Shown: positions 1 through 38,626 of the stretch, piece after piece
Layout of the letters: the number at the start of each line of letters is the position of its first letter
How positions within the stretch are numbered: position 1 is the stretch's first letter
From: a virus
Virus record (IMG/VR): IMGVR_UViG_3300008450_000136
Location: 1-38,626 of that record
DNA length: 38,626 nt
Strand: one strand, 5' to 3'
Translations under genes and position numbers: made by a program
Notes under the pieces: model-generated
What the model saw: the letters and a program-made list of their open reading frames with translations, nothing else
What the model was told of the DNA's origin: nothing
Databases searched by the model: none

Positions 1-850
1 TATATCCATAATCTTGAGCATATGGACTAGGCCCTTGAAATTGCTTTTCAAAGTTTCTAGCTTCTCCTTCTAAAGTCCAAGGAGTATCATACATTGCAGG
101 GTTAACATATCTATTATAAACTACTTCAGGAGAAGCAAAATTGAATGATGGATTGTTAGATAAAAATTCATCAGTAATATATTTTTGATCTAATGCTCTT
201 CTATTCCAATATTGCATTGCTGCATCATTCCCTGAAGGAATAGTTGGTTCTTTTAAAGGACCAGGATAAAATTCTGAATAACCAGAGTCTCCATTTATGT
301 CTTGCCAGTAATGAAACATTTCATGAGGAACAACTCCTGGTATATGTTTATCTGCATCTGATAAATGTATAGTCTTAGTTAAAGGCTCATAAAAGCTATT
401 ACCTTGATTTGTAGTATCAAAGTATACACCACCTTGACCACCTGTTTGACGAACACCCTCTTTCATTGAATCTAAAAACAAACTTTTTGGAGATGCAGGA
501 TCTGCAGAATGCTGTCTCATAAGTTTATAAACTATATCATACTGAAGTCTTTCTGCAGGAGTTAACTGATTTGTAACATATAAGTATGTATCTAAATTCT
601 CTGGATTCCTATCTGCTTCTGGATTTACCTTAGGCATATTTGAAGTATCTCTTATACACTTTTTTGTAACAGGATCTTTAATCCATCCTGTAGGACAACC
701 ACCTGTTTGTGTTTCTTTCTTTACAGGTTTTTTTGGTGTATTAAAATAATAGTCTACCATACCTTGCTGAGCTTTAGGTAATGGCAATGCACCACCTGAG
801 CGCATTACTCTCTTTTGTTGGATAAGGTGAAGAAGCTTGTCAGTTTTCAT
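1..850 (-). CDS. Virion/cargo-type protein with HExxH zincin motif (3' end outside window)
   Basis: This frame is open from an ATG at 848-850 to the left edge, giving 283 codons with no stop, so the C-terminus is missing. The ATG overlaps the TGA of the upstream muzzle gene in an ATGA arrangement, which fixes the start and implies coupled translation. Visible features are a basic N-terminus, a short GG-LP-AQ-G stretch at residues 19-30, two Cys near 52-65, and an HEMFH motif at 176-180 (HExxH zinc protease signature). A Glu-rich stretch (E261, E263) lies about 80 residues further on and could supply a third zinc ligand. In crAss-like phages the gene after the muzzle usually encodes a large protein packaged in the virion and ejected with the DNA; that role here is inferred from position. 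A zinc-protease fold is likely, but its substrate is unknown. The HExxH could also be fortuitous. Confidence 0.75.
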   Translation of the reverse strand, partial: MKTDKLLHLIQQKRVMRSGGALPLPKAQQGMVDYYFNTPKKPVKKETQTGGCPTGWIKDPVTKKCIRDTSNMPKVNPEADRNPENLDTYLYVTNQLTPAERLQYDIVYKLMRQHSADPASPKSLFLDSMKEGVRQTGGQGGVYFDTTNQGNSFYEPLTKTIHLSDADKHIPGVVPHEMFHYWQDINGDSGYSEFYPGPLKEPTIPSGNDAAMQYWNRRALDQKYITDEFLSNNPSFNFASPEVVYNRYVNPAMYDTPWTLEGEARNFEKQFQGPSPYAQDYGY

Positions 851-3800
851 CGTGGACTTAGAGTTTCTTTTGTTGTTACTACTTTTAAATTCATTTTTTC
901 AGATCCTGATTGCAATCTTCTTAAGATAACTCTATTTCCATAGTGTCTAAACTTCTTCCTTTGCAAAGGTGACTTAGCATAATTAACAGCTTGAGGATTT
1001 AGATTCTTCCTATAGCCATTACATTCTGTGATAAAGTTAGTAATTTGTAAGCCATTAAACTCACCTCTATCTCTTGTAGCATCCCAGAATTGATTAAATC
1101 TGTATTTATTCTCTTCTTTAGCCACATGAATATCTATACTATCTAAATTTATCTTAGGGTAATTTAACAAAGCTACAGGATTATTTTTAGGTTTAATATG
1201 TAAATTTAATAAACCTGAGGTTTGTTCTGTATTATAAATAAGAGCTTGATCAAAGTTTCCATCCAACACATGATATCTATCTACACATCCTGTGTTGTAT
1301 TTGAATACTTCTAAGTAATACTCCACACTTTTTATTGTAGTAACCGAAGCACCTGTGTTTACAGGAAACTCTATCTCCCATCCATAGTTTACACCATAGT
1401 AATTATTATAGCTATTACATAATACATTGTGTTTCCAAAAGTCATTACCTTTTATAGTGTAGAAATGATCATTTGTAGAGAACTCTAAGTTAGGATGCCA
1501 GTCATGAAAACTTATCCACATCTTAGTTTTAGGATCATAACTAATAGTCCAAGAGCAATCTTCAAAGTAGTTAGTATCGCTAGGATCAATTAAAGTTTTA
1601 TTAGATGTGTTAATAGGAATTAAAGTAACTACAAATTTATTAATAAGATTTAATTGAATATTGGCAGGTACTTTAGAATCAATCAGTGTAATATTAATTT
1701 TAAAACTACCATCTGAAATATAAGGAAATGCTTTTTTAATATTTGGTGCTTTTTCTATTTCAGTGGCCACACAATTTACAAATGATTCAATACCTGCATT
1801 TGTAGGAACTGTTGCAGTGTAAGTACATGTTGCAAGATCATATCCATTTATATTTCCAGATATCTGATAGCCATCTTGTAATTGAGTTGTACTTGATCCA
1901 TAAGTAACTTTGAAATTATATGAGTATGATGTTACTCGGAAGTTTTTAGTGTCAGGCATATACTCTATATCTGTCCCTACTTCTATTCCAGGCAATAACT
2001 TATAATCCTTTTTAGAGAAATATACAATCTCATATTGATTATCATATGTTGTTTGACATCCAATTCCTTTTACAGGATTATCTGTTAAATCGTAATTTGG
2101 AAAAGATTTTGTCAAACTGTATATCAGATTTTCTGCAAACCAATATCTCATACCATTCATAGAAATATCAACTATCTGATTACCAGCTAACTGCATAATC
2201 TTTCCATTTCTTTGACTCATGTAGAAAATACCATATGTAGTATTAATTACACTTCTTGTAGATTGACAAGAACCATATTCTAATTCAAGATCTGCATTTA
2301 CAAGAGCTTGAAATGGTTGGTTAAATAAACCACCATCACCAATTGTAATTCTATTACCTGTAGATGTTTGTAATTCATCTACCCCATTAATAGTTGTAGG
2401 TGTTGCATCATCAAAGAAAATAGCAGAACCTGTTCTATTAATTGGCTTTACATTAGTAATTACATTTTCAAAATCTTTGTAGTTGTTGTTTAAGTATATT
2501 CTCCAGTTATCTCTAGATTGTTCATACTGCTGCTGCAAACTATAAACCATTCTAGCAGGATAATATTCAAAACAAGATGCAGGAATATCTGGATCATATG
2601 ATCTAGGCAAAACACTTGACCAACTTGTATTATTTATTGAAGCTTTTGATACAGATAAACTATAATCATATTTAAAGAACTCTGGCACTTTTATAATGTC
2701 TGTTCTAAATAACTCATATAGATTAGTGTTGCCATATGGATTATAGAATTGCTCAGAAGGTAGAGCACCATAATCTCTACTTGCTAAATTAATCTCAGAC
2801 TCACAATAAAAATCCTTAACCCCATTTACAAAAAGATAGAAGTATCCATTCTTAATATAGAATGTCTTCTTTAACATATCCTGAATTCTTAATCTATATG
2901 AATTTGGATCTCTATCTAAATGATATAATTTACTTGGGCCAAGTACCCAACTAGTAATTGTACCAACTGGATTAGTTACTAATTTTGCAAACTTGCGAGC
3001 AAAATCTCTAATAAATCTTAAAGGATTTAAACTAAGTCTAGGAAATGCACTTGTGTTAATTGAAATATCATTAAAGTCTATTCCTTCAAATGTAGACCAA
3101 TATCTAGGATACGCAACATTAGCATATAGCTTATAATCAAAGTCAGTTCCATCAGGCATGTTAAATAGCCATTGATTAAATAATGGAAATGTATTTTTCT
3201 CAGTATATCTATTAATGTAGACATCTCCTCTAAAATAAACAGAAGAAGTGTGAGGATAGTTTTTTGTATATACAATCTTCTCTACACAAGTTGATACAGG
3301 AATCTGAGTTATAGATGATAATTGACCATATGCACCTTTTAAATCTAACTTTAATCCTACATAATAAGAAGAAATGTTTAAAGTAAAATTATTATTTGTT
3401 GTTGTCCAAGCTTTTAATTGATTTACAGTTCTTCTACTTTGATCAATTGTTGAAGGATTTACTAATGTTCCAATTGTATTTATTATTGCAGTATTTGGTC
3501 TAAATAAATTATTCACGGTATATGTTCCATCAAATACTTGAACACCTGACTCAACATATCTAGCTGCTTTAATTTGTCTTCTGTAGTTTTGATTTTGAGG
3601 ATTCTTTTTTGAACTATAAAATCCATGGCTATTATATTGTAATGCATATTGTCTCCAAGGCAAAAGTTCCATTACAAGCTTCATAGCATTACCAAATCCT
3701 TGAGCTAACATGAATCCACCAATGCTAAATATTAAATTCATCTGAGTAATAAAACTCATTATGTCAGGAAGTATTCCAGGTTTTTTAGTAGAAGGATTTA

Positions 3801-6090
3801 AAGTAGTAAGTTCATTTCCTTCAGAGTTCATTGTTGGAGCTCCTACCCAAGATCCTGAACCAGCAGGACCTAAAAAACCTCCTGCAAAAGTACCACCCAA
3901 TGCTGCAGCATATGCTAATGCTGCTTTTCCACCAGCACCACCTGCAACTCCAACAGCAGTTGTTAAAGGAATTGAAGTAGGGTCTTTTGCAGTGTTACCT
4001 TTCACTGTTGTCTTTTTTCCAACTAAAGCTAAAATAGCAGAACCAAGTCCTAATAGTAGACATCCTATAAATGCACCTTGTGATGGAATTTTATGTTTAG
4101 GATGACCATAAGGTGGTGTAAAAGTTCCTATAGAATTACCATAGTATTCTGAATAAACTCTTACCTCATTTGGATTTAAATAAGTTCCTCTAAAATTAAA
4201 ATCAGGAGTATGAAATGTAAAGTAATCTTTTCTATATAGTGTTATAGGATTCTTAGTGTCATCATGCTCTTGTGGTCCTGGAGGATTATACCATGTGTTT
4301 TTGTATAAATAATAATCAGGATCTAAACAATTGTATGGATAGTTCTGATATAGTGCTTTTGCATTAGGTTGATTAGGTATGTCATACTCAAACATATTAT
4401 TAATCAAACCTTTTGCAATAACTGTTTTATTACCAGTTCTTGATCCTCTTAATATTTCATATCCAACAATTGATTTAATAACATCTCCATTCTCATCAAG
4501 AGGTGGTTTTATATTTTCAAATTGTATACCTAATAATTGAATTGATTTATTCGCATTATCATAAATTGGAGAAACTATGTCATCTGGAAATTTATGATGC
4601 CTAATGTATTGTCCACACAAATCATAGTCACTAATTTGTGAATTAGGATAAGGGGTTGTAGTAATAGTACTCCAAGTATATTCACTAGGATTCCAAATTC
4701 TAGGTTTGTTGGGATATCTATTTTCAGATTCCCAATAAGCCATATATCCTTTGTTTCTAATTTTTGCACCATCTGCTGTTGAGCCAGATCCTCCAAGTGA
4801 AATCCCTGTGTTATAGACTCTCCACTTTTCAGCTGATGTAGCTCCATTATTATCATAAGGAAGAACATCAGGACCACTAACTGTTATGTTATCCCAGCCT
4901 GGTCTAATAGGTCTTCCTGGAATATGATAAGATGCAGATTTATCACCTGTCTTATAAGCCCATCTAATAAAGAAAGAATATATCTCATCTCTCATATATC
5001 CTGTTTCATTATTACCTTTTACATAATAATCTGCAGGATATTCTACTTGTACCCATTTTGTAACAATTTGATTTGCAAGAGGCTGATAATTAAAATCAGC
5101 TTTGCTTTTCATTCCAGTTCTTAATAGATAAAAGTTTAATAAAAACATCTTGTCAGATGTTTCATATATTGTCTGATTAATTGGAATATCTTCAAGTGGT
5201 ACTTGAACTAATGTATCATTGTTATTATCAATGTGTACTTTAGTTTGAGAAGTATTAAAAAAACCAACACGCTTTGCATTAGTTACAGAATTAATAGTGC
5301 TTATTAGTACAACTTCATATTCCTCAAAGTTTGTATCTATTTGAGTAAATGTTAAATCTATTGATCCACCATTATTCTCATGATCCCAAATACTTACAAT
5401 ATTACTCGGCATAAAGTAATTACTCACTCTTAAACCATTGATGCTATAAGCAACTACTACTTGATATGATCCATTAAATAATGTACCTGAACTATTAGAT
5501 CTTACAATGGAGAAACAAGGTAGATCTATTAGATAGTGTAATCTTGTTTTATCACAATCTAAAACAGGAGGATCATAATAAATTGGCTCAGGACAATCAG
5601 GATTAGTTGTATCATATTGTTTAATCAACCAAGGAATTTTATCAAGATTAATAGCTCTATCTGGATTTAATCCATCTGCAAAATAAAATGTGTAAGTACA
5701 ATCAAAATTAGATTGAGTAACTCCTGTAATTAAATTTGATCTTTTAAATCCTAAACAACTAGATGAAATATATCTAGTATACTCACAACTATTTTCATCA
5801 AATATTCCAATCTCACTTGTTATGTCATTTGTAGAACAAACAAACCAAGTTGTCGCATCTCTGCGAACAATTCCAATAACATCAAAATTAGTAGATGTGC
5901 AATATTGAGTAGATGGCTCATTTCCAATAGTACCCCCATCTCCTAAGTTAGAACTTGTCATAGCATTAATTGCATTAGTCCAAACTCCCTCAGGAACATA
6001 GCTATCATTAAAATCTTTGTAAAGTCCTTTAGTATAAGTATTAGACTTTGCATCAATTAAATTTTGAGTGTTATCTTGCTGTTTAGCCAT
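847..6090 (-). CDS. Tail stabilization / muzzle-type protein (1747 aa)
   Basis: This is a very large protein that begins with a charged N-terminus followed by a region rich in Gly, Asn and aromatic residues, like P22 gp10-type tail stabilization proteins and the crAss-like 'muzzle' that closes the distal tail. Most of it looks beta-rich, with many short strands and Asn/Tyr/Gly turns, consistent with propeller- or barrel-like folding. The middle is different: hydrophobic segments near residues 668-690 and 777-812 flank a Gly/Ala-rich stretch near 715-745. The start overlaps the end of the HExxH gene upstream by 8 bases, and the TGA stop overlaps the next start. It follows two ring-type proteins, as expected for a tail built from portal to tip. 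The assignment rests on length, N-terminal character and position, not on a database match. A receptor-binding or DNA-gating role at the tail tip is inferred. Confidence 0.72.
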   Translation of the reverse strand: MAKQQDNTQNLIDAKSNTYTKGLYKDFNDSYVPEGVWTNAINAMTSSNLGDGGTIGNEPSTQYCTSTNFDVIGIVRRDATTWFVCSTNDITSEIGIFDENSCEYTRYISSSCLGFKRSNLITGVTQSNFDCTYTFYFADGLNPDRAINLDKIPWLIKQYDTTNPDCPEPIYYDPPVLDCDKTRLHYLIDLPCFSIVRSNSSGTLFNGSYQVVVAYSINGLRVSNYFMPSNIVSIWDHENNGGSIDLTFTQIDTNFEEYEVVLISTINSVTNAKRVGFFNTSQTKVHIDNNNDTLVQVPLEDIPINQTIYETSDKMFLLNFYLLRTGMKSKADFNYQPLANQIVTKWVQVEYPADYYVKGNNETGYMRDEIYSFFIRWAYKTGDKSASYHIPGRPIRPGWDNITVSGPDVLPYDNNGATSAEKWRVYNTGISLGGSGSTADGAKIRNKGYMAYWESENRYPNKPRIWNPSEYTWSTITTTPYPNSQISDYDLCGQYIRHHKFPDDIVSPIYDNANKSIQLLGIQFENIKPPLDENGDVIKSIVGYEILRGSRTGNKTVIAKGLINNMFEYDIPNQPNAKALYQNYPYNCLDPDYYLYKNTWYNPPGPQEHDDTKNPITLYRKDYFTFHTPDFNFRGTYLNPNEVRVYSEYYGNSIGTFTPPYGHPKHKIPSQGAFIGCLLLGLGSAILALVGKKTTVKGNTAKDPTSIPLTTAVGVAGGAGGKAALAYAAALGGTFAGGFLGPAGSGSWVGAPTMNSEGNELTTLNPSTKKPGILPDIMSFITQMNLIFSIGGFMLAQGFGNAMKLVMELLPWRQYALQYNSHGFYSSKKNPQNQNYRRQIKAARYVESGVQVFDGTYTVNNLFRPNTAIINTIGTLVNPSTIDQSRRTVNQLKAWTTTNNNFTLNISSYYVGLKLDLKGAYGQLSSITQIPVSTCVEKIVYTKNYPHTSSVYFRGDVYINRYTEKNTFPLFNQWLFNMPDGTDFDYKLYANVAYPRYWSTFEGIDFNDISINTSAFPRLSLNPLRFIRDFARKFAKLVTNPVGTITSWVLGPSKLYHLDRDPNSYRLRIQDMLKKTFYIKNGYFYLFVNGVKDFYCESEINLASRDYGALPSEQFYNPYGNTNLYELFRTDIIKVPEFFKYDYSLSVSKASINNTSWSSVLPRSYDPDIPASCFEYYPARMVYSLQQQYEQSRDNWRIYLNNNYKDFENVITNVKPINRTGSAIFFDDATPTTINGVDELQTSTGNRITIGDGGLFNQPFQALVNADLELEYGSCQSTRSVINTTYGIFYMSQRNGKIMQLAGNQIVDISMNGMRYWFAENLIYSLTKSFPNYDLTDNPVKGIGCQTTYDNQYEIVYFSKKDYKLLPGIEVGTDIEYMPDTKNFRVTSYSYNFKVTYGSSTTQLQDGYQISGNINGYDLATCTYTATVPTNAGIESFVNCVATEIEKAPNIKKAFPYISDGSFKINITLIDSKVPANIQLNLINKFVVTLIPINTSNKTLIDPSDTNYFEDCSWTISYDPKTKMWISFHDWHPNLEFSTNDHFYTIKGNDFWKHNVLCNSYNNYYGVNYGWEIEFPVNTGASVTTIKSVEYYLEVFKYNTGCVDRYHVLDGNFDQALIYNTEQTSGLLNLHIKPKNNPVALLNYPKINLDSIDIHVAKEENKYRFNQFWDATRDRGEFNGLQITNFITECNGYRKNLNPQAVNYAKSPLQRKKFRHYGNRVILRRLQSGSEKMNLKVVTTKETLSPR

Positions 6091-6475
6091 TTTGATTATC
6101 TACTTTTTCAAATTCTTTTTTGACTTTTTCACTGCCTATAAATTTATAGAATTCTTCACACAGAAACCCCATCAACCAAGCACATGTTTCTTCATCTGTA
6201 ATATCTCTATCTTCTGCTATTCTTTTTGCAGCATGAAATAACTCATGACCTATTGTGTTATGATTAAGAAACTTAGCATCTATCATTACAATGTATAAGC
6301 CACCATCTACAGTAATAGTAATACCTTCTGCTTCTTCAGCTGCAGTACCAGGAACTAATGTTCCCTTTGCATATTTCTTTTGTAAATACTTTTCTGACTT
6401 TCCCATCTCATTTGTTATTACAAATAAGATAGAACAATTGAATGTATTTACTCTTACTTTTTTAGTAATTCTCAT
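6083..6475 (-). CDS. Small HExxH protein, putative zinc metallopeptidase (130 aa)
   Basis: This small protein carries HELFH at residues 77-81. About 15 residues later comes D-E-E-T-C-A-W-L-M (94-102), in a helix-like segment. In compact zincins such as the ImmA/IrrE type, HExxH supplies two His ligands and a downstream Glu the third, followed by a hydrophobic Ala-rich helix; the layout here is similar. The N-terminal 60 residues have alternating beta-like segments and Lys-rich linkers. There is no signal peptide or membrane segment. It overlaps the preceding ring-protein gene by 14 bases and the muzzle gene by 8 bases, so it is probably translated with them. It could mature a tail protein, act in the virion, or be a structural protein that keeps a zinc site. 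Function is not established. Confidence 0.7.
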   Translation of the reverse strand: MRITKKVRVNTFNCSILFVITNEMGKSEKYLQKKYAKGTLVPGTAAEEAEGITITVDGGLYIVMIDAKFLNHNTIGHELFHAAKRIAEDRDITDEETCAWLMGFLCEEFYKFIGSEKVKKEFEKVDNQNG

Positions 6476-7574
6476 AAGGTCCCCTTACAGTTTTAAACCC
6501 ACCATACCACGCATAGCTATTAAACATATTATAATACTTAGCATACATTGCTTTTCTATTTTTCTCCCACATTCTCTTTAGTTCACCAAAGTCAGGAGTA
6601 TTAATAAAGCTAAGAGCATTTGTTCTTGCAGGTCTAAGCTTAGCTTGTATAAGCTGTAACTTTTGACTAGTATTCTCACCATTTAAAAATAAGTTCTCAA
6701 GTATTCTTTCTTTAAGAGCATATTCATAATAGTCATTAACTACTGGATGATCAAGCACTAATAAATTACCTTCATCATCTTCCATTACAGATTCATAGTT
6801 AATATATACTCTACCTTCTTTAAAATTAATAGTATGAATAAATCCATCTCTAATTTTAAGTCTATAATTATAAGAACCTACATTTCTTAAGTTACACTCT
6901 GGTTCCCCATAGTTATATGGTAAAATCTCAATAGGAACTGGTCTAGGAAATTCTCTAATTAACCCTGGTCTTGTCTCTGTAATCTTACAACCATCTGGAC
7001 AATTGTCCACAGAAATAGAACAATTGGCTACAATGTTAGCAGCAGCAATAATGTTAATTCTTGCACCTGCGTAGTGTTCAAATACTTTAATCTTTACTTG
7101 ATCAGGATTGATAATTACATATTCAAAGTTTACATAATCTTTACTTGAATTTTGAACAGTAAGTACAATATTAGTTGAAGCTAAATTATGAGTTACAATG
7201 TTATCTCCAACAGATAAATCAGCCACTTGAATCAATGGTCTTGCATTTGTAATCTCTGCAAGTTTTAACATTTGATCATACATTGTCTGAATCTGTGATG
7301 ATACACAACTTGTATATGTATCATTACCAACCCCACACAACATTGCAAAATTCATTACATAAAAATCAGCAGGAAGTTTAGCTCTGCCATCTTTTACATC
7401 AATCATTTTACCCCTTGATTGATTAATCTTTAAACCAAGTTCATAATTGATCTTAATTGCAATCTTTAATAATTCTTGAGGATTGATAAAGTTATCCTGA
7501 TCATAAGTGTAGAAATCACTTCTGACAGAATTCATTAAATCATCAAAGTTTCTATATTGGAGTTCTGTCTTCAT
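6462..7574 (-). CDS. Neck/tail ring protein, connector type (370 aa)
   Basis: The protein opens with about 55 residues of helical sequence, then a conserved-looking L-P-A-D-F-Y segment near 74-79 leading into a beta-rich middle, and closes with about 90 residues of helix rich in Lys, Arg, Asn and aromatics. This helix-beta-helix order resembles P22 gp4 / HK97 gp6-type head-tail connectors and the ring proteins stacked between portal and muzzle in crAss-like tails. Its start forms a TAATG overlap with the upstream 224-residue gene, which has the same architecture. There is no enzymatic motif. Several Cys pairs occur in the centre. 'Ring protein' is an architectural inference; which ring layer it forms cannot be told from sequence alone. 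Confidence 0.6.
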   Translation of the reverse strand: MKTELQYRNFDDLMNSVRSDFYTYDQDNFINPQELLKIAIKINYELGLKINQSRGKMIDVKDGRAKLPADFYVMNFAMLCGVGNDTYTSCVSSQIQTMYDQMLKLAEITNARPLIQVADLSVGDNIVTHNLASTNIVLTVQNSSKDYVNFEYVIINPDQVKIKVFEHYAGARINIIAAANIVANCSISVDNCPDGCKITETRPGLIREFPRPVPIEILPYNYGEPECNLRNVGSYNYRLKIRDGFIHTINFKEGRVYINYESVMEDDEGNLLVLDHPVVNDYYEYALKERILENLFLNGENTSQKLQLIQAKLRPARTNALSFINTPDFGELKRMWEKNRKAMYAKYYNMFNSYAWYGGFKTVRGPYENY

Positions 7575-8248
7575 TACTTAGTGTTGCTTAAGAAGTCTTG
7601 ATTAATATCTTGAGGAACTTGTAAACTTGTAGTTAAATCTTTCATTACACTTTGTTCCATTTCTCCATATAAGTACATAGGTACTGAGAATGGCTCATCT
7701 TGTCTATAAATACAATCATGGTCTGTATCACAATTGTATTGACCAATACCAGATCTAAATAATCCTTCCACTCTAATTGCTGGCCAATCTACACTAGGTA
7801 CATAGATATAGTCATTTACAATGTAGTAGTAAGGAGTCTTGTTATATCTAAATGTCTTCTGCTTAATCATAGCTTGATAAGTAGAAGGAAAAGTTAAAGT
7901 AAGTGGAGTAGTTCCATCTATACTTGTAATAGATCTAATGATAGGACCATAACTACCCTCATACGCAGGGGGAATTTTATCCTTGCTTCTCTTAATAGTA
8001 CAGCCTGATTCTATGCAAAAACAACCAGTGTCTGCTTTATCTACATCTATTAAACAGAAATAGTCTAAGGTGTGAAATATATTGTTGTACTTTCTAAGTA
8101 CACCTTTATCATCCTCTCTTTTAATGAGCCATGATACGTGTTTGAGAATTAAAGAAAAGATATATCTATCTGTAACAAAGGCATCTATGTTTACAGATTT
8201 AATCTGATTCCTAATTCTACTAATTGCTTCTGATACTGTTGCTACCAT
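7574..8248 (-). CDS. Neck/tail ring or tail-tubular type protein (224 aa)
   Basis: An N-terminal helical block of about 45 residues is followed by a beta-rich core with several Cys and Tyr/Pro-rich loops, and then by a C-terminal helix rich in Gln and Asp. The arrangement matches connector-family proteins that form 12-fold rings below the portal. The start forms a TAATG with the lysozyme gene upstream, and the stop does the same with the 370-residue gene downstream. The three genes are therefore probably co-translated. The length is typical for the P22 gp4-like class. No catalytic motif is seen. Identity as a ring protein is inferred from shape and context. Confidence 0.58.
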   Translation of the reverse strand: MVATVSEAISRIRNQIKSVNIDAFVTDRYIFSLILKHVSWLIKREDDKGVLRKYNNIFHTLDYFCLIDVDKADTGCFCIESGCTIKRSKDKIPPAYEGSYGPIIRSITSIDGTTPLTLTFPSTYQAMIKQKTFRYNKTPYYYIVNDYIYVPSVDWPAIRVEGLFRSGIGQYNCDTDHDCIYRQDEPFSVPMYLYGEMEQSVMKDLTTSLQVPQDINQDFLSNTK

Positions 8249-8790
8249 TATTTACAAGTTTTACCAAAGTAATAATCTGCTTCGTCTTTTCTTCTTTTGA
8301 CTAATCCAGCAAGTGTTTTGCCATCAGCTTTAATCCACTTATTAAATTCATTTCTAATTGTTTCATCTTCAGGATCTGCATTTACTTTTTTAAGTAATGT
8401 ACTTTTCTTAAGATTACCAATTCCTACATTGTATGTAAAGCTAACTAATGCATCAAACTGACAATCATTTAACTCTACTCTAACTACATCTGATACCATA
8501 CCAGCAAACTGATTTAGTACATCTGAGAATAGTTTTTCAGCTTCTGCTTTAGTAATAGTCTCTCCAGGTTTAACAGGAGTGCCATCAGCATAGAATGTAT
8601 TACCATAGCCAATAGTCCATACACCTCCTGCATCAGGATATGCTTTAGACATATAGCCTTCAAACTTCTTTATCTTTTGAGTCATCTCATCTGATACACT
8701 ATATACACCAGTAAGCTGCTCAGTTTCTTCTTTAATTTCTGTTACACCTTTAATAAGGCCTCTCAAGAAAGTTAATAATGCTTTCATCAT
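8248..8790 (-). CDS. T4-type lysozyme / endolysin (GH24, muramidase)
   Basis: The protein hydrolyses the beta-1,4 bond between N-acetylmuramic acid and N-acetylglucosamine in peptidoglycan. The catalytic triad of the T4/P21 lysozyme family is clear: E44, D53 and T59, with the same 9- and 6-residue spacing as E11, D20 and T26 of T4 lysozyme. G-Y-G-N around 61-64 is also typical. The C-terminal half contains the usual helical repeats ending near R-R-K-D-E-A-D. A 30-residue N-terminal extension is weakly amphipathic but not hydrophobic enough for a clear signal-anchor. ATG-ATG at the start leaves two possible starts one codon apart; the first overlaps the upstream gene's TGA as ATGA. Lying among ring proteins, it may be a virion-associated lysozyme rather than a late endolysin. 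Confidence 0.93.
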   Translation of the reverse strand: MMKALLTFLRGLIKGVTEIKEETEQLTGVYSVSDEMTQKIKKFEGYMSKAYPDAGGVWTIGYGNTFYADGTPVKPGETITKAEAEKLFSDVLNQFAGMVSDVVRVELNDCQFDALVSFTYNVGIGNLKKSTLLKKVNADPEDETIRNEFNKWIKADGKTLAGLVKRRKDEADYYFGKTCK

Positions 8791-9365
8791 AGTTCTAATG
8801 GATTATAATTTTCTAATCTATATTCATCTAATTCTTTTCTTTCATCTTGATACATAGCACTTCTGTACAAGCTTGCAATCTTTAAAGTATGATCAACTTG
8901 AATGTATTTCTTCCAGTTTTCAGGATACTTTCTGCCAACCTCTTTTGTAAAGTTTCTACAGGCTTTAAATCCCCACAACTCATTAAATTTAAATTTGTAT
9001 TTAGTTTCATAATTACTGTAAAAGATTTTAGCTAAGTAGTTATCACTTTCCCAATTTCTATGTTGTATTACTTTTAAATAATGATCTGTTGTTTTAAAGT
9101 CTACATTCTTTCTAACTTTTGGTTGACAAGTTCCAAGAAACATATAACCTAATTGCTCAGGTAACTCTATACCATCTCTTGTGTCAATTATTTCTTTTGC
9201 AATCAATTCATTAGCAGCAATGATAATCTTCTTTATACTCTTTTGGTCTTTGACTAGGCACTCCTTAGACTTATAGATATCAGATACCCATTCATCTGAT
9301 AATGTGTTCAATCTAGGTGCTTTATACCTCGGACCCTTTCTGTTTAATTTCACTGCACTATTCAT
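8787..9365 (-). CDS. Hypothetical protein, 192 aa, in the tail gene block
   Basis: I do not recognise this protein. It is basic and apparently mostly helical, with Lys/Arg-rich segments throughout, several Trp/Tyr, and few Cys. No signal peptide, membrane segment or catalytic motif is visible. Its TGA overlaps the start of the lysozyme gene as ATGA, so the two are probably co-translated. The start at 9365 follows a 42-base AT-rich gap after the metallophosphoesterase gene. The context suggests a tail-assembly or virion role. The basic character would also fit nucleic-acid or cell-wall interaction, but this is a guess. Confidence 0.72.
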   Translation of the reverse strand: MNSAVKLNRKGPRYKAPRLNTLSDEWVSDIYKSKECLVKDQKSIKKIIIAANELIAKEIIDTRDGIELPEQLGYMFLGTCQPKVRKNVDFKTTDHYLKVIQHRNWESDNYLAKIFYSNYETKYKFKFNELWGFKACRNFTKEVGRKYPENWKKYIQVDHTLKIASLYRSAMYQDERKELDEYRLENYNPLEL

Positions 9366-9407
9366 ATATAATTTACAAAATTTTTTTGATTTTTAAAAGA
9401 TAAATTT

Positions 9408-10712
9408 TTAAAGTTTATAATTGTAGTTAAACTCTGCAACTTTGCCATTTACAGGATTGTACAACTCAAGTACAGCAGCTCTTTTATTGCCAGTGAACTT
9501 ATTATGATAATGCCAGTAATCTGTTGCTGAAAGTGAAGGTAACACTTTTATTGTAAATCCATGTATTTCATTATCAGTTACAAACTCAGTTGTCTTTTTA
9601 GTGTGCAAGTGACCTGTAAATAAAGTTCTATAACTAGTTTGGCCCCACTCATATGGATGCTCAGTTGCGTATACTAATGGAGTCATCTTTTTAGATATAT
9701 CACCATGTTCAAAGCAAAACATATTCTCTCCATACACAAGCACCTTTCTTTCAGCATATTGGCTAGAGAAAGTAAAACCATCTGCATCTCCAAATGACTG
9801 AGATAATGCATGTACTAAGTGAAATGAACTAAGTCTATCGTGATTCCCTGGTATAAACATTACATGCACATTGTTAGCATAGTTTCTAACTAATGACAAA
9901 AGTAGATATAATCCTTCAAAGGCTTGAATGTAAGCATCTTGTGCAGACATACTTGCTTCTACAGGTGTACCCTTAGTTGTAGTGTTGTTGAATGTATCTA
10001 CTTGTAGAGTATCTCCTCCTAATACAATCACAACCTTTTCTAGATCATAGCTATCACGACATTTATCTAAAAGATTATTCACTGTGTTTATAGCTATGCT
10101 AGACATTGACTCATTACCAGGCTTTCCAAAATGAAGATCTTGTAAACTAAGAATACCACACACACCTTCTAAAAGATCTGACTTTTTAGTTTTAAAGGTA
10201 GTTTCTACTTTAGGAAACTTGTAGTCAGAAAGCATACCATAAAAATTAAGGAGGTCAGTTTCCTCCTTATGTATCTGTGTCACTAATGCTGAGATTAACC
10301 AACCTGTTCCTTTTTGTTTGTTCCAGTATTGAGATAATCTCCACTTAGTTGTATCTATGTTTAGTATTTCTATAATCTCTTCTGGAGTCTTTGGTTCTTT
10401 AGAAGAGTAAGCTTCTAAAGTCATTTTACCAGAATCCATATCACTATGAGATTTTATCACCCCTCCTTTTTCTTCAATTGTTTTGTAAATACCAAGCTCT
10501 ATTTTAGTAGGGCAGACTTCTCCTATAATTGATTTTTCTATTGCATCTTGTATTGCTTCATCTACTGTTTCTCTATAGTGCAACATCTTTTTATACACTA
10601 ACCTTTTAAGAGAAACGTATTCATCTAAAGGCATTCCTATTCTATTTGCAGAATACTCATCTGACTTTTTCCATTTGACAATGGAGCTATATACTTCTTT
10701 TATCTTATTCAT
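9408..10712 (-). CDS. Calcineurin-like metallophosphoesterase (434 aa)
   Basis: All dinuclear-metal signature motifs of the calcineurin-like superfamily are present in order: D192-x-H194, G233-D234, G289-N290-H291-D292, H336 with G-D after it, and G367-H368-x-H370. The enzyme should therefore hydrolyse phosphodiester or phosphomonoester bonds with two metals. Related proteins include SbcD/Mre11-type nucleases and many phage phosphoesterases of unknown substrate. The first 180 residues are an extra domain. One segment near 14-40 looks like a helix-turn-helix, and another near 110-145 is Trp-rich; either could bind DNA. It sits in the tail block rather than among replication genes, and is preceded by an inverted repeat at 10727-10759. 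It could process DNA during packaging or entry, or act on a host nucleotide or surface phosphate. The substrate is unknown. Confidence 0.9.
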   Translation of the reverse strand: MNKIKEVYSSIVKWKKSDEYSANRIGMPLDEYVSLKRLVYKKMLHYRETVDEAIQDAIEKSIIGEVCPTKIELGIYKTIEEKGGVIKSHSDMDSGKMTLEAYSSKEPKTPEEIIEILNIDTTKWRLSQYWNKQKGTGWLISALVTQIHKEETDLLNFYGMLSDYKFPKVETTFKTKKSDLLEGVCGILSLQDLHFGKPGNESMSSIAINTVNNLLDKCRDSYDLEKVVIVLGGDTLQVDTFNNTTTKGTPVEASMSAQDAYIQAFEGLYLLLSLVRNYANNVHVMFIPGNHDRLSSFHLVHALSQSFGDADGFTFSSQYAERKVLVYGENMFCFEHGDISKKMTPLVYATEHPYEWGQTSYRTLFTGHLHTKKTTEFVTDNEIHGFTIKVLPSLSATDYWHYHNKFTGNKRAAVLELYNPVNGKVAEFNYNYKL

Positions 10713-10726
10713 CTTTTATATTTTAG

Positions 10727-10759
10727 GGTGAACCCCCTTATTGCTAAGGGGATGTCACC
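10727..10759 (-). terminator. Inverted repeat / RNA hairpin upstream of the metallophosphoesterase gene
   Basis: On the transcribed strand this forms GGTGA (outer arm), a small internal loop, a perfect 7-bp inner stem CCCCTTA/TAAGGGG and a 4-base loop. It lies in the only sizeable gap (74 bases) between the fibre genes and the metallophosphoesterase gene, 14 bases upstream of that gene's ATG. No U-run follows it, so it is not a classical intrinsic terminator. It may be an attenuator, an RNA-processing site or a structure that tunes translation of the next gene. Confidence 0.55.
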
Positions 10760-10786
10760 TGCTCAGGGCTACCAACAACCTGAATA

Positions 10787-11764
10787 TTAAATGCATGGAA
10801 GACAAGGTTGACCATCTAGTGTGGGTGGACTTGTTGATGTATCATAATTATATTGACTAGGATCACAAGGTCCTATGTCTGTAGCATGTGCTCCATTTGT
10901 TACTACACCTGATGAATTAAATCTAGGAGGCAACAATACACCACCACCTCCACAAAAATAAGTATTGGGCTTACCTATAGAACAAATACTAAATGGAGTT
11001 CCTATTCCATTAACTGTTGGAGGATGTGGAATAGCATTACCACAAGATAGTTGATTACCATCGCAATCTGTCCATTCTATATACCATTCATCTCCTGTAT
11101 CAATTCTATACATGCTACATGTAGGTGTAACCACTGATTTAGAAGGACAATTTATAGTTGTTTCAGTACCAGTTGAAGTTGTTATAATTACATTTACAGT
11201 AATATAATATGTAGTAGCAAATGCAATACCTCCTGGTATATTATTTTGATCTAAGATATAAATATAAGGAGAAGGTAAATTTGCTATTGCATCTACTTGA
11301 TCTAAAATATATGTAGCTAGTGGTGGTTGTGTTAAATCATCATATACTATTATTTCATATCCAACAACACTTGTTGAAGAAGAGAAAGGATATATTGTAA
11401 CAGGGATATAATAACCACCGCCATTTAAATTCCATACCCAACTTCTTATACTGACATCAGCACATTGAAATGAATAGTAATCTCCATCAATAGGACTAAA
11501 TGTTTCAGTGACACCATCTTGACATACTTGCCTCATTCTAAATTGATAAGTTGTATTACTTAAGAAATCAGGAGGATTACCTATGTTACCTTGAACTCCT
11601 GTTAGAGTTCCTGTAAGAGGTGTAATATATCCATTGATATTTCCAATGCTATTAGTAGCAGTAACCCAAGGACTAAATGTTCCATCAAAGTTTACTTTTC
11701 TATACTCTAAGTATCCACCTAAAGCAGTTGGGTCAAATGTGTAAGTTAAATCAAATGTTATCAT
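10787..11764 (-). CDS. FN3-like virion adhesin / fibre protein (325 aa)
   Basis: This is an all-beta protein with at least two FN3-like modules. The first (about residues 1-105) has the strand pattern L-E-Y-R..., then N-T-T-Y-Q-F-R-M-R-Q-V-C, with Trp and Tyr at core positions. The second (about 108-205) ends in T-Y-Y-I-T-V-N-V. The C-terminus is Cys- and Pro-rich (about 10 Cys in the last 120 residues), suggesting a compact disulfide- or metal-stabilised tip. Its start forms a TAATG with the giant gene upstream, and its N-terminal module resembles those of the 1879- and 207-residue proteins. It is probably an accessory subunit of the fibre or adhesin apparatus. No enzyme motif is seen. Confidence 0.62.
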   Translation of the reverse strand: MITFDLTYTFDPTALGGYLEYRKVNFDGTFSPWVTATNSIGNINGYITPLTGTLTGVQGNIGNPPDFLSNTTYQFRMRQVCQDGVTETFSPIDGDYYSFQCADVSIRSWVWNLNGGGYYIPVTIYPFSSSTSVVGYEIIVYDDLTQPPLATYILDQVDAIANLPSPYIYILDQNNIPGGIAFATTYYITVNVIITTSTGTETTINCPSKSVVTPTCSMYRIDTGDEWYIEWTDCDGNQLSCGNAIPHPPTVNGIGTPFSICSIGKPNTYFCGGGGVLLPPRFNSSGVVTNGAHATDIGPCDPSQYNYDTSTSPPTLDGQPCLPCI

Positions 11765-14700
11765 TAGAAGTTTATAGTTACTGAGTTAATAAATGGACAA
11801 CTAGGGTTTTGTGGATTATCAAATGTAAACAGAAGTACATCTCCATTACTTAAGTTAACACTATCTGCTTTAATTACAAATGCTAACATTGAGTTTAGTG
11901 TATTGTAAGTAGGGAATGTTGCTAAGTTAGTATAACTTGGAACATCATAGATAGTACTTGTTGTAGTGTTCTCAACAGACAATAAAGTGTTAGATGTACT
12001 AAACATTGTAAACTCTATAATCTCATTTGCATTTACTGTAATGTTAGATCCACCAGGAATACTTGCCCAAGTAGTATCAGTGTTTACTTTCCATTGACCA
12101 AATGTATCAGAAAGATTACTAAATGAGTAAAGATCATATGTATCAGTTGCACTAGTTAAACCATCACTTGATGTAATGTTTAGATAATCGTGCGTATCAT
12201 CTTGATAAGTTCTGTTACCAAGATCTAATCTAAACCATAATCTAGTGGGAGTATCTGTAAGAGCATATGCACTAAAATAAGGAACACCATATGCATTTTC
12301 TAATGTAAATACAGTACTTAATTTATTATAAGGATTTGTCATTCTGTTAAATGAACTACTTCTAACTAAGCTATTAGTTATTGTACTAAATACATAAACA
12401 GGTTCTGTAGGGTTATTAGAGTACAAATAAATTTCATCTGTATCTTCAGAGTATTGGAATCTTCCACCAAAACTATCAGGATTTCCCCAAATATCTAATA
12501 AACCATTTATAAATGATAAATCAATTGTTGCTATTGTTGCTAATGTAGCATCATCTAATACTTTAATTACATAGTTGCCACTAAGAGAAACTGAACCATC
12601 GCTAACATATGTACCTGGAGATGCTCCTGTATAAGATATCTCAAATCCAGTAGGATCTGCTGCTATAATAGGCACTCTAGTTAAATTAAATGTTGAAGGA
12701 ATTATCCCACTAATGCTAATAACTTTTCCAACTGCAAAACTGTTAGGTATATCATATCTAATAGTTTGAGCAATAGGATTATATGTAACACCTGTAATTC
12801 CAGAAATAGTACAAGATGGATTTTTGCTACCCATTACCCAATAAGTATTTTGAGTAGGAACATGAAGTAAAAATGCATTACTTAATTGTCCATGACCTCT
12901 GCCTACAGATGGTGTTCCCAAACCACGAAATAATTGATCAGGTGTAGCAACACATGGTGAACTTGTAATTCCTGTTGTATATACTTTAGGATTTTCTCTC
13001 TGTGTAAATAAATCATCTGATTCATACTTTAATACAAATGTAGTTCCTGCATTATTGTATCCTGTTATACCATTACCTGCACCAGTTCCTGTAAGAATAA
13101 TACTTCCTTTATTATCTATTGCCATGCTTCCAAAATTACTTGCTGTATAAATACTAGCCCATACTGCATCTATTACAGTACCACCACTTGTATATGTAGC
13201 AGTTGCATTATAGTCATTAGCAATAGTAAATGTAGTTGGAGTTACTGAAAGAATAGTTGCATAAGTAGTTGAACTAGTATTGCTATTTGGAAAGTTTAAT
13301 TCATCTACTGGAGAACTTACAATTCCTGATATTTTAACAACTTCCCCCACTGCATAATGATGAGGAAATATTCCATTATACCCAGCATTAATAGCATTAG
13401 GTCTTACACTATATGTAATTGTATTAAGAACATTATCTATAGATACATCATATACAGTTGTTTGTTTTCCACTTAAATATGTACTTACAGCTAGTCCTCC
13501 TATATTTGATGCAACATTATATTTACCAGTAATACCATTATCATTTACACCATATGAACCAACTAAGTTATTGGGATTAATTACATAAAATTGAGCACTT
13601 ACATTACTTTGAGTTATAGGAATTGTAATAACTCTTTCATTAAAAGAATCATAAGCTATATAAGAAAATTGACTATATGCATCTAAAATTGTTCTTTTAG
13701 ATTGAACTAATGAACCATTAGATTGAATATTCCATATCCTAATTAACTTACTAGCAGGACAATCTCCTGCAGCTCCTGTACCCCATATTTGAGCAACACC
13801 AGATTCAGTGTGTGATTCTGACATATAGATTTGATCAGAAACAGCTTTTTTCCAAAATATTCTACCATTAGAATCTACTTTAATTCCTAATCCACCATAG
13901 CAATAATCAGTGTTATAATCATTTATTCCAAAAAATTCACCATGATAATTAAGATTATAAGAAGTGGCTGCTCCAGAATAAGAACTAACACCTGTACCTA
14001 CTAATGCTTGATCTACAGTATTAGTTGCATAATCGTACACAAATAAGTTTGCTACATCATAAACATATTTAAGTTCTGTACTAAATGTTTGTTGTAAGTA
14101 ATTCATTACAACAAACTTTCCTCCACCTATATGAGTTGCTCCTTGTATTCTTTCTATGCCACCCTGCAATCTAGATAAAGGTGAAGCAGGACCATATTCA
14201 TATCCATCAAATTTTTCATATACAGAAGGAACAACTTCAACATTCCATGCTTCTGTAACAACATTGTATTGATAAAAATTTCTTGTGTACTTTCCAGTAA
14301 AGTATAAGAAATCAGAATCCATTGATATCTGACCACAAATGTTTTCATCCCATAATCCAGAGCCTGCTATAACACCTACTTGAGCTGTTTGATTAAATAC
14401 ATAAATATTCATATCATCAACATCAGATCTTGCATCTCTAGCAATACCATATACTAAATTTGAATTAGGATCTGCCACCATTTGTAATGATCCATCTACC
14501 TGAGTAGTAGTACCAGGAAAATCTTTATACAGTTGAATAGTAATTATAGGAGAACCTGAACTAGGAATTACTTGAACCACTCCACCATCAAGGGACACAA
14601 ATACTTTATTATTATTTGTATTATAACAAGTACCACCATCTTTTATTTCATAAAGTAAGTACTCACTTGTATCATCTAATCCCTGAAGAAAGTTAATTTG

Positions 14701-17403
14701 TTTGTCTATCCTATTGCTATTTACATATAAACGTCTGCCATAGCTATCAGGAACAACATAAGTTGGATTTAGAACTGGAGTAGCAATAAATCCATTGGAT
14801 CCTCCATTTCTTCCATTCTCAATTAAATACCTAGCAGTATTTTCCCAACTTCTAGAAGTAAAGTTTTCATTATAATCAACTATAAGATAACTACTAAATA
14901 GTCCATAACTATCTCCTGATAAAGAAGCAAATGTAGAATATGTAACATTTGTTGCTGTTAAAGTACTATCAATTGCTGCTGATATTGCAATAGTATCTCC
15001 TGATATTCCTCGTAAATTATAATAAGGATCTCCTGCATCATAATATGTTTTAAATCCTAATTGTTGTGTATCAAAATTATATACCTTAAAAAATCCTGTA
15101 TCATATGAATTGCCTACAGGCCAATTTTTTGTACTATCTTGAAATAACTCTGATCTAACACCATCATTGCGCCCTACTACCCAATTAGGTACTCCCGTAG
15201 GACATGGTGGAGCAACAGGGCCACCAGCAATACAAGCACAAGGCATTGTAGAACAAAGTATAGGTTGTTCAGGAGGTGCACTTGTAATAGTACCCATTGC
15301 TGCAGTTGGTCCAGTTGTTATATTATTCCAAGCTGTAATATTACCTCTTTTTAAATAATTAGTTTGAGCATAAGTACCTACATGACCCACACTCCAAGTC
15401 CCCACTAATGGATTTAATACAATACGAAAGTTGTTAGATGAACCATCAGTAAATACATACAAGTAATTATCTGTAGTATTATACTCCATTAATCTTATAG
15501 GAGTTGTAGGACCATTAAATAGAAGAGAAAGATCTTGACTATCTACAAAAGTAGTTCCATTATACACTGATACTGTAGTGTTATCTGCAACATAAATATA
15601 TCCTGTATTAGAATTAGTTGCAATGTTTAAAGAGTAGTCTCCACCACTAACAATATGATCTAAAGAATATACAGTAGTAGGTGGTGCTTGTTCAACTAAT
15701 GCCATTGTCCAAATAGGTATATCAATATCGTGACCATAACTAGTTGGAGGATCTACAAGATTAACATCTGATGCTATAATTTCTGCAGTAGTTGATGTAT
15801 AATATGATGCATATAAAAAGTCATTATAACTTACAGAAGAAGAAGTTGCATATGCAGGTGAACCAGCTTGTGAAATTTGAGGAATATCAGGACCTCCTTT
15901 TGTAAGGATATTAGGTCCTTCAAATATTACAGATGCACTTGTATAAGTAGAATCAGGCACATCTATTTTAAGATATGGTAATCCTGCAATTACTACTGCA
16001 GATGCTGTATAAACACCAGCATTGTTAATTGCAGTTGCAATTTGAGTTAATGCTTGAATTAAAGTAAGGCCTGAATAGTTTTGATTAGTTAGTATAATAA
16101 CATTTTGTGCAGGTTGCAAGTCTACAGTAATAGTCATATTATCAGTAAGTTCTGCATACCCTGATGCAGTGCCACCTGTTTGATAAGTACCTGCAGGAGT
16201 AAAAGATCCAACTGTGAATGAATTGGGAGTTGCTGCAGTAATTGTTTTAGAAGTTGTTGCAAAAGCAAAAGTATCTGGATTTATACTATTTACAAATACT
16301 TCTTGTCCTACAGTAAACGCATTAATACCACCTGTGTAGGTATAAGTAGTGCTACCACCTGATACTACAGCATTTGTAATAGTATATCCTAATGCAGTAC
16401 CACCACCTGGCGCAGTTGTTTGAATCTTAATAGGAGCATAGATATTATAACTTCCATTACTTGAGGTAATGGGATTACCTGCATTATCTAATAATGGTAG
16501 AGCAGGTGATACTCCATCAGATGTACTAAATGAAAAAGTATAATCATTAACATTTGTTGTACCTGTACCATCACCTATTGTGAAATTTACTAATCCTGTC
16601 AAAGGATCAAAGCAAATAGCACTACTTAATAAAGTAATATCAGGATCAGGACTATTAGTAAAAGTATATACTGGGGCTGATGGGGCTAAAGTACAAGTAG
16701 TATCAACAGTACTAAAGTTAATAGTTACACCTAATGCAACTGTATCAATTATAGTTGTAAGCTGAAACTTGTATGTATTTCCTTGTCTAAATAAAAGAGG
16801 ATCTGTTGTAGTACCATCACATAAGAAAGGATTAAATCCCACCATAGTGTCTAATCCATAGTATCCCACACCTGATGCACCTGTATTTGGTACAGTATAA
16901 TCTAGAATTTGCTTAACACAACTTACAATATTTGGTGTAGTACAGCCATCTGCTATTTGATAAGATGTTCTACCAATAGGTATGGCAGTAGGGCCAGCAC
17001 CACAATCATCTAAAAATCTATCATCAAATGTAGTATCATATACAAGTATTTCTGTATTTGTTACATGAGTGGCATCAGGATAGTTTACAGAATAAAACAT
17101 AGTTTGTTCTGAGTTTACAACTGGCCCTTGCCAAAATGATATTATAGGACACACTATATTTATATAGGTAGCTTCATCTACATAAGATCCCCCACCTACG
17201 CAAGACTTAGTAACAGCTACTCTATAGATTGTATTAGGATTTAATCCTGTAATTGTATAAGTAGTTGTTGTAGAAGGAAGAGGAGTTGTATTAGCAAGTA
17301 CCCAATTATTTAATCCACTGGCATCCCATACTTTGTATAGTACATCATACTCATCAGTTGGTAATTGATTTATAGGGAGGGCCCAAGTTAGTGTAATATC
17401 CAT
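11764..17403 (-). CDS. Giant fibre/adhesin protein with FN3, repeat and propeller-like regions (1879 aa)
   Basis: The largest protein in the window. It starts with an FN3-like module (residues 1-85), followed by beta-rich segments. A roughly 75-95-residue beta repeat occurs three times (about 339-414, 1316-1413 and 1532-1607), marked by F-x-V-G-x-x-V, I-x-P-x-x-F and G-T-Y-x-S/T-G-G. The long middle (about 590-1310) carries many short strands of the type Y-L-Y-V/I-Y-V-x-D-N and looks like one or more beta-propellers. A Cys-rich loop lies near 700-735. The C-terminus is Ser/Thr/Asn-rich and beta-forming. There is no signal peptide. Composition and position in the fibre cluster point to a host-recognition or virion-surface adhesin. 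It is preceded by a 16-base gap and overlaps the next gene as TAATG. Its ligand is unknown. Confidence 0.72.
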   Translation of the reverse strand: MDITLTWALPINQLPTDEYDVLYKVWDASGLNNWVLANTTPLPSTTTTYTITGLNPNTIYRVAVTKSCVGGGSYVDEATYINIVCPIISFWQGPVVNSEQTMFYSVNYPDATHVTNTEILVYDTTFDDRFLDDCGAGPTAIPIGRTSYQIADGCTTPNIVSCVKQILDYTVPNTGASGVGYYGLDTMVGFNPFLCDGTTTDPLLFRQGNTYKFQLTTIIDTVALGVTINFSTVDTTCTLAPSAPVYTFTNSPDPDITLLSSAICFDPLTGLVNFTIGDGTGTTNVNDYTFSFSTSDGVSPALPLLDNAGNPITSSNGSYNIYAPIKIQTTAPGGGTALGYTITNAVVSGGSTTYTYTGGINAFTVGQEVFVNSINPDTFAFATTSKTITAATPNSFTVGSFTPAGTYQTGGTASGYAELTDNMTITVDLQPAQNVIILTNQNYSGLTLIQALTQIATAINNAGVYTASAVVIAGLPYLKIDVPDSTYTSASVIFEGPNILTKGGPDIPQISQAGSPAYATSSSVSYNDFLYASYYTSTTAEIIASDVNLVDPPTSYGHDIDIPIWTMALVEQAPPTTVYSLDHIVSGGDYSLNIATNSNTGYIYVADNTTVSVYNGTTFVDSQDLSLLFNGPTTPIRLMEYNTTDNYLYVFTDGSSNNFRIVLNPLVGTWSVGHVGTYAQTNYLKRGNITAWNNITTGPTAAMGTITSAPPEQPILCSTMPCACIAGGPVAPPCPTGVPNWVVGRNDGVRSELFQDSTKNWPVGNSYDTGFFKVYNFDTQQLGFKTYYDAGDPYYNLRGISGDTIAISAAIDSTLTATNVTYSTFASLSGDSYGLFSSYLIVDYNENFTSRSWENTARYLIENGRNGGSNGFIATPVLNPTYVVPDSYGRRLYVNSNRIDKQINFLQGLDDTSEYLLYEIKDGGTCYNTNNNKVFVSLDGGVVQVIPSSGSPIITIQLYKDFPGTTTQVDGSLQMVADPNSNLVYGIARDARSDVDDMNIYVFNQTAQVGVIAGSGLWDENICGQISMDSDFLYFTGKYTRNFYQYNVVTEAWNVEVVPSVYEKFDGYEYGPASPLSRLQGGIERIQGATHIGGGKFVVMNYLQQTFSTELKYVYDVANLFVYDYATNTVDQALVGTGVSSYSGAATSYNLNYHGEFFGINDYNTDYCYGGLGIKVDSNGRIFWKKAVSDQIYMSESHTESGVAQIWGTGAAGDCPASKLIRIWNIQSNGSLVQSKRTILDAYSQFSYIAYDSFNERVITIPITQSNVSAQFYVINPNNLVGSYGVNDNGITGKYNVASNIGGLAVSTYLSGKQTTVYDVSIDNVLNTITYSVRPNAINAGYNGIFPHHYAVGEVVKISGIVSSPVDELNFPNSNTSSTTYATILSVTPTTFTIANDYNATATYTSGGTVIDAVWASIYTASNFGSMAIDNKGSIILTGTGAGNGITGYNNAGTTFVLKYESDDLFTQRENPKVYTTGITSSPCVATPDQLFRGLGTPSVGRGHGQLSNAFLLHVPTQNTYWVMGSKNPSCTISGITGVTYNPIAQTIRYDIPNSFAVGKVISISGIIPSTFNLTRVPIIAADPTGFEISYTGASPGTYVSDGSVSLSGNYVIKVLDDATLATIATIDLSFINGLLDIWGNPDSFGGRFQYSEDTDEIYLYSNNPTEPVYVFSTITNSLVRSSSFNRMTNPYNKLSTVFTLENAYGVPYFSAYALTDTPTRLWFRLDLGNRTYQDDTHDYLNITSSDGLTSATDTYDLYSFSNLSDTFGQWKVNTDTTWASIPGGSNITVNANEIIEFTMFSTSNTLLSVENTTTSTIYDVPSYTNLATFPTYNTLNSMLAFVIKADSVNLSNGDVLLFTFDNPQNPSCPFINSVTINF
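12583..12807 (-). repeat. Copy 3 of an internal beta-module repeat in the 1879-aa protein
   Basis: It encodes about residues 1532-1607. Shared marks with the other two copies are F-A-V-G followed by I-S-G-I-I-P-S-T-F-N, then P-T-G-F-E-I and G-T-Y-x-S-D-G-S-V. Identity is at the protein level only; the DNA has diverged. Confidence 0.6.
13165..13455 (-). repeat. Copy 2 of an internal beta-module repeat in the 1879-aa protein
   Basis: It encodes about residues 1316-1413. It has Y-A-V-G-E-V-V-K-I-S-G-I, then P-T-T-F-T-I and Y-T-S-G-G-T-V. A longer internal loop than in the other copies follows the S-G-I segment. Confidence 0.6.
16160..16385 (-). repeat. Copy 1 of an internal beta-module repeat in the 1879-aa protein
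   Basis: It encodes about residues 339-414. It has F-T-V-G-Q-E-V-F-V followed by I-N-P-D-T-F, then P-N-S-F-T-V and G-T-Y-Q-T-G-G-T-A. It lies far from copies 2 and 3, which are close together. Confidence 0.55.
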
Positions 17404-17419
17404 TTTATCTTTTATTTAT

Positions 17420-17722
17420 TTATTCAACTATTTGCCAATAGACTGTACCATTGTCATTTATGTTAGTACTGCGTATCTCAAAACTTACATTAGGAATGGT
17501 GTTAGGAGAATATACATATAAGTTACCAATTAAAGTGGTAGTATCTTGATTTCTTGTTATCAATACAGCCTTGCCTGCATTGAAAGTATTTACTGTTACT
17601 TTACCTAGTGCAATATCAGCAAAGCCTGATGTCTCATAGTTTACATCAGGAGTTATCTCAACATTTGTGAGTTCTTGTTCTCCTGTTATAGGATTTAAAG
17701 TATATGTTTCTATTCTTGCCAT
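17420..17722 (-). CDS. Small beta-rich fibre-associated protein (100 aa)
   Basis: This short all-beta protein has alternating hydrophobic strands, Asn/Thr-rich turns and no Cys. It lies between the 694-residue fibre gene (TAATG overlap at its start) and the giant adhesin gene (16-base gap after its stop). The regular strand pattern and C-terminal Trp suggest a single beta-sandwich, such as a fibre cap, adaptor or small decoration protein. I do not recognise a family. There are no catalytic or metal motifs. Confidence 0.62.
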   Translation of the reverse strand: MARIETYTLNPITGEQELTNVEITPDVNYETSGFADIALGKVTVNTFNAGKAVLITRNQDTTTLIGNLYVYSPNTIPNVSFEIRSTNINDNGTVYWQIVE

Positions 17723-19806
17723 TATGAGTAAAAATATACTGCTGGTACTGTAGTAGTTAACAATGATAAAGTTAATGCACTAGTATTTGCAGGAAGTGCT
17801 GCATAAGTAAATGTGCCACTATAATGTGTATAATTAGCATTGTTTCCGCCAGCAGGTGCTAAGCTGGCTAATGGATATAAGTTAGATACTGGATGACTGC
17901 TAAATGTAACATTTGCTACAGAGTTATTTACTGAACATAACCATGCTACTCCTGCTGGTAAAGTTCCACTTAGACCTGTTAAAGTTTTTCCTGCTATTGA
18001 ATCACATGTAAATTCACCACTATCTAATATTAAAGCACTAGGGTAACCATTTACATCTGAATAAATTCCAAGTCTTCCTCTACTTCCTGCTGTACCTGCA
18101 TTAGTTACATTGCACCCAAGCCTTGTAACAGTGATAGCATTTGCTATGTATATTTTGTAAAATTTAATTATGTTTCCAGGTAATGAGATAGTAGATAAAC
18201 TGCCACCACCTTGCACTCCTAAGTTCCAATAACCTGCTGTAACATAATTAGGTTTGCTATTAAATGTAGTCCAATCAGTACTACTCAAATAACCATTAGT
18301 TGATGTTGTTGCTTGAGTAATAGCAAGAGTTCTATCAGAACTTAAACTACCACCACCTGTTAAAGGTGCTGTTGTATTAATCAATAATGCAGGACTAACA
18401 GGTGTATAACCTAATATTGTCGCAATAGATGCAGTTTTCCATTGTGTAACTGCACTATCAAAATATAATGTATTTCTATCTGCAGGACTCTGAGCTTGTA
18501 CATCATGCAACTCTTTTAACTCATAACCATTCTGTACTTTAACATACATTCTTCCTGCTGCACCATTTGATGCAGTAGTAACATAACCAAGATAAACTAA
18601 ATGATTAGGAGCATATGGTTTTACATTGGTAATAGTTCCTGCTGTTGCACCTAAGTAGATATAATCTCCATCTGCCCATGTAGCTGTTGGAAACAATGTA
18701 AGTCCATCTAATTGTCCTTGTACTATAACAAGTCCTTTCTGATTAGCACCAATAGATGTAGATTGAACTACACCAATTGTCTGAGCAGATGTTCCATCAG
18801 TTGTGTTGTATGCTAACTTAACTTTTATTCTATCTCCTTGTCCACCGAATACATATACAGGTTGACCTTTGTTGATGGTGATAGATTCAGCATTGGTTAC
18901 ATACGCAAGGAGAGTGTTAGGTGCTGTACCTATACATTGGAATCCTACTAATGTAGCATTATATACTAATAGCATCTCTGCCCCATTCACAATATCACCA
19001 CCAATTAATGCACCATCATTGTTTCTGTATAATGCAACCGCACCTAATCCATTAATATCAATAGTTGCACTTGTTGTATTACCATTGATAAACCTAATCA
19101 GATAACAATCTCCATCTGCATAGCCTATTACTCCTGTAATAGTAGTTGTGTAAGTATCAGTTCCTGCTGCCGTTCCTTTAGTAATACTTCCACTAACATT
19201 AGCACTCAAAGTAGTGCCTGATAAAGTAAGACCTGACCCTACAGTAATCTCTTCCATTATACCTGCTGTCACAGAGTTTCTACCTACTAACTTTCCTTTA
19301 TCAACTGAAGAAGAAATATCAGGAGTAGTTCCTCCACTAGAAGTTAATAGACCTGTTGCTGTTACTGCTGTAACTCCACCACCTCCACCTGAAGCAGCAA
19401 TAGTAACATCTACTTTATTATTTGTAGGATCATCTACTGCAGTAATTGTAATATTAGTTCCTTCAATAAAGTTTAAAGTTGGTTCTTGCCCTACGTCTAC
19501 TCCATTTTTCTGAACTTTTGTATCAGAACCACTTTGAAGCATTTTGATTAATTGCTCTAATAAATCATCTCTATCAGTTGCAATAGGAAATGTACAATCT
19601 TTCCAATCTAACATGTAACAAGTTGGAACAATGTCTCTTGGATTTACTACAAATTTGTTATAAACAAACTTATTAAAAGTTGCTAAAATAGTATAAGACT
19701 CATATGATTCATAATACATATCTGATTTACGAATAGCGTATTCTAAATCACCATAGTTTAAGGTAATTGTTAATACATCAGATTCTGTTATAGACCAAGT
19801 TGACAT
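17722..19806 (-). CDS. Tail fibre protein (694 aa)
   Basis: The N-terminal 95 residues (aromatic-rich beta segment, then a helix near 82-93) could attach to the virion. A Gly/Ser/Thr-rich shaft follows, starting after five consecutive Gly near 141. It carries repeated short beta units typical of trimeric phage fibres. A segment near 474-517 has the T-A-P-L-T-G-G-G-S-L-S-S-D-R-T-L pattern followed by G-Y-L-S-S-T-D-W-T-T-F-N, common in tail fibres of environmental and gut phages. The C-terminal 170 residues form a separate beta domain with a few Cys and a hydrophobic end, likely the receptor-binding tip. No chaperone domain is visible. Start and stop both form TAATG overlaps. The fibre call is strong; the receptor cannot be told. 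Confidence 0.82.
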   Translation of the reverse strand: MSTWSITESDVLTITLNYGDLEYAIRKSDMYYESYESYTILATFNKFVYNKFVVNPRDIVPTCYMLDWKDCTFPIATDRDDLLEQLIKMLQSGSDTKVQKNGVDVGQEPTLNFIEGTNITITAVDDPTNNKVDVTIAASGGGGGVTAVTATGLLTSSGGTTPDISSSVDKGKLVGRNSVTAGIMEEITVGSGLTLSGTTLSANVSGSITKGTAAGTDTYTTTITGVIGYADGDCYLIRFINGNTTSATIDINGLGAVALYRNNDGALIGGDIVNGAEMLLVYNATLVGFQCIGTAPNTLLAYVTNAESITINKGQPVYVFGGQGDRIKVKLAYNTTDGTSAQTIGVVQSTSIGANQKGLVIVQGQLDGLTLFPTATWADGDYIYLGATAGTITNVKPYAPNHLVYLGYVTTASNGAAGRMYVKVQNGYELKELHDVQAQSPADRNTLYFDSAVTQWKTASIATILGYTPVSPALLINTTAPLTGGGSLSSDRTLAITQATTSTNGYLSSTDWTTFNSKPNYVTAGYWNLGVQGGGSLSTISLPGNIIKFYKIYIANAITVTRLGCNVTNAGTAGSRGRLGIYSDVNGYPSALILDSGEFTCDSIAGKTLTGLSGTLPAGVAWLCSVNNSVANVTFSSHPVSNLYPLASLAPAGGNNANYTHYSGTFTYAALPANTSALTLSLLTTTVPAVYFYS

Positions 19807-20429
19807 TATGGAATGCTTACAGTTATTGTTGTTGGTGGAACCACCACCTCTGTAGGTAGTGTACCAGTTAGTGTTATATAATCATATCTGAGTACTGCAG
19901 TAACTCTAACATCAAAATCAGTGGCTGCAGTAACACCTGTTGTAACATTTAGTGCATATCCTGGGTAAGGATTAGTACCCCAATAAGTTAGTATTGTACT
20001 TTTTGGAATTGTAATACTATACCAAGGACCTATAGACAATACATCTTTATATTCTAAGATATACTCTTTTAAAGAATCTCCACTCAATTGATCAATGTAA
20101 CAATCCCAACTCACATCAATAGAAGGTCCTGCTGCAGCAGTAGCTACAAGAGGAACAGCAGCAGTTGGATTAATTAAGTATTGATAATCACCAATTTGAG
20201 GAGTCAAACTACCAGGACATAATGTAGATACTCTTACACTATAAATTCTGTGAGATAACAGTGGAGCAGTTGTATAGGTATAGACAGTGTTAATTGCAGG
20301 GTTTGTAATAGTATTTACTGTAGACCAAACCCCAGCAATATTTGATTTAAAAGCCAAAGTAAGAGCAGCTATTGTAGCTGCTCCCACTGGTATTTCATAT
20401 TTTACATCATATGTTGTTGTACTTGCCAT
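19806..20429 (-). CDS. FN3-like fibre-associated protein (207 aa)
   Basis: Two consecutive FN3-like modules fill the protein (about 1-95 and 96-207). The first contains the Y-S-V-R-V-S-T-L-C-P-G strand resembling the 325- and 1879-residue proteins. The second has I-D-V-S-W-D-C-Y and Y-I-L-E-Y-K, the typical B- and C-strand Trp and Tyr positions. It is located just upstream of the main fibre gene (TAATG) and 3 bases after the 361-residue gene. It probably forms part of the adhesin complex. There is no enzymatic motif, and paralogy with its neighbours suggests local duplication. Confidence 0.62.
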   Translation of the reverse strand: MASTTTYDVKYEIPVGAATIAALTLAFKSNIAGVWSTVNTITNPAINTVYTYTTAPLLSHRIYSVRVSTLCPGSLTPQIGDYQYLINPTAAVPLVATAAAGPSIDVSWDCYIDQLSGDSLKEYILEYKDVLSIGPWYSITIPKSTILTYWGTNPYPGYALNVTTGVTAATDFDVRVTAVLRYDYITLTGTLPTEVVVPPTTITVSIP

Positions 20430-20432
20430 AGT

Positions 20433-21518
20433 TTAAGGATTTACAACTATTGAAGTAATATCAGGTGCTGCACAAGAAAGTGTATCTGGTACAGGAATAA
20501 TTACTTGTTGAACATCTCCATCACATAATGGAGCTAATGTACAAATTGCTGTTACAGTTACTGAGTAATCACCACCTGAAGGCATATTAGCTGTGAAGTA
20601 AGTAAGATTAGTTACAGGATCTGGAGCATAAGGAACAAATACACCATTAGGACAATTAAGTACACATGCGCCTGTGCTATCTTGAACTAACACATTGTAT
20701 CCTAGTGGAACATCACCTATAGTTAAAATTCCAATTGCTAATTCTAATGGATCAACTGTACCACTTTGTTTAGCAGGAGTAACAGTAAGTGTATTGTTAC
20801 AAATACAAGATGAAGAAGGAAGTGTTAATATGGTAAATGGACCAGTCTCACAAGACACTCCTCCGAACTCTGCAGTAATGTAAACTTCAAACGAATGATT
20901 TGAAGGAAGTTCCATTGCAGGAGGAGGTGTGGTTACAACACCACCTACATTCTCACTAAATGCAGAAGTATTTACTGCAAAAGATGCATTACCACTTAAT
21001 GGATTTTGTGTTTGCCAAGTATAAAAAGTAGCAGGAGAAGAATTGCTATCATTCATTCTAATGCTATAATTATAATCTTTTAGACCAAACCAATTTATAG
21101 AAAATCCAGTGTCAGTGATATTTGTAAATGTTACTTGCTCAACTGATGTTATAGCATCACAAGGAACACCACAATCCACCATACAAACCAAATTAGAAAA
21201 CATTTCAAATAGCATTGGTACATTTTCTATCTGAAACAATGTACCACCAATCACATCAGGATTAGTGGGACAAGCTGTAGTAGTAAGTTGTTGATATACA
21301 GTTGTTAATGTCGTATTTACATTTATGTCTACACCAACAGTAGTTGTATTACCACTTGGTTGTGTATATGTAAGTTGACAATTAGAGTCTACTGTACTTA
21401 GAACACAATCACTGAGAACATAATCTTCGCAGGCAGCAGTTGCAGGACAAGTAGGTGGTGGTGCTAGTGGTACTGTAGGTACTGGAGCACATTGTTGACA
21501 GTTGTTATTATTTGACAT
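20433..21518 (-). CDS. Cys-rich FN3-containing fibre/adhesin protein (361 aa)
   Basis: The N-terminal 65 residues are unusually rich in Cys and Pro (Cys at 7, 10, 24, 30, 38 and 47), followed by a Thr-rich beta stretch. A short helix with L-V-C-M-V-D-C near 112-118 comes next, and then an FN3-like module from about 130. Another Cys-bearing beta region lies near 235-330, ending in I-C-T-L and L-S-C. The helix resembles the repeated Cys-bearing helices of the 1067-residue protein directly upstream. The stop lies 3 bases before the next start, and 22 AT-rich bases precede the gene. It is likely a virion-surface protein of the fibre apparatus; a specific role is not recognisable. Confidence 0.62.
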   Translation of the reverse strand: MSNNNNCQQCAPVPTVPLAPPPTCPATAACEDYVLSDCVLSTVDSNCQLTYTQPSGNTTTVGVDINVNTTLTTVYQQLTTTACPTNPDVIGGTLFQIENVPMLFEMFSNLVCMVDCGVPCDAITSVEQVTFTNITDTGFSINWFGLKDYNYSIRMNDSNSSPATFYTWQTQNPLSGNASFAVNTSAFSENVGGVVTTPPPAMELPSNHSFEVYITAEFGGVSCETGPFTILTLPSSSCICNNTLTVTPAKQSGTVDPLELAIGILTIGDVPLGYNVLVQDSTGACVLNCPNGVFVPYAPDPVTNLTYFTANMPSGGDYSVTVTAICTLAPLCDGDVQQVIIPVPDTLSCAAPDITSIVVNP

Positions 21519-21540
21519 TTTTTAGTGTGTTATATGTTAA

Positions 21541-24500
21541 TTAACATGATAATGATGAACCTGATATTTCCCATTCTATAGTTGAATCTCCTGTAACAAC
21601 AAATTCAATTATTTTATTTGTTGACGAATTAGCAGCAGCTGCAGGAAAATATGTAGTATTTCCCCATAAGAAACAACCTGCCCCAAATCCAGCTACACCT
21701 ATTTTACAATAATCGTAATCTGCATGAACTTTGGTATCACATGCCACAAGTGGTCCTAATACACCAGGATAAGGATCTTGTGTAATAGTTACTTTACCAT
21801 ATGTATTACTACTTGCACCAGGTCCTCCTGAAATTGCTTGATAATCAGGATTTTGATTATTATTCTCAACTCCAGAAGACCATTCAATTGTAATTTTATC
21901 TCTAAGTTGTAAACCAATACCTGTCATTGTAAATCCAGTTGTTCCAATATTTGATAAACCAGCATTTAACCAATCAGATGTAACATAATACACTGAATTT
22001 GCAGGTGTTACATAATTTGTTCCATTCCATTTTTGAATTATTATTTTCAAGAATACAGGAACTCCAACAGGCCCACCTACAGGTGTAAGTGGAGAATTAT
22101 CAGTAAAATTAGAAGTATAGGTTGTAGGTCTTGAATTAGCTGTAAGATAATTACCTACACCCCATGCAAGTGTTTTAGTGTTATAAGTTAATGTAATAGG
22201 TACACCTAAAGCTACTCCTGGAGTATTTTGAACACTTGGTCCAGGGAAATAAATTAAACTATTATCTGCAAGATATCCATTAGTATCTTTAATTATAACT
22301 TTTAAATTAGGACTTGCAGCATTATTTAATCTATGTAATGCTGGATTTATAGAGATCTGAATTGGATTAGGATCTACATTAGGATCATATCCAACAGGAA
22401 TAACAAGAGGATAATAAGTTGGTGAAGGAACAGGTGTAGGTGTGTTATCTAAGATAGTACTTGCATTTCCAGGCTGTGTTGCTGGACCACCACCATTAAT
22501 AATATTATCTATTGATGTAGGACCAGTATATCCTAGATATGTAGAATCTCCTGAGATTTGACAATCAATGTAATCATAACATCCTGTTTTAGTATATACG
22601 TTTTCAAGATCTGTAAAGTATAATCCAGCTGTACCACCTGATTGATACTTGTACAATGAAGGAGGTCCCCAACATCTTGTACCTGCAATTATATCACATG
22701 GTGTAGTAGTTACAGGAACATCTGTTATATAAGGAGTATTTAATGCAAATCCAAATTCAGTACCTTCTTTAGCAAATACAGTTACAATTGTTGTTTGATT
22801 AGGTATGAATTGAAGTGTATCTCCAAAGTTTTGAGAAAGATCACCAGGAGGAACTGTAGATTGAGGAATTAAAGTAAGATCTCCATCCATTACACAAGCA
22901 TCTGATGCTGATGATGATAATGTAATTTCAATTGGAATATATGTTGTAAATGGTGCAGTAGTTGTCCAACTACTAGCCCCACAGTTGTATAAAATTCTTA
23001 TAGCAATGTAATATGATGAATTAGGAAGAATTACATCTGTTTCAAAGAAATTAGGGCAACCACCTAAACAATCTCCTAAAGGCAATACATTATCTGTATT
23101 AGAATAGATGTATAAGTAAGAACTAGGATAATTTGCATAATCTATTGTTCCAATTGCTAATGGAGTTCCGCCAATTGGAGTTGCTGAGTCATAAACTGCA
23201 ATTTCAAAATATTCAGCAATTGTTCCTCCTGAAGGCCATGGTGGTGGTGGTGGTGTATATGAAACAGTTACTCCATCAAAACCAACAGCAACTGTACTAA
23301 GAGTTGACAATGGTTGAATATCACAAATAGCAGGAATTACTAAATCTAAACTATAATTACAAATAGAATAATCTGGTGCAACAATATATCCTGATATGTT
23401 TAAATCCCAATTATCAAGTGGATTTAATGCAGGATTTGATCCTGAAGGAACTAATAAATTTATAAGTTCTTTGTAATTACCTGGTATAAATAAATCAGAA
23501 ACAGGAGTATCTATAAAAGTAGAAGTGTTACCAGATGCATCTTGTATAGTAATAGTGTATGGTAAATTACCATCATATGTTGTTAATGGACCTGCTCCAA
23601 AACCTGGAGGAGTAGGTACACTAGAATTCGCAGATATATTAGCACCATACCAATCAATAAAACCACCAGCAAGAATAACCCATAAAGTACTTCTAGAACC
23701 TCCTGATGATGGAGGTAATCCTGCAGCTACATCCCAGTCAACAGCTGCACATAAACTTGGGCAGCATGTTGTCTTTACAATATTTGCAAAGTTTCTAAGA
23801 TCACAAATAGCAACCCACATATTTGTTAACACTTCTTGTACTGTTGAAGCATTTGCAATAGCTCCTAACTCACCAAGTGTAGCTGGTGGAGGAGACATTG
23901 CAGGATATAGCCCTAATGGAACTGCTGTATCAATTGTTGTATTACAATCTGCATTACTATTAATGTTATAACTTGTTAATGTAGAAAGAGGGTTTCCATT
24001 TACCAACGCATCTTTGATATCGCAAAGTAAAATTGCCATATCAGGAATTGCACCAACAGTAGGATCATTAGGATCAACCATTGGTTGAGGAGCTGTGTTA
24101 TTATTAACACAATCTGGAACAACCACTGAAGGTAATGCACCAGCAGCTTGATTTATTAGATTATCTACATCAGCTCTTAAGTCTGCAATTTCAGACTCAG
24201 CTGTTGTCATTCTACAGAATAACTCACAAATTAGAGTTGCAAAGTATTGTACTGCAGGAGATGTTTGACCATCAGCACTAATAAGTAACAATTTAGTTAC
24301 CTCATTGCCATTACTATCTGTATATGAAAGAGTGATTGGATCACCATTTGCATCTTCTGCAGGACAATTTGCAATAATTGCATCACAGTCAGGAAGATCT
24401 ACATATGTAGGAACAGATCCTGTATTCTGTAAAATATTTACTTCTTGATCTATTTCACATAACTTAGTAATAATAACTTGTGTAAGCTCCTGAATATTTT

Positions 24501-24744
24501 GAGGAGCTGTTCCTCCAGCAGGTGGAGTTAGACATGCAAGATCAATCATGTTGATATTAAGCATGTCTAGTAAATCACAAAGTGCTTTAGCTGTATGATA
24601 TACAACTACCTCTATTGATTGTCCTTTACATAGATTAACACCAAGACAATTAATATCTGGCCCATCCCAAATGACACATTTGGAACTAGTCTCTGAACAT
24701 TTTCCTAATTGATTATTATTACCTGAACTACCTAATGGTTGCAT
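21541..24744 (-). CDS. Large fibre/adhesin protein with Cys-helix repeats and FN3 module (1067 aa)
   Basis: The first 340 residues hold five amphipathic helices, each with a Cys followed by Asp/Glu and hydrophobics (C56, C96, C173, C241, C314), separated by Pro/Cys-rich beta linkers. A pattern this regular suggests oligomerising helices locked by disulfides or metal. Residues about 350-480 are beta-rich. An FN3-like module lies near 490-620, introduced by a run of five Pro. The rest is beta-rich with scattered Cys, and the end is a compact Cys-bearing domain. The protein starts 3 bases after the stop of the 81-residue Cys-rich gene. Size and composition fit a virion surface fibre or baseplate-like adhesin. 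There is no hydrolase motif, so depolymerase activity is not indicated. Confidence 0.68.
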   Translation of the reverse strand: MQPLGSSGNNNQLGKCSETSSKCVIWDGPDINCLGVNLCKGQSIEVVVYHTAKALCDLLDMLNINMIDLACLTPPAGGTAPQNIQELTQVIITKLCEIDQEVNILQNTGSVPTYVDLPDCDAIIANCPAEDANGDPITLSYTDSNGNEVTKLLLISADGQTSPAVQYFATLICELFCRMTTAESEIADLRADVDNLINQAAGALPSVVVPDCVNNNTAPQPMVDPNDPTVGAIPDMAILLCDIKDALVNGNPLSTLTSYNINSNADCNTTIDTAVPLGLYPAMSPPPATLGELGAIANASTVQEVLTNMWVAICDLRNFANIVKTTCCPSLCAAVDWDVAAGLPPSSGGSRSTLWVILAGGFIDWYGANISANSSVPTPPGFGAGPLTTYDGNLPYTITIQDASGNTSTFIDTPVSDLFIPGNYKELINLLVPSGSNPALNPLDNWDLNISGYIVAPDYSICNYSLDLVIPAICDIQPLSTLSTVAVGFDGVTVSYTPPPPPWPSGGTIAEYFEIAVYDSATPIGGTPLAIGTIDYANYPSSYLYIYSNTDNVLPLGDCLGGCPNFFETDVILPNSSYYIAIRILYNCGASSWTTTAPFTTYIPIEITLSSSASDACVMDGDLTLIPQSTVPPGDLSQNFGDTLQFIPNQTTIVTVFAKEGTEFGFALNTPYITDVPVTTTPCDIIAGTRCWGPPSLYKYQSGGTAGLYFTDLENVYTKTGCYDYIDCQISGDSTYLGYTGPTSIDNIINGGGPATQPGNASTILDNTPTPVPSPTYYPLVIPVGYDPNVDPNPIQISINPALHRLNNAASPNLKVIIKDTNGYLADNSLIYFPGPSVQNTPGVALGVPITLTYNTKTLAWGVGNYLTANSRPTTYTSNFTDNSPLTPVGGPVGVPVFLKIIIQKWNGTNYVTPANSVYYVTSDWLNAGLSNIGTTGFTMTGIGLQLRDKITIEWSSGVENNNQNPDYQAISGGPGASSNTYGKVTITQDPYPGVLGPLVACDTKVHADYDYCKIGVAGFGAGCFLWGNTTYFPAAAANSSTNKIIEFVVTGDSTIEWEISGSSLSC

Positions 24745-24747
24745 ATA

Positions 24748-24993
24748 TTAAAGTGTATTTATTTTTTCTTTGATTGATGTATAGGAGCAATTGCAATAAC
24801 AATTGCAAGAAGCTTCTGCACAAGCTGTGTATTCAAGTAAAAACTTGAGATCTGCAAGATAGGAATAATCATATCCTATCTTGCAGGTACTCATGCCATA
24901 CATATCACGCTTATATCTATTCATAGCTTCGTTAGATAACATGATGTCAATCTTAACATCAGTAGGAGTAGAAAGTGTGATTGTGCAACTCAT
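24748..24993 (-). CDS. Small Cys-rich protein (81 aa)
   Basis: A beta-like N-terminus is followed by an acidic/basic helical centre and a striking Cys cluster at residues 58, 63, 65, 67 and 69 (C-x4-C-x-C-x-C-x-C), with further Cys at 3 and 37. The spacing suits metal binding or dense disulfides. Its ATG overlaps the TGA of the 52-residue zinc-ribbon-like gene (ATGA), and its stop is 3 bases from the 1067-residue gene. It belongs to the Cys-rich trio that leads into the fibre cluster. I do not recognise a family. A role in assembling or linking the Cys-bearing helices of the next protein is a guess. Confidence 0.7.
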   Translation of the reverse strand: MSCTITLSTPTDVKIDIMLSNEAMNRYKRDMYGMSTCKIGYDYSYLADLKFLLEYTACAEASCNCYCNCSYTSIKEKINTL

Positions 24994-25148
24994 TTTTGTG
25001 TTTGTTGATTTTGCTGGTTAGCTTTAATTGTTGCTTCTAATCTAGCTAGACATTTAGTACAGCATTTAGTACCATTAGAAGCTGTTGTGATTTTGGCTCC
25101 TGCACAACCAGTGCATGGGATACCACAGTTAGGACATGAAATTGCCAT
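24990..25148 (-). CDS. 52-aa zinc-ribbon-like protein
   Basis: This short gene runs from ATG (25146-25148) to TGA (24990-24992). It has seven Cys: C5-x2-C8 with a C-P-N-C-G knuckle, C12-x2-C15, and C29/C30-x2-C33. The two C-x2-C knuckles around a short beta stretch fit a zinc ribbon. The C-terminal tail is Gln/Asn/Lys-rich and probably unstructured. An exact AAAACCAAC leader ends 7 bases upstream of the ATG, and the TGA overlaps the next start. These signals and the Cys pattern make it a real gene despite its size. It may be a chaperone-like or scaffolding factor for the Cys-rich fibre proteins, or bind nucleic acid; both are inference. Confidence 0.78.
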   Translation of the reverse strand: MAISCPNCGIPCTGCAGAKITTASNGTKCCTKCLARLEATIKANQQNQQTQK

Positions 25149-25155
25149 TTGTTAT

Positions 25156-25164
25156 GTTGGTTTT
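25156..25164 (-). promoter_or_regulatory. AAAACCAAC leader before the zinc-ribbon gene
   Basis: This exact 9-mer on the coding strand lies 7 bases upstream of the ATG at 25148. The same 9-mer occurs once before the scaffold-like gene and twice before the 336-residue gene, each 5 bases or a further 10 bases from the ATG. It contains no Shine-Dalgarno sequence. It may be a translation-enhancing leader. Confidence 0.45.
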
Positions 25165-25170
25165 AAGTTG

Positions 25171-25797
25171 TTAACAATTTGAGCAGCACGTTCTCTCCCA
25201 ATTATTCATAAGCTTAATTGCATAATCATACATAGCTTGTCCTTCCTTAGGAGCATGACATATTTCTACTTTTGCTTTAGCAGCATCAAGATACATTTTG
25301 ATTACATGTAATTCATCAATCATTCTCAATGTTTCTGCTGAAGGAAGACAATCACTAAGTCTCAATTTGCATAATAAACTTGCATATTTATTAAGAGCGA
25401 GTGTGGTTCGAAGATAATAATATTTTGCAGATGAAGTAGCACAAGGCTTAACACAATATTCAATTGTCCATAATCCATCAGGAAGATTAGATAATGTGTC
25501 TCCAACACTTTGAATACATAGAAATATATTATCTATTGTAAATACAAACTTTGGAGTTCCTGTGTAAGGATTTGGGTTTGTGGGAAGCAAATGATATACA
25601 TCATCAGGGTTTGCACTTGGAGGCGGTAATGTACCTTGACTAAAGTACAGTGGCCCACTTGTGCCTGGAATTGTTATAGCAAGAGTAGGACAAGTCACTG
25701 GTACTCCACTTGCATAATTGCTTGTGTCAATAACTGTAAAATTATTAGGATTACAACCATCGACTATGTTTAAGGATAATTGGTGTTTTAGTGCCAT
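25171..25797 (-). CDS. Cys-bearing structural protein with helical C-terminus (208 aa)
   Basis: The N-terminal 125 residues are beta-rich and Pro/Thr-rich with paired Cys. From about 130 the protein becomes helical, with a long amphipathic hairpin (about 150-200) ending in the Cys-rich tip E-R-T-C-C-S-N-C. The start follows an intrinsic terminator, so this gene may have its own promoter in the short AT-rich stretch before it, though none is recognisable. It is followed at 22 bases by the zinc-ribbon gene. The three small Cys-rich genes look like one functional unit placed just before the fibre genes. It may be a fibre-attachment or adaptor protein. Family not recognised. Confidence 0.66.
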   Translation of the reverse strand: MALKHQLSLNIVDGCNPNNFTVIDTSNYASGVPVTCPTLAITIPGTSGPLYFSQGTLPPPSANPDDVYHLLPTNPNPYTGTPKFVFTIDNIFLCIQSVGDTLSNLPDGLWTIEYCVKPCATSSAKYYYLRTTLALNKYASLLCKLRLSDCLPSAETLRMIDELHVIKMYLDAAKAKVEICHAPKEGQAMYDYAIKLMNNWERTCCSNC

Positions 25798-25830
25798 TGT
25801 ATACTGCTCTTATTATAATTTAGTGAATTT

Positions 25831-25881
25831 TTTTAAAATAAGAAAGGGGAAGGAGAGTAAAAACTCCCACTCCCCCTTCTT
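25831..25881 (-). terminator. Intrinsic terminator after the 436-aa structural gene
   Basis: A 19-bp stem (25840-25858 with 25863-25881) with a 4-base loop is followed on the transcribed strand by a U-rich stretch. Three pairs are G-U on the minus-strand RNA but would be A-C mismatches on the plus strand; one further position is unpaired. The stem therefore folds properly only in minus-strand RNA, which agrees with gene direction. It lies 17 bases after the stop at 25898. Confidence 0.85.
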
Positions 25882-25897
25882 AGGATTATAACTATGA

Positions 25898-27208
25898 TTA
25901 GATTGCTTCTTCTAATTGAACCCCATTACCTGCAAGAGCAAGGTATTGATTCATCCAAAGTTCAAAATCTTCATTACGAGTGTTCTCAGTACAACCATCA
26001 GATGGCATCACAATAGTGATCAAATATTGATCATTATCAAATGTACTAGTAGGGTTGTTGAAACGAGGCACACTATGTAAGATTCCATAAGCTGTGTAGA
26101 AGTTAGTACCAACAATGTAGTTATAAACTTGATCTTGGTTCATTACTTCACGTAATCTTGGATCATATACATATTGTTCTTGCATGTAGCGTCTGAACAA
26201 GATAGCATCACGAAGATATTTGTGTCCATATCCATTACCTTGTTTAGCTTGTGTAGCTGCATTTTCAGTACAGAAGATTTGGTCTACACAAGGATCTCCT
26301 TGTTGATCTGTGATAGAAGCATAGATTTTAACTGGTGCTAATTCATAGAAATCTTGTGGATGGAATGAACAAGTACCAAATTGAGTATCTACATAAGATC
26401 CATGTAATTTAATACACATTTCTGTAGAAACAGTTGTTCCAGGAACATAACCAGTACCTGTAGTAACATTAGCAGTAGTTTGGATATACGTGAATAAATC
26501 AGCAGGTGTATCTAATGGATTTGCAGCCCACCAATCTTGAGCATCTTGATATGATAATGTTCCAGTAGCCCAAGTAATTTCAGGAGCAATGAAATTATTC
26601 ATAATCGGATCTCTTAAGATCTGCCATGCCCAATCAGTAAATATTCTCATTGGATCTACTGCAGTTGGATCATTAGGATCAGCAGGGCAGCAAATGTTGT
26701 CAGATGCATAAGTTCTATAAGCATTGTGAGTTAAGAAACGTAATGCTGGAGAACCTTTAACATCAACACGTAAATAGTAAGAAGTTCCACATTGAACATC
26801 TGGACCACAAGCACATACATTAGTAATTTCTGCTACTGGACACGTAGGTACATTGTAGAAGAATCTAGATACATACTTAGGATTAATTCCTTTAGTCTTT
26901 ACAGACTCTTTGTAACCACCTGCAAATGGACCAAGTTTATCAACTGTGTTGATAGAACCTTGAGCTAAATACACCATTGGTAAATCCTGAAGTGTAAAAG
27001 TAAGTGGTGAATTGTCAGTAATGTCAATTACTGTGTTTGCACTAAATGGATTAGTTCCAGTTGTTGTTAGACTAGCTATAACTGAAACTGCACCTGCAGG
27101 TACATTAATAGATGTAATAGGTGCTGCAGGCGGTGCTGGTTGAGCTGGAGTGTAGATACCTCCATCTGTTGCAATCAGGGTTTTCTGATAGGCATGATTA
27201 AAATACAT
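25898..27208 (-). CDS. Abundant virion structural protein, unknown family (436 aa)
   Basis: The protein starts with an aromatic segment, then a Pro/Thr/Val beta region (about 20-100), and a Cys-bearing middle (for example C-A-C-G-x3-Q-C-G near 134-141 and C-C-P near 172). The C-terminal half is mixed alpha/beta with many Tyr, Phe and Asp. Arginines are often CGT/CGC, as in the capsid gene and unlike most neighbours, which favour AGA. That and the strong terminator right after its stop suggest high expression. It could be a tail-tube, hub or second major head protein. Its position between ferritin and the Cys-rich cluster does not decide this. No family recognised; it is certainly a real gene. 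Confidence 0.7.
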   Translation of the reverse strand: MYFNHAYQKTLIATDGGIYTPAQPAPPAAPITSINVPAGAVSVIASLTTTGTNPFSANTVIDITDNSPLTFTLQDLPMVYLAQGSINTVDKLGPFAGGYKESVKTKGINPKYVSRFFYNVPTCPVAEITNVCACGPDVQCGTSYYLRVDVKGSPALRFLTHNAYRTYASDNICCPADPNDPTAVDPMRIFTDWAWQILRDPIMNNFIAPEITWATGTLSYQDAQDWWAANPLDTPADLFTYIQTTANVTTGTGYVPGTTVSTEMCIKLHGSYVDTQFGTCSFHPQDFYELAPVKIYASITDQQGDPCVDQIFCTENAATQAKQGNGYGHKYLRDAILFRRYMQEQYVYDPRLREVMNQDQVYNYIVGTNFYTAYGILHSVPRFNNPTSTFDNDQYLITIVMPSDGCTENTRNEDFELWMNQYLALAGNGVQLEEAI

Positions 27209-27281
27209 AGTTTTTTGTTTTTAAAGGGTTTATAATAAGATATAATAGAATATAAGCAATTATTTTAAATTATCCAAATTT

Positions 27282-27878
27282 TTATAAGTAATCTTTCATT
27301 TCATGGTCAAGCAATCTCATTGCAATCTTGTCTTCACCAAATGCAAGCAATTGATCCATCCAGTTCTGCATCTTAGCATGTTCTTCTACTTGCTCTTTAA
27401 GATATTCTAAACCAAGTTGATATAACATATGATCTCCCATGCTCAAAGCATGAGAAGATAATTCTTTAATTTGAGTGGTTACATCAATCTCATGCTGATA
27501 AGAATCTTTAATGATTTGAGGTAATCCTGTGAAGTTTTGCTCAGGCTGCTCTAGTTCTGCAGTTGCTGGCTGCACACCCATTGCTAGTAAATACTCTCTA
27601 GCAAGATCTGCGTGTTTCATTTCCTCATCAGAGTATTTTCTCCACAACTTTCCTCCATTCACATAGCCATTATTATCTAGCCATAAAGACATAGATAGAT
27701 AAATTCTACCAGAATATTCTTCTTGTTGAACTCTATAATTAAGATGATTTAGACATTCATCAGATAAAAGGATATTTTTATTTTTTGTTGTAGGCTTAGC
27801 TATAGTCTCACTTGCTTCTGAATCAGAAGTAGTTTTAGACATAGTTCTTAACACTCTTTTTATAATAGGTTTTTCCAT
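27282..27878 (-). CDS. Ferritin-like iron-storage / ferroxidase protein (198 aa)
   Basis: The protein is a clear bacterial-type ferritin. Aligned by eye to E. coli FtnA, every ferroxidase ligand is present: E54 (FtnA E17), E86 and H89 (E50, H53), E130 (E94), Q163 and E166 (Q127, E130). Family members oxidise Fe(II) to Fe(III) with oxygen or peroxide and store it inside a 24-subunit shell. The four-helix core spans about 37-195. Ahead of it is a roughly 35-residue Ser/Thr/Lys-rich extension that FtnA lacks, which may attach to a virion or other partner. It overlaps the upstream ring-protein gene as TAATG, so it is expressed with the neck genes. It could protect DNA or virions from iron-driven damage, hold iron, or be a structural shell protein. 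Confidence 0.95.
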   Translation of the reverse strand: MEKPIIKRVLRTMSKTTSDSEASETIAKPTTKNKNILLSDECLNHLNYRVQQEEYSGRIYLSMSLWLDNNGYVNGGKLWRKYSDEEMKHADLAREYLLAMGVQPATAELEQPEQNFTGLPQIIKDSYQHEIDVTTQIKELSSHALSMGDHMLYQLGLEYLKEQVEEHAKMQNWMDQLLAFGEDKIAMRLLDHEMKDYL

Positions 27879-28576
27879 TATGTATTATTTTGTACAGAGG
27901 TACTAGCTCTTGTATATTGATTGAATGATTCTATATCGGCTGCTAAAATAGCCACAGCATTGTCCACTAATATCTCAGCAATATCATCTTTAAACTCACA
28001 AGGAACATCTATTCCAGGTAAACCTGTACTTATATCAATACAATTTTGAAATTCTACTGGTATAGGTTTTCTATAATAAGTAAGATCTACAGAGGTTACT
28101 TCAAATTCACCATTTGTATAAACAGTAAATTCATTGCCAGCTAAATAAGCTACTGTCTCACCCCACTCAAAGCTTGGCTTCTTATTTGCATCTCTTAAGA
28201 TTACATATAAGTCAGCCTTATCTACCATGTAAACAATGATATTTCTATCAGGACAGCAATCACTCTTAGCCATTACATACAATGAAGTATAATTCATATA
28301 GTCTGCTGGATAAGGTAATGATACCCAATTATCTGCATAGTTCATACCATTTAATGATACTGTAGTGATTAACTTCTGAGTATCATCATAGTTAATCTTA
28401 GTAGAACCATCACCTGTTTGCTTTTGATTGTAGCCACCAATTTGTCTTCGCACCCATTCCAATTGAGCCTTGTTAAATGCTTCAACTATCTGCCAGCATT
28501 CAAAGTTATCATAATCTAGAGAGGCCAATTTATTTAGCCTCTCTTTGATTTTTATTTGGAGTTGTGCGTTTGTCAT
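27878..28576 (-). CDS. Head-tail connector / ring protein (232 aa)
   Basis: An N-terminal pair of helices (about 1-47) contains N-K-A-Q-L-E-W-V-R-R-Q. After a beta core with L-P-Y-P-A-D-Y near 86-92, a C-terminal helix (about 192-225) follows. The same helix-beta-helix order and the L-P-x-D-F/Y turn occur in the 370-residue protein, and fit P22 gp4 / HK97 gp6-type connectors. It lies between the 336-residue gene and ferritin, with TAATG overlaps on both sides. It is likely the first ring under the portal. Assignment is by architecture and context. Confidence 0.62.
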   Translation of the reverse strand: MTNAQLQIKIKERLNKLASLDYDNFECWQIVEAFNKAQLEWVRRQIGGYNQKQTGDGSTKINYDDTQKLITTVSLNGMNYADNWVSLPYPADYMNYTSLYVMAKSDCCPDRNIIVYMVDKADLYVILRDANKKPSFEWGETVAYLAGNEFTVYTNGEFEVTSVDLTYYRKPIPVEFQNCIDISTGLPGIDVPCEFKDDIAEILVDNAVAILAADIESFNQYTRASTSVQNNT

Positions 28577-29586
28577 TAGTTATTCCAATATTTTTCTACA
28601 CCTTTTGTAAGACTCATTAAGATGTCTTCATGTAGAGGGTTCTTTAAGAATTCAGTGATTTCTGATGGATTCTTACCTAACAAAGTATTAGATTCTGTAT
28701 GGTAGATAAAACCATCACCTCTTGTAACAATTAATTTATAATAAGAAGAATCTTTGATAATAGATCTAATCTTTAATGTCTCCATATCTAGATTAGCAAT
28801 ATCTAAGAATCTTTGAGCTGTTTGCTTCTTATTTGTTTCAACAGTTTCTCCATTGATGTATTTATCCATGTTATCATACATAACATCAGTGGGAGTTGAC
28901 TTCTTATATTGAGGACTATTAGGATCAACAACCTTACATACATACATAAGTTTGTTTACATTCTTGTTAGATAATTTCTCTAACTCCGCAAGAGCTTTAT
29001 TTCTAATCTTCTTAACCTCAGTTTTAATAGAAGCAGTCTCTTCAAACTTATCTAAGTAAAACTTATAGTTACCTTTTCTAGCTACATCTAAACTTTTAGC
29101 TACAATACTAAATCCACCAGCTTCAATTGCTCTTAACTTAATAAGATCATGTACATCTGTTGTATTTAAAAATACAGGCTCATTACCTATTCTGATTACA
29201 ATTCTTCCCCAAAACTCATCATTAGTTGGAGAAAGAAGTTTAATCTTATTCCAGAAATCTTTGTCATCAGGATCAACAAAATTTGTTGCCATCTCTGCTT
29301 CTAATTTAGAAACAATGTTTCTGATTTCTTTAGCAGCTGCCTCTCTTTCTTCTGTAGGTAACTTCTTAATCTCAGGAGCAAATTCATTAAGGCCTGTAAC
29401 CCATCTCTTGATTCCATTAATCTCAAGACAAGCTAATTGTTCCTCGTGGAACACTCCATCAAATAAAGCTAAGTCATACTTTTCTAAGCCCATGTTGCTT
29501 TTAGTTGGATCAACATAAGGTCTAATGGCAATAGTACTTGTGTACTGTTTACCTACTGGGGTTGTTTCTACAATTGTTACACTCAT
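28576..29586 (-). CDS. Virion-associated protein in the head/neck block (336 aa)
   Basis: This is a largely helical protein with a charged coiled-coil-like middle (about 180-235, rich in Lys/Glu/Asn) and a beta-containing N-terminal segment near 15-60. A C-terminal segment has alternating Leu/Ile and Lys. No catalytic motif or membrane segment is visible. It is located after the head-decoration genes and directly before the connector gene (TAATG). Its leader contains two tandem AAAACCAAC motifs, the strongest such leader in the window, suggesting high translation. It may be a capsid-interior or neck-stabilising protein. Family not recognised. Confidence 0.64.
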   Translation of the reverse strand: MSVTIVETTPVGKQYTSTIAIRPYVDPTKSNMGLEKYDLALFDGVFHEEQLACLEINGIKRWVTGLNEFAPEIKKLPTEEREAAAKEIRNIVSKLEAEMATNFVDPDDKDFWNKIKLLSPTNDEFWGRIVIRIGNEPVFLNTTDVHDLIKLRAIEAGGFSIVAKSLDVARKGNYKFYLDKFEETASIKTEVKKIRNKALAELEKLSNKNVNKLMYVCKVVDPNSPQYKKSTPTDVMYDNMDKYINGETVETNKKQTAQRFLDIANLDMETLKIRSIIKDSSYYKLIVTRGDGFIYHTESNTLLGKNPSEITEFLKNPLHEDILMSLTKGVEKYWNN

Positions 29587-29591
29587 TTTTT

Positions 29592-29610
29592 GTTGGTTTT
29601 TGTTGGTTTT
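29592..29610 (-). promoter_or_regulatory. Tandem AAAACCAAC leader before the 336-aa gene
   Basis: Two exact copies of AAAACCAAC (29602-29610 and 29592-29600) are separated by one base. The downstream copy ends 5 bases before the ATG at 29586. The doubling is unique in the window and strengthens the case that the motif is functional rather than chance. Confidence 0.5.
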
Positions 29611-29620
29611 ATTTATTGAT

Positions 29621-30217
29621 TTATGGATTTAAAATCCATGATATATCTACTGCTTTGTATTCTAATATGATTTTTATATTATCTGCTGGATTTAATGCTA
29701 AACCACCAATTGCAGTAACTTGAATTTTTTGAATACCTGTCAATGTTACATTATATGTAGCCTCAGTGTTTCCAGCTTTATATTGAATTGATGAAACAGT
29801 ACTACCACCTACAGGAAAATAATTTTGACCTCCTGTAACAATAAAACAATTTTTCCATTGTACACCATCATTTCTTCCAATATAAAATGGAACTGCTGTT
29901 GCTGAAATAACATGTGGTGTTGCAAGACTAACAATTACTGTTCCACCTGTCACTACTAAACATTTTCCATCAGCAATTAACTGATTCATTTGTGGAGTAT
30001 TTATATCAAATTCAAATAAACCAGCAGCAACTTGAGTCCCTGTAATAATAATTTCTTCACTATAATTAGTGGAATTTGTTGTTCCACCTGAAGGATTATT
30101 ATTGATTTCTTCAATCAAATAATTAATGTGTCCAAAGCAAGCTGGCCAATGCTGAGCTTGATCAGTCTTTGGAATATATGGATCAGGTACTTTAGGAATT
30201 AGTTTCTTTATTGGCAT
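29621..30217 (-). CDS. Head fibre / capsid decoration protein (198 aa)
   Basis: The N-terminus is Lys/Pro-rich, then a short helix (G-H-I-N-Y-L-I-E-E-I-N near 29-39) leads into a beta-rich body with G-T-x-V, I-x-Y and Asn/Gly turns. Such a helix can trimerise. The related 161-residue protein upstream has a similar helix (A-H-V-N-T-I-V-N-D-L) and the same style of beta body. The gene begins 2 bases after that gene's stop and lies close downstream of the capsid gene, where phages often encode decoration or head-fibre proteins. The role is inferred. There is no enzyme motif. Confidence 0.6.
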   Translation of the reverse strand: MPIKKLIPKVPDPYIPKTDQAQHWPACFGHINYLIEEINNNPSGGTTNSTNYSEEIIITGTQVAAGLFEFDINTPQMNQLIADGKCLVVTGGTVIVSLATPHVISATAVPFYIGRNDGVQWKNCFIVTGGQNYFPVGGSTVSSIQYKAGNTEATYNVTLTGIQKIQVTAIGGLALNPADNIKIILEYKAVDISWILNP

Positions 30218-30219
30218 TA

Positions 30220-30705
30220 TTACAATGTTTTAATTTCATAGTAAAAATAGAAAGATCCTTCACCTTGATTTAATCCTACTATAGGATTTGCATTATAGAT
30301 CTTAATATTAAGGCCATCAACAGCTCCTGAAACTAACATGTAAGGAACAAATTCATCACCTGCAGCTGCACCATAATATGGAGTTAATTGAACATATATG
30401 TTCTCTTTATTAGCAATATTTAATACTGGATTATTTGTTAAAGTGATTAACACATGAGTTTGAAACCCTTCATCAGGAACTACTGTATCCCAATTGATAA
30501 CATCAATAATTCCTTTATTAGTATTAATTGCTAAAGTAGTTGTGACATCTACATCTAATTCATAGTGAGCAAGATCACTAAGATCATTTACAATAGTGTT
30601 AACATGAGCCATTCTAGCTAATGCTGCTTCTGCATCTGTAGATCTTTTTAAGATAGCATCTGGAGATGCTGGAAATATTTTATTTAATAATTTGAAGTAT
30701 CCCAT
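30220..30705 (-). CDS. Head fibre / capsid decoration protein, paralogue-like (161 aa)
   Basis: A short basic N-terminus and a helix (about 22-46) containing A-H-V-N-T-I-V-N-D-L are followed by a beta-rich body and a C-terminal strand rich in Tyr and Phe. The layout mirrors the 198-residue protein downstream, suggesting an old duplication. It starts just after the capsid gene's terminator, so it probably depends on read-through or a nearby promoter, giving less product than capsid. It likely decorates the capsid or forms a short head fibre. Confidence 0.58.
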   Translation of the reverse strand: MGYFKLLNKIFPASPDAILKRSTDAEAALARMAHVNTIVNDLSDLAHYELDVDVTTTLAINTNKGIIDVINWDTVVPDEGFQTHVLITLTNNPVLNIANKENIYVQLTPYYGAAAGDEFVPYMLVSGAVDGLNIKIYNANPIVGLNQGEGSFYFYYEIKTL

Positions 30706-30737
30706 TTGATTTAATTTTTATTATGTTACAATGATAA

Positions 30738-30769
30738 GAAAAAAGAGGGAGAGTTTGTGGCTCTCCCTC
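30738..30769 (-). terminator. Intrinsic terminator after the major capsid gene
   Basis: A perfect 9-bp stem (GAGGGAGAG with CTCTCCCTC) and a 7-base loop are followed on the transcribed strand by six U residues and a further U-rich run. It starts 15 bases after the capsid gene's TAA. It is a textbook intrinsic terminator that would raise capsid mRNA relative to downstream genes. Confidence 0.93.
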
Positions 30770-30783
30770 TGATTCTTTTGTTA

Positions 30784-32409
30784 TTAGAATGAGCCTCCTG
30801 TGATAGGGTTTCTCATAACGATCTTCAATACCTTAGTTGGATCTTTCACCCAAATAGCTGGCATTGTTTGAGTCATGTAAACTCTATAACCATTGAATAC
30901 TCCATTTGATTGGAATCCTTGAGTTCTTCCCATGTAATCCATTGTACCATTTTGGTAGAACCATTTTAATTGGTTATCCCAAGAAAGTTTCAATAAGAAG
31001 ATATTATCATTTGTGTTATCAGTGATATCAAAGATGATAAAGTTGTAAGAAGATAATGGATATCCATCAATCATTGGGTTTTCAATGTCATTAGTATGAA
31101 CATTGTCAAACGCTGGATTCAATACAAACTTCACATTTGCTAAGAAAGGAATTGTGTAGCTAGTGAATGCAAATCCAAAGTTCAAGTCCATGCCTTGGCC
31201 AGTGATAGCTCCAATACCACCACCACCATTAGTACCAGCATTGATTACTAAACCTGCAGAGATAGCCTCACGCTTGATAGCCTCATTAACAAGCTTCATT
31301 CCACCAATACCTGTTTGAACAATAAGTTCACGCTTAGGATCTGGTCCTTTGAACTCAACCTTACCATTGTAGAAGTTGAAGATCTCAGCACGGAATAATT
31401 CAAGAGAGAATTGACCTTTGTTGTAGATACGCTTGAATGCACTATCTAACTGCTTCCAAAGACCGACAGATAATCTGATATCATCTGGACCATCTTGCTT
31501 AATTCTACCACCTTGTCCCCACATTAAGTAAGTTTCAATGTCAGTAGCAATCTTGCTTAAGTGAGCTGCTTCAAGAGCTGTAACAAATGATCTTGTTAAA
31601 GTACCATTGTCATAAGCACGCTTCACATACTCTTTACCCATTTTAGAAACCATTGTCTCTAATGAAGTAATTGAAGGATCCATGTTCTTATCAAACATTT
31701 TCCAGATCTCAGTAACAGGAAGTGTTCCATCTGCATTTAATCCACCTTTCATCATCAACTCAGCACGAGAAGAGATTGAATAGTGAACATGAGCTTCAGC
31801 ACCACCAACATAGTTATAGTACTCACGGAAACCTGTCTGTACAGAGATGTCAGAAAATCTCTCACCATACTCACCACGAGCAGAACCTTTTCTGAAGAAT
31901 TTAGTTCCTGGCTCTCTGTATAATGCAGATAAAGTAGCAGCATTATCATTGTTTACTAATTGAACAGTGTAGATGAAACCATCACCTGCTGGGATAATAT
32001 CATCAGCTGTGATATAAAGTTCCATACCATTGTACTTATCATAAGTGATAATATCACCATGACCAAAGATACGCTTGTTCAATTTGATTTTGAAAGTAAC
32101 ACCATCTGCTCCTACTGGTCCTTGTTCTAAATCATCAACGATGTAAGGAAGATCTTGTACTGTTGGAGTTTGCCATTTGTATTCTCCACGAGGATTGTCT
32201 ACTAAAATAGTATTCTTACCTCCAAAAGAAGCCATCTGATAAAGAGGCATCTCTACTTTTTGAGCCATTGCCCAAAGGTCCACAGGACCCATGTCCATCG
32301 GTTCTGTGCCTCGTAACATATTGACAAGATGGTAACTGTCAACATGAGAACTTGCTTGATACTGAGTATCGCGCAAGAAGAGGCCATTGTTCATTACTGG
32401 TGTAGCCAT
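30784..32409 (-). CDS. Major capsid protein, HK97-type likely (541 aa)
   Basis: It is identified by position (after scaffold-like protein, before decoration genes), by length (about 500-550 aa, usual for crAss-like capsid proteins), and by composition: balanced, soluble alpha/beta with many Gly, Asn, Phe and few Cys. Segments such as Y-K-W-Q-T-P-T-V and a long helical stretch near 220-300 fit an HK97 P-domain/spine helix, but this fold is inferred. Arginine codons are often CGT/CGC/CGA rather than AGA, consistent with strong expression. A perfect terminator follows. There is no cleaved propeptide obvious from the sequence; a separate scaffold-like gene lies just upstream. Confidence 0.8.
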   Translation of the reverse strand: MATPVMNNGLFLRDTQYQASSHVDSYHLVNMLRGTEPMDMGPVDLWAMAQKVEMPLYQMASFGGKNTILVDNPRGEYKWQTPTVQDLPYIVDDLEQGPVGADGVTFKIKLNKRIFGHGDIITYDKYNGMELYITADDIIPAGDGFIYTVQLVNNDNAATLSALYREPGTKFFRKGSARGEYGERFSDISVQTGFREYYNYVGGAEAHVHYSISSRAELMMKGGLNADGTLPVTEIWKMFDKNMDPSITSLETMVSKMGKEYVKRAYDNGTLTRSFVTALEAAHLSKIATDIETYLMWGQGGRIKQDGPDDIRLSVGLWKQLDSAFKRIYNKGQFSLELFRAEIFNFYNGKVEFKGPDPKRELIVQTGIGGMKLVNEAIKREAISAGLVINAGTNGGGGIGAITGQGMDLNFGFAFTSYTIPFLANVKFVLNPAFDNVHTNDIENPMIDGYPLSSYNFIIFDITDNTNDNIFLLKLSWDNQLKWFYQNGTMDYMGRTQGFQSNGVFNGYRVYMTQTMPAIWVKDPTKVLKIVMRNPITGGSF

Positions 32410-32449
32410 TTTTTCTAAATGTGTTTAAGTGTTATTAAAGGTTAATGTG

Positions 32450-33664
32450 TTATCTTTTAAATATATTTTGTTGTCTTGGTATAGTTCTTTTTGCTGGTTT
32501 TCTATCTTCATCTTCAGTCATTTGTGTTGAAGATAATTTTCTAGCTTCTTCAGTTTTTAACTTTCTCACAGTATCTTGAGCAACTTCATTTTTAGCTGCT
32601 TGCATAATTTGTGATTTATAACTAGTAGGATCTGCTAACAACCACAATGCTTCAGCAACTAAGTCATATCTTGGTTCTACAAACTGATATCTCTCAAGTA
32701 AGTGGCCAAGTAAATTAGTTCCTTTTCCTTGTAAAGATTGATACTTAGGTTGAGTAAGCTCTGTAAATAAGAAAGCCTGAGTCTTCTTATCTAATCTCAA
32801 TCCATTTAAATGTCCATCTTTAAGTGTTACATAGACATTATCAATGTATTGATTTGCAGCTTCTTCCTGTTGCACTTTGAATTGTTCTTGTTGTTGCAAT
32901 TGATAATTAATCACTTGCTCTTGCATCTTATCTAATTTAGGCTTAAATTGATTAGCCTTTTTTCCTAAGTTGCCAAGATCTTTCCAAGTTTCAATCTCTT
33001 CTTCGATCTCATCTTCAGTACCAAAGTTAGTAGCTCTAAGATATTGACGAGCAATCTGTTCTTGATCTTGCTCATCACGAGGATCTAATTGTCTCACTTC
33101 CTCCACATGAGAAAGAGCTCTAAATAATCCTTTTAAATCTTCACCACCATCTGAAATATACTTATATGCAGCTTTCAGTTCATCAGGTAAACTATTAAAG
33201 AACGATGCAGGCACTTGCTGCTTTACTTTATTTTCTCTCTCCTCAAAATTGGCTTGGAGTAATTCCTTCCAATCTTTTGTAGAGTATTCATCTAATGGTT
33301 TCTCATCATCAAAAGGTACAATCATACCTTCTTCAATTAGCTTAGAGAATGTATCTACTAAGCCTGACTTGTCAACCTTTGGTCTACCTGGACTACTCTT
33401 TGTATCCTCATCTAAAAGATCATTATCTAAGATTTGTGTTAAAGCTTCTTTAGCAGCTTCTACATTTATCTTAGGTTCTTCTTTTTCTCCAGCATCAGCA
33501 GCAATAGCAGCCTTTGTTTCTAAGAAAGTGGTATCTAAATCTTTAGGTTTAGAGAACACTGTTGTTTTTGCAGACTCTGGTGCTGTTAGAATATCATCAG
33601 CACCTGGCATTGGTAAGAACTCATCCAGGTTTAAATCTGGGGTATTGTTTTCTTGGGAACTCAT
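32450..33664 (-). CDS. Scaffold-like / capsid assembly protein (404 aa)
   Basis: The protein is acidic at the N-terminus, with Pro/Glu/Asp-rich low-complexity sequence (1-90). Then come helical, charged segments and a Gln/Glu-rich coiled-coil stretch near 250-275, ending in a basic C-terminal tail (about 370-404). This is typical of phage scaffolding proteins, which hold capsid subunits together through a basic C-terminus. It lies just before the capsid gene, as usual. It is preceded by the longest gap (109 bases) and an AAAACCAAC leader 5 bases from its ATG. There is no catalytic motif. It may be removed from mature heads, but nothing here shows how. Confidence 0.72.
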   Translation of the reverse strand: MSSQENNTPDLNLDEFLPMPGADDILTAPESAKTTVFSKPKDLDTTFLETKAAIAADAGEKEEPKINVEAAKEALTQILDNDLLDEDTKSSPGRPKVDKSGLVDTFSKLIEEGMIVPFDDEKPLDEYSTKDWKELLQANFEERENKVKQQVPASFFNSLPDELKAAYKYISDGGEDLKGLFRALSHVEEVRQLDPRDEQDQEQIARQYLRATNFGTEDEIEEEIETWKDLGNLGKKANQFKPKLDKMQEQVINYQLQQQEQFKVQQEEAANQYIDNVYVTLKDGHLNGLRLDKKTQAFLFTELTQPKYQSLQGKGTNLLGHLLERYQFVEPRYDLVAEALWLLADPTSYKSQIMQAAKNEVAQDTVRKLKTEEARKLSSTQMTEDEDRKPAKRTIPRQQNIFKR

Positions 33665-33669
33665 ATGTT

Positions 33670-33678
33670 GTTGGTTTT
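33670..33678 (-). promoter_or_regulatory. AAAACCAAC leader before the scaffold-like gene
   Basis: The exact 9-mer ends 5 bases before the ATG at 33664, at the same spacing as before the 336-residue gene. The 109-base gap upstream is AT-rich and may also contain a promoter; none is recognised. Confidence 0.45.
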
Positions 33679-33773
33679 AGGGTTGTTCCTTATTATTAAT
33701 ATATGCAATTTTAAACTTTAAAAGGTTATCAGCCAAAATTTACTTTTAAAATCATTGCATTATATCACTAAGT

Positions 33774-36500
33774 TTATTTTTTACTTTTTGAATCGTATTT
33801 ATTCTTGTTAGTTTTAGCAACTTGTAGTTGTTTTTCAGCAATTTCTTTTCTTGTTTGTAACTCTTGTTGTTTTAAACTAATGTGCTGAGCTTCTCTATTA
33901 TTCTTATTGACTTCTTGCTCGCGTCTTAAATTCATTTCTTCATCAGCCTGTCTTTTCTTATCTAAGTATTGTAGAGAGTCTAAGTAATCACTTTGCTCAT
34001 TTGCATTAACATCACCTGTCTGATAACCAGCTCCTTTAATCTCAGCAACATCAATTTGAGTTTGTCTATCCAACATTTTCTGTTCAGCTTCAAATTTCTG
34101 TTGAGCTTCTTGTGCAGCTTGCTGAGCTTCAAGTTGTTGCTGTTGCATTTGTTGCTCATGCTGCATTTGCTCTTGACGCTGAGCATTTGTTTTCTCCTCA
34201 ATAGTTTTCATAGCATGTGTAACCTCCGCCATTGAATCTGCTTTAACAATTGAAGCAAGATCATAGATACTAGCACCAGCTGTATTGTTCTGTATAGCCA
34301 TTTGTTTGATTTGCTCCATCACTTGTTTGTGATTAACCTTAGTGGATACAAATACATTTAACTCTCTAGATAATAACTCAGTACCATTAATTTGAAAATT
34401 AACTTTCTCATCTTTAGATGTCATATAAGATAATCTTACAGATGGTCTATTAGAATGATAATACTGGGCCAAGTCTGTTCTCATCTGATGTACTCTAGGC
34501 ATTAAATGCTCAGAGTGTTGTACAAAGTACATCTCTGTTTGTGAGTAACTTGCATTCATTGCTTGCTCTGTACCTGTTGCAGTTTCTTGAGAATTAATCT
34601 GCCCCATACGCTGAGGAGTAATCCCAATCACTTCATAAGCTTGTTGTTTAAAGTAATTAGCAAGTTGAATCCTTGACATCATTCTTTGAGTTTGTTCAAG
34701 GTTTAATACTTGGTAATGATTAAATCCTAATGGATTCTCTGTATTAGTAATGCTAGTATCTAATGGTAAGATTTGGAAATCTTTCATAGCAACATATGCT
34801 TTAGCATAGTTGTTTTTACCCCAGTCTTCACCTGCTGAGTGCTTAGGTAAAGCATTGTGATCTAACATAATAACTGTACCTAATTCATCTACTAAGATAT
34901 CAGCAATCTGATTATTAACTAAGTTATAACCAATTTGGAATGCTTTCATTTTATCCACCATAGATACAGATCTAGAGTTACGATCTGTAAACACTGATCC
35001 TTCTACAGGAAGCTTGCAACCATATAAAGTAAAGTCTCCTTTGAATTGAAACTTCATTGGTCCTATGTTTAAATAGATAGGTTGGATACCCATGTAGTCA
35101 GCATTACCATAGAAAGATGGTCTGTTAGGACCAACTTTTAATCCACCCCATACTTGATTAATCCAAATCCATTTAATGTGTTCTCCTTGTATTAAAGTAG
35201 TGTCATCTTTTACTTTCATAACAGATGTATTGTACTGTGGAGGAACAGTAATTTGATAATCTTCTGTTACTACTTCATGTATTTTCATCCCTGTCTCAGG
35301 ATCTATTCTAGTTAGATGTCCCACCATTCTTTGAGACTTCCAATACACAGTAGTTACTCTGAGGAGTTGGTATGTTCCAAAGTCTTGTAAGTCTTCACTT
35401 TCATTGAGAATGCGAGTAATAATATCATCACCAGCAGCCAAGAAGTAATCATTAACACTAGTAAACTGCCTAAAGCCAAGACTAGGAGAACTAACATTCC
35501 ACTGATGAGAACGGGTGCCATCATAAAAAGTACCATCATTTTGATAACCTTGAATAGGGTATCCTGCAGCTTTCTTAGGGTAAATGCTTTCAAGAGATCT
35601 AAGTTGTTCATCGTTCATTAAATATCCATATCTGTCAAGGATGTCAGATACAGTGTGAAGTTCTATTTTGCCTACAAAGTTTCCTTGAGAAATGTATCTA
35701 ATATCTGGAGACTTATGATAGAATGTAAGAACTGGGTTCCATAATTCTACTTCATAGTCATCTTCATCCATTCTAAAATGCCAGAACTCTCTATCTCCCA
35801 CAAGCATATCTCTAAATCCTCTGATTTCAAGTTCTTTCATTTTAAATCTTTCAGTGTCAGCTTCATGCTGATGATTGGCCCACTGCTCCACTAAAGATCT
35901 ATAATCCTTCTTAAAAAATTGTTCAATATCAGGGAGAGACTTAATATTCTGTGGAGATAATGCTTGTTTAAATTCATCTGACTCTGGATCTGCTCCTTGC
36001 TCTAACATAGACATTGCAAGTTTCATCTCAGCTTCTTTAACAAGACTATCTTCAATCATAGCCCTTTTTTCCTCTAGCATTTCATTATAGCTAAATGCAT
36101 CAGTGCTGAGGTATTGAACTTTATCTGTACGTTTTGCAAACTCCCCTAACATTACATTTACTACATTAGGAATAATAGGATAGAATTTAAGTTCTAAAGC
36201 AGAAGCATCTTCTCGTGTTAGAGTTTCTATAAGATCTCCATATTGATTATCTTCTTCTACTATGTAATCTGTTCTATCTATAATACCATTTGCAAGCTTG
36301 TAGTTTTTTAAAAGTTTGCGAGCATTTCTTCTAATTTGTCTAAGACCTTCCATCTCAAACCAATCCATATTCCATGCACCCCACTCACCATCTTTTTGTG
36401 TATAAGGTAAGAATTGTATTGGCTGAGTTAATGTGCCCATTCTAGTGTGATCAGCTTTCACACCAGCCTTAGCTTGCATTGCGTTTATAACTAATGCCAT
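33774..36500 (-). CDS. Portal protein with Gln-rich coiled-coil tail (908 aa)
   Basis: The portal forms the 12-fold channel for DNA at one head vertex. The N-terminal 90 residues (W-x-x-x-W-F-E ... L-x-N-Y-K-L-A-x-G) look like known crAss-like portals. Alpha/beta clip and wing segments follow to about 560, then helical segments with P-x-x-M-x-Q-I-N-S-Q-E-T-A near 625-640, like the stem helices of portals. Residues about 740-908 are a long coiled coil, with a Gln-rich stretch near 770-810, probably the barrel or a tail into the head. It lies 7 bases after TerL, the usual order. At 908 aa it is long for a portal, mainly because of the tail. Confidence 0.85.
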   Translation of the reverse strand: MALVINAMQAKAGVKADHTRMGTLTQPIQFLPYTQKDGEWGAWNMDWFEMEGLRQIRRNARKLLKNYKLANGIIDRTDYIVEEDNQYGDLIETLTREDASALELKFYPIIPNVVNVMLGEFAKRTDKVQYLSTDAFSYNEMLEEKRAMIEDSLVKEAEMKLAMSMLEQGADPESDEFKQALSPQNIKSLPDIEQFFKKDYRSLVEQWANHQHEADTERFKMKELEIRGFRDMLVGDREFWHFRMDEDDYEVELWNPVLTFYHKSPDIRYISQGNFVGKIELHTVSDILDRYGYLMNDEQLRSLESIYPKKAAGYPIQGYQNDGTFYDGTRSHQWNVSSPSLGFRQFTSVNDYFLAAGDDIITRILNESEDLQDFGTYQLLRVTTVYWKSQRMVGHLTRIDPETGMKIHEVVTEDYQITVPPQYNTSVMKVKDDTTLIQGEHIKWIWINQVWGGLKVGPNRPSFYGNADYMGIQPIYLNIGPMKFQFKGDFTLYGCKLPVEGSVFTDRNSRSVSMVDKMKAFQIGYNLVNNQIADILVDELGTVIMLDHNALPKHSAGEDWGKNNYAKAYVAMKDFQILPLDTSITNTENPLGFNHYQVLNLEQTQRMMSRIQLANYFKQQAYEVIGITPQRMGQINSQETATGTEQAMNASYSQTEMYFVQHSEHLMPRVHQMRTDLAQYYHSNRPSVRLSYMTSKDEKVNFQINGTELLSRELNVFVSTKVNHKQVMEQIKQMAIQNNTAGASIYDLASIVKADSMAEVTHAMKTIEEKTNAQRQEQMQHEQQMQQQQLEAQQAAQEAQQKFEAEQKMLDRQTQIDVAEIKGAGYQTGDVNANEQSDYLDSLQYLDKKRQADEEMNLRREQEVNKNNREAQHISLKQQELQTRKEIAEKQLQVAKTNKNKYDSKSKK

Positions 36501-36507
36501 ATCTTAA

Positions 36508-38626
36508 TTATTTTATATTTCTAAATGCTTGTTTTACAAATTTGGTTGTTCCACGTGGAACAGATCTTCCAATATTACGAAAGGGGTTTCTATCTAATTT
36601 AGTGAAATTTGGTGACTTTTGCGAATTATTTCTAGGATTTGTTTCAGTTTCAACCTTATGAGGCATTCCTCTGTTGGCTTGCTGCACTCTTGCAAATGAT
36701 ACTAATGCACAAAATGCAACTAATCTATCCACGTTTAATCCATCTCTATACTGCTGCATTTCTTTTAATAGCATAGGATCTGGAATTCTCTCAACACCGT
36801 AAGTAGTTTTTACAATCTCTCCATTCTCTTTTGTCTCATGATCTATCTCTTCTGTTAAGAATTGTACACCATAAGATATAAGATGTGTCTTAAATAATGT
36901 ACCTGTGTTCTTCCAACCATACTCCTGAAACACGTTATTATTAGAACCCAAATCTTTTAAGAATAAGATCTGTGATTTAGGTACTAAGTATTTTTGTTTC
37001 TTCTTATGTATCATATGTTGAATAAACAATGATATATTATTTTCTACTACTGTCCATGCCCCATAGTATGTAATCAATTTCTCTAATGTCTCATGTGTTT
37101 TAGTAAGATCATCATATCTACCGCACCAAGATGCTACTATTTTATCTCCCTCAATTGCATTCTCTACACTACCATCTAATTTCTTTTTTGTTATTTGTAT
37201 AGGACTCTTATATACAAATATACTACACAATGAATCAGATGTGGTTGTCTTACCCTCACCTACAGGATCGACTGATGCATAATATGTACCAAATGGTGCA
37301 TCTTTTATAGGCTTTTCCCATATAAGAATTGCACCTTCTTTATTTTCTGTTCTAGGTGATATAGGAAACTCTGATATAGGTAATCTCTTAGTAGGTTTAG
37401 ATTCTATATTACCTTGAGCATCATATTCTAATTCTACAGACTCACAGTAATATTCTTTATCTTCTATCCTTCTTATCTGTTGAGTCACTAAATGTAAAGG
37501 CCACACAGATGCACTCCTTGTAGCAAATGCTTCTTGTATGTTAGTTGGTTTCTGAGATATCCTTAGTTGATAATCATTAGCTTTTAGAGTTTTCTTCCAA
37601 ATCTTTCTTTCTTCAAAAATCATCTCTAAAGCTTTCTCCACCAATGAGTTACCATACTCATCAATACATGGTTGCATAGACCATTGCTCAGGTATGAATA
37701 AACCACAAACACCCACCTGATTTTGATCATCCATTAGGTTGGTTTCCACTCCTAACACATCCTTAGAATCAGGGTTATATATGACATCTCTCAGTGGTTC
37801 ACACTGATCCAAGTCACCCACTGATCCTGCAACAGCAAACATACCTGTGTAGATCATACCAGATTTCAAAGCTGGTAATAAATACTCTAGTGTTTCATTC
37901 ATTCTTGGAGCAATACCTGCCTCTTCGTGAAAGAAGAAAGAGCAAGGACCTCCAACACCATTGGTTGGATCCTTCTCTAAAGTTACTCCAAGCATTACAG
38001 ACTTTAACCCCACATCTTTCTTTCTACCACCCTGACTAATCTCAATCTTCTGTTCCCAGTTGAAAGTCTTATCAGGTTGTGATGGTCTATACCATGCAGT
38101 GTGAGTATTCAAGAAGTTTCTGTATTCATCTAAGAATCTCCATGTACCTTTTTCATTAATATAGTCTTTTAATGATGCAGCTATTTTATTAACCCATCCT
38201 TCTTCAAACCAGAAGCCATTAATCATCTTGGCCGCATGATAATAAGAAGAAGCAATCTGTCTTTTCTTTAGAATAGCTACATGCTTATATGAATACTTTG
38301 CAAGGTCTTCATACAAGGCCATATGATACTGAGCATCTCTTACATCTGGGAATCCAAACCTAGCAATCTCTTTATTGTAGATTGGAAGGAAGTTAAGCCA
38401 CATATAATAGTCTCTACTAAGGTACCAGCTCTTCCCTTTAGATAAGAAGATGACCCCCATCCTACATTTCTCCTTCTCTGTATCCCAGTAATGAATAAAG
38501 TCTTTCGATCTAACAGGGGCTGCACAGTAAAATCTGTTCTTGTTAAAGGCTCTAGCTTGTTCGTTAAATAAGAAGCTGGTCTCATCAAATTCATATTTTC
38601 CAGGTTCTTTGAAAATGGACTTGAGG
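36508..38626 (-). CDS. terL: Large terminase subunit, 5' end outside window
   Basis: TerL pumps DNA into the prohead and cuts it. The frame stays open beyond the first internal Met (38460) to the right edge, adding 55 in-frame codons, so the true start is outside the window. At least 705 residues are present. From that Met, the ATPase has K-K-R-Q-I-A-S-S near 65-72 (the terminase-style Walker A/adenine region, usually K-x-R-Q-x-G-x-S/T) and F-F-F-H-E-E-A-G near 175-182 (Walker B with catalytic Glu). The RNase H-like nuclease has the first Asp in Y-A-S-V-D-P-V-G (about 395), then V-E-N-N, and a later N-V-D-R-L Asp. The Walker A Gly is Ala here. The tail is basic. It is followed 7 bases later by the portal gene. 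Confidence 0.93.
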   Translation of the reverse strand, partial: LKSIFKEPGKYEFDETSFLFNEQARAFNKNRFYCAAPVRSKDFIHYWDTEKEKCRMGVIFLSKGKSWYLSRDYYMWLNFLPIYNKEIARFGFPDVRDAQYHMALYEDLAKYSYKHVAILKKRQIASSYYHAAKMINGFWFEEGWVNKIAASLKDYINEKGTWRFLDEYRNFLNTHTAWYRPSQPDKTFNWEQKIEISQGGRKKDVGLKSVMLGVTLEKDPTNGVGGPCSFFFHEEAGIAPRMNETLEYLLPALKSGMIYTGMFAVAGSVGDLDQCEPLRDVIYNPDSKDVLGVETNLMDDQNQVGVCGLFIPEQWSMQPCIDEYGNSLVEKALEMIFEERKIWKKTLKANDYQLRISQKPTNIQEAFATRSASVWPLHLVTQQIRRIEDKEYYCESVELEYDAQGNIESKPTKRLPISEFPISPRTENKEGAILIWEKPIKDAPFGTYYASVDPVGEGKTTTSDSLCSIFVYKSPIQITKKKLDGSVENAIEGDKIVASWCGRYDDLTKTHETLEKLITYYGAWTVVENNISLFIQHMIHKKKQKYLVPKSQILFLKDLGSNNNVFQEYGWKNTGTLFKTHLISYGVQFLTEEIDHETKENGEIVKTTYGVERIPDPMLLKEMQQYRDGLNVDRLVAFCALVSFARVQQANRGMPHKVETETNPRNNSQKSPNFTKLDRNPFRNIGRSVPRGTTKFVKQAFRNIK

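Follow-up and report, generated by a model that had tools for sequence, protein, structure and literature searches.

The locus described here raises the question of why a phage should carry a ferritin gene among the genes of its virion, and what such a protein would do there. The stretch of DNA that was analysed, referred to here as the window, corresponds to a virus record of 38.6 kb (38,626 nucleotides, IMGVR_UViG_3300008450_000136) in which the long genes all lie on the minus strand. It belongs to a Crassvirales phage, as it encodes both the crAss major capsid protein (PF23898, E=1.8e-28, Pfam) and crAss ring protein 1 (PF24228, 6462-7574, E=6e-9); portal and terminase families were matched in it as well. 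The ferritin had originally been predicted from the DNA letters, as an open reading frame with an intact ferroxidase centre lying between a connector gene and an abundant structural gene.

The open reading frame is a genuine ferritin gene. Its product of 198 aa matches the Pfam family PF00210 with E=6.1e-22 (78.5 bits, cut-off 24.5), and among PDB sequences 3qz3, a ferritin of Vibrio cholerae, is its best match (E=1e-21). AlphaFold2 predicts the five-helix ferritin fold, a four-helix bundle followed by a short fifth helix (residues 184-197), with pLDDT about 90 in the core and below 50 at residues 1-28, and Foldseek aligned it with 3qz3 at TMt 0.92. The alignment of 53 distinct phage ferritins, one truncated row of which is without most ligand positions, agrees with the original prediction for the ligands E86, H89, E130, Q163 and E166; the first ligand had been placed at E54, a position that is Asp in 9 of the 53, and is instead E53 (Table 1). 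The third-site glutamates E85, E162 and E165 and also Tyr60 are invariant in the 52-53 distinct sequences. The protein resembles E. coli FtnA (1eum) and 3qz3 in its fold, its five helices, its ferroxidase and third-site residues and Tyr60, while phage ferritins differ from bacterial FtnA in an added N-terminal extension of 14-48 aa with a basic motif, in their position within a virion operon and in forming a clade of their own. Judged by its residues it is an FtnA-type ferritin with an intact and apparently working three-iron ferroxidase centre, which we infer to be an active ferroxidase with high confidence, and by homology its cage would consist of 24 subunits.

Table 1. Positions of the ferritin gene, its predicted functional residues and its surroundings in the window, with examples of the alternative protein in related loci (prefix L).
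Feature	Position	Strand	Remarks
Ferritin gene, FtnA type, 198 aa	27282..27878	-	PF00210, 3qz3, AlphaFold/Foldseek, dN/dS
N-terminal extension, residues 1-35, predicted disordered	27774..27878	-	absent from nearest bacterial ferritins
Tag motif I6-K7-R8 (hKR type)	27855..27863	-	style common to same-slot Dps-like proteins of relatives
Putative ferroxidase ligand E53	27720..27722	-	aligns with FtnA glutamate E17; invariant in 53/53 distinct phage ferritins
Putative ferroxidase ligands E86 and H89	27612..27623	-	invariant in every row covering them
Putative ferroxidase ligand E130	27489..27491	-	alignment of phage ferritins
Putative ligands Q163 and E166, with E165 of third iron site	27381..27392	-	alignment of phage ferritins
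Upstream neighbour, 232 aa, ring/adaptor-like virion protein	27878..28576	-	phrog_29507 'virion structural protein', 5e-13
TAATG stop/start overlap, ring/adaptor gene to ferritin gene	27876..27880	-	same or close spacing in relatives
Downstream neighbour g436, 436 aa	25898..27208	-	follows slot in most relatives
Terminator-like hairpin 3' of capsid gene	30744..30770	-	consensus scan only; upstream edge of likely transcription unit
Terminator-like hairpin 3' of 436-aa gene	25850..25877	-	consensus scan only; downstream edge of likely transcription unit
DUF5856 examples	L031:9361-9741, L075:10521-10946, L102:11942-12355, L193:8948-9301, L251:3137-3490		looks like a Dps-type ferroxidase family

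The ferritin gene is closely tied to its upstream neighbour. The predicted TAATG overlap is present, and in the relatives examined the ferritin start codon overlaps the stop codon of the ring gene or is separated from it by no more than about 25 nt. The view of this neighbour as a connector is supported by its match to a virion structural family, with weak matches to SU10_adaptor or CrAss_Ring_3_4 (E 0.002-0.02) in some of its relatives; for the downstream gene nothing shows the abundance that had been assumed, and a few relatives of g436 weakly match virion structural families. Nothing useful was matched when the neighbouring proteins were compared by sequence or profile with solved phage chains. 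Between the end of the capsid gene and the end of g436 the scan for terminator-like sites found the two hairpins at the edges and one site within g436 itself, and none from the ring gene to the g436 start, which fits a single transcription unit, 30705-25898, as far as a consensus scan goes. Promoter motifs were not in excess in comparison with shuffled sequences. Late expression of the ferritin is likely in such an arrangement.

Related ferritins were found in dozens of environmental crAss-like contigs, in most of them in the same slot; all of the crAss-like data come from metagenomic contigs. A first search gave 27 loci in viral contigs and a wider one 152 confirmed stretches, many of them near-copies, of which 80 were kept. 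The gene order ring-ferritin-g436 is present in 91 fetched loci and the contig ends after the ferritin in 12 more, numbers which include overlapping windows of one contig. Nearly all of the closest relatives have the ferritin flanked by these two genes, so that the refuting condition set out with the original prediction, absence of the gene from this position in related genomes, was checked and does not apply. The accompanying statement that ferritins are rare in phages is true for isolates, where we found matches in 5 of 50,697 records (25-27% identity, all unannotated), and does not apply to the present metagenomic lineage with its many confirmed stretches.

The main discovery, which the original prediction did not contain, is that most relatives have a different, Dps-like protein in the place of the ferritin. 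The 49 resolved slots that we sampled by capsid protein, a choice that brings no bias towards ferritin, hold 8 ferritins, 39 Dps-like proteins, one tandem of both (L088) and one case of neither (L104). Only this capsid-selected set is valid for frequencies, because one of the search families was picked by the ferritin itself. The alternative protein, 126-159 aa long, is DUF5856 (PF19174, equivalent to phrog_858), and its residues make it look like a Dps-like family of ferroxidase type. The Dps-type residues H35, H47, D62 and E66 (L102 numbering) are invariant in 43/43 DUF5856 proteins, with a shorter His-His spacing in L031, L075 and the protein of phage Sajous1; the best PDB matches of the models in Foldseek are mostly Dps, with probability 1.00, E about 0.01 and a modest TM of 0.5-0.75, and four of the six proteins tested match PF00210 under its cut-off (E 2e-4 to 0.01). 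Profile comparison of the window ferritin with DUF5856 did not detect similarity, the two being different branches of the ferritin superfamily. DUF5856 was not found in the long ferritin contigs, nor another ferritin in the DUF5856 contigs, the exception being the two side by side. The empty slot (L104:15723-15797) is an apparent loss: neither protein was found in the 70.6 kb fragment of L104, and L119, its sister on the backbone tree, has the ferritin. That this relative apparently does without either protein indicates that the function can be dispensed with. DUF5856 has matches in more than a thousand phage records, T4-like rI.-1 included, and its Pfam name is still 'unknown function'. The family, known from T4 rI.-1, LIMEstone1 ORF78 and Sajous1 gp217, resembles the window ferritin in occupying the same slot in most relatives and in keeping ferroxidase-type residues. 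As relatives fill the identical gene slot with Dps, iron handling seems to be built, as a swappable part, into the way these phages make or protect their particles. The repeated exchange of Dps-like proteins and ferritins at one fixed site of a virion operon amounts to a natural experiment, in which the features common to both occupants, Fe(II) oxidation in a cage and a similar tag, are probably what the phage needs, and it offers a testable function for DUF5856.

The similarity of the tags has been examined in several ways. Motifs of the hKR or K[IL]xR type, patterns picked after the sequences were seen, occur in the first 16 residues of 37/47 ferritins and 28/36 Dps-like proteins from the slot, compared with 16/640 other N-termini from the same loci. 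A matrix trained on Dps-like N-termini alone separated ferritins from other families with an AUC of 0.92 and from their own shuffles with 0.85, while the matrix trained in reverse was weaker (0.72 and 0.68). In one backbone clade both proteins have a longer form of the tag, for example MQKIARPTIFSTKG in the ferritin and MQKISRNSIFSSNP in the Dps-like protein; it is present in 4/4 of each type in this clade, in 2/47 ferritins and 2/35 Dps-like proteins outside it, and in 0/699 proteins of other families. Over the whole set the similarity of tags showed no relation to backbone distance (p about 0.5), the effect being seen in one clade only. Because of this null correlation we limit the claim to a similar tag and do not extend it to a core swapped under a fixed tag. 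Recent shared descent does not account for the tag, as no similarity between ferritin and Dps profiles was detected. We also rejected the tag as a general virion-packaging signal, since few other proteins encoded in the same loci carry the motif; pieces of two genomes, of about 115 genes each, have 8 and 4 matches. The crAss-like members of DUF5856 carry a tag similar to that of the ferritin, while the Sajous1 protein is without it, which makes the tag look like a peculiarity of the crAss-like setting. In E. coli Dps the N-terminal tail tethers the protein to DNA. Most likely the phage tag anchors the cage, either on phage DNA or on a single virion partner; the originally suggested docking of the N-terminus to virions gains support from the likeness of the tags of the two slot occupants, and DNA binding would explain this likeness equally well.

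The reading that we prefer, and hold to be moderately probable as a whole, is that of a ferroxidase cage made late together with the virion and probably associated with the particle, which would remove Fe(II) and peroxide and so protect the phage DNA. The ferritin would form a catalytically competent cage, expressed from the same late transcription unit as the tail-ring/adaptor proteins. Its gene would occupy a dedicated iron-cage slot, held by the ferritin here and by the Dps-like DUF5856 cage in most relatives. Either cage would oxidise Fe(II) by O2 or H2O2 and store the ferric mineral, and both Fenton reagents would thereby be removed during synthesis and packaging of phage DNA. With the basic N-terminal tag as the presumed tether to DNA or to one virion partner, the protection, and possibly the cage too, would travel with the particle. 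Fe(II) oxidation and sequestration are the likeliest selected function, because cages of different families interchange with their catalytic residues intact, and this agrees with the shielding and iron handling of the original prediction. The timing with virion proteins suggests that phage DNA is protected at packaging, perhaps in the particle.

We judge the chances for and against association of the ferritin itself with the virion to be about even. Mass-spectrometry support comes by analogy, from distant DUF5856 homologs in other phages. ORF78 of LIMEstone1 was identified as a structural protein by mass spectrometry with three peptides and 28% coverage (PMC3296691), and gp217 of Sajous1 gave 10 spectra in CsCl-purified virions, where the authors caution about contamination at low spectral counts (PMC10892097). 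Both are DUF5856 proteins, with 91% mutual identity, and the latter is 31% identical to a slot protein. In the Klebsiella phages ValerieMcCarty03 and ValerieMcCarty04 a 'starvation-inducible transcriptional regulator', assigned to phrog_858 by name only, had 26 and 27 spectra (PMC13119998). These homologs, together with the common operon and the terminator-free stretch between its genes, lend indirect support to the virion role of the original prediction. Crassvirus virions can hold non-shell proteins: the available portion of the PhiCrAss001 study describes such proteins in capsid and tail, with gp45, gp46 and RNA-polymerase-related proteins as the cargo, and has no ferritin or Dps among them (PMC10172136). 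We put forward, as a tentative proposal with slightly less than even chances, that crassvirus particles carry a ferritin or Dps cage as a regular and swappable component, anchored by a common tag style on the two types of cage. If true, a ferroxidase nanocage would be a regular, swappable virion component of environmental crassviruses. The repeated exchange also makes a defined experiment of the question whether iron is carried or managed in phage particles. No report of an arrangement of this kind, of ferritin in crAss-like phages or of DUF5856, was found in a search of open-access papers, which is weak as evidence of absence.

Among other explanations, the one that survives best is that of an auxiliary iron-management enzyme working inside the cell, which would capture or detoxify host iron late in infection and outside the particle, with the operon giving it timing and high expression. 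The full set of catalytic residues is consistent with it, and the Dps and Mn-catalase genes that Gratiaviridae and other gut phages carry were likewise read as infection-stage stress enzymes in the accessible part of their description (PMC8008677). These are phage-encoded iron and oxidant enzymes of the ferritin superfamily too, while neither a fixed slot in a virion operon nor exchange with ferritin is described in that part of the report (PMC8008677). The position of the gene in other lineages, elsewhere in the structural block, is also expected if timing alone matters: the ferritin lies upstream of terminase in L151, L175 and L176, the order is portal-ferritin-DUF5856-g404 in L185 and L189 (L184 is cut off), and in L148 DUF5856 and ferritin follow the portal gene in this order. 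Against such an enzyme stand the DUF5856 homologs in purified virions and the resemblance in phage-specific tags between cages that are unrelated, which suggests a specific partner or DNA; we consider it rather unlikely. In L185:5977-6935, L184:3464-4287 and L148:5567-6513, where ferritin and Dps-like protein are adjacent to each other and next to the portal gene, the two share a different N-terminal start, DIN...

Two further explanations place the protein in the particle for other reasons than the preferred protective cage. A purely structural role for a reused ferritin fold, as shell, plug or scaffold with irrelevant iron chemistry, would be suited to a place among virion genes, and we find it very improbable, since all metal ligands are invariant in ferritins and Dps-like proteins alike and a fixed structural role would not easily tolerate interchange of differing cage architectures. 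The shell component of the original prediction is for the same reason unlikely as a main role, since conservation of all metal ligands is not expected of an inert shell. Hardly any credence can be given to a 'Ferrojan horse', that is an iron-loaded tail component by which the particle would enter through iron-uptake receptors of the host. The slot adjoins ring and tail genes, and a ferritin-based entry route was proposed by the Sajous1 authors for a DUF5856 operon, but in the same study five Vi01-like phages infected TonB- and FeoB-deficient Salmonella like wild type (PMC10892097), and the iron would be hidden inside a closed cage.

The evolutionary history of the gene shows that it is maintained and points to its mobility. 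Phage ferritins form one diverse clade, in which one MAG contig (L194) is included, and its sister is a small clade of Flavobacteriaceae ferritins with 44-50% identity. These proteins of marine genera (Maribacter, Winogradskyella, others) are without the N-terminal extension, and in the one locus examined the gene has ordinary chromosomal metabolic genes on either side. The phage ferritin has a median pairwise dN/dS of about 0.10, a value equal to that of the capsid and ring genes, which shows that it is under purifying selection. That the ferritin is a passenger without phage function, a bacterial gene caught by chance as the Flavobacteriaceae chromosomal homologs might suggest or an assembly artefact, has a negligible probability, being contradicted by this conservation, by the single diverse phage clade and by one main position across many independent contigs. 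On a backbone tree made from capsid, ring and g336 proteins of 83 phages there are at least seven changes of slot occupant, each forced by well-supported branches. The ferritin tree conflicts with this backbone: L132 and L088/L166, for example, are placed among Dps-bearing backbones, and their ferritins group with those of distant backbones. This conflict, read from sequence trees, points to a common origin with Bacteroidota ferritins that was followed by exchange of the gene from phage to phage.

Several other features of these genomes were noted. Within the structural block the window encodes a DNA-repair exonuclease (phrog_704, E=7e-47, 9408-10712, minus strand), with a tail gene on one side of it and the lysis genes on the other. 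Small cysteine-rich and possibly metal-binding proteins are encoded 3' of the slot at 24748-24993 and 25171-25797 (minus strand), with a CxCxCxC run and a C-terminal CC..C, and relatives have short open reading frames resembling zinc ribbons (L060:15755-15937, L122:8636-8797, L102:14251-14412). The sole annotated phage record with a match to the capsid protein of the window is that of Leptolyngbya phage Lbo-JY46 (PP438436, L109), whose capsid protein is 27.8% identical and whose host is a cyanobacterium.
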